The notes below the pieces were generated by a model. The model made no database searches, was not told where the DNA came from, and saw only the letters and a program-made list of their open reading frames with translations. The translations under genes and the position numbers were made by a program. Below, one piece after another: positions 1 to 64,000 of a stretch of 64,000 nt of DNA. The stretch is from Arthrobacter sp. SLBN-112 (GTDB lineage: Bacteria > Actinomycetota > Actinomycetes > Actinomycetales > Micrococcaceae), in contig NZ_JAUSXY010000001.1 in assembly GCF_030944625.1 (NCBI RefSeq), positions 1,612,001-1,676,000 on the forward strand, read 5' to 3'. Positions within the stretch are counted from its first letter, which is position 1. The number at the start of each line of letters is the position of its first letter.

Positions 1-403
1 GGAAATCGTCACCGCGGTCAAGGCCACCGGCCGGGAGGACTTCGCTTTCTTCAACGGCCTCCTCACCGCCGAACTGACCCAGGGTGCCTACCGCGGCCTG
101 GGGATCCCGCTGTATTCGTCGGCCGCGTTCGCCATGGCACCGGAGATCGCCAAGGCCTACTACGACGCCTACGTTTCCGGGGACGAGGACCGCCGCAATG
201 CCCTGCTGGAGGGCTTCTACGCCCCACTGGTCCGCCTGCGCGACCAGACCCCGGGGTTCGGCGTTTCCCTGATCAAGGCCGGCTTGCGCCTTGGCGGCCT
301 GCCGGTTGGCCCGGTGCGCCCGCCGCTGGTGGATCCCACCGAGGAACAGCTGGTGGAGCTCAAGGCCATCCTCGCCAGGGGCTACGAGCTGGCCGGCCGC
401 TGA
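1..403 (+). CDS. 5-dehydro-4-deoxyglucarate dehydratase, C-terminal part
   Basis: The window opens inside this gene; the reading frame runs from base 2 to the TGA at 401-403. About 133 C-terminal residues are present. The stretch with TAELTQGAYRGLGIPLYSS, followed by a long helical tail, is typical of the DapA/NAL-superfamily 5-dehydro-4-deoxyglucarate dehydratases, which decarboxylate and dehydrate 5-dehydro-4-deoxyglucarate to 2,5-dioxopentanoate. The Schiff-base lysine lies upstream and cannot be checked. The stop overlaps the next gene's ATG (TGATG), so the two are translationally coupled. A dehydratase for a sugar acid and a semialdehyde dehydrogenase follow, which supports the assignment by pathway context. 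Another keto-sugar-acid aldolase or dehydratase of the same superfamily is the main alternative. Confidence 0.85.
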   Translation, partial: EIVTAVKATGREDFAFFNGLLTAELTQGAYRGLGIPLYSSAAFAMAPEIAKAYYDAYVSGDEDRRNALLEGFYAPLVRLRDQTPGFGVSLIKAGLRLGGLPVGPVRPPLVDPTEEQLVELKAILARGYELAGR

Positions 404-1506
404 TGGGCGCCCCCGCGACCGCGACCGTCAGTACAGTTCCGCGCATCACGGGCCTGTCCACGCGGCTCATCACGGTGCCGCTGCGCCGGAGCTGGGGGGC
501 TGAGGCGCCGGAGAACCACGTCATCGCCACCGAGCTCCACACGGATGACGGCGGCACCGGATACGGCTTCTCCTGGACCCCCACCATCGGGCCCCGGGCG
601 GTCAAGGCCCTGCTGGACTATGACATTGCGCCGTTCATCACCGGGCTGCCGGCCACCCCGGAAACGGTGTGGGACGCGTTGTGGAAGCGGCTGCACGAGG
701 CCGGTGGCGGGGGACTGACCACCATTGCCATGGCGGGAGCAGACCTTGCACTCTGGGACCTTCAGGCCCGCCGCGCCGGGGCCTCGGTCACCGGTCTTTT
801 GGGCCAGCGGCAGGAATCCGCGGAGGTGTATGGCTCCGGAGTGAACCTGCACTACACCCTGGAGGAGCTGGTGGCGCAGGCTGAACGCTGGGTTGCCGCA
901 GGCCATCAGGCCATCAAGATCAAGGTGGGCAAACCGGACCTGCGCGAGGACGCCGAGCGGGTGGCCGCGGTGCGGTCGGTGCTGGGCCCGGACCGGCGCC
1001 TCATGATCGACGCGAACCAGCGCTGGGACCTTCCCACCACGTTCCGGGCGCTGGACGTCCTGGCCGAATTCGGGCTCGAATGGCTGGAGGAACCCATCCG
1101 GGCGGACGACCTCTGGGCCTACCGCCGGCTCCGCAAACACTCCCCGGTGCCCATAGCCCTGGGCGAAAACCTGCACACCATCTACCGTTTCCGCGACTTC
1201 ATTGACGCTGAGGCGGTGGACATCATCCAGCCCAACATCATCCGGGTAGGCGGCATCACCCCGTTCCGGCGGATCGTGGAGCTGGCACGGACCAACAGCA
1301 TCAAGGTGATGCCGCACCTGCTCCCGGAACTGTCCGGCCAGCTGGCATTGACCCTGGCGGAACCCGCCATGGTGGAGGACGTCGAGGAGGCGTCCTTCGA
1401 GCAGCTGGGCATCCTGGACGGGCCATCGCCGGTCCGGTTCAACAACAGCCGGGTGGCCCTGTCAGACCAGCCCGGCCTGGGATTCCGCTTCCGGGACGCA
1501 CCGTAA
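403..1506 (+). CDS. Enolase-superfamily sugar-acid dehydratase (glucarate/galactarate type)
   Basis: A 367-residue mandelate racemase/muconate lactonizing enzyme family protein. The expected landmarks are in order: a KIK motif (K172 and K174), metal ligands D203 (in DANQ), E229 (in EEP) and E255 (in GEN), and a C-terminal general base H305. The KxK plus His arrangement is that of mandelate racemase-subgroup acid-sugar dehydratases. Placed between a 5-dehydro-4-deoxyglucarate dehydratase and a semialdehyde dehydrogenase, it most likely dehydrates D-glucarate, D-galactarate or L-talarate. It is shorter than the roughly 450-residue GudD of enteric bacteria, so the exact substrate is not settled from sequence. 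The ATG overlaps the upstream stop. Confidence 0.8.
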   Translation: MGAPATATVSTVPRITGLSTRLITVPLRRSWGAEAPENHVIATELHTDDGGTGYGFSWTPTIGPRAVKALLDYDIAPFITGLPATPETVWDALWKRLHEAGGGGLTTIAMAGADLALWDLQARRAGASVTGLLGQRQESAEVYGSGVNLHYTLEELVAQAERWVAAGHQAIKIKVGKPDLREDAERVAAVRSVLGPDRRLMIDANQRWDLPTTFRALDVLAEFGLEWLEEPIRADDLWAYRRLRKHSPVPIALGENLHTIYRFRDFIDAEAVDIIQPNIIRVGGITPFRRIVELARTNSIKVMPHLLPELSGQLALTLAEPAMVEDVEEASFEQLGILDGPSPVRFNNSRVALSDQPGLGFRFRDAP

Positions 1507-1540
1507 CGACGTACGCACATCCACAGAACAGGTACCTGAC

Positions 1541-2992
1541 GTGACAACTGCAACACTTTCCCTGTCCGAGCTCACCGCTGCCGCCACGGAAGCCGCCAGG
1601 ACCGCCGCCGCGGCCACCGATGCCGAGCGCGCCGCCTGGCTCAACGCGGTGGCAGACGCCCTGGACGCCAACGCGGCCGAACTGGTGGAAATCGCGGATG
1701 CCGAGACCAGCCTGGGGGTTCCCCGGCTGACCGGCGAGGTAGCCCGCACCACCGGCCAGCTGCGTCTTTTCGCCACCGTCATCACCGAGGGCTCCTACCT
1801 TGAAGCCATCATCGACCACGCGGATCCCGCCGCCACGCCGCCCAAACCCGACCTTCGCCGCATCCTGCGGCCCATCGGTCCCGTGGCGGTCTTCTCGGCG
1901 TCGAACTTCCCGTTCGCCTTCTCCGTGGCCGGCGGTGACACGGCCTCGGCCCTCGCCGTCGGCTGCTCCGTGATCGTCAAGGCCCACTCAGGGCACCTGC
2001 GGCTGTCCGAGCGGACCGCGGAGATCGTGGCTGACGCCCTGCGCGGCGCCGGTGCTCCGGACGGCTTGTTCGCCCTGGTCAGCGGCCGCGAGGTGGGAAC
2101 GGCACTGGTCCAGGACCCTGCCATCAAGGCCGTCGGCTTCACCGGTTCCATCCCCGGCGGCCGTGCCCTCTTCGACCTCGCCACGTCGCGGCCCGATCCC
2201 ATCCCGTTCTACGGAGAGCTGGGCAGCCTCAACCCCGTGGTCATCACGGCGGCAGCACTCCAGGCGCGCCCGGCAGAACTGGCCGCCGGCCTGGCCGGAT
2301 CCTTCACGCTGGGCGCCGGCCAGTTCTGCACCAAGCCCGGCCTGGTGTTCATTCCGGCCGGAACTTCCTTCGCGGCAGAGGTAGCCGAGGCCAGCAAGGA
2401 CAAGCCTGCTGCCGGCATGCTGACCCGCCGCATCGCCGAGGCCTACCCGGACGGGCTGCGCAGCTTCGCCGCCGTGGAGGGCGTGGAGGTAGTGGGCGGC
2501 ACCGTGGACCAGGATGCGGCCGCCAACGGGGCGGCTCCGGTGGTGTTCGCCACCACCGCGGCCAAAGTCCTGGAGCGGCCGGAGCAGCTGCTTGAAGAGT
2601 GCTTCGGACCCACCACCATCCTCATCGAATACACGGACCAGCAGGAACTGTCGGCTGTCCTGGCCGAGGTTCCCGGCAGCCTGACGGCTACCGTGCACGC
2701 CGTGCCCGGTGAGGACATCGCGGCGCTGGTGGAGCAGCTTTCCGGCCTGGCCGGCCGCGTCCTGTTCAATGGCTGGCCCACGGGCGTCGCCGTGAACTGG
2801 GCCCAGCAGCACGGCGGCCCGTACCCGGCCACCACCTCGCTGTTCACCTCGGTGGGGGCGACGGCGGTGCGCCGCTTCCAGCGCCCCGTGGCCTACCAGG
2901 ACGCCCCGGAAGCGGTCCTGCACCCGGCGCTGCGCGAGGATAATCCGCTGGAGATCCCGCGCCGCGTGGATGGGGAGCTGCGGCTTCCGTAA
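1541..2992 (+). CDS. Aldehyde dehydrogenase, probable 2,5-dioxovalerate (alpha-ketoglutaric semialdehyde) dehydrogenase
   Basis: A 483-residue NAD(P)-dependent aldehyde dehydrogenase starting with GTG, 34 bases after the dehydratase. The catalytic cysteine is C263 in GQFCTKPGL and the glutamate is E226 in YGELGSLNP; the SNFPFAFS cofactor-site segment precedes them. This FCTKPG version of the active site is typical of alpha-ketoglutaric semialdehyde dehydrogenases, which oxidise 2,5-dioxopentanoate to 2-oxoglutarate. As the third gene of the operon it would complete the route from hexarate to the TCA cycle. A general semialdehyde dehydrogenase role is possible, but the neighbours make this substrate the best fit. 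Confidence 0.85.
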   Translation: MTTATLSLSELTAAATEAARTAAAATDAERAAWLNAVADALDANAAELVEIADAETSLGVPRLTGEVARTTGQLRLFATVITEGSYLEAIIDHADPAATPPKPDLRRILRPIGPVAVFSASNFPFAFSVAGGDTASALAVGCSVIVKAHSGHLRLSERTAEIVADALRGAGAPDGLFALVSGREVGTALVQDPAIKAVGFTGSIPGGRALFDLATSRPDPIPFYGELGSLNPVVITAAALQARPAELAAGLAGSFTLGAGQFCTKPGLVFIPAGTSFAAEVAEASKDKPAAGMLTRRIAEAYPDGLRSFAAVEGVEVVGGTVDQDAAANGAAPVVFATTAAKVLERPEQLLEECFGPTTILIEYTDQQELSAVLAEVPGSLTATVHAVPGEDIAALVEQLSGLAGRVLFNGWPTGVAVNWAQQHGGPYPATTSLFTSVGATAVRRFQRPVAYQDAPEAVLHPALREDNPLEIPRRVDGELRLP

Positions 2993-2994
2993 CA

Positions 2995-3107
2995 ACGCCC
3001 GCTTACATACTGCAGCTTGTAATCGAAACGCCCGCTCACTTATGGCCGCTTATACGGCCATAAGTGAGCGGGCGTTTCGTGTTTTGCTGCAGTATGTGAG
3101 CGGGCGT
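2995..3107. repeat. Nested palindromic intergenic repeat (REP-like), also a candidate bidirectional terminator
   Basis: Two inverted repeats are nested between the convergent ends of the dehydrogenase and the M24-like gene. The inner arms (3024-3048 and 3055-3079) are perfect over 25 bp around a 6-base loop. The outer arms (2995-3016 and 3086-3107) match except for one base pair. Each of the four arms carries the same core, CGCCCGCTCACNTA or its complement with one variant base, so the element is four copies of one motif in alternating orientation. This looks like a dispersed palindromic repeat rather than a simple terminator, although a transcript through it would fold very stably. Confidence 0.8.
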
Positions 3108-3112
3108 CTAAT

Positions 3113-4228
3113 TTACAGCTGCAGCGTCACCGGGCGTTCCAGCCCGTTCACGGTGGCCGCCGGCCAGCGCGGGTCCACAGTGAGGACGCGAAGCCCGGAT
3201 TCCGTGAGCAGGACCGTGTCCTCGATCTTGACGCCGGGCCCGGAGGGGTTCCAGGTGAACGCCTGGTCCAGCACCACCGTGTCCGTGACGCTTGAGGTGA
3301 CGCGGGGATCGCGCCCCGCGTATCCGGCCGGCCCGCCCTGGTGGTGTTGTTCCCACTGGTCCGCGCCGAAACCATGCCGGACGTAGGCGGCCTGGATCTC
3401 GGTAAAGATCCGGTCCAGCCGGGTTCCGGGAACCGTGGCATCGAAAATGTCCGCCTCCACTGCCGCGATGCGGGCCTCGGCGTCGCGCTCGCCGGGCGTG
3501 CCGGCGTCGAACCTTATCCAGCGGGTGATGTTGGCAACCAGGCCGTCGCGGCGGGCACAGACCACCGCCATGGCGCGCCGGCCCAGGGGCCCCTGGGTGG
3601 CCAGGGGGTGCCGGAACGTGCTGCGGGAGCTGCCGTTGCACAGGAGCACCAGGGGCTCCGCGCCGGCGGCCACCACCCGGGCGGCCAGCGCCGAGACCAG
3701 CCCGAATTCGGTGGTGTCCGGGCGGGCGCCGGACAGTACATCGGTCATGATGCCGGCCAGTTCGGCGCTGAGCAGGGCGTAGCGTGCACTCTCCGCCGGA
3801 AGCAACTGCTGGCGGGCGGCGCGCAGTTCGGCGGCCACCTCTCCTTCGGACAGCGGCGGCAGGGCGTCATTGCCGACCGCGGCCGCTGCCTGGTGCAGGT
3901 TCGCGTACCAGGGAACGGTGTGCAGGTTGACCCCCAGCGGAAGCTCCTCGGCCGCGATCCTGCCGGCTTCGTTGTTGAACGTCACCAGGTGGTCGCCGTC
4001 GCGGGCAACCAGCACGGCGGCGATGGGGTCGCCGGCCAGGCTGACGTGGACTCGGCTGCCGTCCAGGTACCAGGTCAGGGCTGTATTGGTGGTGAGGAGC
4101 AGCGAATCCCGCCCGGCGGCGTCCAGGACGTCCAGGACGCGGCGGCGCTTGATGGCCCGGTCTGCCAGTGATCCGGGAGCCACGCGCGCCTCCTGGGGGG
4201 GAACGGCTGCGGCTGTGGTCTGGGTCAT
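3113..4228 (-). CDS. M24-family peptidase-like protein, probably without metal-dependent activity
   Basis: The 371-residue product has the two-domain layout of Xaa-Pro aminopeptidase-like M24 proteins: an N-terminal creatinase-like domain (about 20-160) and a C-terminal pita-bread domain containing a HHQGG segment. The usual metal ligands are not evident. The place where two aspartates normally occur reads RRDGLVANITRWIRF, and the first of the two C-terminal glutamates is missing in QAFTWNPSGPG, while the last one may be kept in KIEDTVLL. The ATG at 4228 overlaps the stop of the upstream Gfo-DUF6807 gene by four bases (ATGA), so the two are probably made together. A binding or non-hydrolytic role is inferred. 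Confidence 0.65.
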   Translation of the reverse strand: MTQTTAAAVPPQEARVAPGSLADRAIKRRRVLDVLDAAGRDSLLLTTNTALTWYLDGSRVHVSLAGDPIAAVLVARDGDHLVTFNNEAGRIAAEELPLGVNLHTVPWYANLHQAAAAVGNDALPPLSEGEVAAELRAARQQLLPAESARYALLSAELAGIMTDVLSGARPDTTEFGLVSALAARVVAAGAEPLVLLCNGSSRSTFRHPLATQGPLGRRAMAVVCARRDGLVANITRWIRFDAGTPGERDAEARIAAVEADIFDATVPGTRLDRIFTEIQAAYVRHGFGADQWEQHHQGGPAGYAGRDPRVTSSVTDTVVLDQAFTWNPSGPGVKIEDTVLLTESGLRVLTVDPRWPAATVNGLERPVTLQL

Positions 4229-6282
4229 GACAGGTCCCCCTGCTGGTTGATCAGTGTTTCGATGTCGGCTGTGGCCAGGAGTCCGTCGGCCACAAAAACG
4301 GTGATGTGCCGCCGCACCGGGTTCCCGGGCTCCGCGATGACAGGCGTATCCCACGCCAGCGACTGGCCCACGCCCGGGTAGCCGTCCACCCGGACAAACC
4401 ACGGATCCGGGGAGTCCCCGGATGCCACGAACACCAAGGTGGCCGGGCCGCCGTCGAACGTTCCCGACCAGGCGAGCCACGGCGTGACGCTGCCGTGCGT
4501 CTGCGACTCCCCGGCGCCGGCCGGTGTCCAGACGGCCGCGTCCACGCATTCGGGAAGCCGCCAGAAGAAGCCGCCGTAGCCACCCTCGAACCGGCCGTTG
4601 GAGCCCGGGCTGCCCAGGCTGACCGGCGTGCTTCCGGCAGGTGACAGTGCAAAGTCCAGTGACAGCCGCCAGGCGGAGGGCGCGACGCCGGACCACGCCC
4701 AGGTGCGCTCCTCGAGGAGGACGGGGGAGCCGTCCTGCCCGTTCCAGCTCAGCGTCTCCCGCAGGACGCCGGGCCTGCCGGCGCCGGCGTCGGGCTGGAA
4801 CGACGCGGTGCCGGTGCTTGCGATGCTGCCGTGGTCCGGGCGCCAGACGTACTGGCCGGCTTCCCTGGTGTAGGTGCGGCCGCCCCAGAAATTCACCCCG
4901 TCCACATCCTGCAGGGCCACGCCGGCGCCCAGGTGCCACACGTGGTCCAGGGGCTGGTGGTCTGTCACCACGGTGCCGTTCAGGGTGCGCACCGGATGCA
5001 GGTAGGGGCGCGGGGAAGAAACCGGCCGGATATGGCTGCCGTCCTGGTAGTCCGCGACCGGGCGGCCCCCAACGCTCAGCGTCCGGACCGGCGGAAGGGG
5101 GCGGGCCCAGGGGACACCGAGTTCGGCGAATGTTGCCTGTGCCTTGACGGCGCGTTCCACCAGGCCGGAGATGCCCTGCACCACGGGGTGGGCGTCGTCG
5201 CCCTCGCCTTGCCAGGTGATGAATTCGGCGCCGATCGGGGCGGGTGCCGGCGCTGTACGGATGGCTTCCAGGACGGTGGTGAATGCTCCGGTGTCCTCCA
5301 GCGCGCACAGCAGCTGCGTCCCGTTGGCACGGGCGTCCAGCAGGTTTTCGAGCAGGTCCGTCCGGCCGAAAGACTCGCGGCGCTCGCCGTCCGGGGTGGT
5401 GATGACAACGTCATCCTCCGTGTAGGAGAGGGTGATCTCGCCCAGGGTTCCGTGCACGGTGACGGCGGGGTTGAGCTGTTCGGGGGCACAGAGCGTGAGG
5501 GCGCAGAGCAGCGTGTTTCCGCCTGCGGTGCGGACCCGAAGAATGGAGGTGTCGTCGCTCTCGGTGTCGTTGGCCCGGTACAGGTCTGTTTCCACCGAGA
5601 CGACGTCCGCGAGGGTATGAGCGCCCGCCAGGTGCAATCCGGTGGCAACGGCGTGGGCGAGGGCATTTGTGGCCACCCCGTCCACAACGTCCGTGCCGTC
5701 GAGGCTGCGCTTTCCGGCCCAGCGCGAGCGGTTGAAGTACGCCTTGGTCCGCAGCCATTGGCCGGTGGCGCTGAGACCCAGGACGGTGCCGATTTCACCC
5801 GTATCCACCAGGTCCCGGATGGCGGGCAGGGCTTGGGAGCCCAGGCTTTGGAAGCCCACCTGGACCAGGCGCCCGTGCTCCCGGGCCGCGGCCAGGACCT
5901 GCTCGAACTGCGCCAGCGATGCCACCGGCGGCTTTTCGACATAGACGTCCATCCCGGCTTGCAGTGCTGCGATGGCCAGCGGGGCATGGGTCTGGATGGG
6001 AGTGGCAAGAATGACGACGTCGGCACCCGGCTGCGCAGCGAGCAGGCCGTCCAAGTCGGGGAACACTGCCACGGTGTCCGCGAGCGTGCCCGCCTGCGGC
6101 GGGTTGGGATCGGCGACGGCCACCAGTTCCAGGGCACCGGCCTGTTCGAGCCGGGCCAGGTTGGCAAGGTGCCGCTCGCCGAAGCCGTGCACGCCCACCA
6201 AGGCAATGCGGGGGACGGCGGCCGGAGGTTTGGGCGTGTTCTCGCGCCCGGGTTCCGTGGAGGCGGCTTGCTGAATAGTCAC
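4225..6282 (-). CDS. Gfo/Idh/MocA oxidoreductase fused to a DUF6807 (PmoA-like) domain
   Basis: A 685-residue two-domain protein with a GTG start. The N-terminal 370 or so residues are a Gfo/Idh/MocA NAD(P)-dependent oxidoreductase: a Rossmann motif in ALVGVHGFGERH near residue 30 and the family EKPP motif near residue 115. From about residue 385 to the end the protein resembles DUF6807, with conserved HPVRTLNG, DHQPLDHVWHLG, NFWGG and EGGYGGFFWRLPE segments. The function of that domain is not known. The gene lies between an esterase-like hydrolase and a degenerate M24 protein in a carbohydrate operon, so oxidation of a sugar or sugar derivative is likely. The N-terminal half is closely similar to the stand-alone oxidoreductase at 18569-19774. 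Confidence 0.8.
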   Translation of the reverse strand: MTIQQAASTEPGRENTPKPPAAVPRIALVGVHGFGERHLANLARLEQAGALELVAVADPNPPQAGTLADTVAVFPDLDGLLAAQPGADVVILATPIQTHAPLAIAALQAGMDVYVEKPPVASLAQFEQVLAAAREHGRLVQVGFQSLGSQALPAIRDLVDTGEIGTVLGLSATGQWLRTKAYFNRSRWAGKRSLDGTDVVDGVATNALAHAVATGLHLAGAHTLADVVSVETDLYRANDTESDDTSILRVRTAGGNTLLCALTLCAPEQLNPAVTVHGTLGEITLSYTEDDVVITTPDGERRESFGRTDLLENLLDARANGTQLLCALEDTGAFTTVLEAIRTAPAPAPIGAEFITWQGEGDDAHPVVQGISGLVERAVKAQATFAELGVPWARPLPPVRTLSVGGRPVADYQDGSHIRPVSSPRPYLHPVRTLNGTVVTDHQPLDHVWHLGAGVALQDVDGVNFWGGRTYTREAGQYVWRPDHGSIASTGTASFQPDAGAGRPGVLRETLSWNGQDGSPVLLEERTWAWSGVAPSAWRLSLDFALSPAGSTPVSLGSPGSNGRFEGGYGGFFWRLPECVDAAVWTPAGAGESQTHGSVTPWLAWSGTFDGGPATLVFVASGDSPDPWFVRVDGYPGVGQSLAWDTPVIAEPGNPVRRHITVFVADGLLATADIETLINQQGDLS

Positions 6283-6313
6283 GTGGGTCCTTGGGAGTGT
6301 TGCCGGTAGGGGG

Positions 6314-7435
6314 TCAGTTGGTCAGCGTTTCAGCCAGGAATTGGAGGGCTTCGTCCTGCATGGCCGCCGTGAAGACGTGCCCGCCGGGCCAGAAGCTTCC
6401 GGCGTACCTGTCCGTGCCGCTGTGCAGGGATTCGAGCAACCGGTGGGCCTGGCGCATCCCGTCCTCCGGGAAGAGCTCATCCGCCAAGGCATACTGCACC
6501 AGGAACCGGGCGGCCCCCGAACGTGCGGTGAGCTCGGGCCAATCACCCAGGCGCCAGAGCCCCGGGGTTTGCAGCAGCCACGAGTGCGCGTCGAGGTAGG
6601 CGGGGAAGAGGGATTCGAAGGTGGTCATCATGCAGGTGACCACGGCTGCCCGGATGCGCGGGCTCAGGGCGGCGAGCGTCAGGGAGCGGCCGCCCCCGCC
6701 GGAGAAGCCGATGCACCCCAGATTGTCTGCATCCACGCCGGGCAGTGCGGCCAGGACGTCGAGGGCGGCGAGGTCGTCGTGGGCCACCATGCCGGCCAGG
6801 CTGGTGCCCAGGAGCCCTGCCGCCTTGGCCACGGTGTCCTCGTGGAAGCCGGCAGCGGCGTTGTATTCCTCCGCGTCGGAAGGCACGACGCCGTCCGCCC
6901 GCCATTGTGCCTGCCGCGCGTCGGCGGCCGCAGCGGTCCGCCACGGCGGGGTGGAGAGGTCAAACCTGCGGCTTCCCCAGGCAAAGGCATCGTGGGCCAG
7001 GACGGCGAATCCTTGGCGGGCGATCCCGGTGGCCAGTGCCCGGCCGTCATAGTGCCCGGCGCGGGCGGCAGCCGCCGATGGGTGGGTTGCCGGGAGATCC
7101 ACCAGCCGGTCCGCGCCGCCGAACTTGTTTCCGCCGTGGCAGTGCAGGGCCAGTACGCCTGGCAGTGGCCCGGAACTTCCGGCCGGACGGACCAGCCAGC
7201 CCGTGGTGGGCGGCCCGAAGCCCAACTGCCAGCTCAGCTCGGTGGTGGTGGCGTCGTCGTACGTTTCCTCCCAGTGCACCCTTATTTCCAAAGGCGCGGG
7301 CGCACCGGGGACGCCCAAAGCATCGGATAGCTTCTGCGCGGCGGCGGTGGACGCCAGGTAGCGGGGGTGGGCCCGGACATAGGCAGGCCAGTCGTCGTAT
7401 CCGGCGATGGCGCTGGGCCGTGCTGTCTTGATCAT
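6314..7435 (-). CDS. Alpha/beta hydrolase, acetylxylan-esterase/dienelactone-hydrolase-like
   Basis: A 373-residue alpha/beta hydrolase with no signal peptide, so it is probably cytoplasmic. The nucleophile elbow is GFSGGGG (S245), preceded by a glycine-rich oxyanion segment HCHGGNKF near residue 100. The acid is probably D319 in ALADELF and the histidine H353 in WPGGHVF. The fold and motif layout match large serine esterases annotated as acetylxylan esterases or abhydrolase family 25. It lies between a sugar-binding lipoprotein gene and the Gfo-DUF6807 gene, all on the minus strand. Removing ester groups from imported oligosaccharides is the likely role; the substrate cannot be read from the sequence. 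Confidence 0.7.
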   Translation of the reverse strand: MIKTARPSAIAGYDDWPAYVRAHPRYLASTAAAQKLSDALGVPGAPAPLEIRVHWEETYDDATTTELSWQLGFGPPTTGWLVRPAGSSGPLPGVLALHCHGGNKFGGADRLVDLPATHPSAAAARAGHYDGRALATGIARQGFAVLAHDAFAWGSRRFDLSTPPWRTAAAADARQAQWRADGVVPSDAEEYNAAAGFHEDTVAKAAGLLGTSLAGMVAHDDLAALDVLAALPGVDADNLGCIGFSGGGGRSLTLAALSPRIRAAVVTCMMTTFESLFPAYLDAHSWLLQTPGLWRLGDWPELTARSGAARFLVQYALADELFPEDGMRQAHRLLESLHSGTDRYAGSFWPGGHVFTAAMQDEALQFLAETLTN

Positions 7436-7486
7436 GTGCCTGCCTCCTTTCGTTGGTTGTCGCCTGTGAATCTGTCCGCCGCGGGG

Positions 7487-8782
7487 TCAGGCGAGGTTTT
7501 GGTTGACTTCTGAAATCATGCCTTTGGCGGCGTCCCGCGGCGAGATCTTTCCGAAGAGTACATCTGTGTTGTAACGGTTCAAAACCTCCATGGTTGCCGA
7601 TGATCCTGCCGGGAAAGGCCTGGGCGCCGGGATTTTCATGGCCGCAATCCGGTCCAGGTAGGTGGCTTCCTTCTGCTGGGTTTCCTTCAGCAGGGGAGTG
7701 ATTCCCGCCTTGAGCTCGGTGTTGGCAGGCATGCCGCGGTCACTCTTGATCTTGCCGGCCGCGTCCATGTTGTTGACCAGGTAGTTGATGAACAGGGCCG
7801 CTTCCTTGGGCTGGGACGATTTGGACGAGATGGCGTATTCCATCGAGGACCGCAGCCACGCCCCCGGCGTCTTGCTTTCGCCGGGGAGTTTCATCATGAC
7901 CAGCGGGGCGCCGGAGTAGGACGTCATCTGGTTGCTCCAGGAAATCTTCATTCCTTGCTTTCCCTGGCCCATCAGCGTCATCTCGGGCTGGGCGGAGCCG
8001 TCCTCGACGGTCTGGGAGGCAGATGGGGCGCCGCCTGTTTCCATCAGGTTCTTGTTGAGCTCAAACCACTTGGCGAGCGTGTCTTCGCTGATGCCCATTT
8101 TCTTGCCGTCGTCCGTGTAGAGCTCCTGGCCGTTCTGCCGCGCCCAGACGGCGAGGAAGGAGTCGTTGGCCATCGGGGTGGTGCCGAAGGTGCCGGCCGG
8201 CGACTTTTTGGTGAGTTCCGCGGCGATCCGTGCGTAGTCGTCCCACGTCCAGGTTTCGTCGTCCGGCAGCGGTACGCCGGCGGCCTCGAAGACCTTGGGG
8301 TCCAGGACCATGGACATGGAGTTGACGCCGGCAGTGATGGTGTACTGCTTGCCGTTGATCTTGCCCAGGTCAACGGTCCCTTCGGCGAACTTTGAGGTGT
8401 CGATCTGGCCCTTGACCTTGTCCAGGTCCAGGAGGACGCCGCGGCTGGCGTATTCGCTGGGGTAGGCGCCGCTCATGGCGATCACGTCCGGGGTGGTTCC
8501 GCCGGCGATTTGGGTGGCCATCTTGTCCCAATAGGAGCTGAATTCCGTGTTCTCGCCCTGGACCTTGATGGTGGGGTTGGCGGCTTCGAAGGCTTTGATG
8601 ACCTCCATGGTGGTCTTTGCCCTGGAGTCGTTGCCCCACCAGGCGAACCGGATCGTGACGGGATGCTCCGCCGTCCCCGCTTTTCCGGCCTGCGGGCTGT
8701 TGCCGCAGCCGGTCAGAACCAGGGCCAGTGCGGCGGCGGCACCGGTGATTCCCATCACGGATTTCCTGAGACCAAACTTCAT
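7487..8782 (-). CDS. Sugar ABC transporter substrate-binding lipoprotein
   Basis: A 431-residue extracellular solute-binding protein family 1 product. The start at 8782 is chosen because a GAGGGG ribosome-binding site sits just upstream and the protein then opens with a textbook lipoprotein signal (MKFGLRKS, a hydrophobic run, lipobox LTGC). The mature domain begins VTIRFAWWGND and contains the SSYWDKMATQIAG region typical of oligosaccharide binders. It is divergent from a permease pair that starts at 9130 and is probably its partner. It is clearly paralogous to the binding protein at 11296-12654. No ATP-binding subunit lies nearby, so a shared ATPase encoded elsewhere is inferred. Confidence 0.85.
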   Translation of the reverse strand: MKFGLRKSVMGITGAAAALALVLTGCGNSPQAGKAGTAEHPVTIRFAWWGNDSRAKTTMEVIKAFEAANPTIKVQGENTEFSSYWDKMATQIAGGTTPDVIAMSGAYPSEYASRGVLLDLDKVKGQIDTSKFAEGTVDLGKINGKQYTITAGVNSMSMVLDPKVFEAAGVPLPDDETWTWDDYARIAAELTKKSPAGTFGTTPMANDSFLAVWARQNGQELYTDDGKKMGISEDTLAKWFELNKNLMETGGAPSASQTVEDGSAQPEMTLMGQGKQGMKISWSNQMTSYSGAPLVMMKLPGESKTPGAWLRSSMEYAISSKSSQPKEAALFINYLVNNMDAAGKIKSDRGMPANTELKAGITPLLKETQQKEATYLDRIAAMKIPAPRPFPAGSSATMEVLNRYNTDVLFGKISPRDAAKGMISEVNQNLA

Positions 8783-8830
8783 TGTCGTGCCCCTCATTTT
8801 TTGTGACTGTGCGACCCTGTTATGCGTAAC

Positions 8831-8844
8831 AGAAAACGTTTTCT
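8831..8844. promoter_or_regulatory. LacI-type operator palindrome
   Basis: AGAAAACGTTTTCT is a perfect 14-bp palindrome with the central CG typical of LacI/GalR-family operators. It lies 49 bases upstream of the binding-protein start, in the divergent region shared with the permease genes. A related half-like sequence (GAAACCGTTTAC) follows about 35 bases later. The cognate regulator is not obvious in this window, because the only LacI gene here seems tied to a different operator. Confidence 0.6.
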
Positions 8845-9025
8845 CAAAAACTAACAAAGGGCTGTACAGGAGTCAAGAAACCGTTTACTTTGGTACGGAG
8901 CCGCTTTCTAAAACGACGCTCCCGGCGGCGGAAGAGCTCCAGCCCTGACAGGCGTGGAGCGGGCCCGCGAAGGGAGTGCGTGATCCCCCCCATCGCCTGG
9001 CGATGACCGAAACGTGGAGGCCACG

Positions 9026-9133
9026 ATGACCAAAGGAGACCACATGGCCGCAAAGCACATCCCCAGGACGCCCCGTCCGGCCCAGTTGCCGGCCGCAGCG
9101 TGCCTGCTGTCCGTGACGGAGCAGCAACCGTGA
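9026..9133 (+). CDS. Possible 35-residue leader peptide upstream of the permease genes
   Basis: A short frame, MTKGDHMAAKHIPRTPRPAQ continuing to a total of 35 residues, is preceded by GGAGG with correct spacing. An internal ATG at 9044 has its own AAAGGAG. Its TGA overlaps the GTG start of the permease gene (GTGA), the arrangement expected for translational coupling. I recognise no family. It may be a true small protein, a coupling leader, or chance. It explains part of the otherwise gene-free region between the binding protein and its permeases. Confidence 0.35.
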   Translation: MTKGDHMAAKHIPRTPRPAQLPAAACLLSVTEQQP

Positions 9134-10074
9134 GCGCCATTAGCGAACTGTCTTCGTTGAGCCGGCGGAAGGGTAAAGCCACCGCCGAGGAGAAGAAGGC
9201 CAACAGGCGGGACAACAAGGCCGCCTATATCTTCCTGTTGCCGTGGCTGGTGGGCCTGGTGGCCATCACCATCGGCCCGATGTTGATGTCCCTGTACTTG
9301 TCCTTTACGGATTACAACCTGCTCCAGCCGCCTGAGTGGACGGGGCTGGATAACTTCACCCGGATGCTCAGCGATGCCCGGCTGCACAACTCCTTGCGGG
9401 TCACGTTTACGTACGTCCTGGTCGGTGTGCCACTGCAGCTCGCTGTGGCACTGCTGATCGCGCTCGTCCTGGACAAGGGGCTCCGCGGCCTTCCGTTCTA
9501 CCGTTCGGTGTTCTACTTGCCGTCGTTGCTGGGCGGCTCAGTTGCCGTCGCCATCCTGTGGAAGCAGATCTTCGGCACCACGGGCCTGGTCAACCAGGTC
9601 CTGGCCATGTTCGGCATCCAGGGTCCGGGCTGGATCTCGGACCCCAGCACGGCCCTGGGATCCATCATCCTGCTGCACGTCTGGACCTTCGGAGCCCCGA
9701 TGATCATCTTCCTTGCGGGCCTGCGCCAGATCCCCAACATGTACTACGAGGCAGCCAGGGTGGACGGTGCCACCACGCTCCAGCAGTTCTGGCGGATCAC
9801 CTTGCCGATGCTGAGCCCGATCATCTTCTTCAACCTGGTGCTGCAGATCATCGGTTCGTTCCAGTCCTTCACCCAGGCGTTCATCGTCTCCGGCGGCAAC
9901 GGCGGACCTTCCGACTCCACGATGTTCTTCACCCTGTACCTCTACCAAAAGGGCTTCGGCCAGTTCGACATGGGCTACGCCTCAGCCATGGCGTGGGTGC
10001 TGCTGCTCATCATCGGCGTCTTCACCGCCATCAACTTCATCGCTTCTAAGTATTGGGTTTTCTATGACGACTAA
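9130..10074 (+). CDS. Sugar ABC transporter permease (MalF-like)
   Basis: A 314-residue binding-protein-dependent permease with about six membrane segments. The cytoplasmic EAA loop that docks with the ATPase is YYEAARVDGATTLQQFWRI, about residues 203-221. The GTG at 9130 is preferred over the in-frame ATG at 9100 because GGAG lies eight bases upstream of it. The gene overlaps the start of the second permease. Together they form the channel of a carbohydrate importer, probably fed by the divergent binding protein, the downstream paralogous binding protein, or both. Confidence 0.85.
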   Translation: MSAISELSSLSRRKGKATAEEKKANRRDNKAAYIFLLPWLVGLVAITIGPMLMSLYLSFTDYNLLQPPEWTGLDNFTRMLSDARLHNSLRVTFTYVLVGVPLQLAVALLIALVLDKGLRGLPFYRSVFYLPSLLGGSVAVAILWKQIFGTTGLVNQVLAMFGIQGPGWISDPSTALGSIILLHVWTFGAPMIIFLAGLRQIPNMYYEAARVDGATTLQQFWRITLPMLSPIIFFNLVLQIIGSFQSFTQAFIVSGGNGGPSDSTMFFTLYLYQKGFGQFDMGYASAMAWVLLLIIGVFTAINFIASKYWVFYDD

Positions 10075-11008
10075 GCTTGAGACGCTGCCCACCCCGGAGA
10101 AGAAGTCCGGGGGCGCCGGCAAGCCTACGAACCGCAAGTCCAGGGTCCGCGAGTCCCGGGGAACGCTGGCCTTCAGCAGGGCCCAGCGCGGTAAAGCGCT
10201 GATGAAGCACGGCATCCTGATCCTGGCCGGCGGGCTGATGATCTATCCGCTCCTGTGGATGGTGGTTTCATCGCTGCGGCCCAATGACCTGATCTTCCGT
10301 GAACCGGGCCTGTGGCTTAGCAGCCTGGAAATGAGCAACTACACCTCCGGATGGTCGGCCCTGACGCACCCGTTCGGCCACTACATGATCAACTCCGCCA
10401 TCGTGGTGATCGGTTCGATCCTGGGCAACCTCATCTCGTGCTCCATGGCCGCCTATGCGTTCGCCCGGCTGCAGTTCACCGCCAAGAAGCTGTTCTTCGG
10501 CATCATGCTGCTGACCATCATGCTCCCGTTCCACGTGGTGATCGTTCCGCAGTACATCCTGTTCTCGCAGATCGGCTGGGTGAACACCTTCTGGCCGCTG
10601 ATCGTCCCCAAGCTGCTCGCCACGGATGCGTTCTTCGTCTTCCTCATGGTGCAGTTCATCCGCGGCATCCCCAAGGAGCTTGATGAGGCCGCCAGGATCG
10701 ATGGAGCCGGCCATCCGCGCATCTTCCTGCGCGTAATCCTGCCCTTGATGGTGCCGGCCCTGGCCACCACCACGATCTTCACGTTCATCTGGACCTGGAA
10801 TGACTTCTTCGGAGCCCTGATCTACCTCACGGACCCGGACATGTTCACCGTTCCGGTAGCACTGCGCGCCTTCGTCGACTCGCAGTCCGCCACCAGTTGG
10901 GGCTCCCTGTTCGCCATGTCCATCGTGTCCCTGCTGCCCGTCTTCCTGGTGTTCCTGTTCGGCCAGCGGTTCCTGATCAAGGGCATCGCCACCACCGGCA
11001 TCAAGTAA
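10064..11008 (+). CDS. Sugar ABC transporter permease (MalG-like)
   Basis: A 314-residue partner permease with a long positively charged N-terminal tail before the first membrane segment. The EAA loop reads ELDEAARIDGAGHPRIFLRV, and the C-terminus ends in a hydrophobic helix followed by GIATTGIK, as in MalG-type subunits. The ATG lies within the last codons of the preceding permease (11-base overlap), so the two are co-translated. A strong hairpin follows at 11087-11118 and probably ends the transcript before the second binding-protein gene. Confidence 0.85.
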   Translation: MTTKLETLPTPEKKSGGAGKPTNRKSRVRESRGTLAFSRAQRGKALMKHGILILAGGLMIYPLLWMVVSSLRPNDLIFREPGLWLSSLEMSNYTSGWSALTHPFGHYMINSAIVVIGSILGNLISCSMAAYAFARLQFTAKKLFFGIMLLTIMLPFHVVIVPQYILFSQIGWVNTFWPLIVPKLLATDAFFVFLMVQFIRGIPKELDEAARIDGAGHPRIFLRVILPLMVPALATTTIFTFIWTWNDFFGALIYLTDPDMFTVPVALRAFVDSQSATSWGSLFAMSIVSLLPVFLVFLFGQRFLIKGIATTGIK

Positions 11009-11086
11009 CAGCACGCGCCACCCGGCGCTACCCGTAACCGAGGGCTGCCCGTCAGGCGGCACCACGATCATCCAGCACCACCCTTT

Positions 11087-11118
11087 CGAACGGCCCGTCG
11101 CACGCGACGGGCCGTTCG
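11087..11118 (+). terminator. Intrinsic terminator-like hairpin after the permease operon
   Basis: A perfect 15-bp stem (11087-11101 with 11104-11118) around a tiny loop sits 78 bases after the second permease stop. There is no strong T run, as is common in high-GC actinobacteria. It separates the permease genes from the promoter region of the next binding protein. Confidence 0.65.
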
Positions 11119-11150
11119 TGCGCCCGGGGTCGGGTATATTCGTGGCACAT

Positions 11151-11200
11151 CTTGTAATACAAGTGCCCAACTTGTAGTATTAGATATAGAAAAGCGCTTT
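11151..11200. promoter_or_regulatory. Operator cluster upstream of the second sugar-binding protein
   Basis: Three symmetric elements lie within 50 bases. CTTGTAATACAAG (11151-11163) is a 13-bp palindrome around a central A, resembling GntR-type sites. A degenerate second copy, CTTGTAGTATTAG, begins at 11171. AAAGCGCTTT (11191-11200) is a perfect 10-bp palindrome of LacI type. The cluster is 96 bases upstream of the GTG start at 11296. Dual control by a GntR-like and a LacI-like regulator is an inference from symmetry alone. Confidence 0.5.
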
Positions 11201-11295
11201 CGCGGCATAGGTCCGCCTTTGAAACCTCGAGGGCCACGCCACATGCCAAACCCCAACGTCACCGCACCTGGATCAAAGAAGATCGGAGTTACACA

Positions 11296-12654
11296 GTGCC
11301 GCTATTTCCCCGTCCTGCATCGGCTGCCAAGCAGTCGGCAGGGGCACCACCTTCACGCGCATCGCGCCGAACCCGCAAAGCCGGTGCGGTTGCAGCCGCA
11401 GTCGCCGCCATCATGGCCCTCAGTGCCTGCGGCGGCGGAGCCACTCCGCAAAATGCTGACGGAACCGTGGAGCTTCGCTTCTCCTGGTGGGGCGGCGACA
11501 AACGCGCCCAGCTGACGCAGGAAGCCATCAAGCAATTCGAAGCCGAAAATCCCAAAATCAAGATCAAGCCGGAGTTTGGCGACTGGAGTGGCTACTGGGA
11601 CAAGCTGGCCACTCAGGTGGCAGCCAACGACGCCCCGGACATCATCCAGATGGACGAGAAGTACATTACGGAGTACTCCAGCCGTGGCGCGCTCCTGGAT
11701 CTGTCCAAGTACGATATCGACACCTCCAAAATGGATGAGGCGGCCCTGAATGCCGGCAAGAGCCAGAAGGGCCTGACCGGTATCGCGGCCGGCATCAACG
11801 CCGCGACCATCCTGGCCAATCCCGCCGTTTTCCAGGCCGCGGGCGTTCCGCTGCCGGATGACACCAAATGGACGTGGGATGACTTCGGCCGGATCGCCGC
11901 TGAGATTACGGCCAAGTCGCCCAAGGGCACCTATGGTGCGGCAGCCTATGGAACGGACGAGGCCTCCCTGGGGGTCTGGCTCCGGCAGGACGGCAAGTCC
12001 CTGTATACGTCCGACGGCAAGCTGGGCTTTGAGTCCGGTGACATCGCTGAATGGTGGGCGTTCCTCAAGGAGCTGAGCCAGAAGAAGGCGGTGCCCTCCG
12101 CGTCCGAGGTGGTTGAGGCTGAGGCTGCTCCCCTCGACCAGAGTGGACTGGCGACCGGCAAGAATGCCATGGCGTTCTGGTGGTCCAACCAGGCTCCGGC
12201 CCTGGAAAAGGCGAGTGGCGGAGACCTGAAGATCCTGCGGTTCCCCACCAAAACGGGCTCGGCGGCCGACGCGGAGCTTTGGTACAAGGCCTCGCAGTTC
12301 TGGTCTGCTTCCTCGCGCACCAAGCACCCGCAGGAAACAGCCAAGTTCATCAACTTCCTGACCAACAACGTCAAGGCCGGCGAAGCGCTCCTGGCGGACC
12401 GCGGTGTCTACCCGAACTCGGAGGTCCGGGCAGCCATCCAGCCCAAACTGACTCCGGCCGACGTCAAGGTGGTCAACTTCATCGACCAGATCAAGGGCGA
12501 ACTCGGCGAAGCCCCGGCGCCGCCGCCGAAGGGTGCAGGAGCGATCCAGGAAATCATCAAGCGGTACACATCGGAAGTCCTGTTTGACCGCCTGTCACCG
12601 GCCGACGCGGGCAAGAAGGCCACCGACGAGATGAAGTCGGCCATCAGCAACTGA
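11296..12654 (+). CDS. Sugar ABC transporter substrate-binding lipoprotein (paralogue)
   Basis: A 452-residue family 1 solute-binding protein starting at GTG 11296 with GGAG nine bases upstream. A long basic N-terminal region precedes the hydrophobic stretch and lipobox LSAC, so it is probably a lipid-anchored surface protein. The mature sequence (LRFSWWGGDKRA, GYWDKLATQVAAND, GVPLPDD, WTWDDF) is clearly homologous to the product of 7487-8782. It has no permease genes of its own directly downstream; the nearest pair is the one at 9130-11008. It may offer the same channel a second substrate range. Confidence 0.8.
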   Translation: MPLFPRPASAAKQSAGAPPSRASRRTRKAGAVAAAVAAIMALSACGGGATPQNADGTVELRFSWWGGDKRAQLTQEAIKQFEAENPKIKIKPEFGDWSGYWDKLATQVAANDAPDIIQMDEKYITEYSSRGALLDLSKYDIDTSKMDEAALNAGKSQKGLTGIAAGINAATILANPAVFQAAGVPLPDDTKWTWDDFGRIAAEITAKSPKGTYGAAAYGTDEASLGVWLRQDGKSLYTSDGKLGFESGDIAEWWAFLKELSQKKAVPSASEVVEAEAAPLDQSGLATGKNAMAFWWSNQAPALEKASGGDLKILRFPTKTGSAADAELWYKASQFWSASSRTKHPQETAKFINFLTNNVKAGEALLADRGVYPNSEVRAAIQPKLTPADVKVVNFIDQIKGELGEAPAPPPKGAGAIQEIIKRYTSEVLFDRLSPADAGKKATDEMKSAISN

Positions 12655-12730
12655 TTCTTCACCTCGCCAACACGGCTCCGGACAGTATGGGTGGATAACT
12701 CGCCACTCCAAACCTCCGACGGCGGGTGGC

Positions 12731-12775
12731 AGCTCCGCCCCGGCGGGAACCAAGGGTTCCTCCCGGGGCGGAGCT
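12731..12775 (+). terminator. Terminator-like hairpin after the second binding protein
   Basis: An imperfect inverted repeat with AGCTCCGCCCCGG on the left and CCGGGGCGGAGCT on the right lies 77 bases after the stop at 12654. The central part is also partly paired (GGAACC with GGTTCC). It is followed by GTTTA, a weak T tract. It probably ends the 11296-12654 transcript. Confidence 0.6.
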
Positions 12776-13242
12776 GTTTAAGGCGCAGCTGTACGGTTAC
12801 TGCTGCCGCTCAGGCTGCTCCTACGGGGCGGCGCACCCCCTTGACGTGGTTGGATCCCCACACCATCACCCGCGACAGGGACGGACCGAAGCAGCGCCAC
12901 TACATCAACAACCGAGGTCGCGGCGGGCAGAACAGCACACGCCGCCGCAGGCTCCGCCCCAACTCCCAACACCGCCGCCCCCACAACCGCTTCCATACCC
13001 AAAGTCTTCCACCAGGGCGGACATCCAAACCCGCCCAAAAGCCCTATGTGGATAAGGGGGCCTCCTCCAGCCACCCGTGAGAGGAGATCAAGGGAGCAAT
13101 GAAAGTCCCGCGGTTCGTCAGGGCGGCGGTCCTGGGAGCCGCCCGACCCGCCCTGCCCGGCCGAGCCGCCCTTCTCGGCGACCCCGGCGACCCGGCGGCG
13201 CTCCAAGGAGGCGCCGCCGTCGTACGTCCTTGACGGGCGCGC
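12776..13242. other. Gene-free stretch between convergent genes
   Basis: About 470 bases without a gene I can support. The DNA is C-rich on the plus strand and leaves open frames on both strands whose translations are low-complexity (Pro, Arg, His rich) and match no family I recognise. A 44-codon ATG frame at 13099-13233 has a purine-rich upstream sequence but an unconvincing product. A 9-bp stem (13193-13201 with 13211-13219) close to the GH42 stop may be that gene's terminator. Decayed gene remnants or a dispersed repeat are possible. Confidence 0.4.
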
Positions 13243-15258
13243 CTAGCTCTCCGCCACCACCGCGACGCCGCGCGGCGGAACGGTGCCGGCGAACGGCCCG
13301 CCGGTCAGCAGGTCCATGCCGGTGGCTGAGACGGCGGCGTCCGAACGCGTGTGGTTGATCGCGAACAGGAAGCTGCGCCCATCGGCGGACAGGCGCCGCG
13401 TTAGTTCCACGCCGGGGTCGGCCGCGGCAACGGGGGAGACCCCGGACTCGGCCAACAGCTTGTCCAGAACCGCCTCAATCCCGTCCGCATCCGGGAAAGT
13501 GGCCAGGTACCAGGCCGCTCCGGATCCAACAGGCCGCCGCGTCAGGGAAGGGACGCCCTCAAGCGGGTATTCGGTAAACGCCTGCACTGCCTCGGCGCCG
13601 GCTAGATGGACATGCTCGCTCCAGATGGACGAGGTGGTCCCGTCGCTCAGTTTGAGTTGGACCCCTGCCAGCAGCGGGTGAAACTCCTCCACCCGCACGC
13701 CCAGGAGTTCGCGGAACGCGCCCGGGTAGCCGCCCAGCCGTACGTGGTCCTGCAGGTCCGCGATCCCGCTGAAGTAGCTGACCAGAACCGTTGCGCCGGC
13801 TGTGGCGGCAGCAGCGATATTGGCGGCGGAGTCATCGGACACGGCGTACAGCGTGCACACGAGCACCAGGTCGTAGCCCTCCAGCGAAGCTGACGGATGC
13901 ACCATATCCACGGAGACTCCGCGCAGCACCAGGGACCGGTGGAATGCCCTGAGGAGGTCCAGGTACTTCACATCGATGCTGGGCTTGGAGTCGATTTCAC
14001 TGGCCCACCACGCCTCATAGTCAAAGACAATGGCGGCCCGTGACTGGACCCGCGAACCACGCACAGGTTCGAGGCGTTTCAGGGCCGCGCCGAGCTCCAC
14101 CACCTCACGCCACACCCGCGTGTCCCGTCCGCCGTGCGGCACCATGGCGGAATGGAACTTCTCCGACCCCGCAAAGCTTTGCCGCCACTGGAAGAACATC
14201 ACGGCATCGGCCCCGCGGGCCACGTGGGCCAGTGAATTGCGCAGCATCTCGCCGGGCATCTTGGGCTGGTTGCGCGGCTGCCAGTTGACGGCCGACGTCG
14301 AATGTTCCATCAGGATCCACGGGTCACCGCCTGCAATGCCGCGCGTGAGGTCGGCGCTGAACGCGAGTTCGACGTGCCGTTCCGGGTCCGCAGCCACGAG
14401 GTAGTGGTCGTTGGCGATGACATCCAGGTCCTTGGCCCAGCCGAAGTAGTCCATCGACTTGGTGGCGCTGGAGGCCATCAGGTTGGTGGTGCAGGGGACG
14501 TCCGGGGTCACCTCGCGCAGCACCGCCACCAGCTCCCGGTAGTACTCCATCAGGGCCCATGAGTTGAACCGTTGGAAGTCCAGCTGCTGACCCGGATTCA
14601 GGGTGGACGGCGCGACGGCGGGCGGCAGGATTTCCTCAAAGGAGCCGTAGTTTTGGGACCAGAATGCCGTGCCCCAGGAGGCGTTCAGGGCATCGATGCT
14701 CCCGTACCGGCGTTCGAGCCAGGCGCGGAAGGCGGCGGCGTCCTCCTCCCCGTAGAACTCCGAGACATGGCAGCCCAGTTCGTTGTCCACGTGCCACAGC
14801 GCCAGCGCGGGGTGGTCCTTGTACCGTTCGGCGAGTACACGCGTGATGCCGGCAGCGTAGCGGCGGTAGGCGGACGACGACGGCGTGTAGTGCCGCCGTG
14901 AGCCCGGTCCCAGCACGGTCCCGTCAGCCGTCACCGGCAGGATTTCCGGATGCTTGCGGACCAGCCAGGCCGGAGGCGCGGCAGTGGCGGTGGCCAGGGC
15001 CACTTTCACGCCGATCCCGGCGAGGTTATCCATGACCTCATCCAGCCAGCCAAACTCGTAGCGGCCCTCGGCCGGTTCCAGCAGGGCCCAGGAGAAGATG
15101 CCGACGCTGAGGAAATTCACCCCCGCCTCCTGCATGAGGTCCAGATCCTCCCGCCGGACACTCGCAGGCCACTGCTCAGGGTTGTAGTCGCCGCCGAACG
15201 CGATGCCCGCAACGTTGCTCCAAACGCTGGACGGGCCTGTGCTTTCCTGCTGTGTCAT
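13243..15258 (-). CDS. Beta-galactosidase, GH42
   Basis: A 671-residue glycoside hydrolase family 42 enzyme. Evidence includes the N-terminal GGDYNPEQWP signature, the acid/base E160 in WHVDNELGCH, and the nucleophile E318 in WILMEHSTSAVNW. A trimerisation domain and a small beta domain follow at the C-terminus. No signal peptide is present, so it acts on imported beta-galactosides, probably galactan side chains of pectin. The ATG at 15258 has AAAGGAG upstream. It is the last gene of a minus-strand operon after the rhamnosidase (49-base gap), which supports a role in rhamnogalacturonan I breakdown. Confidence 0.93.
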   Translation of the reverse strand: MTQQESTGPSSVWSNVAGIAFGGDYNPEQWPASVRREDLDLMQEAGVNFLSVGIFSWALLEPAEGRYEFGWLDEVMDNLAGIGVKVALATATAAPPAWLVRKHPEILPVTADGTVLGPGSRRHYTPSSSAYRRYAAGITRVLAERYKDHPALALWHVDNELGCHVSEFYGEEDAAAFRAWLERRYGSIDALNASWGTAFWSQNYGSFEEILPPAVAPSTLNPGQQLDFQRFNSWALMEYYRELVAVLREVTPDVPCTTNLMASSATKSMDYFGWAKDLDVIANDHYLVAADPERHVELAFSADLTRGIAGGDPWILMEHSTSAVNWQPRNQPKMPGEMLRNSLAHVARGADAVMFFQWRQSFAGSEKFHSAMVPHGGRDTRVWREVVELGAALKRLEPVRGSRVQSRAAIVFDYEAWWASEIDSKPSIDVKYLDLLRAFHRSLVLRGVSVDMVHPSASLEGYDLVLVCTLYAVSDDSAANIAAAATAGATVLVSYFSGIADLQDHVRLGGYPGAFRELLGVRVEEFHPLLAGVQLKLSDGTTSSIWSEHVHLAGAEAVQAFTEYPLEGVPSLTRRPVGSGAAWYLATFPDADGIEAVLDKLLAESGVSPVAAADPGVELTRRLSADGRSFLFAINHTRSDAAVSATGMDLLTGGPFAGTVPPRGVAVVAES

Positions 15259-15307
15259 GGGACTCCTTTGTCTTTGGAATGGTTCCCGCCGGGCACCGCT
15301 TCCCCAC

Positions 15308-18300
15308 TCAAAATTGGCCGGTTGGAATAAACGTCCAGGTGCCGGTGTGCACACGGAAGTCCCTGGTGGCGCCGTCGTCGGCGCCCGCCGGGGCGGAAAG
15401 TACGACGGCGTCATCCGCAGTGGGCCCCTTGACCCCGTAAGTGCCGGCGGGCAGCCGGACGGTGGCCGTGGTACCCGGGGGGACCGTGCACTCCAGCTCC
15501 ACCGAACCACCCTGCCTGCGCCAACTCGCGTGCACGTAGCCGTTGTCCACCGGGATACTGCCGCGGGCATGCTCCAGGCGGCACAACGGCGGCTCGATCA
15601 CCACCCCGGTTCCGCCAGGGACGGTGTAGCGGATGCCGAGCAGGTGCTCGAGGATCTCCTTGAGTACGGACGCGGACCAAGCGTGCGACTGGCTGTAGTC
15701 GGTGCCCTCGGCCAGGTCCCAGGCTTCCCAGGTGAAGGTGGCGCCGCGGTCCAGGAGGCGCGCCCAGCCCGGCTGGTCCTTCGCGGTGAGGAGGTCCAGG
15801 ACGGCGTCCGTGCGGCCTTGGCTCATCAATGCGCGGACCAGCCGGTGGACCGTCATGGGGCCTTGCCGCATGCCCATTCCGGCGATCCGGGCGGCATCGG
15901 CTTCCGCGTGGCCGGGATCGGTGATGCCCAGGGACAGGGGGAAGGACGTGGCGTGCTGGGAAGCGTGGGAACTGGGTGCCCCGTCCTCATGGAGGCCGTC
16001 CACCATCACCCCGCCCACGCGCAACCGGGTGCGGATGGCGCCGGCCAGCGAACGGGCGGCGGTGGAGTAGCGGATGGCTGCGTCTTCGTCGCCGGCCGCG
16101 TTGCAGAGCCGTGCCGTTGACACCAGTGCCGAGTAGGCCTGGGCGTTGACGGTGGTCTTGGCCGCGCACTCCATGTCATAGCCGAACCGGCCGGGCGCGG
16201 GCCAGTCCACGATGCCGTGCAGGTAGGGGCCGGAGCCGCCGCCCAGCCTGGTGACCAGTCCCGCCGTCGGGCCTTCCGCCTGAATGTAGCGCAGCGCGTA
16301 GTCAGCCGTGTTGCGCAGGTGGGGGAGCAGTTCGCGGACCAGGCCCAGGTCTCCGGAGCGCAGGTGGTACTCCTCCGCCCACTCCGGCAGCATCAGGGAG
16401 AAATCGGGGATGTCACGCTTGCCGTCGCCGTTGGGATAGACGGCGTTGTACCGGCCCTGATCCGCCCCGGTGCTCCAGTAGCGGCGGGCTGACCAGGCGA
16501 ACTCCCGCAGCGCCTGCGCCGTATAGGCGTGTTCGCCGAAGAGCGCCATGGTGGCGTAGGAAATGTTCGCGGCGTCGGCCAGGAACTGGCCTTTTTCCCG
16601 GGTGGGAGTGTCCACGAACTGCTCCTGGACACCGTAGAGCGCAGAATCGCGCAGCAGCCCGACCACGGCGTCCAGGGCCCGGTCCGAGCTGCTGAAGCTG
16701 CCCTCGCCGGGGTGGCGGCCGTAGACGGTAAAGGCGCCAACGCGGGACACCTCCGCGGCCTCGACGCCGGGCAGTTCCAGGTAGCGGAAGCCCAGGTGCA
16801 CCGAGGCCCGGAACTGCTGGGGCCCGGCGGTTTGGGTGTACGGGAAGGACATGTCCGTGTTCTGGCTGGCGGTCTTCCCGGCGTCCACCCGTCCGTCCGG
16901 GCGGAGGACGTAGCCGGCACGGAGCATGACGGTGCGCCCCGGGATGCCGGCAAGGAAGTCCACCTCGGGCCTGGCCGGGATGACGCGGCCGAAGTCCGCC
17001 ACCATGGTGCCATCCTCCGCGGCAAGGAACTGCCGCGGTGCCACGAACTCCCCGCCAAGGAACGTCCGGCGGGCGTGCAGCCGGGGGAAGTCCGACGACG
17101 GGTGGCGGCCGCCGTTGATGGCGGCAGGAAGGTCTTCGGTGATGTCCAGGGCTGCCGCCGCCTCGCCGTCCAGGTGCTCCACGGGGTCGCCCTCGTCATT
17201 GCGGTAGCCCGACTGGCGGTACGGCGCCTCGCCGGCACGCCAGCCCGGGCCCGAGGTGAGAACGTCCCGCCGGCCGTCGTCGTAATCAACGCTCAGCCGG
17301 ACCAGCAGGCCGGGGACGCCCGCGGCGCGGCCCTGGCCCGGGCCGTACCAGTGGAGCAGGGCCGTCACAGGCACGGGCGTGCCGGCCGTGTGCTCGGCCA
17401 GGACTTCGGTGACGTCGGCGGCGTCGTAATACCCCTCGCCGGGATAGCCGAACGACGTGGTGCTGAGGCAGGGCGTGCCGGCCACCGAAACCTGCGCATG
17501 GTGGTGGGCCGCCACGAAGAGCCTGGCCCGCCGGACTGTCCCGTCCAGCACCACGGTGCTCCGGAACAGCGTCCACTCATCGGGCTGCCGGTGCCCGGTG
17601 GTGCGGCCCCACTGGGCCAGGCACGCGAGGGCGTCTTCCTCCCCGGCATCAAAATGGTGGTCCAGCAGGACGTCCCCGGACCGGCCGGGAACAGTTCCGG
17701 TGACGCGGAGCCGGGCGTACTCCGCCTGGCTCCGGGGCCCCTGGTGCAGGGCGGCCATTCCGCCGCCGTCCGGGGAGGCCGGTTCTTCAACCACCAGCAG
17801 TTCCGTCCCGTCCAGCGCTACCCGGATGGTTTGCCCGTCGTCGCTGATGGCCAGGTCCTGCCACGATCCGGGGCCCGGTTGCCGGCCCCCGGCGGCTGCG
17901 GCGGTGCCCAGGATCTCGGAATCCGGGGTGGCGGGGGAGGGGATTTCCCAGTCCGGGGTGCGGCGCAGGACCAATTCTCCGGCCGGGCCCAGTTCGAGCA
18001 GCAGGCCGGTTCCCGGTCCGCGGCTCCGCAGGATGATGCCGGCCCTCCCCATCACGGGCCGGAGCCGGGCCTCGAGCCGGATGCTGCGGAGTGCGGGGCA
18101 CGGGACAGGCAGGAAGGGGGAGCCGGCCACCCGCAGGGCGTGGTTGTGGATTTCCAGCGGGGCGCGTCCGCCCGGCGCCCGGCTGATCCAGGTGGCCTGC
18201 CAGGAAGGTTCCGTGAGGCCGGTGCTGAAAGGCTGCGGGGAAGACCAGGGGCCTGGGTTGCCGGCAGCATCGCGGATGCGCACGCTCCAGGCGAAGTCGG

Positions 18301-18508
18301 CATCGTCTGCCAACCCGGGACCGCCATAGGGAACGCGGCGCTGGGACGCCGAAGCCACCGGCCCCGAATCCCACACCACCGTGCCCCGGGCGTCACGGAC
18401 TTCAAGCTCATAGCCGGTCTGCCGCGCCAGGGCGCGATCGTCGCCGTCGTCCTGGCCCAACTGCCAGCTGAAGCCGGGGGCCGGCGAAGCCGTCAGGCAG
18501 GGGGACAA
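15308..18508 (-). CDS. Alpha-L-rhamnosidase, GH78, with apparent 5' frameshift
   Basis: The open frame encodes about 1066 residues of a GH78 enzyme: N-terminal beta-sandwich domains (FSWQLGQD, ARQTGYELEV, WQATWIS), then an (alpha/alpha)6 catalytic barrel with the acidic motif DTPTREKGQF near residue 640, and a C-terminal beta domain. It would release L-rhamnose from rhamnogalacturonan or rhamnosides inside the cell. As read, the only in-frame start is a TTG at 18508. A better start is the ATG at 18569, which overlaps the upstream stop as TGATG and reads MGGQESGAGHLHAINLLDG before leaving the frame. One extra base (or a 4-base duplication of CGGA) between 18500 and 18520 would explain this; the corrected product is about 1086 residues. 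Confidence 0.85.
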   Translation of the reverse strand: MSPCLTASPAPGFSWQLGQDDGDDRALARQTGYELEVRDARGTVVWDSGPVASASQRRVPYGGPGLADDADFAWSVRIRDAAGNPGPWSSPQPFSTGLTEPSWQATWISRAPGGRAPLEIHNHALRVAGSPFLPVPCPALRSIRLEARLRPVMGRAGIILRSRGPGTGLLLELGPAGELVLRRTPDWEIPSPATPDSEILGTAAAAGGRQPGPGSWQDLAISDDGQTIRVALDGTELLVVEEPASPDGGGMAALHQGPRSQAEYARLRVTGTVPGRSGDVLLDHHFDAGEEDALACLAQWGRTTGHRQPDEWTLFRSTVVLDGTVRRARLFVAAHHHAQVSVAGTPCLSTTSFGYPGEGYYDAADVTEVLAEHTAGTPVPVTALLHWYGPGQGRAAGVPGLLVRLSVDYDDGRRDVLTSGPGWRAGEAPYRQSGYRNDEGDPVEHLDGEAAAALDITEDLPAAINGGRHPSSDFPRLHARRTFLGGEFVAPRQFLAAEDGTMVADFGRVIPARPEVDFLAGIPGRTVMLRAGYVLRPDGRVDAGKTASQNTDMSFPYTQTAGPQQFRASVHLGFRYLELPGVEAAEVSRVGAFTVYGRHPGEGSFSSSDRALDAVVGLLRDSALYGVQEQFVDTPTREKGQFLADAANISYATMALFGEHAYTAQALREFAWSARRYWSTGADQGRYNAVYPNGDGKRDIPDFSLMLPEWAEEYHLRSGDLGLVRELLPHLRNTADYALRYIQAEGPTAGLVTRLGGGSGPYLHGIVDWPAPGRFGYDMECAAKTTVNAQAYSALVSTARLCNAAGDEDAAIRYSTAARSLAGAIRTRLRVGGVMVDGLHEDGAPSSHASQHATSFPLSLGITDPGHAEADAARIAGMGMRQGPMTVHRLVRALMSQGRTDAVLDLLTAKDQPGWARLLDRGATFTWEAWDLAEGTDYSQSHAWSASVLKEILEHLLGIRYTVPGGTGVVIEPPLCRLEHARGSIPVDNGYVHASWRRQGGSVELECTVPPGTTATVRLPAGTYGVKGPTADDAVVLSAPAGADDGATRDFRVHTGTWTFIPTGQF

Positions 18509-18568
18509 TCCGTCCGTCGAGGAGGTTGATTGCGTGGAGGTGCCCGGCGCCGGATTCCTGGCCGCCCA

Positions 18569-19774
18569 TCAGGAGGCCGGAAGATCGAAGGTGGCCGGGG
18601 CGGAGACGGCCCAGGGGAGCCCCAGCTCGCTGAAGGTGGCATGCTGCTGCCCCGCACGTTCCAGCGCGTCCTCGATGCCGATTACGACGGCGTGGGCTGA
18701 GTCGCCGTCGCCCTCCCACCGGACGTGGGCGGGATCGATGGGCGCGGGAAGCGGCGCCGTTCGGATGGCTTCCAGCACCAGCATGAAGGCCCCGCTGTCC
18801 AGCAGGCTGCTGGTGAGCGGAGCGCCGGTGGCGCGGTGCGCCAGGAGATTCTCGGTCAGGTCGTCCCGGCCGTACGTTTCCTCCCTGCGTCCGGCGCCGG
18901 TCTCAAGGGTGAGCCGGTCCTCGGTGTAGTGGAACACCGCGGTCCCGGCCGAGCCCTGGAGGGCCACGTATGGCTCGACGGATTCGGACGCGCAGATGGT
19001 CAGGGCACAGGTGATGGGCAGTCCTGAGGTGGTGCGGATCCGGATCACGGAGGTGTCATCCGATTCGATGTCGTTGGCCCGGTACAGTTCGGTCTCCACG
19101 GACGCCACGTCCGCGGTGGTGCGCGCCCCGGCAATTCGAAGGGCGGTTGCAACGGCGTGGGCCAGCGGATTGGTGGCCACCCCGTCCACGACGTCAACGC
19201 CGTTGATGCTGCGCTTCCCGGCCCAGCGGGAGCGTTTGTAGTAGGCCCGGTCGCGGACCCACCGGCCGGTGGCCGAGATGCCCTCCAATGTTCCGATGGT
19301 TCCGGCGGCGAGCAGTTCTTCGATGGCCTGCAGGGCGTGCGAGCCGAGGCTCTGGAAGCCGATCTGGACTCCCCGGCCGGACTCCGCCGCCGCGGCGCAC
19401 AGTCGGTTGAAATCGGCAAGGGACGCGACGGGAGGTTTTTCCAGGTACAGCTCCGCGTCCGTGGCGAGGGCAGCCAGCGCCAGCGGGGCATGCGTCTGGA
19501 TCGGGGTGGCCACGATGACCAGATCGAGGCCCGGGGTTGCCTGGAGGAGCTCGTCGAGCCCGGGGTGGACCGTGGCGGACGGCGGTACAGCACCAGGTGC
19601 CGGCGCCTGCGGGTCGGCCACCGCCACCAGTTCGACGACGCCTGCCGTCTGCAGGCGTTCCAGGTTCCGCAGGTGGTGGGTGCCAAAGCCGTGCACGCCC
19701 ACCAGGGCGACCCGCGCCGCAGCCCTCGTGGTGGTTCCGGTGTCGTTGCCGGCGGCTTCCGTTGCCGTGCCCAT
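18569..19774 (-). CDS. Gfo/Idh/MocA family oxidoreductase
   Basis: A 401-residue NAD(P)-dependent oxidoreductase. The Rossmann motif is ALVGVHGFGTHH, and the family EKPP motif appears as YLEKPPVASLADF. The start at 19774 has GGAG five bases upstream; longer in-frame extensions lack one. The sequence is closely related to the N-terminal half of the 4225-6282 product, including QIGFQSLGSHALQAI and SRWAGKRSINGVDVVDGVA, but without the DUF6807 domain. It heads the minus-strand operon with GH78 and GH42, so it may oxidise a sugar released by those enzymes. The substrate is unknown. Confidence 0.85.
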   Translation of the reverse strand: MGTATEAAGNDTGTTTRAAARVALVGVHGFGTHHLRNLERLQTAGVVELVAVADPQAPAPGAVPPSATVHPGLDELLQATPGLDLVIVATPIQTHAPLALAALATDAELYLEKPPVASLADFNRLCAAAAESGRGVQIGFQSLGSHALQAIEELLAAGTIGTLEGISATGRWVRDRAYYKRSRWAGKRSINGVDVVDGVATNPLAHAVATALRIAGARTTADVASVETELYRANDIESDDTSVIRIRTTSGLPITCALTICASESVEPYVALQGSAGTAVFHYTEDRLTLETGAGRREETYGRDDLTENLLAHRATGAPLTSSLLDSGAFMLVLEAIRTAPLPAPIDPAHVRWEGDGDSAHAVVIGIEDALERAGQQHATFSELGLPWAVSAPATFDLPAS

Positions 19775-19829
19775 GGTTCTCCGTCCTGCCCGTCCGGGCG
19801 CCAGCTCGTGCCGCCCGCAGGGATCCAGC

Positions 19830-19837
19830 AAGCGCTT
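19830..19837. promoter_or_regulatory. LacI-type AAGCGCTT core upstream of the GH78 operon
   Basis: GCAAGCGCTTTCC lies 56 bases upstream of the oxidoreductase ATG. Its core resembles the AAAGCGCTTT palindrome upstream of the binding protein at 11296. Shared regulation of the two loci is possible but rests on this short core only. Confidence 0.35.
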
Positions 19838-19881
19838 TCCACCTTTCAGTGTGCGGCATGGGGTCGTCGCCAGTCCAGCTA

Positions 19882-19893
19882 TGTAACGATTCA
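19882..19893. promoter_or_regulatory. Candidate rhamnose-regulon operator 1
   Basis: TGTAACGATTCA lies in the divergent region between the oxidoreductase and YesL-like genes. It fits the TGAAACGATTCA-like pattern also found at 20733-20744 and twice at 27155-27179. It is about ten bases upstream of a TTGACC -35 element on the plus strand. Binding by the LacI regulator encoded at 26033-27056 is inferred. Confidence 0.55.
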
Positions 19894-19902
19894 AAATTTC
19901 AC

Positions 19903-19932
19903 TTGACCCCAGTGCGGGTGCGGGTCTAGATT
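19903..19932 (+). promoter_or_regulatory. Promoter for the YesL-like/importer block
   Basis: TTGACC (19903-19908) and TAGATT (19927-19932) are spaced by 18 bases and resemble a primary-sigma promoter pointing at the gene starting at 20014. Just downstream, GGAACCGATTACC is a weaker copy of the nearby operator pattern. Confidence 0.5.
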
Positions 19933-20013
19933 TCGAGGAACCGATTACCAGCGTGATGCGGGACACTTTCCGCTTCGCCTCTGCAACGATGGAGAACAGA
20001 AGGGAGCCCTGCC

Positions 20014-20688
20014 ATGCTGTCCGGGACCTTCAGTGCGCGTGCCTACTCATTTTTTGACACGCTTGTGTGGATTGCGGGCCTGAACCTGCTGTGGATCGCC
20101 TTCACCCTGCTGGGCGGCGGCGTCTTCGGCGCCGGTCCCGCCACGGCCGCGGCGCAGATCCTGGTGCGCAAGCGGGCCCGGGGGGAGGCGGCTCCGCTGG
20201 TACGCGGATTTGCGGCCGGATATACCAGGAACTTTGGCCGGGCAAACATCCTCGCGCTGCCGGTCATGGCCGTCTCTGTGGCGCTCGCCCTGAACTGGAA
20301 CTACTTTTCGACGGGCCGCGGGATCTTCCCGCAACTGGTTGCGGCGGCCATCTTCGTTGCCGCGATCTTCCTGGCCGGCGCGCTCTGCTACGTGTTCCCC
20401 ATGTATGCGCGTTACGAACTGCCGCTGCCCCAGTACCTGCTGACGTCGTCGCGGTTTGCCGTGCGGCATCTTGCGGGAACGGTCATCCTGCTCTTCGTCT
20501 CCGCCGCCGTGGTGTACGCCAGCATGGCGCTCCCGGGCCTGATCCCGTTCTTCAGTATTGGGGCCTGGCTCTTCCTGACCGGCTGGCTCTGCGACCGCTT
20601 CTTCACCGCGAATGACGAATCCGTGGCCGAGGCCCTCGCAGTGGAGTCGGACAGCCTGCCTGCCCTGCAAGGCGCCTCCACCGCCTGA
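20014..20688 (+). CDS. YesL-like DUF624 membrane protein
   Basis: A 224-residue protein with five to six hydrophobic segments, starting MLSGTFSARAYSFFDTLVWI and containing GGGVFGAGPATAAA, which is characteristic of DUF624/YesL. In Bacillus, yesL lies beside rhamnogalacturonan utilisation genes and LplABC-type importers, as it does here. The molecular role of the family is not established. The GGAG-like sequence AAGGGAGCC is 8-10 bases before the ATG. It is the first gene after the promoter at 19903-19932. Confidence 0.8.
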   Translation: MLSGTFSARAYSFFDTLVWIAGLNLLWIAFTLLGGGVFGAGPATAAAQILVRKRARGEAAPLVRGFAAGYTRNFGRANILALPVMAVSVALALNWNYFSTGRGIFPQLVAAAIFVAAIFLAGALCYVFPMYARYELPLPQYLLTSSRFAVRHLAGTVILLFVSAAVVYASMALPGLIPFFSIGAWLFLTGWLCDRFFTANDESVAEALAVESDSLPALQGASTA

Positions 20689-20732
20689 CCTCTGTCCTGC
20701 CGGGCGTGGCTCCGTCATGCCCGGCGATTTAA

Positions 20733-20744
20733 TGAAACGTATCA
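20733..20744. promoter_or_regulatory. Candidate rhamnose-regulon operator 2
   Basis: TGAAACGTATCA is a near-perfect palindrome (one unmatched pair) 52 bases upstream of the LplA-type gene. It matches the pattern of the sites at 19882 and 27155-27179. It suggests that the importer genes have a separate regulated promoter from the YesL-like gene. Confidence 0.55.
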
Positions 20745-20796
20745 ATCCCGTGGCCGGAAGGCCCAAATAACCCCAACGAAGTGGAAAAGGAAGAAT

Positions 20797-22326
20797 ATGA
20801 TCCGCAGGAAACTTTCCCTGGCCGCCGCCGTGGCCACTGCCGCGGCCCTGTCCCTTACGGCCTGCAGCGGAGGTGACGCCCCTGCCGCCGACCTCACCTC
20901 CGTGTCCATCATGGCCCCCTTCCTTGAGGCGCAGCCGCCCAGCGCGGACGGTGCCGTGCAGAAGAAGCTGGAAGAGATTACCGGCAAGCAGGTAAAGATC
21001 AACTGGGCGCCCAACGCTTCCTACGAGGACAAGACCAACATCACGCTGGCGGGTTCGGACATCCCGCAGGTCATGGTGATCCAGGGCAAGAGCCCGGGGT
21101 TCGTCAAGAACGCCCAGGCCGGCGCGTTCTGGGACCTCACCGACAAGCTGGACAAATACCCCAACCTAAAGACCACCTATCCGGACATCCAGAAGAACGC
21201 CAGCGTCAACGGCAAGGTCTACGGCATCTTCCGCGGCCGCGCCCCGATGCGGACCGCGGTCATGTTCCGGCAGGACTGGCTGGACAAGCTGGGCCTGCAG
21301 CCGCCCAAGACCGTCGAGGACCTGTACAAGGTGGCCAAGGCCTTCACCGAGCAAGACCCGGACGGCAACGGCAAGAATGACACGTACGGGATCACCATTC
21401 CCAAATGGGGCGCGCTGGGAAGCAACAGCCCCTACGACGTGATCGAGGAATGGTTTGGCGCCGGCAACCGCTGGACCGAGCGGGACGGAAAGCTGGTGCC
21501 CAGCTTCGAGACCGACGAGTTCCTCCAGGCTGACCGCTTCATCAAGAAGATGGTGGATGAAAAGCTCATCAACCCCGACTTCGCCACGTTCGACAGCACC
21601 AAATGGAATGAACCGTTCTTCAACGGCAAGGGCGGCATCATTGTGGACGTCGATTCCCGCGTCAGCGTCCTGATCAATCTCTTCAAGCAGGCAGACCCCA
21701 ACAACTTCCAGAACAAAGTGGGGTTCGTGGGCAATCTCGAAGGCCCCGACGGTAAGCTGCACGCCCACCCCACCGACGGCTACTCCGGCTTCCTGGCCAT
21801 CCCGAAAGCCAGTGTCCGGACGGAGGCTGAACTGGGCAAAGTCCTGGATTTCCTGAACACCCTGAATGGCAAGGACGCCGGCATCCTCCTGAACAACGGC
21901 ATTGAGGGCGTCAACTTCACGGTGGTGGACGGCAAGGCCGCTCCGGTCAAGCCGGAGACGGACGCCAGCAAGGCCGTCACCACAGACATCAAGAGCTACG
22001 CCCAGCTGGGCATGAACGTTACCGGCAACCAGTTCTACCCGGTCAAGCAGGCCAGCGACTACGAGCAGCAGGTCTTCGACAAGCGCACGGACGTCATGGC
22101 GGCGGACCTCAAGAGCGCCGTCTACAACCCGGCAGCGCCTTACGTTTCCCAAACGTATGTTGCCAAGGGAGCACAGCTGGACAACATCGTGGCCGATGCC
22201 CGGATCAAGTACCTGGCCGGCCAGATCGATGAGCAGGGGCTCAAGGACGCCATCAAGCTGTGGGACACCAGCGGCGGCGACAAGGTCAAGGAAGAGATCA
22301 ACAAGCTCTGGCAGGACAACAAGTAA
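20797..22326 (+). CDS. LplA/YtcQ-type oligosaccharide-binding lipoprotein
   Basis: A 509-residue solute-binding protein with signal peptide and lipobox LTAC near residue 23. The large size and the segments SIMAPFLEAQPPS, WDLTDKLDKYPNL, YGIFRGRAPMRTAVMFRQDW and QDPDGNGKNDTYGI are typical of LplA/YtcQ proteins, which bind complex oligosaccharides including rhamnogalacturonan fragments. AAAAGGAAG lies just upstream of the ATG. Two permease genes follow immediately. With the acetylesterase and DUF1961 genes downstream, pectin-derived oligosaccharides are the likely cargo. Confidence 0.88.
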   Translation: MIRRKLSLAAAVATAAALSLTACSGGDAPAADLTSVSIMAPFLEAQPPSADGAVQKKLEEITGKQVKINWAPNASYEDKTNITLAGSDIPQVMVIQGKSPGFVKNAQAGAFWDLTDKLDKYPNLKTTYPDIQKNASVNGKVYGIFRGRAPMRTAVMFRQDWLDKLGLQPPKTVEDLYKVAKAFTEQDPDGNGKNDTYGITIPKWGALGSNSPYDVIEEWFGAGNRWTERDGKLVPSFETDEFLQADRFIKKMVDEKLINPDFATFDSTKWNEPFFNGKGGIIVDVDSRVSVLINLFKQADPNNFQNKVGFVGNLEGPDGKLHAHPTDGYSGFLAIPKASVRTEAELGKVLDFLNTLNGKDAGILLNNGIEGVNFTVVDGKAAPVKPETDASKAVTTDIKSYAQLGMNVTGNQFYPVKQASDYEQQVFDKRTDVMAADLKSAVYNPAAPYVSQTYVAKGAQLDNIVADARIKYLAGQIDEQGLKDAIKLWDTSGGDKVKEEINKLWQDNK

Positions 22327-23298
22327 ATGGCAGCCCCCGTCGTCGAGGCTGAGGGGCGGGCGGCCACCCGGCCGCCCGCCCGGGAACGGAAGAACGGCAG
22401 GTTCTCCGTCCATTTCGCGCACTACAAGTGGCTGTACCTGCTGCTGTTGCCCGGCATGGTGTACTTCGCGGTGTTCCGGTATGCCCCCATGTATGGCGTG
22501 TCCATCGCGTTCAAGGATTACGTCCCGTTCCTGGGGGTGAACGGCAGCCCCTGGGTGGGCGTGCAGAATTTCGAGGATTTCTTTGCCAACCCGGACTTTC
22601 CCCGGCTGTTGGGCAACACCCTGATCCTGGCTTTCCTGAACCTGGGCATCGCGTTCCCGCTGACCATTGTCCTGGCCCTGCTGCTCAATGAGGTACGCCT
22701 GTCCATCCTCAAGCGCACTGTCCAGACGCTGGTGTACATCCCGCACTTCCTGTCCTGGACCATCGTGGCGTCCTTGAGCTTCCTGCTGTTCGCCCTGGAC
22801 ATCGGACCGCTGTTCCAGTTCCTGAACAACTTCATGGGGACGCACATAGATTTCCTGTCCGATCCGGCCTGGTTCCGGCCCTTGATCGTGCTGCAGGACA
22901 TCTGGAAGAACACCGGCTGGGGCACCATCATCTTCCTGGCCGCGCTGTCCACCGTGGACCAGGACCAGTACGAGGCGGCGATCATCGACGGCGCCGGGCG
23001 GTTCCGCCGGGTCTGGCACATTACGCTTCCCGCGATCCGGTCCACGATCATCGTGATGCTGATCCTGGCCATCGGGCAGATGCTCAACACGGGCTTCGAA
23101 CAGATCTACCTGATGACCAACGCCCTCAACCGCGAGGTGGCGGACGTCTTTGACACCTACGTCTACTTCGTGGGCATCACGCAGGGCGCCTACAGCTATT
23201 CCACGGCGGTGGGCCTGTTCAAATCCCTGGTGGGCATCGTGCTGATCTTCGGCACCAACTGGCTGGCCAAACGATTCAACCAGAGCGGACTGTTCTAG
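22327..23298 (+). CDS. LplB-type ABC transporter permease
   Basis: A 323-residue permease whose ATG directly follows the stop of the binding protein. The sequence YLLLLPGMVYFAVFRYAPMYG and the EAA loop QYEAAIIDGAGRFRRVWHI are diagnostic of LplB/YteP-type subunits. About six membrane segments follow a basic, proline-rich cytoplasmic N-terminus. It pairs with the next gene to form the channel. Confidence 0.88.
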   Translation: MAAPVVEAEGRAATRPPARERKNGRFSVHFAHYKWLYLLLLPGMVYFAVFRYAPMYGVSIAFKDYVPFLGVNGSPWVGVQNFEDFFANPDFPRLLGNTLILAFLNLGIAFPLTIVLALLLNEVRLSILKRTVQTLVYIPHFLSWTIVASLSFLLFALDIGPLFQFLNNFMGTHIDFLSDPAWFRPLIVLQDIWKNTGWGTIIFLAALSTVDQDQYEAAIIDGAGRFRRVWHITLPAIRSTIIVMLILAIGQMLNTGFEQIYLMTNALNREVADVFDTYVYFVGITQGAYSYSTAVGLFKSLVGIVLIFGTNWLAKRFNQSGLF

Positions 23299-23300
23299 CC

Positions 23301-24173
23301 ATGAAAATCCACAACACCCGCGGCGGCCGGGTTTTCGACGCCGTCAACTATGTGTTCCTTGGCCTGATTGGCATCATTACCCTGCTGCCGTTCATCTACG
23401 TCTTCGCCGGGTCCTTCGCCACCGAAGCGGAGATCACGCGCCGTGCATTCTTCGTCTGGCCCGAGCAGTTCACCCTGGGCTCGTACGAGTACATCTTTGC
23501 CACCCCGGCGTTCACCCGCGCCCTGGTCACCACCATCCTGGTCACCGCCGTGGGCACCCTGGTCCAGTTGGCCTTCACCGTGACCATGGCCTACCCGCTG
23601 GCCAAGAAGAGCCTGCGCGGCAGGAACGTCATCCTGTCCCTGGTGGTGTTTGCCATGGTCTTCTCCGGCGGCATGATCCCCACGTTCCTGCTGGTCAAGG
23701 ACCTGGGCCTGCTCAATTCCTACTGGGCCTTGATCCTGCCGGCGGCCATTAACCCGTTCAGCCTGATCATCATCAAGAACTTCTTCCAGGAACTTCCCGC
23801 GGAGCTTGAGGAATCGGCCAAGATGGACGGCGCCACCGAGATCGGGATCCTCTGGCGGATCCTGCTGCCGCTGTCCAAGCCGGTGTTGGCAACGTTCGCG
23901 CTGTTCTACGCTGTGGGGATCTGGAACGACTTCATGTCACCGCTGCTGTACCTGAGCGACAACTCCAAGTGGACGCTGCAGATGTACCTGCGACAGGTCA
24001 CGGCCGCCTCCGACCTCCTGGGCACCGGCAACGTGGACCCCAACTACATCCCGCCGGAACAGGGCATCAAGTTTGCGGTAATCGTGGTGGCCACCCTGCC
24101 CATCCTCATCTTCTATCCGTTCCTGCAAAAGCACTTCGCCAAGGGCATGCTCATCGGCTCGGTCAAGGGCTGA
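23301..24173 (+). CDS. LplC/YtcP-type ABC transporter permease
   Basis: A 290-residue permease two bases after its partner. It contains TLLPFIYVFAGSFATEAE near the N-terminus, the EAA loop ELEESAKMDGATEIGILWRI, and the C-terminal KHFAKGMLIGSVKG found in LplC/YtcP proteins. Six membrane segments are apparent. No ATPase gene is linked, so a multitask MsmK/UgpC-like ATPase elsewhere is assumed. Confidence 0.88.
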   Translation: MKIHNTRGGRVFDAVNYVFLGLIGIITLLPFIYVFAGSFATEAEITRRAFFVWPEQFTLGSYEYIFATPAFTRALVTTILVTAVGTLVQLAFTVTMAYPLAKKSLRGRNVILSLVVFAMVFSGGMIPTFLLVKDLGLLNSYWALILPAAINPFSLIIIKNFFQELPAELEESAKMDGATEIGILWRILLPLSKPVLATFALFYAVGIWNDFMSPLLYLSDNSKWTLQMYLRQVTAASDLLGTGNVDPNYIPPEQGIKFAVIVVATLPILIFYPFLQKHFAKGMLIGSVKG

Positions 24174-24196
24174 CCCCGTACTCCAGAAGGGACACC

Positions 24197-24907
24197 ATGA
24201 AAATCCTGCTGGCCGGAGACTCCACGGTCGCCGACTGCCCCACCCAAGAGTTCCCGATGAGCGGCTGGGGAGCGCAGCTTCCGCCGCACACCTGCCGGTG
24301 GGGCTCGGTGCACAACTTCGCCAAAGGCGGGGCAAACACGGAATCCTTCCGCGACGAGGGGCTCTGGGCGGACCTGCTGGCCGAGGCAGGGCCCGGGGAT
24401 GCGGTGCTCATCCAGTTCGGCCACAACGACCAGAAGAAGCAGCACCTCGCCGCACGCACCGGCTTCGCGGCGAACCTGCGCACCATGGTGGACGAGGTTC
24501 GCGCGGCGGGCGCTGCACCGGTCCTGTGCACCCCGGTGGAACGGCGGCACTTCCTGGACGGCCGGCACCCGGCCAACGGTCCGGCGTCGGGCGCTGTCCT
24601 GGAGGCAAGCCTGGAGGACTACCCCGAGGTGGTCCGCGAACTGGGCCTGGAGCTGGGTGTCCCGGTGATGGACCTGAACGCCTGGACCAGAGACCTGTAC
24701 CTGAGGCTGGGGCGCGACGGCTCCCGGAAGCTCTTTTGCCACTTCGCGCCCGGTGAGCATGCGCGCTGGCCCGGCGGGCTGGCCGACAACACCCACTTTT
24801 CGCAGCAGGGTGCCATGTTGGTGGCCGGAGAGGTGGCCCGGCAGCTTGGCCGGTTGGGCTACGGTGCGCTGGAGCCGGCATTGAGTACGACGTCGGGACA
24901 GGGCTAG
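24197..24907 (+). CDS. GDSL-family rhamnogalacturonan acetylesterase-like protein
   Basis: A 236-residue SGNH hydrolase. Block I is GDSTVADCP (catalytic Ser near residue 9), the glycine block is KGGANTESF, block III is FGHNDQKKQ, and block V is DNTHFS with the catalytic Asp and His. This combination matches RhgT/YesT-type rhamnogalacturonan acetylesterases. No signal peptide is seen, so it should deacetylate imported oligomers. The ATG at 24197 has AGAAGGG upstream. The next gene starts directly after its stop codon. Confidence 0.85.
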   Translation: MKILLAGDSTVADCPTQEFPMSGWGAQLPPHTCRWGSVHNFAKGGANTESFRDEGLWADLLAEAGPGDAVLIQFGHNDQKKQHLAARTGFAANLRTMVDEVRAAGAAPVLCTPVERRHFLDGRHPANGPASGAVLEASLEDYPEVVRELGLELGVPVMDLNAWTRDLYLRLGRDGSRKLFCHFAPGEHARWPGGLADNTHFSQQGAMLVAGEVARQLGRLGYGALEPALSTTSGQG

Positions 24908-25581
24908 ATGGGCGCCGCGGGCTTGGAAACGGGCGTCCTCTACAGCAACCCCCTGGCAGGACCGGACGATGTCGCCGGCTGGGTGGCGGAAGGGCCCCTG
25001 CGGCTGGGGAGCCACAAGGGGGGCCCTGGAGCTGGCCGGCATGCTGGATGACGGCGAGTTCGGCGACCATGCGCACTGGACCTTCTGGTGCCCCGAGGAG
25101 TTCCCGGACGGCATCCGCATCAGTTGGGATTTCCTGCCGCTCGCCGAACCGGGCCTGGCCATGCTGTTCTTCGCGGCCGCCGGCCAGGGCGGGCTGGACC
25201 TGTTCAGTCCGGCACTGGCGCCCCGCACCGGGTACTACCCGCAATACCACTCGGGGGACATCGATGCCCTGCACGTCTCCTACTTCCGGCACAAATACCA
25301 GTCCGAGCGCGCCTTCCGCACCTGCAACCTGCGTAAGAGTGCCGGCTTCGAACTGGTGGCCCAGGGCGCGGATCCGCTGCCGCCCGCGGAGGATGCCGTC
25401 GACTTCTACACCCTGGAAGTGGTGAAGCACGGACCCCGGGTGGAGTTTTCCATCAACGGGCTTCGGCTGTTTGCGTGGGATGATCCGTCCGGCCGCGCGC
25501 TTGCCGGTGGCCGGATCGGGTTTCCGCCAGATGGCGCCGCTCCGCGCCGCCTACCGCAACCTGATGGTGGAGAAGCTTTAA
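24908..25581 (+). pseudogene. DUF1961 (YesU-like) gene with two apparent frameshifts
   Basis: Joining three reading frames gives a roughly 223-residue DUF1961 protein like Bacillus YesU. It starts in one frame with LYSNPLAGPDDVAGWVAEGP, moves after a run of six Gs (25018-25023) to a second frame with DDGEFGDHAHWTFWCPEEFP, AMLFFAAAGQGG and YHSGDIDALHVSYFRHKYQ, then after 25521-25530 to a third frame with RQMAPLRAAYRNLMVEKL and a TAA at 25579-25581. Each shift is resolved by deleting one base. DUF1961 proteins have a lectin-like beta fold and are linked to rhamnogalacturonan degradation. Either the gene is broken or the bases are miscalled. Confidence 0.75.
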
Positions 25582-25642
25582 GACCCTTCCGTACTGGGGC
25601 AAGATAGGAGACATACATCTGCCCACTGGAGGGAGGCGGGAC

Positions 25643-26020
25643 ATGGAGCCCGTATTGGTCGACGGCGGCAAGGGCACCGTGGAGTTGCAACCGGACGGCA
25701 TCATCCATCTCATTTGGGAACCCAAGGTGCGCATAGAAATCCAGGACGCGCAGGCGGCGATGGCTGCCGTTAACGACATCGCCGGGGACGGCAATTACCC
25801 AATGCTCGTGGACATGGCCACCACCGAGAACGTCAGCAGGGAGGCTCGCGGGGTGTTCTCCATCCCCTGCGCCGCCAACCGCATCGCCCTGCTCGGGGCA
25901 AGCCCGGTGGACCGGATCATCGCCAACTTCTTCCTGGGCGTCCACATTCCGCCGTGCCCCACACGCTTCTTTACGTCGCGGGAGGAATCCATGAAATGGC
26001 TGCAGAAGGCCGGGAAGTAG
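25643..26020 (+). CDS. STAS-like (DUF7793-type) small protein
   Basis: A 125-residue protein starting MEPVLVDGGKGTVELQPDG, with GGAGG seven bases upstream of the ATG. The alternating strands and helices, a PMLVDMATTENVSREARGVF core and a final amphipathic helix near REESMKWLQKAG resemble STAS/SEC14-like domains common in Arthrobacter relatives. No catalytic residues can be named. It sits between the DUF1961 gene and the convergent LacI gene, and its link to sugar use is unclear. Confidence 0.6.
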   Translation: MEPVLVDGGKGTVELQPDGIIHLIWEPKVRIEIQDAQAAMAAVNDIAGDGNYPMLVDMATTENVSREARGVFSIPCAANRIALLGASPVDRIIANFFLGVHIPPCPTRFFTSREESMKWLQKAGK

Positions 26021-26032
26021 CCGCCCGGGGGG

Positions 26033-27056
26033 TCAGCCGGCTTCAGGCGCGGCCGTGCTCTGCCGAACCACCAGTTCGGGCGTGAACACGACTGCCCGGT
26101 GGACAGGATTCTGCGATTCCAGCTCTTCGGACAGCAGTTCGATGGCAGTCCGCCCCAGCAATTCGGTGGGCTGGCGGATGGAGGACAACGGCACGACCGC
26201 GGAAACCGCGAAGTCAATGTCGTCATAGCCGATCAATGCCACGTCCTCCGGGATGCGGAACGTATGGGTCATGGTGAGTGACTGCATGACGCCCAGGGCC
26301 AGGAGATCGTTGGCGCAGAAAATCCCGTCCGGCAGCTCCGCGCGGCCCCGCTGCACCAGCATGTCGCCCACGCTCCGGCCGGCAAGGACAGTCTGCCCCT
26401 CCGAGTCCAGGACCTCCAGTGTGGCGTCCGGCTCCTCCTTGACGGCCCGCCGGGCCCCCTCAAGGCGGTCCGCCACCTGCCGGATGGAGGTGGGGCCGCC
26501 CACGAACGCCAGCCGGCGGCGGCCCGTGTCAAGCAGATGCCGGGCGGCAAGGTACCCGCCGGCGTCGTCATCCACTGCCACGGAGCTGAACTTTAATTCG
26601 TCGGCCAGGCGGTCCACCAGGACGGTGGGGACGCCGCGCTCGCGGAGGAGGTCCAGCCTGTCCGTGACATCGCCCACCGGTGAAATCAGCAGGCCCTGGA
26701 CGCGCTGCTCCTGGAAGAGATCGATGTAATTCGCTTCCCGGCCGGCGTCATGTCCGCTGTCCCCGAGCAGCACGGCACTTCCCTGGAGGGCCGCTGCGTC
26801 CTCCGCCGAGCGGACCACGGAGGTGAAGAAGGGGTTGCCCACGTCAAGGACAATGAGGCCGATGGTGCGGCTGTGGCCAACCCGGAGTTGGCGGGCGGCG
26901 TCATTGCGGACAAAGCCCAATTCGTCGATGGCACGCAGGACCCGTTCTTTGGTCCGTTCCGACACCCTGTCCGGGTAATTCAGGACGTTTGAGACCGTTC
27001 CCACGGCCACGCTAGCGTGGGTTGGCAACGTCCTTGATGCTGGCTGTCCGGTTCAT
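26033..27056 (-). CDS. LacI-family transcriptional regulator, HTH interrupted by a frameshift
   Basis: The effector-binding domain is intact (SRTIGLIVLDVGNPFF, DLFQEQRVQGLLISP, AFVGGP, GIFCANDLLALGV, SSIRQPT). The open frame alone would start at ATG 27028 inside the DNA-binding domain. The expected start is the ATG at 27056 with GGAG upstream, reading MNRTASIKDVAN and then HASVAVGTVSNVLNYPDRVS after removal of one G from the GGG at 27019-27021. The corrected length is 340 residues, normal for LacI proteins. Divergent from the rhamnose operon and facing paired operators, it is probably the rhamnose repressor. If the frameshift is real, the operon would be derepressed. Confidence 0.85.
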
Positions 27057-27125
27057 CGATTCTCCGTGTTGATGTGTCCGCGGCAGGGTGTTCCGCGCGG
27101 GCGATCAAAAGTTTATTGCCATTGC

Positions 27126-27155
27126 TTGACACCTGCTCAGGTTCAACTGTACTTT
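27126..27155 (+). promoter_or_regulatory. Promoter of the rhamnose operon
   Basis: TTGACA (27126-27131) and TACTTT (27150-27155) with an 18-base spacer point toward the mutarotase gene. The paired operators start at the end of the -10 element and cover the expected transcription start, which fits repression by the divergent LacI protein. Confidence 0.55.
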
Positions 27156-27179
27156 GAATCGTAACAATGAAACGATTCA
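27155..27179. promoter_or_regulatory. Paired operator of the rhamnose operon
   Basis: TGAATCGTAACA (27155-27166) and TGAAACGATTCA (27168-27179) are adjacent LacI-type sites. Together they also form a larger inverted repeat, TTTGAATCGT with ACGATTCAAA. Similar single sites occur at 19882 and 20733, linking this operon with the YesL/Lpl block. Confidence 0.65.
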
Positions 27180-27208
27180 AAATTTTGCGGGTTTGAACAG
27201 GAGTACCA

Positions 27209-27553
27209 ATGAGGGTGTGTTTCCGTTCCTCGGTCCAGCCGGCGCTCATTCAGGAATACCGACGCAGGCACGCGGCGGTATGGCCGGAGATGCTGCTGGC
27301 CCTCAAAGACGCCGGCTGGCACAACTACTCCCTGTTCCTGGGTGAGGACGGGCTCCTGGTGGGGTACGTGGAGTGTGACGACTTTGACGCCGTCCGCGCC
27401 CGGATGGCCCTGACGGAGGTCAACGCCCGCTGGCAGGCGGAAATGGCAGCACTCTTTGAAGACTCCGGCCAGGCGCCCGATGAGGGGTTCCAGGTACTGG
27501 AAGAAGTCTTTAACCTTGACAGCCAGTTGGCTGCCCCACCCTCCGCGGGCTGA
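27209..27553 (+). CDS. rhaM: L-rhamnose mutarotase
   Basis: A 114-residue RhaM/RhaU family protein interconverting the alpha and beta anomers of L-rhamnose. The dimeric alpha/beta-barrel family motifs are present: YRRRHAAVWPEML, with the conserved His, then GWHNYSLFL and NARWQAEMAALF. The ATG has AGGAG five bases upstream. It is the first gene of the rhamnose operon. Confidence 0.92.
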   Translation: MRVCFRSSVQPALIQEYRRRHAAVWPEMLLALKDAGWHNYSLFLGEDGLLVGYVECDDFDAVRARMALTEVNARWQAEMAALFEDSGQAPDEGFQVLEEVFNLDSQLAAPPSAG

Positions 27554-27652
27554 CCGCCGGAACACAAAACCTCCGCAACAGCAGGCACCACCAGCACCCC
27601 AGCTCCAGCAGCGGGGCACCAACCACACGAACCAGACACCGGAAAGAGCATC

Positions 27653-28819
27653 ATGAACGACGTAGCAACGGCGCTGGGCAGGCTCGAGGAGCTTGCCATC
27701 GAAGTCCCCTCATGGGCCTATGGAAATTCAGGCACGCGGTTCAAGGTGTTCGGCACCCCCGGCACGCCGCGCACGGTCCAGGAAAAGATTGCGGACGCAG
27801 CGAAGGTCCACGAGTTGACCGGGCTGGCCCCCACCGTGGCCCTGCACATCCCGTGGGACAAGGTGGATGACTACGCCGCCCTGAAGGAGTATGCGGCCGG
27901 ACTGGGCGTGGGGCTGGGCACCGTCAATTCCAATACCTTCCAGGACGACGAATACAAGTTTGGTTCCCTGACCTCGTCCAACGAGTCGGTCCGCCGCCGC
28001 GCCATCGACCACCACCTGGAGTGCCTCCAGATCATGCACGCCACCGGCTCGAAGGACTTGAAGATCTGGCTGGCGGACGGTACCAACTATCCGGGCCAGG
28101 ATGACATGCGCGGCCGCCAGGACCGCCTGGCCGAGTCCCTGCAGGAGATCTACGCTGCACTGGGCGACGAGCAGCGGCTGGTGCTGGAATACAAGTTCTT
28201 CGAGCCGGCTTTCTACCACACCGATGTTCCGGACTGGGGCACCTCCTACGCCCAGACCCTGGCCCTGGGAGAGAAGGCGTTCGTCTGCCTGGACACCGGC
28301 CACCACGCGCCGGGCACCAACATCGAGTTCATCGTGATGCAGCTGCTCCGCCTGGGCAAGTTGGGGTCCTTCGACTTCAACTCGCGCTTCTACGCCGACG
28401 ACGACCTGATCGTGGGTGCCGCCGATCCGTTCCAGCTCTTCCGCATCATGCACGAGGTGATCCGTGGCGGCGGCTTCGGCAAGGACTCCGGCGTGGCCCT
28501 CATGCTGGACCAGTGCCACAACCTGGAGGAGAAGATCCCGGGCCAGATCCGGTCGGTCCTGAACGTCCAGGAGATGACAGCCCGCGCCTTGCTGGTGGAC
28601 ACCGCTGCCCTGGGCGAGGCACAGCGCGCCGGGGATGTCCTGGGCGCCAACGGCATCTTCAATGATGCGTTCTACACCGACGTCCGGCCCATCCTGGCCG
28701 AATGGCGTGAATCCCGCGGCCTGCCCGCGGACCCGATCGCTGCCTACAAGGCCAGCGGCTACCAGAAACAGATCAACGAGGACCGCGCAGGCGGCCAGCA
28801 AGCCGGATGGGGCGCCTAA
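27653..28819 (+). CDS. rhaI: L-rhamnose isomerase (RhaI type)
   Basis: A 388-residue TIM-barrel isomerase converting L-rhamnose to L-rhamnulose. Metal and substrate residues appear in VLEYKFFEPAFYHTD, CLDTGHHAPGTNIEF and SFDFNSRFYADDDL, matching the Pseudomonas stutzeri-type rhamnose isomerase rather than enteric RhaA. It lies between the mutarotase and the aldolase/dehydrogenase, separated from the latter by six bases. A 99-base gap upstream carries no other feature. Confidence 0.92.
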   Translation: MNDVATALGRLEELAIEVPSWAYGNSGTRFKVFGTPGTPRTVQEKIADAAKVHELTGLAPTVALHIPWDKVDDYAALKEYAAGLGVGLGTVNSNTFQDDEYKFGSLTSSNESVRRRAIDHHLECLQIMHATGSKDLKIWLADGTNYPGQDDMRGRQDRLAESLQEIYAALGDEQRLVLEYKFFEPAFYHTDVPDWGTSYAQTLALGEKAFVCLDTGHHAPGTNIEFIVMQLLRLGKLGSFDFNSRFYADDDLIVGAADPFQLFRIMHEVIRGGGFGKDSGVALMLDQCHNLEEKIPGQIRSVLNVQEMTARALLVDTAALGEAQRAGDVLGANGIFNDAFYTDVRPILAEWRESRGLPADPIAAYKASGYQKQINEDRAGGQQAGWGA

Positions 28820-28825
28820 ATAGCT

Positions 28826-30862
28826 ATGAGTAACAAGACTGTTGAAGACCTGATTTCCCGTTCCAACCGCCTGGGTGCGGACAAGCGGAACACCAACTTC
28901 GCCGGCGGCAACACCTCCGCCAAGGGCACTGACAAGGACCCGGTCACGGGCGAGGACGTCCAGCTGCTGTGGGTCAAGGGCTCCGGCGGTGACCTGGGCA
29001 CGCTGAAGCCGGAAAACCTCGCCGTGCTGCGGCTGGACCGGCTGAACGCGCTCAAGAACGTCTACCCGGGTGTTGAGCGTGAAGACGAGATGGTGGCCGC
29101 GTTCGATTACTGCCTGCATGGCAAGGGCGGCGCCGCCCCCTCGATCGATACGGCCATGCACGGCCTGGTGGACGCAGCACACGTTGACCACCTGCACCCG
29201 GACTCCGGCATCGCCATTGCCACCGCCGTGGACGGCGAGGCACTGACCACCAAGATCTTCGGCACCAAGGTGGTCTGGGTGCCCTGGCGCCGTCCCGGAT
29301 TCCAGCTGGGCCTGGACATCGCCGCCATCAAGGACGCCAACCCGCAGGCCATCGGCACCATCCTGGGCGGCCACGGCATCACCGCCTGGGGCGCCACCAG
29401 CGAAGAGGCCGAGCAGAACTCGCTGTGGATCATCGAGCAGGCCGAGAAGTACATCGCCGAGAACGGCAAGGCCCAGCCATTCGGCGCCAAGCTGCCGGGA
29501 TATGCAGCCCTCCCGGACGCCGAGCGCCGTGCCAAGGCCGCCGCCCTGGCACCGGTGATCCGAGGCCTGGCCTCCACCGACAAGCCGCAGCTGGGGCACT
29601 TCAGCGATGACGCCGTCGTCCTGGACTTCCTGGAAGCCGCCGAGCACCCGCGCCTTGGTGCCCTGGGCACCTCCTGCCCGGACCACTTCCTGCGCACCAA
29701 GGTCAAGCCGCTGATCCTGGACCTTCCGGCGGACGCCTCGATCGAGGACTCCATCGCCAGGCTCCAGGAACTGCACGCCGACTACCGCGAGGACTACCAG
29801 GCCTACTACGACCGCCATGCCGACGCCGACAGCCCGGCGCTGCGCGGCGCGGACCCGGCCATCGTGCTGGTCCCCGGCGTGGGAATGTTCTCCTTCGGCG
29901 CCAACAAGCAGACAGCCCGCGTTGCCGGCGAGTTCTACATCAACGCCATCAACGTCATGCGGGGCGCGGAGGCCATCTCCACCTACGCCCCGATCGAGGA
30001 ATCCGAGAAGTTCCGGATCGAGTACTGGGCGCTGGAGGAAGCCAAACTGGCCCGGATGCCCAAGCCGAAGTCCCACGCCACCCGCATCGCGCTGGTGACC
30101 GGGGCGGCGTCCGGCATCGGCAAGGCCATCGCCACCCGCCTCGCCGCGGAAGGCGCCTGCGTGGTTATCGCCGACCTGAACCTGGAGAACGCGCAGAAGG
30201 TGGCCGAAGAGCTTGGCGGTCGAGACGTTGCTGTTGGTGTCCAGGCCGACGTGACGGACGAAGCCCAGGTTGCTGCCGCTATCGACGCCGCCGTCCTGGC
30301 TTTCGGCGGCGTGGACCTGGTGGTCAACAACGCCGGCCTGTCCATCTCCAAGCCGCTGCTGGAAACCACCGAAAAGGACTGGGACCTGCAGCACAACGTC
30401 ATGGCCAAGGGCTCCTTCCTGGTGGCCAAGGCCGCGGCGAAGGTGATGATCGCGCAGGGCCTGGGCGGAGACATCATCTACATCTCCTCCAAGAACTCCG
30501 TGTTCGCCGGCCCCAACAACATCGCCTACTCCGCCACCAAGGCTGACCAGGCCCACCAGGTGCGCCTGCTCGCGGCGGAACTGGGCGAGTACGGTATCCG
30601 CGTCAACGGCATCAACCCCGACGGCGTGGTCCGCGGTTCCGGCATCTTCGCCGGCGGGTGGGGCGCCAAGCGCGCGGCGGTCTACGGCGTGGACGAGGAG
30701 AAGCTGGGCGAGTACTACGCCCAGCGCACCCTGCTCAAGCGCGAAGTCCTGCCCGAGCACGTGGCCAACGCCGCCGCCGTCCTCACCAGCAACGAACTGT
30801 CCCACACCACCGGCCTGCACATCCCCGTGGACGCCGGAGTGGCCGCAGCCTTCCTGCGATGA
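28826..30862 (+). CDS. Bifunctional rhamnulose-1-phosphate aldolase / lactaldehyde dehydrogenase
   Basis: A 678-residue fusion. The first 400 or so residues are a class II aldolase (NTNFAGGNTSAKGT near the N-terminus, HVDHLHPDSGIAIA with metal histidines, LGGHGITAWG). From about residue 418 a short-chain dehydrogenase begins, with ALVTGAASGIGKAIA and the catalytic YSATK near 567. The first domain splits L-rhamnulose 1-phosphate into dihydroxyacetone phosphate and L-lactaldehyde; the second would oxidise lactaldehyde to lactate. The stop overlaps the kinase start (ATGA), indicating coupled translation. Confidence 0.92.
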   Translation: MSNKTVEDLISRSNRLGADKRNTNFAGGNTSAKGTDKDPVTGEDVQLLWVKGSGGDLGTLKPENLAVLRLDRLNALKNVYPGVEREDEMVAAFDYCLHGKGGAAPSIDTAMHGLVDAAHVDHLHPDSGIAIATAVDGEALTTKIFGTKVVWVPWRRPGFQLGLDIAAIKDANPQAIGTILGGHGITAWGATSEEAEQNSLWIIEQAEKYIAENGKAQPFGAKLPGYAALPDAERRAKAAALAPVIRGLASTDKPQLGHFSDDAVVLDFLEAAEHPRLGALGTSCPDHFLRTKVKPLILDLPADASIEDSIARLQELHADYREDYQAYYDRHADADSPALRGADPAIVLVPGVGMFSFGANKQTARVAGEFYINAINVMRGAEAISTYAPIEESEKFRIEYWALEEAKLARMPKPKSHATRIALVTGAASGIGKAIATRLAAEGACVVIADLNLENAQKVAEELGGRDVAVGVQADVTDEAQVAAAIDAAVLAFGGVDLVVNNAGLSISKPLLETTEKDWDLQHNVMAKGSFLVAKAAAKVMIAQGLGGDIIYISSKNSVFAGPNNIAYSATKADQAHQVRLLAAELGEYGIRVNGINPDGVVRGSGIFAGGWGAKRAAVYGVDEEKLGEYYAQRTLLKREVLPEHVANAAAVLTSNELSHTTGLHIPVDAGVAAAFLR

Positions 30863-32319
30863 GCACGGTTCCAGCTGCCGGCGTGTTTGCCGCCGTCGAC
30901 ATTGGCGCCTCCTCCGGCCGGGTCATGCTGGGCCGCGTCGCTCCCGGCACGGGGGTGTCGCTGGAGACCGTTCACCGCTTCCCCAACGGCGTGGTGGAGA
31001 TCGACGGCGGCCTCCGCTGGGACTTCGACGCTTTGTTCGCCGAAGTCCTGGCCGGCCTCCGGGCCGCAGCCACCGTGGCCTCGGCCCAGGGCGAAACGAT
31101 CGCCAGCATCGGCATCGACACCTGGGCCGTGGACTACGGCCTGGTCAACAAAGCCGGCCGGCTGGTGGCGCAGCCGTTCAGCTACCGCGACGACCGCAGC
31201 CGGGCCGCCGTGGCACCGGTCCACGCCAAGCTGGACCCCGCGCGGCTGTATGCCACCACGGGGCTGCAGTTCCTGCAGTTCAACACCATCTACCAGCTGG
31301 CCGCGGAGCGGGACCTGGACGGGCTTCAAGCCTTGCTGATCCCGGACCTGATCGCCTTCCTGCTCACGGGCGTTCGCCGGACCGAAGCCACGAACGCCTC
31401 CACCACCGGGCTGTTCGACGCCGTGGCGGGGGAGTGGGCCACCGGGTTCTTTGCTCCGCTGGGGCTGCGGAAGGACCTGTTCCCGCCGCTGATCCAGCCC
31501 GGCGAAACTGTTGGCACGCTCCTGCCGGAGATCGCCGCTGCCGTGGACCTGCCGCAGGACACGAAGGTGGTGGCTGTCGGCTCGCACGACACCGCGTCCG
31601 CTGTCGCAGCGGTTCCCGCGGAAAAAGTGGACTTCGCGTACATCTCCTCCGGCACGTGGTCGCTGGTGGGACTGGAGCTGAACCAGCCGGTCCTGACCGA
31701 GGCCGGCAGGGGAGCGAACTTCACCAACGAACGCGGGGTGGACGGCACCATCCGGTACCTGCGCAACATGGGTGGCCTCTGGCTGCTCAGCGAATGCCAG
31801 CGGACCTGGGCCGGCGAAGGAATCCGGCCCGAACTGACCGCCCTGCTCACGGAAGCCGCGGCCCTTCCGGCCGGCGGTCCGCAAGTCAACGCCGACGATC
31901 CATACTTCATTGCCCCGGACAACATGCCCCAGCGCATCCGTGCGGCGGTCCGCCGCGCCGGTGAGGTGCTGCCCGACGATCCCGCGGCCATCACCCGCTG
32001 CATCATGGACAGCCTCGCCAGTGGTTATGCCCGGACCATCACCGCTGCCGAACGCCTTGCTGGCCGTGCAGTGGAGGTGGTGCACGTGGTGGGCGGCGGC
32101 TCGCAGAACGCCCTGCTCTGCCAGCTCACTGCCGACGCCACCGGACGTCCGGTCATCGCCGGCCCGGTTGAAGCCACGGCGTTGGGAAACGTCCTGGTAC
32201 AGGCGCGCGCGGCCGCAGTAGTCGACGGCGGCCTGCCGCAGCTGCGCGGAATCATCGCTGCCGGGACGAGCCTTCGCCGGTATGAACCCCTGGACCTGAC
32301 CCTGAACTCTAAGAATTGA
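30859..32319 (+). CDS. rhaB: Rhamnulokinase
   Basis: A 486-residue FGGY-family kinase with the nucleotide-binding motif AVDIGASSGRVMLGR at the N-terminus, the SIGIDTWAVDYGLV segment, and the C-terminal HVVGGGSQNALLCQLTADA motif. It phosphorylates L-rhamnulose at O-1 to supply the aldolase encoded upstream. The start at 30859 is set by the ATGA overlap with the preceding gene and by the family N-terminus. With this gene the window has all intracellular steps from L-rhamnose to central metabolism. Confidence 0.92.
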   Translation: MSTVPAAGVFAAVDIGASSGRVMLGRVAPGTGVSLETVHRFPNGVVEIDGGLRWDFDALFAEVLAGLRAAATVASAQGETIASIGIDTWAVDYGLVNKAGRLVAQPFSYRDDRSRAAVAPVHAKLDPARLYATTGLQFLQFNTIYQLAAERDLDGLQALLIPDLIAFLLTGVRRTEATNASTTGLFDAVAGEWATGFFAPLGLRKDLFPPLIQPGETVGTLLPEIAAAVDLPQDTKVVAVGSHDTASAVAAVPAEKVDFAYISSGTWSLVGLELNQPVLTEAGRGANFTNERGVDGTIRYLRNMGGLWLLSECQRTWAGEGIRPELTALLTEAAALPAGGPQVNADDPYFIAPDNMPQRIRAAVRRAGEVLPDDPAAITRCIMDSLASGYARTITAAERLAGRAVEVVHVVGGGSQNALLCQLTADATGRPVIAGPVEATALGNVLVQARAAAVVDGGLPQLRGIIAAGTSLRRYEPLDLTLNSKN

Positions 32320-32472
32320 ACCCATGAGAATCGCAGAGCGCCACGTCAGACATCGAACTGGAACGCGTCGAGGGAGTCCACGGGCCCCGGAGCCTGGATG
32401 TCGTTATCGTGCGCTAGAAATAGAGGAACTTTCACACCAGGCCGCCAACCACCCCTGACAGAACGGACAGCG

Positions 32473-33492
32473 ATGCCCCTCTTTGACCTCCCCCTGGCCC
32501 AACTGCGCAGCTACACCTCGGACGTCACGCCGCCGGAGGACCTGGGCGCGTTTTGGGACGCTACCCTCGACGAAGCACGTGCCTTCCCGTTAAACGCCAC
32601 CTTCGAACCGGTGGAGAACTATCTGGCGGTGATCGATTCCTTCGACGTCACCTTTTCCGGCTTCGGCGGGGCGCCGGTCAAAGGCTGGCTGCACCTGCCG
32701 GCCAATTTCGAAGAGGGTGCCAGAGTCCCGGTGGTGGTGCACTACGTGGGCTATTCCGGCGGCCGCGGCCTGGTCAACCAGGACACCCGCTGGGCCCAGG
32801 CAGGCTATGCGCACCTGATCATGGACACCCGCGGCCAGGGGTACGGCGGCACCCTGGGGGACACCCCTGACCCGCACCCCTCCGCCGGGGACGTGGCCCA
32901 CGCCGGCCTGATGACCCGGGGCATCGCCAACCGCGAGGACTACTACTACCGCCGCGTCTACGTGGACGCCTTCCGGGCCGTGGAGGCAGCCCAGGCGCAC
33001 CCCGCCGTCGATCCCGCCAAAGTGGTGCTCGCAGGCGTCAGCCAGGGCGGCGGCATCGTGGTGGCCACGGCAGGGCTCACCGCGGGACGGCTCGACGGCG
33101 TCATCGCCGCGCTGCCCGACGTCCCGTTCCTGCAGGACTTCCCCCGCGCCATCGACATCACCCCGCGCGGGCCCTACCCGGAGATCGCCCAGTTCCTGGC
33201 GCGCCACCGGGACCGTTACCAGCCCGCACTTGAGGTCCTGAACTACTTCGACGGCGTCAACCTGGCCCGGTACGCCACGGCGCCGGCGCTGTACTCGGTG
33301 GCCCTGATGGACGATATCTGCCCGCCGTCCACTGTCTTCGCCAGCTTCAACGCCTACGGCTCGGGCACGTCCGCGGCGTCCTCCACGGGGGCCGCCAAGG
33401 AGATCGAGGTGTACCGGTTCAACAACCATGAAGGCGGCCAGGAACACCACTGGATCCGGCAACTGCAGTTCCTGCGCAAGCTTTTGGGGTAG
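32473..33492 (+). CDS. CE7-type acetylxylan esterase / cephalosporin C deacetylase
   Basis: A 339-residue carbohydrate esterase family 7 protein. The N-terminal MPLFDLPLAQLRSY and TPPEDLGAFW, the nucleophile motif AGVSQGGGIV, the acid in ALMDDICPP and the histidine in FNNHEGGQEHH are all family hallmarks. It is cytoplasmic and should remove acetyl groups from short oligosaccharides. The ribosome-binding site is weak (ACGGACAG). It follows the rhamnose operon after 150 bases that hold no convincing gene, and was probably recruited to the same pathway. Confidence 0.85.
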   Translation: MPLFDLPLAQLRSYTSDVTPPEDLGAFWDATLDEARAFPLNATFEPVENYLAVIDSFDVTFSGFGGAPVKGWLHLPANFEEGARVPVVVHYVGYSGGRGLVNQDTRWAQAGYAHLIMDTRGQGYGGTLGDTPDPHPSAGDVAHAGLMTRGIANREDYYYRRVYVDAFRAVEAAQAHPAVDPAKVVLAGVSQGGGIVVATAGLTAGRLDGVIAALPDVPFLQDFPRAIDITPRGPYPEIAQFLARHRDRYQPALEVLNYFDGVNLARYATAPALYSVALMDDICPPSTVFASFNAYGSGTSAASSTGAAKEIEVYRFNNHEGGQEHHWIRQLQFLRKLLG

Positions 33493-33533
33493 GCCGGCGC
33501 AGGAAATGTGACGGACGCTGATTTTGCGCCGGC
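33493..33533. terminator. Inverted repeat after the CE7 gene
   Basis: GCCGGCGCA (33493-33501) pairs perfectly with TGCGCCGGC (33525-33533) around a 23-base loop directly after the CE7 stop. It may act as a terminator, and its right arm overlaps the putative -35 of the DAHP synthase promoter, so it could also be an operator. Confidence 0.4.
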
Positions 33534-33551
33534 GGCCGGCAGGGCTATGGT
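33524..33551 (+). promoter_or_regulatory. Candidate promoter of the DAHP synthase leader
   Basis: TTGCGC (33524-33529) and TATGGT (33546-33551) are 16 bases apart. Transcription would begin within a few bases of the leader ATG at 33559, so the leader peptide may be translated from a nearly leaderless mRNA, which is common in actinobacteria. Confidence 0.45.
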
Positions 33552-33558
33552 CTTTCCC

Positions 33559-33618
33559 ATGACTAACCGTTGGTATGCGTATTTTTCGTTGGCTCTGGAG
33601 GGGCCCGCGTCTAACTGA
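33559..33618 (+). CDS. Aromatic-amino-acid leader peptide of DAHP synthase
   Basis: This 19-codon frame reads MTNRWYAYFSLALEGPASN. It contains one Trp, two Tyr and one Phe codon within five positions, the composition expected of an attenuation leader for aromatic biosynthesis. It ends 117 bases before the DAHP synthase start and overlaps the first arm of an RNA hairpin. The density of W, Y and F codons together with the following hairpins makes chance unlikely, but translation has not been shown. Confidence 0.75.
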   Translation: MTNRWYAYFSLALEGPASN

Positions 33619-33672
33619 CACGCATCCAGCATTCCTTCAGAGCCAACAGGGCAGAGATGATTCTCTGCCCTT
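33588..33672 (+). promoter_or_regulatory. Transcription attenuator upstream of DAHP synthase
   Basis: Two successive hairpins follow the aromatic codons. Arms 33588-33597 and 33638-33647 (GTTGGCTCTG with CAGAGCCAAC) are a perfect 10-bp match. Arms 33648-33657 and 33662-33671 (AGGGCAGAGA with TCTCTGCCCT) form a 10-bp, short-loop hairpin with a weak following T tract. The first arm begins directly after the Trp-Tyr-Tyr-Phe codons, so a stalled ribosome would cover it. The competing antiterminator pairing is not resolved by eye. Confidence 0.7.
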
Positions 33673-33734
33673 CGCCGTTTCTCCGGCGGGTTCTGAAATC
33701 CGGGCCCGCTTCCCATCTGGAACAGGACCCGAAC

Positions 33735-34856
33735 ATGAGCACCGCAACAGCAGCAGCCACCGCCGCCGGCACCAAATCCACGTCGAACCTGCGCGTCAGC
33801 GAATTCACCGCGCTGCCCACCCCTTCCGAACTTCTCGCCGAACTGCCCCTGGACGCCCGGGCGGCGGACGTCGTCGAACGCGGCCGCGACCAGGTGCGAG
33901 CCATCATGGACGGCGTGGATGACCGCCTGCTGGTCATCGTGGGGCCCTGCTCCATCCACGATCCCAAAGCCGGGCTGGAATACGCCCGCCGGCTGGTCAG
34001 CCAGGCGGAAAAGCACAAGGAAGACCTGCTGGTGGTCATGCGGACCTACTTCGAAAAGCCCCGCACCACCGTGGGCTGGAAGGGCCTGATCAATGATCCC
34101 CGCCTTGACGGCAGCCATGACATGGTCACCGGCCTGCGCACCGCCAGGCAGTTCCTGCAGCAGGTGACGGCGCTCGGACTGCCCACCGCCACCGAATTTC
34201 TGGAGCCGATCAGCCCCCAGTACATGGCGGACCTGATCTCCTGGGGCGCCATCGGCGCCCGCACCACCGAAAGCCAGATCCACCGGCAGCTGGCCTCCGG
34301 CCTCTCCATGCCCATCGGCTTCAAGAACGGGACCGACGGCGGCCTGCAGGTGGCGATCGACGCGTGCGGCGCCGCGGCGGCGGCCCAGGCGTTCCTGGGG
34401 ATCGACGGTGACGGCCGGGCTGCGCTGGTGGCAACAGCCGGGAACCCGGACACCCACGTGATCCTCCGCGGCGGACGCAAGGGTCCCAACTACTCAGCCG
34501 CCGACGTCGAACGGGCGTCCGGGGAGCTGGCTGGAAAGGGCCTGAACCCGCGCCTGGTGGTTGACGCCAGCCACGCCAACAGCGGCAAGAGCCATCACCG
34601 CCAGGCCGAGGTTGCGCTGGAGATCGGTGCCCAGCTGGAGGACGGGGGAGCCGCGGCCCAGGCGATCGCCGGGGTCATGCTGGAAAGCTTCCTGGTGGGC
34701 GGCGCCCAAAACTTGGACGTGGCCGGCCATGCGGCCGGCAGTTCCGCGCTCGTGTACGGCCAGAGCGTCACCGATGCCTGCATGGATTGGGACGTTTCCG
34801 CCTCAGTCCTGGAGCAGCTCGCGGCCTCGGCACGCAAGCGCCGGCAGGCGAAATAG
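33735..34856 (+). CDS. aroG: 3-deoxy-7-phosphoheptulonate (DAHP) synthase, class I
   Basis: A 373-residue AroF/G/H-type DAHP synthase, which condenses phosphoenolpyruvate and erythrose 4-phosphate as the first step of the shikimate pathway. Motifs include IVGPCSIHDPKAGLEYA, YFEKPRTTVGWKGLINDP, SWGAIGARTTESQIHR, PIGFKNGTDG and VVDASHANSGK. The start at 33735 has AGGA upstream and gives the usual length; a longer frame from 33657 would read through the attenuator hairpin. Regulation by the upstream leader is likely. Confidence 0.92.
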   Translation: MSTATAAATAAGTKSTSNLRVSEFTALPTPSELLAELPLDARAADVVERGRDQVRAIMDGVDDRLLVIVGPCSIHDPKAGLEYARRLVSQAEKHKEDLLVVMRTYFEKPRTTVGWKGLINDPRLDGSHDMVTGLRTARQFLQQVTALGLPTATEFLEPISPQYMADLISWGAIGARTTESQIHRQLASGLSMPIGFKNGTDGGLQVAIDACGAAAAAQAFLGIDGDGRAALVATAGNPDTHVILRGGRKGPNYSAADVERASGELAGKGLNPRLVVDASHANSGKSHHRQAEVALEIGAQLEDGGAAAQAIAGVMLESFLVGGAQNLDVAGHAAGSSALVYGQSVTDACMDWDVSASVLEQLAASARKRRQAK

Positions 34857-34999
34857 TGGCTTTACCTACTTTCACATCTGCCACATGAACATCTAGAGTA
34901 TCTTTTTAGGTGATTGGTGGATGGCTCAGCATCGGAACACCGCATTGGCACGTACCTGGGGTCACTGTTGTCCATCCGTCAGCAAAGGAAAATAGGGAA

Positions 35000-35212
35000 A
35001 TGTCGGCAGAACAGAACTTCTCCAACGCGAAGTTCCTGACCGTGGCTGAAGTAGCCGAGGTCATGCGCGTCTCTAAAATGACCGTTTACCGCCTGGTCCA
35101 CTCCGGCGAAATGCCGGCAGTGCGCTTCGGCCGCTCCTACCGGGTACCTGAGAATGCCGTGGAGCAGTACCTCAAGGGTGCTGTGGTGGACGGTCACACC
35201 GAGACAGCCTAG
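35000..35212 (+). CDS. BldC-like small MerR/excisionase-type DNA-binding protein
   Basis: A 70-residue helix-turn-helix protein: FLTVAEVAEVMRVSKMTVYR forms the HTH, followed by the wing PAVRFGRSYRVPENAVEQYL. This is the BldC family of actinobacteria, related to the MerR/excisionase fold. AGGG and AAAGGA lie upstream of the ATG. It stands alone between the DAHP synthase and the bS22-like gene. In Streptomyces the family acts as a global developmental regulator; the role here is not known. Confidence 0.88.
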   Translation: MSAEQNFSNAKFLTVAEVAEVMRVSKMTVYRLVHSGEMPAVRFGRSYRVPENAVEQYLKGAVVDGHTETA

Positions 35213-35363
35213 GGCAGCTTGTCCCAAGCCGCCCCCGATAGGCGGTACCCTGTTAAGGAACGTTTTACGTCATTGTAAGAATCTGTCAGTTGTTCAGTTC
35301 GTAGCTCTGTCCACGGACCATTTCCATCAGACAGGTACTGCATCTAGTTTGTAAGGAACTTTC

Positions 35364-35462
35364 GTGGGTTCAGTTATTAAGAAGCGTCGCAAGCGTATGG
35401 CCAAGAAGAAGCACCGCAAGCTGCTTCGCAAGACTCGTCACCAGCGCCGCAACAAGAAGTAG
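35364..35462 (+). CDS. bS22-like (AURKAIP1/COX24 domain) ribosomal protein
   Basis: A 32-residue, extremely basic protein starting at GTG with AAGGA upstream. It begins MGSVIKKRRKRMAKKKHRK and ends in RRNKK. It matches the tiny AURKAIP1/COX24-domain protein found in actinobacterial 30S subunits and called bS22 in mycobacteria. It is often missed by gene finders because of its size. A strong terminator follows 22 bases after the stop. Confidence 0.85.
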   Translation: MGSVIKKRRKRMAKKKHRKLLRKTRHQRRNKK

Positions 35463-35484
35463 CAATACTTCGAACAGCGTGGAG

Positions 35485-35521
35485 AACGCCCGTCGCCTGC
35501 AAAGGCGGCGGGCGTTTTTTC
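35485..35521 (+). terminator. Intrinsic terminator after the bS22-like gene
   Basis: AACGCCCGTCGCCT pairs with AGGCGGCGGGCGTT around a short loop, followed by a run of Ts ending at 35521. It is a classical rho-independent terminator. Confidence 0.85.
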
Positions 35522-35581
35522 GTGCGCTTGGAGTGTACGGTGCTGGGAACCTGCAGCGGGAGAGCCTGGAGGCGCGGGAAG

Positions 35582-36400
35582 CTAGAGGCGCGGGCCGCGG
35601 ATCCGGGCGAAGCCCTTCCACAGGCCGTAGACGGCACCGCCGAGGGTTGCCAGTTTGAGGCCGAAGGTGGCGGCGCGGCGCCCTGCGCGGAAATCGTAGA
35701 CCGGCCAGTTGCGGTCGCGGGCGTGCCTGCGGAGCTTGGCATCGGGGTTGATGGCCACCGGGTGGCCCACCAGTGACAGCAGCGGGACGTCGTTATAGGA
35801 GTCGCTGTACGCCCAGCAGCGCTTGAGGTCCAGGTCCTCCTCGTCGGCGATGGCCTGGACCGCCACGGCTTTGGCCGAGCCGTGCAGGATGTCGCCCACC
35901 AGCCGCCCGGTGTACATGCCGTCCGAGACCTCCCCGACTGTCCCCAGGGCGCCGGTCAGACCCAAGCGGGTGGAGATTACCGTGGCAACTTCGATGGGCG
36001 TTGCCGTGACCAGCCAGACCCGGCGGCCCACGCGGAGGTGCTGCTCGGCCAGGGCCTTGGCGCCCGGCCAGATCCGGGAGGCGATCATTTCGTCATAGAC
36101 TTCTTCGCCGAGCGCCTTGATGTCCTCGACGGTGATCCCGGCAGCGAGCGTCAGGGCCGAATCACGGACTGCATGGACGTCGTCGATGTTTTCGCCGCGC
36201 GTCACGAACTTGAACTGCTTCCACGCGAACCCGGCAGCCTGGGCCAGGGTGAACGCCCCGCGCTGATGCATTTTCCGGGCCACATGGAAGAGGCTTGCGC
36301 CGCGCATCAGGGTGTTGTCCACGTCGAAAAACGCCGCTTCGCCGGGCTGCGGCGCAGGGACGGGCCGCGTGACTACGGCGACGTATTTCTCCTCGGGCAT
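35582..36400 (-). CDS. HAD-superfamily subfamily IB hydrolase
   Basis: A 272-residue phosphatase of the HAD-IB (SerB-like) type. Motif I is AAFFDVDNTLMRG, motif II lies near WLVTATPIEV, and motif III/IV is CWAYSDSYNDVPLLSLVGHPVAINPD. The C-terminus has a hydrophobic segment (ATFGLKLATLGGAVYGLW) that may associate with membrane. Similar actinobacterial proteins are annotated as putative phosphoserine phosphatases or lysophosphatidic acid phosphatase-like; the substrate is unknown. The ATG at 36400 gives the usual length. Confidence 0.85.
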   Translation of the reverse strand: MPEEKYVAVVTRPVPAPQPGEAAFFDVDNTLMRGASLFHVARKMHQRGAFTLAQAAGFAWKQFKFVTRGENIDDVHAVRDSALTLAAGITVEDIKALGEEVYDEMIASRIWPGAKALAEQHLRVGRRVWLVTATPIEVATVISTRLGLTGALGTVGEVSDGMYTGRLVGDILHGSAKAVAVQAIADEEDLDLKRCWAYSDSYNDVPLLSLVGHPVAINPDAKLRRHARDRNWPVYDFRAGRRAATFGLKLATLGGAVYGLWKGFARIRGPRL

Positions 36401-36478
36401 GGACTCGAGTCTAGTCAATCGGCCGGCCCGCCGCCGTCGGCGTCGCCCGCACGCCGCGAACGGCGATACCGTTAAGCC

Positions 36479-36733
36479 ATGGCTACCCCCCGCGTCGTCC
36501 TGGTCACCAAAGCTGACTGCCACCTCTGCGAGGCGGCGCGCGACGCCGTCGGCCGGGTCACTGCCTCGTTGGGACTGACGTGGACGGAAGAGTCGGTGGA
36601 CCACCAGCCCGAACTTCGCGAACGCTATGCCGAGGAAATTCCGGTGGTGCTGGTGGACGGGGTGCAGCGCGACTTTTGGAAGATTGATGAAACCCGGCTG
36701 GGACGCGTTCTGCAGCGCGCCATGGCCCGGTAA
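36479..36733 (+). CDS. Glutaredoxin-like protein
   Basis: An 84-residue thioredoxin-fold protein (DUF836/glutaredoxin-like family) with the redox motif TKADCHLCEAA near residue 12 and a cis-proline region EIPVVLVDG. It probably serves thiol redox reactions. It is divergent from the HAD gene and directly upstream of rex (10-base gap), an arrangement also seen in other actinobacteria, which suggests a shared redox context. Confidence 0.8.
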   Translation: MATPRVVLVTKADCHLCEAARDAVGRVTASLGLTWTEESVDHQPELRERYAEEIPVVLVDGVQRDFWKIDETRLGRVLQRAMAR

Positions 36734-36743
36734 GGGGAGGCCA

Positions 36744-37448
36744 ATGACGTCCTTGGAATCAGCGTCCCAGCCTGTCCCGGATCTCCCGGGCACCACGGGA
36801 ACGCCCGCCAAGCAGATCCCGCCCGCGGCGGTGGCCCGGCTGACGCTGTATCTCCGTGCCCTGAACACCTTGCTGGCCGAAGGCGTGGAGCGGGTCTCGT
36901 CCGAATCCTTGGCTGAGGCCTCCGGCGTCAGTTCCTCAACGCTGCGCAAGGACCTGTCCCATGTCGGGTCATACGGCACCAGGGGAGTGGGCTACGAGGT
37001 GCAGTACCTCAGCCGCCATATAGCCGCGGCCCTTGGCCTGACGCACGACTGGAAAGTGGCGATCGTCGGTGCCGGAAACCTGGGCAAGGCCCTGGCCCGG
37101 TATGGCGGCTTCGAATCCCGCGGGTTCGACGTCGTCGCGATCTTCGACGCCGACCAAATGGTGGTGGGCAACGAGGTTGGCTGGCTGCGGGTCAGTGACG
37201 TGGCAGACCTTGAAACCGTCCTGCACCGCACCGGAGCCAACATGGTGGTGCTGGCGCTTCCGGCGGCGGTGGCCCAAGGAATCTGCGACCGCGTGGTGGC
37301 CGCAGGCGTGCACAGTGTGCTGAGCTTCGCGCCCGTCATGCTGCAGGTTCCGGAAGGCGTCAACCTCCGCAAGGTGGACATGGCCACCGAACTCCAGATC
37401 CTGGCCTACCACGCCCAGCGGGCCCAGGCGCCCGGACAGAGCGCGTAG
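36744..37448 (+). CDS. rex: Redox-sensing transcriptional repressor Rex
   Basis: A 234-residue Rex protein. The N-terminal winged helix contains VSSSTLRKDLSHVGSYGTRG, and the Rossmann domain has VAIVGAGNLGKALARY for NADH binding. The C-terminal domain-swapped helix (DMATELQILAYHAQ) is also present. Rex senses the NADH/NAD+ ratio and represses respiration and fermentation genes. The ATG at 36744 has GGGGAGG upstream. No clear Rex operator was seen in the window. Confidence 0.93.
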   Translation: MTSLESASQPVPDLPGTTGTPAKQIPPAAVARLTLYLRALNTLLAEGVERVSSESLAEASGVSSSTLRKDLSHVGSYGTRGVGYEVQYLSRHIAAALGLTHDWKVAIVGAGNLGKALARYGGFESRGFDVVAIFDADQMVVGNEVGWLRVSDVADLETVLHRTGANMVVLALPAAVAQGICDRVVAAGVHSVLSFAPVMLQVPEGVNLRKVDMATELQILAYHAQRAQAPGQSA

Positions 37449-37470
37449 GGAATCACCAGGTTAAAGAAAA

Positions 37471-37502
37471 CGGCCCGGGATGCGGTGGAGCATCCCGGGC
37501 CG
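37471..37502. terminator. Bidirectional terminator between rex and the repeat-rich membrane protein
   Basis: CGGCCCGGGATGC (37471-37483) pairs perfectly with GCATCCCGGGCCG (37490-37502) around a 6-base loop. A run of As precedes it, giving a T tract for the minus-strand transcript. Confidence 0.8.
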
Positions 37503-37524
37503 CCTGCTTTGGTGCGGCTGGCCG

Positions 37525-38355
37525 TTACCGGCCGTAGGGGTTTCCGAAGCCGCCGGCATACGGGTTGCCGAACTGCTGCTTCCGGAAGTACGGGGCAGCC
37601 GCCGGAAGGTAGAGCAGGACGATGGCCGCGATCCCCAGGACTGTCCCGACGGTTGCGAACGAGGGAACCCCGAACAGGCCCAGCACCGACAGGGCCGCCA
37701 GCACCGTACCCAGGATGCGGGCCCAGTTCTTGCCCTTGCGGACGAAGAAGGCCACAAGCAGGTAGAGCCCGGCGCCGATGATGGCGAAGACCACCAGGGT
37801 TCCGGCGATGACGCCCTTGATGTCGTCGTACGTGATGCCGGCGTTGCTGGCCTTTACCTGCTGGTCAAAGGCCTGGCGGAACGCGGGATCATCCAGCTGG
37901 GTGAGTCCGGTGAGCAGGGAGATGACGAAGATCAGGGCGGCCGCGATCAGCATCCAGAAGGAGATGTTGACCAGTTGCGGGATTCCGGCGCCTGCGGCAG
38001 GCTGCGGCTGCTCCGACGGGTACTGGCCATAGGGGGACTGGCCGTATGGCGGCTGGCCGTAGGGCTGCTGCTGTCCGTAGCCGGGGGCCGCCGGGGCATT
38101 CTGCCCATATTGGGGTGCGTTCTGGCCGTACTGCGGAGCGTTCTGGCCATACTGCGGTGGGGCCGGCGGCTGCGAACCGTACTGGGGTGCGTTCTGGCCG
38201 TACTGCGGTGCGTTCTGCCCGTACTGGGGTGCGTTTTGGCCGTAGCGGGGCTGCTGGCCGCCGGGCTGCTCGGCTGCCGGCTGGCCGTTGCCGGGCTGGC
38301 CGTTTCCGGATTGGGGATCGTGGGGCACGGGAGGCGGGACGGGAGGAGTACTCAT
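37525..38355 (-). CDS. Membrane protein with N-terminal YGQNAPQ repeats
   Basis: A 276-residue protein of unknown function. The N-terminal half (about 1-130) is Pro/Gln/Gly/Tyr rich with two blocks of the seven-residue repeat YGQNAPQ and then PYGQ repeats, so it is probably disordered and cytoplasmic. Four hydrophobic segments follow (near VNISFWMLIAAALIFVISLL, GTLVVFAIIGAGLYLLVAFF, and two more). The C-terminus ends with GNPYGR repeats. The ATG at 38355 has AAGGAA upstream. Similar proline-rich four-helix proteins are common in actinobacteria but uncharacterised. Confidence 0.75.
   Translation of the reverse strand: MSTPPVPPPVPHDPQSGNGQPGNGQPAAEQPGGQQPRYGQNAPQYGQNAPQYGQNAPQYGSQPPAPPQYGQNAPQYGQNAPQYGQNAPAAPGYGQQQPYGQPPYGQSPYGQYPSEQPQPAAGAGIPQLVNISFWMLIAAALIFVISLLTGLTQLDDPAFRQAFDQQVKASNAGITYDDIKGVIAGTLVVFAIIGAGLYLLVAFFVRKGKNWARILGTVLAALSVLGLFGVPSFATVGTVLGIAAIVLLYLPAAAPYFRKQQFGNPYAGGFGNPYGR
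38096..38245. repeat. Tandem 21-bp coding repeat
   Basis: Within the preceding gene, a 21-base unit encoding YGQNAPQ occurs in two blocks of about three copies, separated by a diverged segment. Copies differ at third codon positions, so protein-level selection on the repeat is plausible. Copy number may vary between strains. Confidence 0.75.
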
Positions 38356-38506
38356 GGGCGTTCCTTCTGCAGGTCGGGATCCAGGCGGGCTGCCGGGAAT
38401 CGGTCCTGTGCCGCCCCCAACATGGCTTAAGTCCACCGTACCCCCGGCGGCCCGCCTTGTGCGGGATTCGGAGGGCTGTTCACAGCGCCGGAGGCGTTAA
38501 ATACGG

Positions 38507-38545
38507 CACCCCGGCACCAGGCGGGAAATGCCTGCTGCCGGGGTG
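38507..38545 (-). terminator. Terminator of the YceI gene
   Basis: CACCCCGGCACCAGGC (38507-38522) pairs with GCCTGCTGCCGGGGTG (38530-38545) with one mismatch and a 7-base loop, just beyond the YceI stop. The T tract is weak. Confidence 0.65.
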
Positions 38546-38558
38546 GGCCGGAGCGGAA

Positions 38559-39107
38559 TCAGGCCGCGGGAGCGATGAAGGCGAGCTCCAGGTTGATTGC
38601 AACCTTGTCGCTGACCAACACGCCGCCGGTCTCCAGGACGGCGTTCCAGGTCAGGCCGAAGTCCTTGCGGCTGATGGTGGTCCCGGCGGAGACGCCGGCG
38701 CGGGTGTTGCCGAACGGATCAACGGCCACGCCGTTGAACTCGGTCTCCAGCGTCACCGGGCGGGTGACGCCCTTGATGGTGAGGTCGCCGGTGAGCTCGT
38801 AGCTGTTGCCCTTGGCCACCAGGCCGTTGGAGACGAAGGAAATCTCCGGGAACTTCTCCACGTCAAAGAAGTCCTCGCCCTTGACGTGGCCGTCGCGGTT
38901 GGCGTCGCCGGAGTCAAAGCTGGCGGTCTTGATGGTGGCGTTGATCTTCGAATCGGCCACATCCTCGACGAGGTCAAGCGTTGCGGCGGCTTCGGTGAAC
39001 TGGCCGCGGACCTTGCTGATGCCGGCGTGACGGACGGTGAATCCGATCTCGCTGTGGGAGTTGTCCAGGGTCCAGGTGCCGGTGGTGACGTCTGCGGGAA
39101 GTGCCAT
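38559..39107 (-). CDS. YceI-family lipocalin-like protein
   Basis: A 182-residue YceI-domain protein, an eight-stranded beta barrel that binds isoprenoid or other lipids. Typical segments are GTWTLDNSHSEIGFTVRHAG, FFDVEKFPEISFVSNGL, LTGDLTIKGVTRPVTLETEF and RKDFGLTWNAVLETGG. No signal peptide is seen, so it is predicted to be cytoplasmic. AAGGAG lies upstream of the ATG at 39107. A symmetric operator lies about 90 bases upstream. Confidence 0.9.
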   Translation of the reverse strand: MALPADVTTGTWTLDNSHSEIGFTVRHAGISKVRGQFTEAAATLDLVEDVADSKINATIKTASFDSGDANRDGHVKGEDFFDVEKFPEISFVSNGLVAKGNSYELTGDLTIKGVTRPVTLETEFNGVAVDPFGNTRAGVSAGTTISRKDFGLTWNAVLETGGVLVSDKVAINLELAFIAPAA

Positions 39108-39196
39108 GATGATGCTCCTTGTTCTTAATGCCTGTTGTGGTCCTGCGGTTGAACCTTCATCGGTTGAAGCCTCAACTAACTTGCTGCATCCAGTAT

Positions 39197-39216
39197 AAAC
39201 ATGCGTTTGCATGTTT
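39197..39216. promoter_or_regulatory. Operator-like inverted repeat upstream of YceI
   Basis: AAACATGC and GCATGTTT are perfect arms around GTTT. The size and spacing fit a MarR- or TetR-like dimer. It lies in the divergent region between YceI and the phosphatase gene and could serve either. Confidence 0.5.
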
Positions 39217-39309
39217 TGTTCCCGCGTTCGGAACATTTCTTCAGAAACTTAAGTTCTACTGTTCGTAGAAGATTTCGGATCGCACGCCATCTTTGAGAAA
39301 CTGGTAAAC

Positions 39310-39990
39310 ATGCCCCAAGCCACTGTCCATCTGCTCCGCCACGGCGAGGTCCATAATCCCGACGGCGTTCTGTACGGACGGCTCCCCGAATTCCACCTCT
39401 CCGAACTGGGGCAGGAGATGGCCCGCACCCTCGCCGAGCACTTCCGGCAGCGTGCGGAGCGGGGCGCCCGGATCACGTACCTGGCCGCCTCGCCACTTGA
39501 GCGTGCACAGGAAACCGCGCGGCCGACGTCGGAGGCCCTGCACCTGCAGATCCACACCGAACCGCGGATCATCGAAGCGGAAAACTACTTCGAGGGCATG
39601 AAAGTCACGAAAGCAGAGCTGCGCCGGCCCAAGCACTGGCCCCGGCTGGTCAATCCGCTCCGCCCGTCCTGGGGCGAGCCTTACAAGCAGCAGGCCGCCC
39701 GCATCGCGGCAGCAGCGCAGGACGCCCGGCTCCGGGCGATTGAACTGGCTGCCGGCGACTTTGGCGCCGAGGGGCCCGAGGCCATCCTCGTCAGCCACCA
39801 GCTGCCCATCTGGGCTGCGCGGCTCAGTGCCGAAGGCCGGCCCCTGTGGCACGACCCCCGCAAGCGCGAGTGCACGCTGACATCCGTCACCTCACTGGTG
39901 TTCGCCGACGACGGCTCGCTGGTGCGGGTCGAGTACAGCGAACCCGCCGCGTCCCTTCTTCCCGGTGCCGCCAGCACCCCTGGAGCCTAG
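39310..39990 (+). CDS. Histidine phosphatase (phosphoglycerate mutase-like) protein
   Basis: A 226-residue histidine phosphatase superfamily member. The catalytic RHG motif is in VHLLRHGEVHNPDG, a second arginine is near ASPLERAQETARP, and the second histidine is in LVSHQLPIW. The reaction is phosphate-ester hydrolysis; the substrate is unknown. Genes of this type often precede the cytochrome c maturation genes in actinobacteria, and here the TlpA-like gene starts two bases after its stop. Confidence 0.88.
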   Translation: MPQATVHLLRHGEVHNPDGVLYGRLPEFHLSELGQEMARTLAEHFRQRAERGARITYLAASPLERAQETARPTSEALHLQIHTEPRIIEAENYFEGMKVTKAELRRPKHWPRLVNPLRPSWGEPYKQQAARIAAAAQDARLRAIELAAGDFGAEGPEAILVSHQLPIWAARLSAEGRPLWHDPRKRECTLTSVTSLVFADDGSLVRVEYSEPAASLLPGAASTPGA

Positions 39991-39992
39991 CA

Positions 39993-40605
39993 GTGACCAA
40001 CGAATTCCTTCCCTCGCGCCGCAGCATGCTCGCCGCCGGCGGATTGGCGCTGAGCGCACTGACCCTTGGCCTGTCCGGCTGCGCCCAGGAAGACACCCTG
40101 GCCAAGCAGGCAAAGGCCGGGGACAACAAGAACTACGTGGCAGGCGACGGTTCGGTGACCGAGTTCGCCGCGGGCGACCGCAAGGAAGCCGTCCAGATCC
40201 AAGGTGCGCTCTTCAGCGGCGCCAAGGTGACCCCTGCCGATTTCCAGGGCAAAGTCAGCATCCTGAACTTCTGGTTCGCCGGCTGCGCCCCGTGCCGGGT
40301 GGAGGCGCCCGTCCTGGAAGAACTCCACCAGGAGTTCAAGGACCAGGGCGTGCAGTTCTTCGGCGTTAACCTCCGGGATGAGAAGCCCACGGCGGAGGCG
40401 TTCGAGAAGACCTTCAACCTCACCTACCCCAGCTTCGACGACAAGGACGGCGGCGTCCTGCTGTCCGTGTCCGGCCTGGTTCCGCCCGGGGCAGTCCCCA
40501 CCACCCTGGTCCTGGACAAGCAGGGGCCGGGTGGCTTCCCGGGTCCTCGGCGAGATCGAAAAGGGCACCTTGAAGGCCCTCATCACCGCCGCCGTGGCGG
40601 AGTAG
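39993..40605 (+). CDS. TlpA/ResA-like thiol-disulfide lipoprotein, with a 3' frameshift
   Basis: A thioredoxin-fold lipoprotein: SRRSMLAAGG suggests twin-arginine export, LSGC is the lipobox, and the active site is FAGCAPCRVEAP. It would reduce apocytochrome c cysteines for haem attachment. As read, the frame leaves the family after VLDKQG and runs into an Arg/Pro-rich tail past 40605. Removing one base from 40522-40530 restores RVASRVLGEIEKGTLKALIT and a TAG at 40603-40605, giving 203 residues and the usual 16-base gap to ccdA. The event is either an indel in a G/C run or a base-call error. Confidence 0.85.
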
Positions 40606-40621
40606 GGGCAGGCCAGGCACC

Positions 40622-41377
40622 GTGAACAGTCCCTTCGCCGAAGCCATCCTCAGCGGCTCGCTCCTCCTGGCCATCCCGGTGGCGCTGCTCGCCGGCCTGG
40701 TGTCCTTCCTCTCGCCCTGCGTGCTGCCCCTTGTTCCGGGCTACCTCGGGTACGTCACGGGCCTGAGCGGCGTTGACCTGCAGAAGCAAAAGCGCGGCCG
40801 GATGCTGGCAGGCATCGGGTTGTTCGTCCTGGGATTCTCCGTGATCTTCGTCCTGCTGGGCGGCGCCTTCGGGCAGCTGGGCACCCTGATCAGCGGCAGC
40901 CGGAACGCCTGGATCACCCAGCTCCTGGGGATCCTGGTGATCATCATGGGCATTGTGTTCATGGGCGGCTTCAGCTGGCTCCAGCGGGACGCGAAGATCC
41001 ATGCCAAACCGCCCGCTGGTCTCTGGGGCGCACCGTTGCTGGGCCTCACCTTTGGGCTGGGCTGGGCGCCGTGCATCGGGCCCACCTACTCCGCCGTGCA
41101 GCTGCTCAGCCTCTCCGGCGGGTCCTCCGCCGCCAAGGGCGCCTTCCTGGCGTTCGTCTACAGCCTGGGACTGGGCATCCCGTTCCTGCTGATCGCGCTG
41201 GCGGTGCGCCGCGGGATGGGCGTGATGGCGTTTTTCCGCAAACACCGCCTTGCCATCCAGCGGACCGGGGGCGGCATCCTGGTGGTGCTGGGCCTGCTTA
41301 TGGCCACCGGCGTCTGGGGGGCCTGGGTGACCGGGCTGCAGTACTGGTTCCAAACCGACGTGAAGTTGCCGATCTGA
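40622..41377 (+). CDS. ccdA: Cytochrome c biogenesis protein CcdA
   Basis: A 251-residue membrane protein with six helices. Conserved cysteines are in LSFLSPCVLPLVPGYLGY and LGWAPCIGPTYSAV, the pair that carries electrons across the membrane from thioredoxin to the TlpA/ResA-like protein. It starts with GTG. The stop overlaps the resB start (TGATG), so expression is coupled. Confidence 0.92.
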   Translation: MNSPFAEAILSGSLLLAIPVALLAGLVSFLSPCVLPLVPGYLGYVTGLSGVDLQKQKRGRMLAGIGLFVLGFSVIFVLLGGAFGQLGTLISGSRNAWITQLLGILVIIMGIVFMGGFSWLQRDAKIHAKPPAGLWGAPLLGLTFGLGWAPCIGPTYSAVQLLSLSGGSSAAKGAFLAFVYSLGLGIPFLLIALAVRRGMGVMAFFRKHRLAIQRTGGGILVVLGLLMATGVWGAWVTGLQYWFQTDVKLPI

Positions 41378-43149
41378 TGAGCGAGCGTGTGAACGTAAAG
41401 AAGAAGCAATCCGCCCCAGTCGCAGAGGCCAAGGCAGAGGCCGCCCTTCCGGCCCTGGGCCCCAAGGGCATGCTGCGGTGGGCCTGGACCCAGCTGACCA
41501 GCATGCGGACAGCATTGTTCCTGCTGCTGCTCCTCGCCGTTGCAGCCGTCCCGGGCTCCTTGTTCCCGCAGCGGCCGGCCAACCCCGCCGTGGTGACCCA
41601 GTACATCAAGGACCACCCGGACTACGGCAAGCTGCTGGACTCCCTGCAGCTCTACGACGTCTACTCCTCGGCCTGGTTCTCCGCGATCTACCTGCTGCTG
41701 TTCATCTCGCTGATCGGCTGCGTGGTGCCCCGCGCCATCGCCCACTACAAAGCCATGCGCTCCCAGCCGCCGCGTACCCCGCAGCGCCTGTCCCGGCTCC
41801 CCGAATACGGCACCCTGGTGGTTCCCGCCGACGCCGGGATCCCGGCGTCGGAGGCCATCAACAGTGCCGCCGGGCTGCTGCGCAAGCGCGGCTACCGGGT
41901 GGAGGTCAGGGACGCCGACGGCGCACTGCCGTCCCTGGGTGCCGAGCGCGGCTTCCTGAAGGAAGTGGGCAACCTGGTCTTCCACACCTCGCTGATCGGC
42001 GTGCTGGTGTCGGTGGCTGCCGGCGGCCTGTTCGGGTACAGCGGCCAGCGCATCCTGGTGGAAGGCGATACGTTCGTGAACACCCTGGTGGGCTACGACC
42101 AGTTCAATCCGGGCACCAACTTCCAGTCCAGCCAGCTCCAGCCGTACTCGCTGCAGCTGGACAAGTTCAACATCACCTTTGACCGCGAATCGAAGGGCAA
42201 GTTCGGCCAGCCCATCGACTTCGCCGCCACTGTGACCACCAAGGAAAACCCGGACGCCCCGCCCAAGCAGGAAATCCTGAAGGTCAACGATCCCGTTAGC
42301 CTGGGCGGCACCAGCATCTACCTCACCGGCAACGGCTACGCCCCGGTGGTGACCGTCCGGGACGGCGCAGGCAACGTGGCCATGCAAGGCCCGGTGGTGG
42401 CCAAACTGCAGGGGGACAACTACTACTCTTCCGTGGTGATCAAGGTCCCCGACGCGAAACCGGACCAGCTGGGGTTCGTGGGCTTCTTCCTCCCCACCGC
42501 GTTCGTCAACGACAAGAATGTCTCGTTCAGCGCCGATCCCGAGCTGTTCAACCCGCAGCTGACCCTGAACTCCTACTACGGTGACCTGGGCTTGAACAGC
42601 GGCGCGCCACAGAACGTCTTCGAACTCGACGTCAGGAACCTGACCCCCCTCAATGCGCGGAACCTGGCCGCAGGCGGCATCTCCCTTGCGCCCGGCTCTA
42701 CGTACACCCTCCCGGACGGCAAGGGCACTATCAGCTTTGACGGCGTGAAGCGCTACATCGGCGTGGACATCCACCACAACCCGGGCCAGGTCTATGCCCT
42801 GGTGTTTGCGCTCCTTGCGGTGGCCGGCCTGATTATCTCGCTCTACGTGAACCGCCGCCGCGTTTGGGTGCGCACCGGCACGGCGGCAGACGGCCGCACC
42901 ATGGTGGAGTACGGGCTCCTGGCCCGCGGCGAGGACCACCGTCTCGCCGGCGAGGCCGCAGCCCTCCGGAAACTCTTCTCCGCGGAGTGGCAACTGCCCG
43001 ACGATGCTGCCACCGAAGAAGCGGCATCCGGCGACGTCGACCCCGAAACCACCGACGGGTCCCAGCAAACTCCCAGCCGGACAAGCGATAATGTCGCAGG
43101 CTCCGTCAGCACCCCAGCAGGCCCCACCGGGCCCGAAAAGGACCAGTAA
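41377..43149 (+). CDS. resB: Cytochrome c biogenesis protein ResB
   Basis: A 590-residue ResB/Ccs1 protein of system II cytochrome c maturation. Membrane segments occur near residues 45-65 (ALFLLLLLAVAAVPGSLFPQ), near 105 (FSAIYLLLFISLIGCVVPR), near 205 and near 480. A large extracytoplasmic domain lies between the last two. It handles haem with CcsB. The start at 41377 overlaps the ccdA stop and the end overlaps the ccsB start. A charged C-terminal tail of about 80 residues is cytoplasmic. Confidence 0.92.
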   Translation: MSERVNVKKKQSAPVAEAKAEAALPALGPKGMLRWAWTQLTSMRTALFLLLLLAVAAVPGSLFPQRPANPAVVTQYIKDHPDYGKLLDSLQLYDVYSSAWFSAIYLLLFISLIGCVVPRAIAHYKAMRSQPPRTPQRLSRLPEYGTLVVPADAGIPASEAINSAAGLLRKRGYRVEVRDADGALPSLGAERGFLKEVGNLVFHTSLIGVLVSVAAGGLFGYSGQRILVEGDTFVNTLVGYDQFNPGTNFQSSQLQPYSLQLDKFNITFDRESKGKFGQPIDFAATVTTKENPDAPPKQEILKVNDPVSLGGTSIYLTGNGYAPVVTVRDGAGNVAMQGPVVAKLQGDNYYSSVVIKVPDAKPDQLGFVGFFLPTAFVNDKNVSFSADPELFNPQLTLNSYYGDLGLNSGAPQNVFELDVRNLTPLNARNLAAGGISLAPGSTYTLPDGKGTISFDGVKRYIGVDIHHNPGQVYALVFALLAVAGLIISLYVNRRRVWVRTGTAADGRTMVEYGLLARGEDHRLAGEAAALRKLFSAEWQLPDDAATEEAASGDVDPETTDGSQQTPSRTSDNVAGSVSTPAGPTGPEKDQ

Positions 43150-44237
43150 TGCCATTTGGAATCAACGAAACCATGGGCCAGTACAGCGAACTCTTCATGC
43201 TGCTGGCGGCGGGTACCTACACGGTGGCCTTCATCGCCTTCGCCTGGGACCTGGCCAAGAGCAGCAAGGCGCTGCGCGCAGTGGACCTCAAGGCCGCCCA
43301 GGCGGGCGCCGCCGTCAAGGTTCCCGTAGCCGCCGGTGTGGGCGCCGGCTCCGCCGAGGCCCGACTGGACGGGCCCGCGGGCCGGGCGGAACGGCCGTCG
43401 TCGTCAACTGCCAAGGCCAACGCGGCAGGTTCCGGCGGCGTTGTCACGGCCGACGGCGACATGAAGTACGCCGCCGAGCGCCGGGTACCGGCTCGGGTCG
43501 CCGTGGCCCTGACCACCCTTGCCGTCCTCATCCACGGTGCCGGCGTGGTCACCAGGGCCCTGGGCGCCGGGCGGGTGCCTTGGGGCAACATGTACGAATT
43601 CCTGACAACCGGCGCGTTCCTGGTGGCGGCCGTGTTCCTGGTCTCGCTGATCCGCCGCGACCTCCGCTTCCTGGGCACCTTCGTGGTGGGCCTGGTCATC
43701 ATCATGCTGGTGGCGGCGTCGGTGGCTTTCTGGACCCCCGTCGGCCACCTGGTTCCTGCCCTGCAGAGCTACTGGCTGCTCATCCACGTCTCGATCGCAG
43801 TACTTTCCTCTTCCTTGTTCACACTGACTTTCGCGATGTCCGCCCTGCAACTGGTGCAGTCCCACCGGCAGAAAACTGTTGCCGCTGGCGGAACGGACAA
43901 GCTCGGCTTCATGCGCCTGGTGCCCTCGGCGCTGAGCCTGGAAAACCTGTCCTACCGCATTAACGCCATCGCCTTCATCGGCTGGACGTTCACCCTCATG
44001 TTCGGTGCGATCTGGGCCGAAAAGGCCTGGGGCCGGTTCTGGGGATGGGACACCAAAGAAGTGTGGACATTCGTTATCTGGGTCGTCTACGCCGGCTACC
44101 TGCACGCCCGTGCCACCCGCGGCTGGACCGGAACACGGGCAGCGTGGCTTTCGATCGTCGGCTACGTGTGCGTGGTCTTCAACTTCACCATCGTGAACCA
44201 GTTCTTCAACGGGCTCCACTCCTACTCCGGGCTCTGA
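43149..44237 (+). CDS. ccsB: Cytochrome c biogenesis protein CcsB (CcsA/ResC type)
   Basis: A 362-residue haem-handling membrane protein. The tryptophan-rich WWD-like segment is WGRFWGWDTKEVWTFVIW. Conserved histidines occur in LIHGAG, LIHVSIAV and the C-terminal LHSYSGL. About eight membrane helices are present. With ResB it forms the cytochrome c synthetase. It is the last gene of the operon. Confidence 0.92.
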   Translation: MPFGINETMGQYSELFMLLAAGTYTVAFIAFAWDLAKSSKALRAVDLKAAQAGAAVKVPVAAGVGAGSAEARLDGPAGRAERPSSSTAKANAAGSGGVVTADGDMKYAAERRVPARVAVALTTLAVLIHGAGVVTRALGAGRVPWGNMYEFLTTGAFLVAAVFLVSLIRRDLRFLGTFVVGLVIIMLVAASVAFWTPVGHLVPALQSYWLLIHVSIAVLSSSLFTLTFAMSALQLVQSHRQKTVAAGGTDKLGFMRLVPSALSLENLSYRINAIAFIGWTFTLMFGAIWAEKAWGRFWGWDTKEVWTFVIWVVYAGYLHARATRGWTGTRAAWLSIVGYVCVVFNFTIVNQFFNGLHSYSGL

Positions 44238-44364
44238 GCCGGCCGCCAACAAATACCCATTCGATGTAGCAACAGGGCTGTTCCGCGGTCCTTCGGAAAT
44301 GCTACTTTGGTCAGGTTCCCTGTGATGAAGTTTGCAGGCGGATCACCAGCTTTCCGAGGTACCC

Positions 44365-46458
44365 ATGAGCTATGCTCTCGCCGTCGACGTCGGAACCAGT
44401 TACACAGCGGCCGCTGTTGTCCGTTTCGACGAAGGTGCTTCGCCCCTCCCGGAGTGCCTGCCACTGGGGCTCCGGGGAACGTCCGTGCCCTCCGTGGTGT
44501 ACTACCCGGAAGAGGGGCCGGTCCTGGTGGGGGAAGCCGCAGAACGCCGCGGCCTGGACTCACCCCACCGCGTCATCCGGGAATTCAAGCGGCGCGTTGG
44601 CGACGACGTTCCCTTCGCCCTGGGCACCCTGACGGTCCGGCCCGAGGATGTGTTCGCCACCATGGCCCGGTGGGTGGCAAACCGGGCGGCCGAACGCGAG
44701 GGCGCGCTCCCGTCGGCCATCTTCCTGACCCACCCGGCATCCTGGGGGATCCACCGGCTGTCCGCCATCCGCTCCGCCCTGGCCGCCCAGGGCCTGGACG
44801 ACGTGACGCTCCTTCCCGAACCCGAGGCCGCGGCCCTGCACTACGCATCCCAGGTGCGGGTGGAGGAAGGAAGCACCGTCGCCGTGTACGACCTCGGCGG
44901 CGGCACCTTCGACACTGCCGTGCTGAAGAAGTCCGGCGGCAGCCGCTTTGAACTCCTGGGACGCCCCGACGGCATCGAGGACCTGGGCGGCGCCGACTTT
45001 GACGCCGCCGTGTTCCGCTACGTCGCAGAGCACACCGGCAATGCCCTGACGGACCCCGACCTCACCGACCCCGCGGTGATGGGCGCGCTGACCCGGCTTA
45101 GGCGTGAATGCGTCGAGGCCAAGGAAGCGCTCTCTGCGGACAGCGAAGCCACCATCCCGGTGCTCCTGCCCGGCGTCCAGCAGCAGGTCCGGCTGGTGCG
45201 GGCGGAGTTCGAGGCCCTGATCGAAGAACCCGTGCGGGACACGGTGGATGCCTTGGAACAGTCGCTGTCCCGGCTCCGCCTTGAACCGGCAGACCTGTCC
45301 GCGGTCCTGCTGATCGGCGGCTCGTCCCGGATCCCACTGGTGGCACAATTGGTGTCCGAACAACTGGACCGGCCCATCGCGGTGGACGCCGACCCGAAAT
45401 CCTCCATCTGCCTCGGCGCCGCCGTAGCGGCCGTCCTCGCGCATACGGCTGCCGCCATGGCCCTGGCCACCGCGTCCGGGCCTGTTGCCGCGGCAGCCGG
45501 GGTGCCGGCCGCCGTCGTACCTGTTCCTGCCGCACCGGGCGTTCCGGACGTTCCGGGCGCCCCGGTCATGCCCAGCTGGTCGCGCAAATACACCACGACG
45601 GCGGGGGCCGGGGCAGTGACGGGGCCGCTCGGCGGAGCGCGGGGTGCGAGAAGGGGCGCGCACGCCCCGAGACCGACGGTCCGTGTCACGGCGGTGGCCG
45701 CCGCTGCCGCCATCCTGACGATCCTCACGGCCACGGCCGCGCAAAGCCCGGATGGCTTAGGGAACCTGACTGCGATGTTCGTCCCGCAAGCGGGGGCCGA
45801 CACCGGCGGCTCCGGTCCCGCAGGCTCCTCCGGGCCGGCAAGGACGGAAGGGCCAGCCGCCGGGGGAGCCGCCGTTGCCGCGAACCCGCAGCCGCTGGCC
45901 GGCATCGAGGCCAGCGCCAGGAACCCGATTTCGCCGCGGGTCGGCCTGGACATTTCCGCCTCGCCCACCAGCAAACAGCAGGACCTGGGCGGTGCGGCAA
46001 CCGCGGGCACCGGCGCCGCCGATGTTGCCGCCGCCGGCGGTGCGCCGGCAGGAACGGGAACGTCCGGCACCGGTGTGGTGCCCGATTCAGTGACCGTGGC
46101 GCCCGCGCCGCCGGCGGAAACTGCGCCGCCAAGCACTACAGGCACGGGAACCACCACGCCGGCGGAGACCGCAACTCCGTCGGAGACCGCATCGCCCAGT
46201 ACCACCACCGAGCCCACGCCTGTTTCGGGTTCCACGAGCCCCACCGATCCGGCGACCTCTGCGTCCCCCACGCCAACGCCGCTCTCCACCACCGGGGCTT
46301 CGGATCCAGCCACTGATCCCGTCGCGTCCCCGACTTCCGTTGACCTGACGCCCGTACCCGCCACCGCCCCTTCCCCTACGCCAGAGGAAACCAACCCCAC
46401 GCCCACGCCTGCGGACGCTGCCGTGGCAACGGCCCCGACGACGTCGCCGGCGGCCTGA
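44365..46458 (+). CDS. Membrane-anchored Hsp70-like protein
   Basis: A 697-residue protein. Residues 1 to about 365 form an actin/Hsp70 ATPase: AVDVGTSYTAAAVV, VYDLGGGTFDTAVL and AVLLIGGSSRIPLVAQL are the phosphate-1, phosphate-2 and adenosine motifs. There is no DnaK substrate-binding domain. Instead come an Ala/Pro linker, one hydrophobic helix near residues 442-458 (RVTAVAAAAAILTILTATA) and about 230 residues rich in Thr, Pro, Ala and Ser that should lie outside the membrane. The start at 44365 follows a purine-poor region, so it is less certain. A LuxR-type regulator gene begins one base after the stop. Confidence 0.82.
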   Translation: MSYALAVDVGTSYTAAAVVRFDEGASPLPECLPLGLRGTSVPSVVYYPEEGPVLVGEAAERRGLDSPHRVIREFKRRVGDDVPFALGTLTVRPEDVFATMARWVANRAAEREGALPSAIFLTHPASWGIHRLSAIRSALAAQGLDDVTLLPEPEAAALHYASQVRVEEGSTVAVYDLGGGTFDTAVLKKSGGSRFELLGRPDGIEDLGGADFDAAVFRYVAEHTGNALTDPDLTDPAVMGALTRLRRECVEAKEALSADSEATIPVLLPGVQQQVRLVRAEFEALIEEPVRDTVDALEQSLSRLRLEPADLSAVLLIGGSSRIPLVAQLVSEQLDRPIAVDADPKSSICLGAAVAAVLAHTAAAMALATASGPVAAAAGVPAAVVPVPAAPGVPDVPGAPVMPSWSRKYTTTAGAGAVTGPLGGARGARRGAHAPRPTVRVTAVAAAAAILTILTATAAQSPDGLGNLTAMFVPQAGADTGGSGPAGSSGPARTEGPAAGGAAVAANPQPLAGIEASARNPISPRVGLDISASPTSKQQDLGGAATAGTGAADVAAAGGAPAGTGTSGTGVVPDSVTVAPAPPAETAPPSTTGTGTTTPAETATPSETASPSTTTEPTPVSGSTSPTDPATSASPTPTPLSTTGASDPATDPVASPTSVDLTPVPATAPSPTPEETNPTPTPADAAVATAPTTSPAA

Positions 46459-46459
46459 G

Positions 46460-48559
46460 ATGGACGGGCACCTGCAACGTGTGGAGCTGCCCGCATCCCT
46501 GCATGCTGCGCTGGACCACCCGGAGCACCTGCCCCACGCCGCGGAATTGATGACGAAACAGCTGAGGGGAGCCAATGCGGCAGTACGCGAACTGCTCCTG
46601 GCGCTCTCGGTGGGCTTCGCGTTGCCCGGTCCGCTGCCGGCAGACCTCCGCCACAAGGTCGGCAGGGGCGCGGTGGAAGACCTTGACGCCCTGGTGGACC
46701 GCGCGGAGGCTGCGGGACTGCTGATGCCGGACGGAACCGTGGCGGGGCCGGCCCGGCATGCCCTGCTGACCGTCACCCCGACCGCCAAGATCCACGCCCT
46801 CCAGCGGGAACTCGTGGCAGTCTTCGCGTCCGCAGGACAACCGCTCGGAAACCTTGCCCGTGAACTGGCACGGGGCGGCCTTGCAGACCCGCGCGTAGCC
46901 AGGGAACTGGAGCAGGCCGCCGACACCGCGCTGCAGCATGACCCCAGGCTCGCCTCGCAGCTGTACGAGGAGGCACTCCTGGCCGGTGCAGACCCCCTGG
47001 CCACGGCGGCCCGGCGCGCGCAGGCCGCAGCCGGTGACGGGGAACTCGACGCAGCCGCACGGATCATCGATACCCTCCTGGTCAGCACCGACCCTCCGGA
47101 CGTGCGCCGTGGCATGGACGTGGCCGCCTCCGTCTGGGCGCAGCGGGGAATGCTGGCCCGCGCCGCGGACGTCTACAACTGGCTGGGCACTGAACGCGTG
47201 GAGGCATCCGCGCCGCTGGCCGCCGTCGCCCTCCTTGGGGCAGGAGACCTCAAAGGCGCGCAGGCTTTCTTCCCGCCGGAGGCTCCGCAGGGCTCCCCAA
47301 CACTCCTCGCGTCCGCCCTGCTGCAGACCGGCCAGGGAATCCTCGCCTCCCTGGGAGAGAATCCGCAACAGGGAATCGCCGTGCTGATCCATGCCTCGGA
47401 CCTGCTGAACTCGGCGGGCGCAGCGCTTCCGCTGCCGGAAACACCCGGCGCACTGGCCGCCCTGCTGGCCCTGCACAGCGGGGAGCCGCACCTGGCCGAA
47501 ACCGTTTGCCGGGCGGCGGTGGCAGCGGGCCAAGGGGGCAGCGCCGCCCAGCCCAGGCTCCTGTTGCTCCAGGCCTGGGCTGCGATGATGCAGGACAAAC
47601 CCGAGGACGCACGGCTGGCTGCCACGGAGGCCGCCAAAATCAACCATTGGCCGCTTGTCCCGCGCGACGAATTCCTCAGTGCTGCGCTTGATGTGGGGCT
47701 GGCCCGCAGGAACGGTGAGGTTCCGGAGCTCCTCCGGGCATGGGACCGGGCCCGCGAGGCCATGCTGCACACGTCGGTGGACCTCTACAGCCTCCTGCCC
47801 TGGGGCGAACTCCTGATTGCTGCCTCCCGGCTGCGTGAGAGGCGCCGCGTGGCGCATTATGTGGACGAAGCGTGGAAGCTGCTTGGCCGCCTGGGGGAAC
47901 CTTCATTGTGGGCAGTTCCACTGCATTGGGCCGCGGTCCAGGCCGCCCTGCTGAACGAGAGCCCTGCCGATCTTGCCCCGCATGCGACGGCGCTGGCGAA
48001 GGCCGCCACCCACAGCCACCTCGCCGCAATCCTTGCCGCCGCGGGCAAGGCCTGGGTATCGGTGCTGGCCGGGAGGTTCCGTCCCGCCGAAGTGGAGGGT
48101 GCGGCCCGGCTGCTGGGTGCCGTAGGGATGCCGTGGGAGGGGGCACGGCTCGCCGGACACGCGGCCGCGCGGGCAGATGACCGCAGGGACATGATGCGCT
48201 TGCTCTCCTGTGCCCGGGACCTTCACCCGCAGGGCGGACCGGCCGGCGGGGCAACCGGTACGCCGGAGGTACCGGCAGGAACCGGTGCCGAGCATGGCGG
48301 AAAGGCCCAGCCGGACGCCTCGGGGTTGAGCGAGCGGGAGAAAGAAGTGGCCAGGCTGGTGCTGGAGGGCAAGACCTACCGGGAAATAGGGGAGTCCATC
48401 TACATTTCGCCCCGGACGGCGGAGCACCATATCGCCCGGATCCGGCGGCGCCTGGGCGCCGAAAACCGCTCCGACCTGCTGGCACGCCTGCGCCTTGCCC
48501 TCGGCACCGACAATTCCCCACCGGCAAACCCCCAGCGCCTGCACCCGCGGCAGGAGTGA
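46460..48559 (+). CDS. LuxR-family regulator with helical repeat domain, no NTPase motif
   Basis: A 699-residue protein with a LuxR-type HTH at about 621-683 (LSEREKEVARLVLEGKTYRE, SPRTAEHHIARIRRRL). The rest is alpha-helical and Ala/Leu rich, resembling the TPR-like superhelix of MalT/LAL regulators, but I see no Walker A or B motif. It therefore looks like a MalT-type regulator that has lost its STAND ATPase. It sits between the Hsp70-like gene and the IniB/IniA/IniC genes and probably controls them; the mycobacterial iniBAC locus also has a regulator gene nearby. Confidence 0.8.
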   Translation: MDGHLQRVELPASLHAALDHPEHLPHAAELMTKQLRGANAAVRELLLALSVGFALPGPLPADLRHKVGRGAVEDLDALVDRAEAAGLLMPDGTVAGPARHALLTVTPTAKIHALQRELVAVFASAGQPLGNLARELARGGLADPRVARELEQAADTALQHDPRLASQLYEEALLAGADPLATAARRAQAAAGDGELDAAARIIDTLLVSTDPPDVRRGMDVAASVWAQRGMLARAADVYNWLGTERVEASAPLAAVALLGAGDLKGAQAFFPPEAPQGSPTLLASALLQTGQGILASLGENPQQGIAVLIHASDLLNSAGAALPLPETPGALAALLALHSGEPHLAETVCRAAVAAGQGGSAAQPRLLLLQAWAAMMQDKPEDARLAATEAAKINHWPLVPRDEFLSAALDVGLARRNGEVPELLRAWDRAREAMLHTSVDLYSLLPWGELLIAASRLRERRRVAHYVDEAWKLLGRLGEPSLWAVPLHWAAVQAALLNESPADLAPHATALAKAATHSHLAAILAAAGKAWVSVLAGRFRPAEVEGAARLLGAVGMPWEGARLAGHAAARADDRRDMMRLLSCARDLHPQGGPAGGATGTPEVPAGTGAEHGGKAQPDASGLSEREKEVARLVLEGKTYREIGESIYISPRTAEHHIARIRRRLGAENRSDLLARLRLALGTDNSPPANPQRLHPRQE

Positions 48560-48561
48560 AA

Positions 48562-48621
48562 CCCCTAATGCCCCTAGCGCCGGGGGTGTCCGTACCCCGC
48601 AGCCGGGCCCGTCGTTAGGGG
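48562..48621. promoter_or_regulatory. Candidate regulatory region of the iniBAC-like genes
   Basis: CCCCTAA (48562-48568) and TTAGGGG (48615-48621) are inverted arms 46 bases apart, with further CCCCTA and CCTAGG elements nearby. The 165-base gap between the LuxR gene and the IniB-like gene is the most likely place for a regulated promoter. The arms are short, so the assignment is tentative. Confidence 0.4.
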
Positions 48622-48724
48622 AATGAGCCCCGATGCCCCTGCGCGGCCGCGAACCTAGGTTTGAACCAGCCAGGGTACCGCGCCGGCCGATCCGAAACTC
48701 GAAAAAGATGTGAGGACCACGCAG

Positions 48725-49660
48725 ATGCCAACACTCGCGAACGACCTCGTTCAGTTCCTCATGCAACTCTTCGGCGACCGGGAAGCAGTCCAGGAGTTCC
48801 TGGACAACCCGGAGCGGGCGTTGGCGGATCACGGGCTGGGCAACGTGTGCTCGGCCGATGTTGATGCGGCGATGCCTGTTGTCCTCGATTACGCGCCCAT
48901 CACAGTCAACACCCTTTGGTTCGAGCGGAACTACAACACCGGCGGCAACGGCTCAGGGGCCGGTCCCGCGGGCGCGGCAGCCGGGCACGGCGGCTATGGC
49001 CCGGGCAACGGCAGCACTGCCTACGACACTGACGACCACGCTTACGCGGTCCAACAGCTCCACCACGTGGTGAACCACTTCTCCTACACCGCCGGCGCCA
49101 CCATTGTGGACGAGCGGGCCACCATTGCCGGCCAGTCCGCGCAGCAGAACGTCTGGGCCCAAGGGGACGTGGAGCAGTGGTTCGACAACGGCCTGGCAGC
49201 GGCAACAGATGACCACGCAACGGTGGCCGCCGGCCATGCCCCGGCGGGCCTCGGGGACGCCGGAACCGGAGACGCGGGCACCGGGGACGCGGGCATCGCG
49301 GACGCCGGTACACCGGACATCTCCATGGAGGACGATGCCAATGGGCTGTCCCGCTCCTTGACCGCAGACCCCAGCCTGGACACGGATAACGCGTTCGCCG
49401 GGGAACTCGATCATTCCGGCCACGCCCTGGATCGCGGCCTGGTCCCCACTGCCGGGGACCCGTACAGCGATGCCTCCGGCCATGGCTCCCTTCCGGTGGA
49501 CCTGCACATGGACGACCCCTTCGACGACAACGCCGCCGCCAGCTTGGCCGGGGACTCCCAGCTCGATTTTGCCGAGGACGAGCCCGCCCACCCCGATGCG
49601 GACCTGGAGACCCACCACATTATCGACGTTCCGGTGGTTGACGACTCCGCCGGGCTGTAA
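48725..49660 (+). CDS. IniB N-terminal domain-containing protein
   Basis: A 311-residue protein. The first 50 or so residues (ANDLVQFLMQLFGDREAVQE, then FLDNPERALADHGL) match the short N-terminal domain of mycobacterial IniB. The rest is low-complexity and acidic (Asp, Gly, Ala, His rich) with repeats such as GDAGTGDAG, no membrane segment and no catalytic motif, and is probably disordered. The ATG at 48725 has GAGGA seven bases upstream and is preferred to the GTG at 48710. Two dynamin-like GTPase genes follow, the same order as iniB-iniA-iniC. Confidence 0.8.
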   Translation: MPTLANDLVQFLMQLFGDREAVQEFLDNPERALADHGLGNVCSADVDAAMPVVLDYAPITVNTLWFERNYNTGGNGSGAGPAGAAAGHGGYGPGNGSTAYDTDDHAYAVQQLHHVVNHFSYTAGATIVDERATIAGQSAQQNVWAQGDVEQWFDNGLAAATDDHATVAAGHAPAGLGDAGTGDAGTGDAGIADAGTPDISMEDDANGLSRSLTADPSLDTDNAFAGELDHSGHALDRGLVPTAGDPYSDASGHGSLPVDLHMDDPFDDNAAASLAGDSQLDFAEDEPAHPDADLETHHIIDVPVVDDSAGL

Positions 49661-49745
49661 CACGCTGGTGCCGGAAGTTAAACCGGCGGGCAGGAGGCGT
49701 CCACCTCCCGCCCGGGACATTGGGTACTGGAACGAAGGACGCGCT

Positions 49746-51632
49746 GTGGCAGAAGCAGGACCCGCAAGGCCGCCTGATCCCATGACGGCGGGCCAGCTCA
49801 TGAAGCTGGTTGAGCAGGGCCTGCAGCTGGTGGGCGGCGGTGACCGCGGGGACCTGCGAAAGAGGCTGGAGCAGGCCGCGGCGCGGTTGCAGGACCCAAG
49901 CATCAGGGTGATCGTGGTGGGGGAGTTCAAACAGGGCAAGAGCAAGCTCATCAACGCCCTGGTGAACGCCCCCGTGTGCCCGGTGGATGATGACATTGCC
50001 ACCTCCGTTCCCACGGCCGTCCGGTACGGGGAGCCGGCGTCCGCCGCCATCCTGGTGCCTACGGCCGGCACCCCTGACGGCGGGGAAGAGAGCATGGAGC
50101 GCCGTCCGGTGGACCTGGCGGACCTGCCTGCCCTCGTCTCCGAGCAGGGCAACCCGGGAAACAGCAGGAAGCTCACGGCTGCGGAGGTATGCCTGCCCCG
50201 CCGGGTCCTGACCGGGGGCCTCACCATCATCGACTCCCCGGGGGTGGGCGGGATGGGGTCCACCCACACGCTGACCACCCTCACCGCATTGCCCACCGCC
50301 GATGCCATGCTGCTGGTCTCGGATGCGTCCCAGGAATACACCGAACCGGAACTCCGCTTCCTGCGCCAGGCCATGCGGATCACCCCCAGCGTCGCAGCGG
50401 TGCTCTCCAAGACAGACCTCTACCCCGACTGGCGGCGCGTGGAGGAGCTGGACAGGGCACACCTGGACCAGGTGGCACCGGACATTCCGTTGTTCCCCGT
50501 CTCCGCCGACCTCCGCCTGGAGGCCTCACGGCTCCAGGACAACGAGCTCAACGCCGAATCCGGCTTTCCCGGCCTGGTGGCGCACCTGCGCAACGAGATC
50601 GTGGCGAAGGCCCAGCGCCTCCAGCGGCGCTCCGTCAGCCAGGACCTGCTTTCAGTCACCGTGAACCTCCAGCTGTCCCTGCAGTCCGAGCTTGAGGCCC
50701 TGGAGAATCCGGACGGGACCCCGCACATGCTGGAGGCCCTGGAACACGCCAAGACCGAGGCCGATGATCTGCGCAAGCGCTCCGCCCGCTGGCAGCTGAC
50801 CCTCAGCGACGGCATCAACGACCTCATTGCCGACATGGAATACGACCTGCGGGACCGTCTTCGCCGGATCCAGCGCGAAGCCGAGGCCGCGATCGACCAA
50901 GGCGATCCCGGGCCGGTCTGGGCCGAGTTCTCCCAATGGCTCGAAGAATGCGTTGCCGCGGCGGTCTCCGACACCTTCGTCTGGACCAGCGAACGGTCCC
51001 AATGGCTCGCGGCACAGGTGGCCGGGCACTTTGCCGCGGACGAGGTGTCCTTGCCCGTCGTGCACGTCTCGGAATCGGGGGACGCCCTTGATCCGGTGGA
51101 CGAGATGCCCGGGTTGGATCCCGGCCGGGTGAACCCGGTCCAGAAGGTCTTGATCGGCATGCGCGGATCCTACGGCGGCGTCTTGATGTTCGGCCTCCTC
51201 ACGGGGATTTTCGGGATGGCCCTGATCAATCCCCTCTCGGTGGGCGCTGGCCTGCTGCTGGGACGCAAGGCCTACCGGGAGGACAAGGAAGCGCGGCTGA
51301 AGCGCCGCCAGGGCGAAGCCAAAACACTGGTCAGGCGCCAGCTGGATGACGTGACGTTCCAGGTGGGAAAACAACTGAAAGACAGGCTGCGCCTGGTGCA
51401 GCGGACCACCCGGGACCACTTCACCGACATCGCAGACGAATACCACCGTTCGCTCTCGGACTCTGTGGCAGCGGCCCAGAAAGCCGCCAACTCCTACGCC
51501 CAGGAGAGGGAAGGGCGCATCCGGGACATCAGGAGCGAGCTTAAGAGGGTGGAGGCGTTGCACCGGGCTGCCGAAGCTGTGTCTGCCGAGGTCCGCGCCT
51601 CCGGCGTCCGCACCGCCGCGGGGGTGGGATGA
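49746..51632 (+). CDS. iniA: Dynamin-like GTPase, IniA type
   Basis: A 628-residue dynamin-family protein. GTPase motifs: G1 GEFKQGKSK near residue 59, G3 DSPGVGGMG near 162, G4 SKTD near 221. A helical bundle follows, then a hydrophobic membrane-insertion segment at about 478-505 (LMFGLLTGIFGMALINPLSV), then a charged coiled coil to the end. IniA of mycobacteria is a membrane-remodelling GTPase induced by cell-wall inhibitors. The GTG at 49746 has AAGGA upstream; an ATG at 49782 is an alternative. It overlaps the next gene by four bases. Confidence 0.82.
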   Translation: MAEAGPARPPDPMTAGQLMKLVEQGLQLVGGGDRGDLRKRLEQAAARLQDPSIRVIVVGEFKQGKSKLINALVNAPVCPVDDDIATSVPTAVRYGEPASAAILVPTAGTPDGGEESMERRPVDLADLPALVSEQGNPGNSRKLTAAEVCLPRRVLTGGLTIIDSPGVGGMGSTHTLTTLTALPTADAMLLVSDASQEYTEPELRFLRQAMRITPSVAAVLSKTDLYPDWRRVEELDRAHLDQVAPDIPLFPVSADLRLEASRLQDNELNAESGFPGLVAHLRNEIVAKAQRLQRRSVSQDLLSVTVNLQLSLQSELEALENPDGTPHMLEALEHAKTEADDLRKRSARWQLTLSDGINDLIADMEYDLRDRLRRIQREAEAAIDQGDPGPVWAEFSQWLEECVAAAVSDTFVWTSERSQWLAAQVAGHFAADEVSLPVVHVSESGDALDPVDEMPGLDPGRVNPVQKVLIGMRGSYGGVLMFGLLTGIFGMALINPLSVGAGLLLGRKAYREDKEARLKRRQGEAKTLVRRQLDDVTFQVGKQLKDRLRLVQRTTRDHFTDIADEYHRSLSDSVAAAQKAANSYAQEREGRIRDIRSELKRVEALHRAAEAVSAEVRASGVRTAAGVG

Positions 51633-53122
51633 CAGCGGCCATCATGGCCGGGGCGGCGAGGCTCATCCGGGACACCTTGGAGGCCTACCGCGACGACCCG
51701 GAAGCCGCAGAGGTGCTTCAGGGCTATGCCCGGCGCCTGGCCGAGCCACTTAGGATCGCCGTGGCCGGCATGGTCAAAGCAGGGAAATCCACCCTCCTGA
51801 ACGCCATCATCGGCGAGGAAATCGCTCCTACGGACACCGGCGAATGCACCAGGATCGTCACGTGGTACCGGCACGGGCCCACGCCCCGCATCACGCTGCA
51901 CCCCATCGACGGCGCGCCCCGCACCCTGCCGCTGAAACGCGTGGACGGGCGCCTGGTCTTCGTCCTGGACGGGATGCGGGCGGAGGAAGTGGAGAGGCTG
52001 GACGTCGAATGGCCCTCGCCCGCGCTGCAGGCCATGACGTTGATCGACACCCCCGGTATCGCTTCCCTGTCGAGGGCCGTGTCCGCCCGGACCCTGGCGT
52101 TCCTGACCCCGGAGGATTCGGCGTCGGAGGCCGACGCCGTCATCTACCTGATGCGCCACATGCACGCCTCCGACCTTCGCTTCCTCGAATCCTTTCGGGA
52201 CACCCGGGCCGGGCGCTCCGGCACCGTCAACGCCATCGCGGTGCTGTCCCGGGCCGATGAAGTGGGGGCCGGCCGGATCGACTCGTTGATCTCCGCCGGC
52301 AGCATCGCCGAGAGGTACAGCCGCGATCCCAACCTGCGGAAACTGGCGTTGGCGGTAGTCCCGGTTGCAGGACTCCTGGCCCAAAGTGCCCGCACCCTGC
52401 GCCAGGCGGACTTCGAAGCCCTCCGCATGCTGGCAGGCCTTGACCGGGCAGCGCGCGAACGCGCCCTGCTCTCCGCGGACAGGTTCCGCCGGTCCACCGA
52501 CCCCGAAGGACTGACGGAGGAGGCACGGACGGCACTCCTGGAGCGTTACGGGCTTTTTGGCATCCGGCTTGCCTCGGTCCTTATCCGGAACGGGTTCACG
52601 GAAGCCACGCCCCTTGCCCATGAGCTTGCCCGGCGCAGCGGATTGGACCCGCTGCTGGACGTGCTGGACCGCCAGTTCCAGGCGAGGTCCGAGGCTTTGA
52701 AGGCCAGGACCGCGCTGGCGGCGGTGGAGAACCTCCTGGCAAGCCGCCCCCGCGAGGGGACCGAGCGCCTGGCGGCATCCCTGGAACGGCTCCAGGCGAA
52801 CGCCCACGAGTTCCGGGAACTCCAGTTGCTCGCGGTGTTGCGGACCACGGGGGTGGACCTGCCGCCCGAACTGGCTGCGGAAGCTGAACGGCTCCTCGGC
52901 GGCAGCGGCGCGGCAGCCTGGGTGCGGCTGGACCTGGACGCCGGTTCCGGGCCCGAGGCGCTTGCCGCAGGGGCCCGGGAGTGCCTTGCACGCTGGCGTG
53001 CGGTCGCCGAGAGCCCCCTGACCGGCCGGTCCGCCGCCGAGGCATGCCGGGTGGTGATCCGCAGCTGCGAGGGCGTAGTGGCTGAGTGCGCCGACCGGAA
53101 CCGCCGGCCGCGGTCAGCCTAG
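51629..53122 (+). CDS. iniC: Dynamin-like GTPase, IniC type
   Basis: A 497-residue dynamin-family GTPase. G1 is GMVKAGKSTLLNA near residue 46, a threonine in TGECTRIV may be G2, G3 is DTPGI near 139 and G4 is SRADEVG near 207. The helical C-terminal half lacks the hydrophobic segment seen in its partner, as in mycobacterial IniC. It starts inside the iniA-type gene (ATGA), which suggests the two GTPases are made in equal amounts and may act as a pair. Its stop codon overlaps the stop of the convergent gene. Confidence 0.82.
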   Translation: MTAAIMAGAARLIRDTLEAYRDDPEAAEVLQGYARRLAEPLRIAVAGMVKAGKSTLLNAIIGEEIAPTDTGECTRIVTWYRHGPTPRITLHPIDGAPRTLPLKRVDGRLVFVLDGMRAEEVERLDVEWPSPALQAMTLIDTPGIASLSRAVSARTLAFLTPEDSASEADAVIYLMRHMHASDLRFLESFRDTRAGRSGTVNAIAVLSRADEVGAGRIDSLISAGSIAERYSRDPNLRKLALAVVPVAGLLAQSARTLRQADFEALRMLAGLDRAARERALLSADRFRRSTDPEGLTEEARTALLERYGLFGIRLASVLIRNGFTEATPLAHELARRSGLDPLLDVLDRQFQARSEALKARTALAAVENLLASRPREGTERLAASLERLQANAHEFRELQLLAVLRTTGVDLPPELAAEAERLLGGSGAAAWVRLDLDAGSGPEALAAGARECLARWRAVAESPLTGRSAAEACRVVIRSCEGVVAECADRNRRPRSA

Positions 53123-53682
53123 TGACGCCCCTGCCGCAGCCAGGCACCGGCCGGCGGCAGGAACAGAAGCACCAGTCCGGCGAACGCCAGGGCCAGTCCT
53201 GCCACCCACAGCATCACCACATAGCTGCCGGCCGCACCGGTGGGGACCAGGAAGACGGACGCCAGCAGCAGGACGGGCAGGTGGCTGGCCAGCAGCGGAA
53301 CAAGGACCCAGCGTGCCCAGGCCCGGCGGCCCAGGACCGCGGCCAGGGCCACGGCCTCCAGCAGGGTGACCAGCAGCAGGGCGCCCATGCTTCCCCAGAA
53401 GACGATTTCCGCGGCGGTGCCCACGGACCCCACGCCGCTGCGCGCCGCCATGTCCGCCACCACCGCACGGAGGCGTTGCAGGTTCGAATCGCGTGCCACG
53501 AAGGAGCCGGCCAGGACGGTAAGCCCGGCGAGGAAGCTTAAGACCCAGAGCGTGCGCGCAGTCCGGACAGTGCGGGGCAGGGACGGAGTGGCCGGGATGG
53601 GCGGCGGTGCGGACCAGGACAGACCGGGCCGCGGCGGCGGAGCTGGCAGGCGCCGCTCGTCTCCTCCCGGCGGGGACGTCAT
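53119..53682 (-). CDS. Hypothetical four-helix membrane protein
   Basis: A 187-residue protein with a proline-rich cytoplasmic N-terminus of about 40 residues and four hydrophobic segments (for example TLWVLSFLAGLTVLAGSFVA and MGALLLVTLLEAVALAAVL). I do not recognise a family. The stop overlaps that of the convergent iniC-type gene. It lies five bases after the next minus-strand gene, so the two are probably cotranscribed. Confidence 0.7.
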   Translation of the reverse strand: MTSPPGGDERRLPAPPPRPGLSWSAPPPIPATPSLPRTVRTARTLWVLSFLAGLTVLAGSFVARDSNLQRLRAVVADMAARSGVGSVGTAAEIVFWGSMGALLLVTLLEAVALAAVLGRRAWARWVLVPLLASHLPVLLLASVFLVPTGAAGSYVVMLWVAGLALAFAGLVLLFLPPAGAWLRQGRH

Positions 53683-53687
53683 GGCCC

Positions 53688-54077
53688 CTATTTCAGTCCG
53701 TCGGCATCGTGTTCGTCGGTACCGTGCCGGGGTTTCCGCTCGCCGTCCTTGGCCTTGGCGTCCAGTTCATCCTTGAGCTTCTTGAGCCGTTCAGCCTCGG
53801 CCTGGTTGCGGCGGCGGGCCTCCAGGTTGCGGAGGAAGTCCGGGTCGTCGTCCGGGGCGGTGGGATGGGGATAGCTTGGCCGGGGCTGCGCGGTGCCGCG
53901 CGGCCTGCCGATCAGCAGCCACAGGATGGCGCCCAGGACGGGCAGGATGATCTGGACGATAATCCACGCCGGTTTCGAAATGCCCCTGGTGAGGCGGCCT
54001 TCTGTACGGATCACGTCCACCAGGCCATACACAAAGATGACGAGGACTGCGACGGCCAAAGCCACACGGAAGAGCAT
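53688..54077 (-). CDS. Phospholipase D nuclease N-terminal domain-like (PLDc_N) protein
   Basis: A 129-residue protein with two hydrophobic helices (LAVAVLVIFVYGLVDVI and WIIVQIILPVLGAILWLLIG) followed by GRPRG and a charged, coiled-coil-like tail of about 60 residues. The two-helix core is the PLDc_N domain that usually precedes cardiolipin synthase-type domains but is often free-standing in actinobacteria. No function is known for the stand-alone form. Confidence 0.8.
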   Translation of the reverse strand: MLFRVALAVAVLVIFVYGLVDVIRTEGRLTRGISKPAWIIVQIILPVLGAILWLLIGRPRGTAQPRPSYPHPTAPDDDPDFLRNLEARRRNQAEAERLKKLKDELDAKAKDGERKPRHGTDEHDADGLK

Positions 54078-54138
54078 GCCATCAAGTCTATCGTCCGGAC
54101 GCGCAGGGGCCGCGGGCGGAGGCGGCTAAACTTGGATA

Positions 54139-54447
54139 GTGGCCTTTTTGAAATATTCCCTGATCCGGCTGGCGATCTTCGTGCCCCTGTTCGTCCTGTT
54201 CGCGTTCCTGCAGGTCGGGGTGCTGATGTCCGTGATCTGCGCCGCGCTGATCGCCTTCGCTATCAGCTACCTGTTCTTCCAGAAGCAGCGGGACGCTGCC
54301 ACCGCAGCCCTCCAGCACCGCTTTTCCGGTAAGGCCAAGCCGCTGCGCTCGGCGGGGGAGATCCAGGATGCGAACGCGGAGGATGCCCTGCTCGATGCCA
54401 ACCCGGACATCACCATCAACAACGCCAAGGGCAACAAGAACGCCTAG
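54139..54447 (+). CDS. DUF4229 membrane protein
   Basis: A 102-residue protein with two membrane helices (LIRLAIFVPLFVLFAFLQVG and ICAALIAFAISYLFF) and a charged C-terminal tail ending in NNAKGNKNA. This matches the actinobacterial DUF4229 family of unknown function. It starts with GTG and lies next to menA, as in related genomes. Its stop overlaps the menA stop. Confidence 0.8.
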   Translation: MAFLKYSLIRLAIFVPLFVLFAFLQVGVLMSVICAALIAFAISYLFFQKQRDAATAALQHRFSGKAKPLRSAGEIQDANAEDALLDANPDITINNAKGNKNA

Positions 54448-55325
54448 AACCCGTGGCTGAGGATCAGGCCCAGTGAGAACAACACGCTGTAGCCGAGGTT
54501 GATCAGCCCGGTCTGCTTCAGGACCGGAATCAGGCTCTTGCGCTTGCGCCCGTTGATCATCAGCCAGGCCGGCATCAGGCACGCCGGAATGAGCAGCAGC
54601 ACGATCAGGATCCATGGCCGGCCCGGCGCCAGGATCACCACCAGCAGGATGGCAACGGCCAGCATCAGGACGTAGCTTTCGCGCGCATGCTTGTCGCCCA
54701 GCCGCACGGCGAGGGTCTTCTTTCCGGCCTGCATGTCCGTGGGGATGTCCCTGACGTTGTTGGCCATCAGCAGCGCCGTGGCAATCAGTCCGGTGCCGAT
54801 CGCGCCGATGACTGCCGGCAGGCTGATATGCCCGGCCTGGGTGTAGGTGGTGCCCAGGGTGGCCACGAGGCCGAAGAACACGAACACGAAGAGATCGCCC
54901 AGGCCCATGTAGCCGTAGGGGTTCTTGCCGCCCGTGTAGCCCCAGGCGGCCATGACGCAGCCCAGCCCCACCAGGATCAGCCACCACGCCTGGGTCAGCA
55001 CCACCAGGACCAGGCCGAACAGCATGGCCAGGGCAAACGTGCCGAACGCGGCCCACTTCACGTGTTCAGGCTTGGCCGCGCCGGAGCCGACCAGCCGCAA
55101 CGGCCCCACCCGGTCGTCGTCGGTCCCGCGGATGCCGTCCGAGTAGTCGTTCGCGAAGTTCACGCCCACCTGCAGCAGGAGCGCCACCAGCGCAGCGAGG
55201 ATGGCGTTGGGCAGCAGGAACGAGTCCATTTCGTAGGCGGCGGCGGTGCCGATCAGCACCGGAGCGATCGCTGCCGGCAGTGTCCGGAGTCGGGCGCCTT
55301 GGATCCATTGGGCGGCTGTGGCCAC
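54444..55325 (-). CDS. menA: 1,4-dihydroxy-2-naphthoate polyprenyltransferase
   Basis: A 293-residue UbiA-family prenyltransferase with eight to nine helices. The first aspartate-rich motif is NFANDYSDGIRGTDDDR and the second is NNVRDIPTDMQAGKKTLAV. It attaches the polyprenyl tail to 1,4-dihydroxy-2-naphthoate in menaquinone synthesis. The GTG at 55325 has GAGG upstream. It lies 75 bases after menE in the direction of transcription, completing a menB-menE-menA run. Confidence 0.92.
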   Translation of the reverse strand: MATAAQWIQGARLRTLPAAIAPVLIGTAAAYEMDSFLLPNAILAALVALLLQVGVNFANDYSDGIRGTDDDRVGPLRLVGSGAAKPEHVKWAAFGTFALAMLFGLVLVVLTQAWWLILVGLGCVMAAWGYTGGKNPYGYMGLGDLFVFVFFGLVATLGTTYTQAGHISLPAVIGAIGTGLIATALLMANNVRDIPTDMQAGKKTLAVRLGDKHARESYVLMLAVAILLVVILAPGRPWILIVLLLIPACLMPAWLMINGRKRKSLIPVLKQTGLINLGYSVLFSLGLILSHGF

Positions 55326-55400
55326 GGTTAGTACCTCGTGTTGTTTCGATAAGACGGCAGGATGGAACGGGCGCACCCGCCGCGGTGGTGCAGGTCCACT

Positions 55401-56624
55401 CTACTTTCCCCGGTGCAGGGCGCTGAGTTCCGCGGTCATGGCGAGCCGGTCGGGTTTGCCGTTCGGCAGCATCCGCAGCCCGGACGCGGTGAGGACGGTC
55501 TTGGGCGCCAGGACCCCCAGTTCCTGCTGCCACTGCTGCTGGAGTACGACGGCGGGGTGCCCGGCTTCCTGCCCCGCGCCGGCCTGCCCCGGGCCGCCTT
55601 GGCCGGAGTTGCCGTCCCCGGCCAGGGCGACGTAGGCGGCCACGGCCTGGCCCCATTCCGCGGAAGGAACGCCGGCCACGAAAGCCGAGGAGACGGCATC
55701 GGACTTTTCCAACTGCTCCTGCACGTGCGCGGCGGAAACCTTGATGCCCCCGGTGATGATGACGTCGTCGGCCCGGCCCAGCACGGTGAGGCGGCCGTCG
55801 TCGTCAATGGAGCCGAGGTCGCTGGTGCGGTACCAGCGCACGCCGTCCTCTTCGAAGAACGTCCCGGTTTCTTCATCCGGCGCCTCGATGTAGCCGGCGG
55901 CCACCGTGTCCCCGCCCAGCAGGATCCGGCCGTCCGCGGCCACCCGCACCGAGACGCCTTCCAGGGGGTAGCCGTCGTAGATGCAGCCGCCGGAGGTTTC
56001 GGCGGAACCGTAAGTGGTGACGACGCGGACGCCGGCGTCACGGGCAGCTGCCAGCAGGGACTGCGGCGCCGGGGCGCCGCCCAGCAGGATGGCGTTGAAG
56101 CGGCGGAGCACGGCGAGGGTTTCCGGCGCCGGGTCATCCAGGAGCCGCTGGAGCTGGGTGGGGACCAGGGAGGTGAAGCGGATCTTGTCCGTCAGTTCCA
56201 GCGCGGCTGCGGTGAAGGCCTCCGGCGTGAAACCGCCGGACATGTCCATAACCCAGGGCCGCGTGCCGGCGAACAGTGACCGGACCAGCACCTGGATCCC
56301 GGCAACGAACTGCACGGGCAGCGCCAGCAGCCACTGCCCCTCGCCCTTGAGCCGCAGCGCCGTGGCCATCGAGGATGCTGCCAGGGACTCCACCGTCAGC
56401 AGCGTTGCCTTGGGGGTGCCGGTGGATCCGGACGTGCGGACCACGGCCACGGCGTCATCGCACCCGGGGGTTTCAACGTGTCCCACCACCAGGGCGCCGT
56501 CTGCCCCGACGGAGAGTTCGACGGCGGGGCCCTCGCCGTGGAGGGCGGCCGCCAGGGCTTTCAGGGCAGGTTCGATATTGAGGGGGCCGCCGGTGCCGGC
56601 GGCCGGTGTTTCTTCGCTGTTCAT
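55401..56624 (-). CDS. menE: o-Succinylbenzoate-CoA ligase
   Basis: A 407-residue acyl-CoA ligase of the AMP-binding family. The phosphate loop is VRTSGSTGTPKATLL, the adenine motif is TYGSAETSGG, and the C-terminal hinge is DDVIITGGIKVSAAHV. It is somewhat short for the family because the N-terminal region is reduced. It activates o-succinylbenzoate with CoA for MenB, whose gene is 13 bases upstream on the same strand. Confidence 0.9.
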   Translation of the reverse strand: MNSEETPAAGTGGPLNIEPALKALAAALHGEGPAVELSVGADGALVVGHVETPGCDDAVAVVRTSGSTGTPKATLLTVESLAASSMATALRLKGEGQWLLALPVQFVAGIQVLVRSLFAGTRPWVMDMSGGFTPEAFTAAALELTDKIRFTSLVPTQLQRLLDDPAPETLAVLRRFNAILLGGAPAPQSLLAAARDAGVRVVTTYGSAETSGGCIYDGYPLEGVSVRVAADGRILLGGDTVAAGYIEAPDEETGTFFEEDGVRWYRTSDLGSIDDDGRLTVLGRADDVIITGGIKVSAAHVQEQLEKSDAVSSAFVAGVPSAEWGQAVAAYVALAGDGNSGQGGPGQAGAGQEAGHPAVVLQQQWQQELGVLAPKTVLTASGLRMLPNGKPDRLAMTAELSALHRGK

Positions 56625-56637
56625 TGCCGTTCCTCCC

Positions 56638-57591
56638 TTAGAAGTAGTGCGGGAAGCGTGACCAGTCGGGGTCGCGTTTTTGCAGGAAGGCTTCCTTTCC
56701 TTCCACAGCTTCGTCGGTCATGTACGCCAGCCGGGTGGCTTCGCCGGCAAATACCTGCTGGCCTGCCAAGCCGTCGTCGGCCAGGTTGAAGGCGAACTTC
56801 AGCATACGGATGGCCTGCGGCGACTGCCGGGCGATGTCCGCTGCGTATTCCAGCGCCACCTCCTCCAGGCGTTCGTGGTCCACGGCCTCGTTCACGGCGC
56901 CCATCCGGACCATGTCCTCAGCGGAATATTCGCGGGCCAGGAAGAAGATCTCCCGGGCGGTCTTTTGGCCCACCTGCCGGGCCAGCAGCGCGGAGCCGTA
57001 ACCGGCGTCGAAACTTCCCACCGTGGCGTCCGTCTGCTTGAACTTGCCGTGCTGCCGGGATGCGATGGTGAGGTCGCTGACCACATGCAGCGAGTGGCCG
57101 CCGCCGGCTGCCCAGCCGTTGACGACGGCGATGACCACCTTGGGCATGGTGCGCATGAGCCGCTGGACTTCCAGGATGTGCAGGCGTCCGGCGCGGGCGG
57201 GGTCGATGGTCTCCTGCGTCTCGCCGTCGGCGTACCGGTAACCGTCCCTGCCCCGGATCCTTTGGTCGCCGCCGGAGCAGAAGGAGTGGCCCCCGTCCTT
57301 GGCGGAGGGGCCGTTGCCGGTCAGCAGGACGGTGGCAACGTCCGGGGTCATCCTCGCGTGGTCCATGGCGCGGTAGAGCTCATCCACGGTGCCCGGACGG
57401 AACGCGTTGCGGACCTCCGGCCGGTTGAACGCGATGCGGACCGTGGGCAGGTCACGCACCCAGCCGCCGTCGGAATCCCGCTCCACCTGGCGGTGGTACG
57501 TCATGTCCTGGAAGTCCTCGAAGCCGGAAACCACCCGCCAGCGCATGGGATCGAAGACGTCGGACACCGGGGAGGGGATCTGGTTGCTCAC
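56638..57591 (-). CDS. menB: 1,4-dihydroxy-2-naphthoyl-CoA synthase
   Basis: A 317-residue crotonase-family enzyme with a GTG start. Motifs HSFCSGGDQRIRG, NGWAAGGGHSLHVVSDLTIA and TVGSFDAGYGSALLAR are diagnostic of MenB, including the oxyanion-hole glycines and the active-site Asp and Tyr region. It closes the second ring of the naphthoquinone from o-succinylbenzoyl-CoA. It is the first gene of the menB-menE-menA run. Confidence 0.93.
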   Translation of the reverse strand: MSNQIPSPVSDVFDPMRWRVVSGFEDFQDMTYHRQVERDSDGGWVRDLPTVRIAFNRPEVRNAFRPGTVDELYRAMDHARMTPDVATVLLTGNGPSAKDGGHSFCSGGDQRIRGRDGYRYADGETQETIDPARAGRLHILEVQRLMRTMPKVVIAVVNGWAAGGGHSLHVVSDLTIASRQHGKFKQTDATVGSFDAGYGSALLARQVGQKTAREIFFLAREYSAEDMVRMGAVNEAVDHERLEEVALEYAADIARQSPQAIRMLKFAFNLADDGLAGQQVFAGEATRLAYMTDEAVEGKEAFLQKRDPDWSRFPHYF

Positions 57592-57613
57592 CGTCCAAGT
57601 CTAGTAATCGGCT

Positions 57614-58054
57614 TCAGCTGATGCAGAACTCGTTGCCTTCGGGGTCCGCCATGGTGTGCCAGGAGTGTGGCCCTTGCCCCGCCGTCCAGAGGAAGGAGGC
57701 GCCGCGCGCCTCGAGTTCGCGACGCACCTCGTCCTTGTCCCGGCCGTCCAGCCGGACGTCCCAGTGCACGCGGTTTTTGACGGTCTTCTCCTCGGGCGCG
57801 GTCTGGAACAACATGCGCCGGGCGGGGGCTTTGGCGTCAATTTCCTCGGGCGGCCGGATGGCGGCACCGTCCTTCCACACCAGGTTTCCGCGGTGCGTCA
57901 TGGTTTGGTCCTCGGTGGCATGGCCCTGCTCGATCATGGAGCGGATGAAGCCGGCATCCTGGGGTTCCACCGCCCACTGCAGGGTTTCGGCCCACCAGTC
58001 GGCGAGCTCATGCGGGTTTGAGGAGTCGATCACGATTTGGATATTTAGGCCCAT
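57614..58054 (-). CDS. VOC-family (glyoxalase-like) protein
   Basis: A 146-residue vicinal-oxygen-chelate domain protein with two paired beta-alpha-beta units: IQIVIDSSNPHELADWWAET at the start and VHWDVRLDGRDKDEVRRELE later, ending HTMADPEGNEFCIS. The repeated DPEGNEFC ending is typical of glyoxalase-like or bleomycin-resistance-like proteins. Substrate unknown. It lies 22 bases upstream of menB on the same strand but need not belong to its pathway. Confidence 0.82.
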   Translation of the reverse strand: MGLNIQIVIDSSNPHELADWWAETLQWAVEPQDAGFIRSMIEQGHATEDQTMTHRGNLVWKDGAAIRPPEEIDAKAPARRMLFQTAPEEKTVKNRVHWDVRLDGRDKDEVRRELEARGASFLWTAGQGPHSWHTMADPEGNEFCIS

Positions 58055-58138
58055 CCGTCCACGGTAAGGGCGGCTGCGGAGTTGGGGAAGGGGGTGCCGT
58101 TAACGAGTGGTCCGCTCCTGCAGCGTTGAAAAGTATTC

Positions 58139-58159
58139 TTGACAATATGTCATGACATA
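58139..58159 (+). promoter_or_regulatory. -35 element with overlapping palindromic operator
   Basis: TTGACA (58139-58144) is followed at once by TATGTCATGACATA (58146-58159), a perfect 14-bp palindrome. A regulator bound there would block polymerase. The -10 element is not clear. GntR- or TetR-type regulators bind sites of this shape, and none is encoded nearby. Confidence 0.55.
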
Positions 58160-58216
58160 GGTCACAGTTTCTAGCGGAAAGGGTTTTCCCCGCTACAGCG
58201 AGAGAAGGACAGAGCA

Positions 58217-59494
58217 TTGTCAGAGACGACAAGAACCTCGAGCATTACCCGCCGCCAGTTCGGGCTGACGGCCTTCGGACTCTCGGCCCTGGCAGCCGGC
58301 CTCACCGCCTGCAGCGGAGGAGGGGGAGGCAGCTCCTCGGACGGCGGCTCCAAGACCCTGCAGCTTATCCTGTCCGGCGATACCAACCAGGGTGGCGCGT
58401 TCGCTGCCGCCGCCAAGAAGTACAAGGAAGCCACCGGGATCACCATCGAGGTTGTCGATGTCCCCACCGCGGACATCACCACCAAGCTGAAGAATGCTGC
58501 CACCGCCAACGACCTCCCGGCGCTGGCCCGCGTCACCGCCATCGACCCGCTGTGGGCCAACCAGCTCCAGGACCTCACGGACATCGCCAAGTCACACAAC
58601 ATCGATCCCAACTTCCTCCAGGAATCACCGGACGGCATCATCCCCGCCATCCCCTCGGACCTCACCGCCGTAGGCCTGTTCATCAACAAGAGCCTGTTCG
58701 CCAAGGCCGGCGTCGCCTTCCCCACGTCGATCGACACCACCTGGACCTGGGATGAGTTCATCGCAGCCGTGAACCAGGTCCGCGAGAAGGCAGGCGCCAA
58801 ATACGGTGTGGTGATGGACCGCTCCGGCCACCGGCTGCGCGCCATGATGTACGAATTCGGCAGCACCGCGTTCGCCAAGGAAAACGGCAAGTACGCCGGC
58901 GACAGCAAAGCCGTGGAAGCGCTGGATTACTTCAAGAAGATCAACGACGACCAGACCATGCCCAAATCGGTCTGGCTCAGCGGCGAGGACGGCAACGCCA
59001 TGTTCAAGAGCGGCCAGGTGGCCGCCTACTACTCCGGCAGCTGGCAGGTGGCGGACTTCAACAAGAACATCAAGGACTTCGAGTGGCTGTCCGTGCCGCT
59101 GCCCAAGAAGGAAGTCAACGCCACCAACCTCGGCGGCGGCTTCATGGTGGCCTTCAAGGACACCGGCGCAGATGAGGAAGCCAAGAAGTTCATCGACTGG
59201 TTCTACAACGACGCCAACTACACCGAATTCGCCAAGACAGGCGGCTACCTGCCGGTGAAGGACCTTAAGGTGGACTACCCGTTCCAGCAGTCATCGTTCG
59301 AGCTGTACCAGAAGCAGATCGCCGGCAACCAGGCCAAGGGGGACAACGCCATCAAGCGCGTGGTCATCGAGGCGTACGCCGAAACCCCGTTCTCCGGCGA
59401 CCCGCTGCGGGAGGAGACCGTCAAAATGCTCTCCGGCAGCCAGGACGCCAAGACCACGGTGGACAACATCGTGAAGCTCTACAACGGCGCCTGA
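58217..59494 (+). CDS. Sugar ABC transporter substrate-binding protein, Tat-type lipoprotein
   Basis: A 425-residue family 1 solute-binding protein. It starts at TTG with AAGGA eight bases upstream; no ATG or GTG fits better. The N-terminus SITRRQFGLTAFGLSALAAG has a twin-arginine signal followed by the lipobox LTAC, so it may be exported folded. The mature part (LQLILSGDTNQGGAFAAAAK, DTTWTWDEFIAAVNQV, YYSGSWQVADFNKN) is typical of sugar binders. It is the first gene of an importer operon with an uncharacterised toroid-like protein. Confidence 0.87.
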   Translation: MSETTRTSSITRRQFGLTAFGLSALAAGLTACSGGGGGSSSDGGSKTLQLILSGDTNQGGAFAAAAKKYKEATGITIEVVDVPTADITTKLKNAATANDLPALARVTAIDPLWANQLQDLTDIAKSHNIDPNFLQESPDGIIPAIPSDLTAVGLFINKSLFAKAGVAFPTSIDTTWTWDEFIAAVNQVREKAGAKYGVVMDRSGHRLRAMMYEFGSTAFAKENGKYAGDSKAVEALDYFKKINDDQTMPKSVWLSGEDGNAMFKSGQVAAYYSGSWQVADFNKNIKDFEWLSVPLPKKEVNATNLGGGFMVAFKDTGADEEAKKFIDWFYNDANYTEFAKTGGYLPVKDLKVDYPFQQSSFELYQKQIAGNQAKGDNAIKRVVIEAYAETPFSGDPLREETVKMLSGSQDAKTTVDNIVKLYNGA

Positions 59495-59498
59495 TCCC

Positions 59499-60440
59499 GT
59501 GGCACAACCAACCATCACGCCGACGGCGCCCCCCGCACCGCAGGCAGGACCGGTCCGCAGCAAGTCGGCGCTGAAGCGCCGCAACCGCTACGTCATCGCC
59601 CCGCTGGTCCTCATCGGCGTTAACGTGGTGCTCTTCCTGGTGTTCTTCGTCTGGCCGGGGGCGCTGGGGATGCTGTACTCCTTCACGGACTACCGCGGGA
59701 TCGGCAAGCTGCACTTCATCGGCCTGGCCAACTTCCAGAAGCTCTTCGCGGACGGCTCGTTCTACGCCGCGTTGGGCCGGACCTTCGTGTACACCGTCCT
59801 GTCGGTCCCGCTGGTATATGTCTGCTCCCTGGGCGTGGCCGCGCTGCTGGTCAGCAAGGCCGTCCGCGGTCGCACCGCGGCAAAGACCGTAATCTTCCTG
59901 CCGTGGCTCATTTCACCCATCGTGGTGGGCGTCATCTGGAAGTGGCTGTTCGGCCAGGACTTCGGGTTCATCAACTTCCTGATTTCCGGCCTCGGCGGCA
60001 ATCCGCTGCCGTGGTCCAGCGACGGCAACCTGGCCCTCGCCGTGGTCATCTTCGCCTCGGCATGGGGCGGTACCGCTTTCAACATGCTGTTGTTCATCGC
60101 CGCGCTGAAGAACATCCCGGAGTCCCTGCTGGAGGCCGCGGAACTGGACGGAGCCAACGCCTGGCAGCGTTTCCGGCACGTCACCCTGCCGGGCATCGCG
60201 CCGACGTCGTTCATGGTGGTCCTGCTCTCCACCATCCACGCCATGAAGGAATTCGCCATGATCCAGGCCCTGACCGGCGGCGGCCCCGGAACACAGAACA
60301 CCCTGATCGTGCAGTACATCTACAAGACCGGTTTTGAGCAGTCAAAGGTGGGCTACGCCAGCGCCGCCTCCATGGTGCTGATGGTGGTCCTGCTGGCCAT
60401 CGCCCTCATCCAGCTGCGGTTCAACAGGAAGAAGGGCTGA
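59499..60440 (+). CDS. Sugar ABC transporter permease (MalF-like)
   Basis: A 313-residue permease starting at GTG four bases after the binding protein. The EAA loop is SLLEAAELDGANAWQRFRHV. Six membrane segments begin with YVIAPLVLIGVNVVLFLVFF. It pairs with the following permease. Confidence 0.88.
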   Translation: MAQPTITPTAPPAPQAGPVRSKSALKRRNRYVIAPLVLIGVNVVLFLVFFVWPGALGMLYSFTDYRGIGKLHFIGLANFQKLFADGSFYAALGRTFVYTVLSVPLVYVCSLGVAALLVSKAVRGRTAAKTVIFLPWLISPIVVGVIWKWLFGQDFGFINFLISGLGGNPLPWSSDGNLALAVVIFASAWGGTAFNMLLFIAALKNIPESLLEAAELDGANAWQRFRHVTLPGIAPTSFMVVLLSTIHAMKEFAMIQALTGGGPGTQNTLIVQYIYKTGFEQSKVGYASAASMVLMVVLLAIALIQLRFNRKKG

Positions 60441-60443
60441 TCC

Positions 60444-61376
60444 ATGGCAACAGCTGCCAACCTGCCTCCCGCGGTGGCGGGGGAGCCCGCACCGGAAACA
60501 CGCAAGGCCGCCGCATCACACCGCAAGGACGGCCGCAACCAGCCGGGAAACCGGGAGATCCGGGCCAAGGCCTCCATCCCCCTGACCCTGCTGATGTGGG
60601 TCATCGCCGCCATTTACGCGCTGCCCCTGCTCTGGTTCCTGCTCAGCTCGTTCAAGCCAGGCAGCGAACTGTTCAGCTACCCCTTGTCCATGATTCCCAG
60701 GGAATGGACCTTCCAGGGGTTCGCGGACGCATGGGAGCGGGTGGACTTTGCCCAGTACTTCCTGAACACCGCCACCGTGTCCATCACCACCACGGTGCTG
60801 ACGGTCTTCTTCAGCGCGTGCACCGGATATGCGCTGGCCAAGTACAACAACAAGGGCACCAGGCTGTTCTTCGTGTGCATCCTGGCCACCACCATGCTGC
60901 CCACGGAGGTGATCCTGAACCCCACGTTCTCGGTGATCCGGGACCTGGGCCTCTACAACTCACTGGCAGGCATCATCGTCCCGTCGGTGCTCACGGCCAC
61001 CGGTGTGTTCATGTTCCGGCAGTTCTTCCTTACGGTGCCCGATGACCTGCTGCACTCCGCCAGGATCGACGGCGCGGGCGAGCTGGCCATCTTCTTCCGG
61101 ATCATGCTCCCGTTGTCCAAGCCCATCCTGTTCACGCTGGCCATCTTCTCCTTCCAGTGGCGGTGGAACGACTACATCTGGCCCCTGATCGTTCTCAACG
61201 ACCCCAAGTGGTACACCCTGCAGGTGGCGCTGCGGAGCATCGTGGGCGCGGAAAACATCGACTGGCCGGTGCTCCTGGGGGCCTCCGTGATCTCGCTCCT
61301 GCCGTTGGTCCTGGTGTTCTTCGTCTTCCAGAAATACGTGCTCAACGCGGACGTCAGCGCCGGGCTGAAGGATTAG
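60444..61376 (+). CDS. Sugar ABC transporter permease (MalG-like)
   Basis: A 310-residue permease with a long charged N-terminus of about 45 residues. The EAA loop is DLLHSARIDGAGELAIFFRI and the C-terminus ends KYVLNADVSAGLKD, as in MalG-type subunits. It starts three bases after its partner. As with the other importers here, no ATPase gene is linked. Confidence 0.88.
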   Translation: MATAANLPPAVAGEPAPETRKAAASHRKDGRNQPGNREIRAKASIPLTLLMWVIAAIYALPLLWFLLSSFKPGSELFSYPLSMIPREWTFQGFADAWERVDFAQYFLNTATVSITTTVLTVFFSACTGYALAKYNNKGTRLFFVCILATTMLPTEVILNPTFSVIRDLGLYNSLAGIIVPSVLTATGVFMFRQFFLTVPDDLLHSARIDGAGELAIFFRIMLPLSKPILFTLAIFSFQWRWNDYIWPLIVLNDPKWYTLQVALRSIVGAENIDWPVLLGASVISLLPLVLVFFVFQKYVLNADVSAGLKD

Positions 61377-61415
61377 GACGGTCCCGCCACGGCGGCCCGG
61401 TGAAAGGCAGCAACA

Positions 61416-63137
61416 GTGCAGACAGCAACAACGGACACAGCCTTCCTGGAACGGGTGGCGGCGGAAGCGGACCGGGAGGTCGCGGCGTTCCTGGCAACGC
61501 ACGACGACGAGGCCCCGGCCTTGGCGCACCGGCCTGCCATGGCCCGGCTGCTGGCCCTGGCCGCGGTGTTCACCGAGCCCGGCTCCGGTTTCTACCGGCA
61601 GGAAAGCCTTGCCGCGGCGATGCGGCGGTGCCTGGACCGGCTTGAGGCGCTGCAAGGGCCCACCGGCCTGTTCGACGGCACCAACCTGTCCTCCCCGCCG
61701 GACTCCGCGTTCACCCTGAACGACGTGTGCCTGACGGTGCGGCTGGTCCGCGGCACGGAAACCCCGGACGCCCTCCTGGCGGAGGTGGACGAGCGGCTGG
61801 AGGCCATCATCGCCAGGTCCGTTGACGCCATGGTGGCGGGCGGTGTCCACACCCCAAACCACCGCTGGGAGCTCTCTGCCGCCCTGGCTCAGATAAACGC
61901 GCTCCACCCGCGGCAGGACATCGGCACCCGGATTGAACAATGGCTGGCCGAGGGCATCGACCAGCTCCCGGACGGCATGTACTCCGAGCGCAGCCCGCTG
62001 TACGCCACCGCCGTGACCAATCCCTCGCTGCTGACCATCGCTGACGCCACCGGCCGGGCGGACCTCCTGGACCACGTCCGGGAGAACCTCGCCGCCTTCC
62101 TGCCATGGTTCAACGCCGACGGCACCGTGGAATCCGTATTCTCCCGCCGGCAGGACCAGTGGATGCAATTCGGCGCCGCCCCGTTCCTCCACCTGTACCG
62201 CCGGCTGGCGGCCCAGGCCGGACGGGCCGATTTCGCCGCCGCGGCCACCTGGCTGGCCCGGCTGCCCCTGCACGAACCCGCGAAGCTGCTTGCCCTCACC
62301 CGGCTGGACCCGTGGCTGTCAGCGGCCCTGCCGGCCGAACCGCCGTCGGACGCCGGCCTCCCGGCGCCCCTCGCTCCCGCCGAGGCGGCCCTCGGGAACT
62401 GCGGCGCCTACCGGTTCCGCGCCGCAGGGTCCGTGGCTACCGTGTTCGGCGGCTGCGACCCCCTGGTCCCGGGGGTAGGCTCCGGGCTGGCCACCAACCC
62501 CACCCTCCTCCGTTTCGGGCATGGCGCGGCAGTGCTGTCTGATCTGCGGCTGTCCAGGAGCTTCTTCGACCTTGGCCCCTTCCGGAGCGAGAACACGGTC
62601 CGGCAGGGCAGTGCGCTGGTGCTCTCCGAGCAGCTGGAGGCCAACTTCTACCAGCCCCTGCCGCCGGCCAAGCAGCGCCCGGACGGCATATACGCCCTGG
62701 AGCATGAAGGCAGGTTCAGCGCCGGCATGGAATTCAGTGCCCGCGCCGCCGACGTCCACCGGCTCGGCACGGAGATCAGGGTCCAGGCCACGGGCGGGCA
62801 CGTCGGCCTGGACATTGGGTTCGAGGGCACCTGCACAGCTTTCGCGCTCGAGCTGACCTTTCAGCCCGGCGGAGTGCTCGACGGCGTGGAGCCGGCAGGT
62901 GCGCCCGGAACCTACCAGCTGGTGTCCGGTACGGGCACGTACCGGGTGGGCGCGGACGTGATTGAGTTCGGCCCCGGGCTGCCCGCAGACCCGGACAGCC
63001 CTGCGGCCTACAACCCCGGCGAAAGCTACCGCTACCTGGGCGGAACCAATGCGGCCGCCGGCACCAAGGTCTACATCACGGGCCGGACGCGTGGCCGCCA
63101 ACAGTTCACCCTCCGGGGGTACACGCAGCCGGACTGA
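61416..63137 (+). CDS. Uncharacterised protein, possible toroid-fold polysaccharide lyase/hydrolase
   Basis: A 573-residue protein I cannot name with certainty. The first 330 residues are helical with repeats suggestive of an (alpha/alpha) toroid, including GGVHTPNHRWELSAALAQIN near residues 143-162, where Asn, His, Arg and Glu could be catalytic. From about 340 on it is beta-rich (SVATVFGGCDPLVPGVGSGL, YALEHEGRFSAGMEF, GHVGLDIGFEGTCTAF). That layout resembles heparinase-like lyases. There is no signal peptide. It is the last gene of a sugar importer operon, so it may cut the imported oligosaccharide. It starts with GTG. Confidence 0.6.
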   Translation: MQTATTDTAFLERVAAEADREVAAFLATHDDEAPALAHRPAMARLLALAAVFTEPGSGFYRQESLAAAMRRCLDRLEALQGPTGLFDGTNLSSPPDSAFTLNDVCLTVRLVRGTETPDALLAEVDERLEAIIARSVDAMVAGGVHTPNHRWELSAALAQINALHPRQDIGTRIEQWLAEGIDQLPDGMYSERSPLYATAVTNPSLLTIADATGRADLLDHVRENLAAFLPWFNADGTVESVFSRRQDQWMQFGAAPFLHLYRRLAAQAGRADFAAAATWLARLPLHEPAKLLALTRLDPWLSAALPAEPPSDAGLPAPLAPAEAALGNCGAYRFRAAGSVATVFGGCDPLVPGVGSGLATNPTLLRFGHGAAVLSDLRLSRSFFDLGPFRSENTVRQGSALVLSEQLEANFYQPLPPAKQRPDGIYALEHEGRFSAGMEFSARAADVHRLGTEIRVQATGGHVGLDIGFEGTCTAFALELTFQPGGVLDGVEPAGAPGTYQLVSGTGTYRVGADVIEFGPGLPADPDSPAAYNPGESYRYLGGTNAAAGTKVYITGRTRGRQQFTLRGYTQPD

Positions 63138-63150
63138 GTACCGGCCCTGC

Positions 63151-63912
63151 CTACGCCTGGACGTGTTGCATCTGCTCGAAAAATTCCGGCGGGATGGCGT
63201 AGACCAGGACCACGGCCAGCAGGTTCTTGGCGGCGTGGACAAAGTAGGAGAACATGACGTTCTTCCCCGTCCATACGTAGACGAACACCAGCGTGGCGCC
63301 CATAGCGAGGTAGGGGAGCAGTGCCGTCAAGGTAATTGCCTCCTGCCCCACGATGTGCAGCGCCGCGAACAGCACCGCCGACAAGACGCAGCAGATCCAG
63401 ATGTTCACCCGCCCGGCCAGCTTGCCGATCAGCAGGTGGCGGAAGATGTATTCCTCCACGAACGGTCCCACCACCACCAGCAGCGGCACCATGAGCCATG
63501 GCGGCACCTGCTGCATCAGGGCCTGCAGGCCGGCCTGGTTGGCGGAGGTTTCCACCTGCCCGTTCACCGCCACCAGGATCGCGGTGAGGATCAGCATCGC
63601 GATCACGGCCGCGGGGACCATCAGCAGGGTGAACCAGGGGCGGGTGGCCAGGACCTTGAGGTCGCGGACCACCACTTTCCGGGCAGCCAGGAGCGCCACG
63701 ATTCCCACCGAGGCATAGAACAGCAGGTTCACCGCGTAGGAGGCGGCGGCCGGGGACGGCGCGACCTGCCGCAGGAACGGCGCCACCAGATCGCCGGCTG
63801 CCGCGAAGAATCCCGCGATGGCCACATAGAGGCACAGTGCCGCCAGGTCCAGGCGCGAAAAACGGTAGAGCTGCGGCTGCGGGGCGGGGGGTACGCGGTG
63901 GGCTGTGGCCAT
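63151..63912 (-). CDS. CPBP-family intramembrane metalloprotease
   Basis: A 253-residue membrane protein with about seven helices. The family motifs are FVEEYIFRHLLIGKL (EExxxR) and the histidine in LFAALHIVGQEAITL. CPBP (Abi/Rce1-like) proteases cleave within membranes and are linked to prenyl-protein processing or bacteriocin immunity; the role here is unknown. It is convergent with the preceding gene (13-base gap). The last 88 bases of the window hold only a possible promoter (TAGGAT near 63976) for a gene beyond the edge. Confidence 0.87.
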   Translation of the reverse strand: MATAHRVPPAPQPQLYRFSRLDLAALCLYVAIAGFFAAAGDLVAPFLRQVAPSPAAASYAVNLLFYASVGIVALLAARKVVVRDLKVLATRPWFTLLMVPAAVIAMLILTAILVAVNGQVETSANQAGLQALMQQVPPWLMVPLLVVVGPFVEEYIFRHLLIGKLAGRVNIWICCVLSAVLFAALHIVGQEAITLTALLPYLAMGATLVFVYVWTGKNVMFSYFVHAAKNLLAVVLVYAIPPEFFEQMQHVQA

Positions 63913-64000
63913 GACTTCAGCCTATCGCCGGGGGTGCCGTGTAGTGCGCGTCACGTACCACCCCGCCCGGTCTTGTAGGATGGACAGGCCGCGTGAAGCT

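Follow-up and report, generated by a model that had tools for sequence, protein, structure and literature searches.

Five co-directional genes of the window (the whole stretch of 64,000 nucleotides of Arthrobacter sp. SLBN-112 DNA analysed), at coordinates 44365-53122, probably form an envelope-stress module of the IniR/IniBAC type, in which a membrane Hsp70-like protein acts as the signalling partner of the IniR-type activator and gates the genes iniB-iniA-iniC; the contact between both proteins, its direction, the stimulus, the DNA binding and the induction are the parts that we infer. The placement and common direction of these genes, read in a preliminary description as a membrane-anchored Hsp70-type ATPase, a LuxR regulator without NTPase motif, an IniB-domain protein and two dynamin-like GTPases, were borne out by the domain matches, and so were the five identities. 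Six named Pseudarthrobacter/Arthrobacter loci fetched for comparison show the genes in this order and on the same strand, so that the arrangement is not due to chance. A scan of the window with Rfam at gathering thresholds gave no match.

The first gene (hsp70-like, 44365..46458, + strand) encodes a 697-aa protein in which only the N-terminal 370 residues or so match PF00012 (E-value 1e-43, profile positions 4-375 of 599), with the catalytic motifs DVGT, DLGGGTFD and GGSSRIP present. This nucleotide-binding domain (approximately residues 1-370) is followed by a basic linker, a single helix predicted to cross the membrane (residues 441-460, positions 45685-45744) and a predicted disordered tail, rich in P, T, S and A, on the outer side. 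The domain and its catalytic motifs are shared with the chaperones DnaK and HscA, whereas no substrate-binding domain was matched, the PF00012 alignment ending at position 375, and the transmembrane helix and outer tail stand in its place. Residues 372-697 showed pLDDT values under 50 in the structure model, whose mean pLDDT is only 50; therefore, the model has been used for the nucleotide-binding domain alone, and the Foldseek search matched it to nucleotide-binding domains of DnaK.

A single nucleotide separates the hsp70-like stop codon from the start of the second gene (46460..48559, + strand). Its 699-aa product matches the IniR model NF038181 with 379.8 bits (residues 14-681 against model positions 164-825 of 827), a score below the curated equivalog score of 750 bits, and on sequence grounds it is an IniR homologue lacking the N-terminal ATPase, not a generic LuxR protein. 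No Walker A motif was found in this regulator, and its alignment left positions 1-190 of the NTPase profile uncovered, the N-terminal AAA+/NTPase domain being absent. Residues 25-105 form a helical start, probably a winged helix, residues 108-590 approximately correspond to a TPR-like superhelix similar to that of MalT, and a GerE/LuxR HTH is located at the C-terminus (about residues 620-680); both the MalT domain III-like region and the C-terminal LuxR HTH are present, as in IniR. In contrast to MalT, the STAND activator of E. coli, which retains its NTPase, the activator in the window has none. Since the activator of this lineage lacks an NTPase of its own, the Hsp70 domain is the sole predicted ATPase of the regulatory arm. 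The first Foldseek matches of the activator were TPR proteins of the Tom70/Tom71 type; TPR folds are common and nothing has been concluded from these matches.

The protein encoded by the iniB-like gene (48725..49660, + strand, 311 aa) reached 67 bits with NF038175 (IniB_NTERM), which has a cut-off of 40. The iniA-like gene (49746..51632, + strand, 628 aa), with a GTG start codon and an alternative ATG at 49782, overlaps the iniC-like gene (51629..53122, + strand, 497 aa) by the sequence ATGA, and both adjoin here and in the homologous loci. Dynamin_N was matched by the two products (1.4e-19 and 7.5e-14, respectively), and their translations contain the P-loops GEFKQGKS and GMVKAGKS. The IniA-like protein matches over residues 16-601 the solved dynamin-like protein IniA (6j72/6j73, PMC6715688; 2.5e-143 with 6j72). 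The IniC-like protein matched 2j68 (1.1e-11) and IniA 6j72 (7.3e-8), and it matched no solved IniC structure or IniC family model.

IniR is the proven activator of iniBAC in mycobacteria, where, according to Boot et al. (2017, PMC5760070), an IniR ChIP peak lies directly before iniBAC and overexpression of IniR alone induces an iniBAC reporter. Both systems have an IniR-homologous activator, an IniB-domain gene and adjoining IniA and IniC dynamins, and the regulator binds before iniB there, with conserved predicted sites before iniB here. They differ in that the activator of the window lacks the AAA+/NTPase domain and in that the five genes of the window are all co-directional and begin with that of the Hsp70-like membrane protein, whose motifs are canonical. 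The preliminary description had considered the Hsp70-like and regulator genes foreign to the described mycobacterial system, which has to be corrected, as the regulator is a homologue of IniR and a dnaK-like gene beside iniR of M. smegmatis is already in print, in one sentence of PMC5760070 that locates it downstream of iniR and does not study it further. The gene of the window, also beside iniR, is instead upstream and codes for a membrane-spanning protein, and 104 of the 105 sampled loci have an Hsp70-like gene in the neighbourhood of the IniR homologue. Beyond that sentence, no open-licence PMC paper was found to connect iniBAC with an Hsp70 or with a CCCCTAA operator; the Hsp70-iniR coupling, the shared presence within the genus, the repeated absence of the NTPase and the conserved CCCCTA sites are new.

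The preliminary description had proposed a search for conserved co-occurrence, whose absence would have spoken against its model, and this co-occurrence was found. In 91 of the 105 loci the Hsp70-like gene immediately precedes iniR, even where iniB-iniA-iniC is divergent, and in 77 of these 91 the hsp70 stop codon has an in-frame start codon no more than 10 nt away, compared with 550 of 1820 random same-frame points. Ten loci with upstream sequence have no directly upstream Hsp70 (L043-L045, L050, L055, L057, L061, L063, L068 and L096), and the gene is located after iniC instead of before iniR in L055, L061, L062, L068 and L096. Of 61 genomes of the genus, 34 contain Hsp70, and these 34 are also the ones that contain IniR and IniC; genome G873 carries two of each, that is, two complete modules. 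Among the genomes fetched at the site of the window, seven of eight have none of the five genes and one has all five. With IniA and IniC taken into account, the co-evolution of Hsp70 with IniR gave a partial correlation of 0.28 across 65 loci, a value reached by none of 999 permutations, and just 0.10 after thinning to 41 loci; for this reason it was considered weak and has been set aside as support.

A transmembrane helix was predicted in 88 of the 91 upstream Hsp70s. The exact phosphate-2 motif DLGGGTFD is present in only 13 of them, that of the window included (family f1, 11/11; f4, 2/5; f10, 0/71; rest, 0/4), and in only 11 of the 31 encoded beside NTPase-less activators; for this reason, the module cannot be generally taken to work through an ATP-driven switch. 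In 32 loci IniR lacks its NTPase, and about 8-9 changes on the tree are needed to account for this. Hsp70 adjacency was considered as an explanation of this loss and rejected (independent pairs, median p 1), because adjacency is the rule and does not predict the loss, with Hsp70 directly upstream in 31 of the 32 NTPase-deleted loci and in 60 of the 69 non-deleted ones.

Upstream of iniB, CCCCTA elements were found in 91 of 97 loci, with 224 occurrences against a mean of 14.8 and a maximum of 26 in 200 shuffles, and in all 32 NTPase-less loci; six of the 97 loci have no such site, and none is present between iniR and iniB in the second module of G873. These elements are likely, as judged from their conservation, to be the operator of the IniR-type activator. 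In the window, the predicted operator consists of tandem half-sites, CCCCTAATGCCCCTA (48562..48576, + strand), and an inverted half-site TTAGGGG is located at 48615..48621 (- strand). The alignment of 11 upstream regions of family f1 also revealed a conserved block CCCGATGCCC (48629..48638, + strand), which may be a -35 region, and the sequence TAGGTTT (48656..48662, + strand) inside a partly conserved block, a possible -10 region. The 4.39-Mb genome contains two copies of the pattern CCCCTANNNCCCCTA, one of them at the iniB promoter. A wider regulon was not retained, because the reversed control pattern also occurs once and the second CCCCTANNNCCCCTA site may be due to chance.

In the proposed mechanism, a single-pass protein, whose Hsp70 nucleotide-binding domain would lie in the cytoplasm and whose disordered tail would face outwards, would partner the activator encoded right after it and would hold it at rest, most likely through the TPR-like superhelix of the activator. 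MalT is similarly held by MalK, a membrane partner that is an ABC ATPase and not an Hsp70. Envelope damage would alter the state of the Hsp70 and free the activator, which would bind to the CCCCTA(A) sites before iniB and turn on iniB-iniA-iniC, and the dynamin pair IniA/IniC would remodel the membrane. The direction taken alone, holding and not activating, is put forward tentatively and at less than even confidence; the IniR overexpression and ChIP data of PMC5760070 fit a titratable holder and also a plain activator. The signalling from Hsp70 to regulator to dynamins, suggested in the preliminary description, gains plausibility as a prediction from the coupling of the genes and from the operator-like sites that the loci share. 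As a conjecture considered less likely than not, the IniBAC envelope sensor across Actinomycetes might be a transmembrane Hsp70-fold protein, with a tail that reads the wall and a cytoplasmic domain that gates an IniR-type activator; the gate would suffice, hence the repeated loss of the NTPase. If true, transmembrane signal receptors would gain a new class built on the Hsp70 fold, with the canonical ATPase motif absent in many lineages. The recurrent Hsp70/IniR pairing in many actinobacteria offers a candidate sensor for the IniBAC system. With the broad conservation of this membrane partner, encoded directly upstream, with the predicted operator and with activators that naturally lack the NTPase, the way in which IniR learns of envelope damage becomes testable in harmless soil bacteria.

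It appears unlikely that the Hsp70-like protein instead cooperates with IniB or the dynamins, for example by assembling or disassembling them at the membrane, and sends no signal to the activator, which would then respond by itself through its TPR-like domain, for example to a bound small molecule such as trehalose. The five loci with Hsp70 after iniC favour this reading, as do the trehalose reported as inducer and the MalT domain III-like region of IniR (Boot et al., PMC5760070). However, the direct upstream position of Hsp70 and its short distance to iniR, maintained where iniB-iniA-iniC is divergent, argue against it. In addition, to our knowledge the Micrococcaceae, the host family of the window, have no mycolates, so a trehalose-mycolate cue may not apply and IniBAC-type machinery exists outside mycolate-bearing bacteria. 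The Hsp70-like ATPase could also substitute for the absent NTPase switch of the activator, both proteins constituting a STAND regulator split in two pieces, which is considered improbable. Canonical Hsp70 motifs together with an NTPase-less activator in the 11 f1 loci, the window included, and the upstream Hsp70 in 31 of the 32 NTPase-deleted loci are in its favour, but DLGGGTFD is not exact in the other 20 of the 31 NTPase-less loci with upstream Hsp70, an intact NTPase coexists with the Hsp70 in many loci, and the sign test was not significant.

A function of the dynamin module in anti-phage defence or membrane surveillance, and not in the cell-wall stress response, was suggested by the PADLOC LeoA/LeoBC profiles, which match both GTPases (1.3e-14 to 7.8e-7); for the remaining three proteins, the sole contact with a PADLOC model was that of the regulator HTH (18.4 bits). 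This function is considered very improbable and has been set aside, as the PADLOC matches are far weaker than that of the first GTPase to IniA. The IniR- and IniB-type neighbours also argue against it, as does the fixed chromosomal position of the module after ccsB, found in 26 of 30 examined ccsB loci.

The five genes of the module (hsp70-like, 44365-46458; iniR-like, 46460-48559; iniB-like, 48725-49660; iniA-like, 49746-51632; iniC-like, 51629-53122) were all found on the plus strand, as the preliminary description had claimed for 44365-53122, in a genome that consists of a single contig of 4.39 Mb. Upstream of them lie resB and ccsB, which serve cytochrome c biogenesis, and downstream, on the opposite strand, genes of the UbiA, AMP-binding and enoyl-CoA hydratase families, which from these Pfam assignments may be read as menA, menE and menB. 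The IniB-like protein scored 67 bits with the IniB N-terminal domain model NF038175 (cut-off 40), the IniA-like GTPase matched the solved IniA (6j72) at 2.5e-143, and the second GTPase, iniC-like, is dynamin-like and its gene overlaps iniA by 4 nt. The nearest relatives of the activator among the named genomes found belong to Pseudarthrobacter and Arthrobacter; among the matches listed, the window's relatives carry names like LuxR C-terminal-related or CsgD-family regulator.

The Hsp70-like protein matched PF00012 (1e-43) over the nucleotide-binding domain, with canonical catalytic motifs, and the match stopped at profile position 375 of 599, no match to the substrate-binding half being found with this profile. 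It also contains a basic linker followed by one hydrophobic span and a P/T/S/A-rich tail. The only other Hsp70 revealed by a PF00012 search of the genome has the sequence and motifs of DnaK.

When 296 class genomes were searched with the IniR model NF038181, 285 had a match, in most cases only to the HTH, and the matches of at least 253 bits were taken as real (27 places, window included); at its 750-bit cut-off the model passes 12 of the 296 genomes. A profile of the activator core (A1), without HTH and mostly without NTPase, gave matches in 15 of 297 order genomes, 2 of 120 genomes of the family of genome G255 and 105 of 201 genomes of the family of G266 (f10). From all the class matches of at least 253 bits, all order and G255-family matches and 72 of the 105 f10 matches, picked by genus, 98 stretches of 8 to 20 kb were taken, which together with six named loci (21-22 kb) and the window made up 105 annotated loci, some of them cut by contig ends.

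The search for co-occurrence of the five genes in related genomes, as proposed in the preliminary description, has revealed an Hsp70-like gene above 100 bits in 104 of the 105 IniR loci, counted after canonical DnaK was removed by a string filter and including L042 and L113, which lie at contig ends and matched weakly (107 and 139 bits). In 91 loci this gene lies on the same strand directly upstream of iniR. IniB, IniA and IniC were found in 97, 95 and 89 loci, and all in 84, the gaps being due partly to contig or stretch ends. In 77 of these 91 loci a candidate in-frame start codon lay no more than 10 nt from the hsp70 stop, versus 550 of 1820 points drawn at random in that frame. Hydropathy predicted a transmembrane span in all the upstream Hsp70s except those of L047, L052 and L069 (88 of 91).

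Other arrangements were also observed. Five loci (L055, L061, L062, L068, L096) show the order iniR, a gene that matches IniB weakly at best, iniA, iniC and hsp70; their Walker A is degenerate in four and unreadable in L062 (contig start), and the tandem CCCCTA pair described below is absent. In L040, L118, L119, L120 and L122 an intact-NTPase iniR is flanked on both sides by Hsp70-like genes, none with a canonical phosphate-2 motif, and L088, L089, L097, L098, L117, L133 and L134 contain, besides the membrane Hsp70-like gene, an extra canonical-motif DnaK-like gene several kb from iniR. In L063, a stretch without ini or Hsp70 genes, the IniR core and a degenerate NTPase lie within a 1536-aa open frame.

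Classification by hand gave 32 activators lacking the NTPase domain, 15 that have it but with a degenerate Walker A and 56 that are intact (among them L047, where A replaces the first G, and L056, which has an internal gap), and left 2 at contig ends unscored. On a rapidly built maximum-likelihood tree, with a warning of some long branches, the deleted state required 9 changes, of which well-supported branches force at least 8; we infer that these were NTPase losses. The Hsp70 gene lies directly upstream in 31 of the 32 NTPase-less loci (the exception, L050, also lacks the core start in its frame), but this does not prove compensation statistically, because the same holds for 60 of the 69 other loci (median p of 1). 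Of the 91 upstream Hsp70s, 13 have the exact phosphate-2 motif DLGGGTFD (11/11 in f1, the window's family, 2/5 in f4, 0/71 in f10 and 0/4 in the rest), among them only 11 of the 31 adjoining NTPase-less activators, and therefore a simple ATPase swap would apply at most to the window's family.

Alignment of the 11 f1 regions upstream of iniB revealed conserved CCCCTA half-sites, followed by CCGATGCCC and a TAGGTTT-like block. Upstream of iniB, CCCCTA occurs 224 times, in 91 of the 97 loci where IniB was matched, locus counts that are not independent because the loci are related; the expectation from the rest of the loci was 3.2, and dinucleotide shuffles averaged 14.8 and never exceeded 26. The runner-up among 30 anagrams, ATCCCC, occurs 155 times in 82 loci, and some of these occurrences may stem from overlap with extended sites like GATCCCCTAA. 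Same-strand spacings are chiefly 18, 9, 15 and 33, with tandem pairs at such spacings in 65 of 97 loci. By family, CCCCTA was found in f1 11/11, f10 70/72, f4 4/5, f19 2/5, f33 2/2, f46 1/1 and f8 1/1, and in 32/32 NTPase-less loci versus 59/65 others. Elsewhere in the window's own genome CCCCTANNNCCCCTA occurs once, as does its reversed control. A ChIP peak before iniBAC was described in mycobacteria by Boot et al. (PMC5760070), in whose text a term search found no IniR binding motif; according to PMC13413693, HpoR, a second regulator at the mycobacterial promoter, has a different site.

Of 61 genomes from the genus of the window, 34 gave a match to the IniR core, 34 to the Hsp70 domain and 34 to IniC, and these were the same 34 when the lists were compared by eye. 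Hsp70 follows ccsB in 26 of the best 30 ccsB loci. At the ccsB site of eight genomes, four of them picked for lacking Hsp70 after ccsB, seven have none of the five genes between ccsB and menA, and one has all five. Genome G873 carries two complete modules with identical gene order (C1:146000-162000 and C22:99000-114000). In one of the two the activator lacks the NTPase and CCCCTA sites precede iniB; in the other the activator is full-length (Walker A GVRGSGKT) and CCCCTA is absent between iniR and iniB. In G866 (C1:3708842-3710330) and G870 (C1:3066270-3067753) the iniC-like match is in two pieces, possibly by frameshift or sequencing error.

The constant parts of the system are the membrane Hsp70, the activator's TPR-HTH region and the operator-like CCCCTA sites, whereas the NTPase is dispensable. 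We infer, as regards direction, contact and stimulus, a mechanism in which the Hsp70-like protein would hold the activator and then let it go. Overexpression of IniR is by itself enough to induce an iniBAC reporter (PMC5760070), which fits a titratable holder and equally a plain activator. The iniBAC genes, IniR and the dynamin IniA are already known, and a dnaK-like gene in M. smegmatis is the subject of one sentence in PMC5760070; the literature searched contained no report of Hsp70 as a regular component of the iniBAC system, of NTPase-less IniR variants or of a CCCCTA operator. In the Hsp70-like protein, the segment that immediately follows the membrane span (45745-45798, SPDGLGNLTAMFVPQAGA) is conserved above most of the tail among 41 relatives and is a candidate sensing element.
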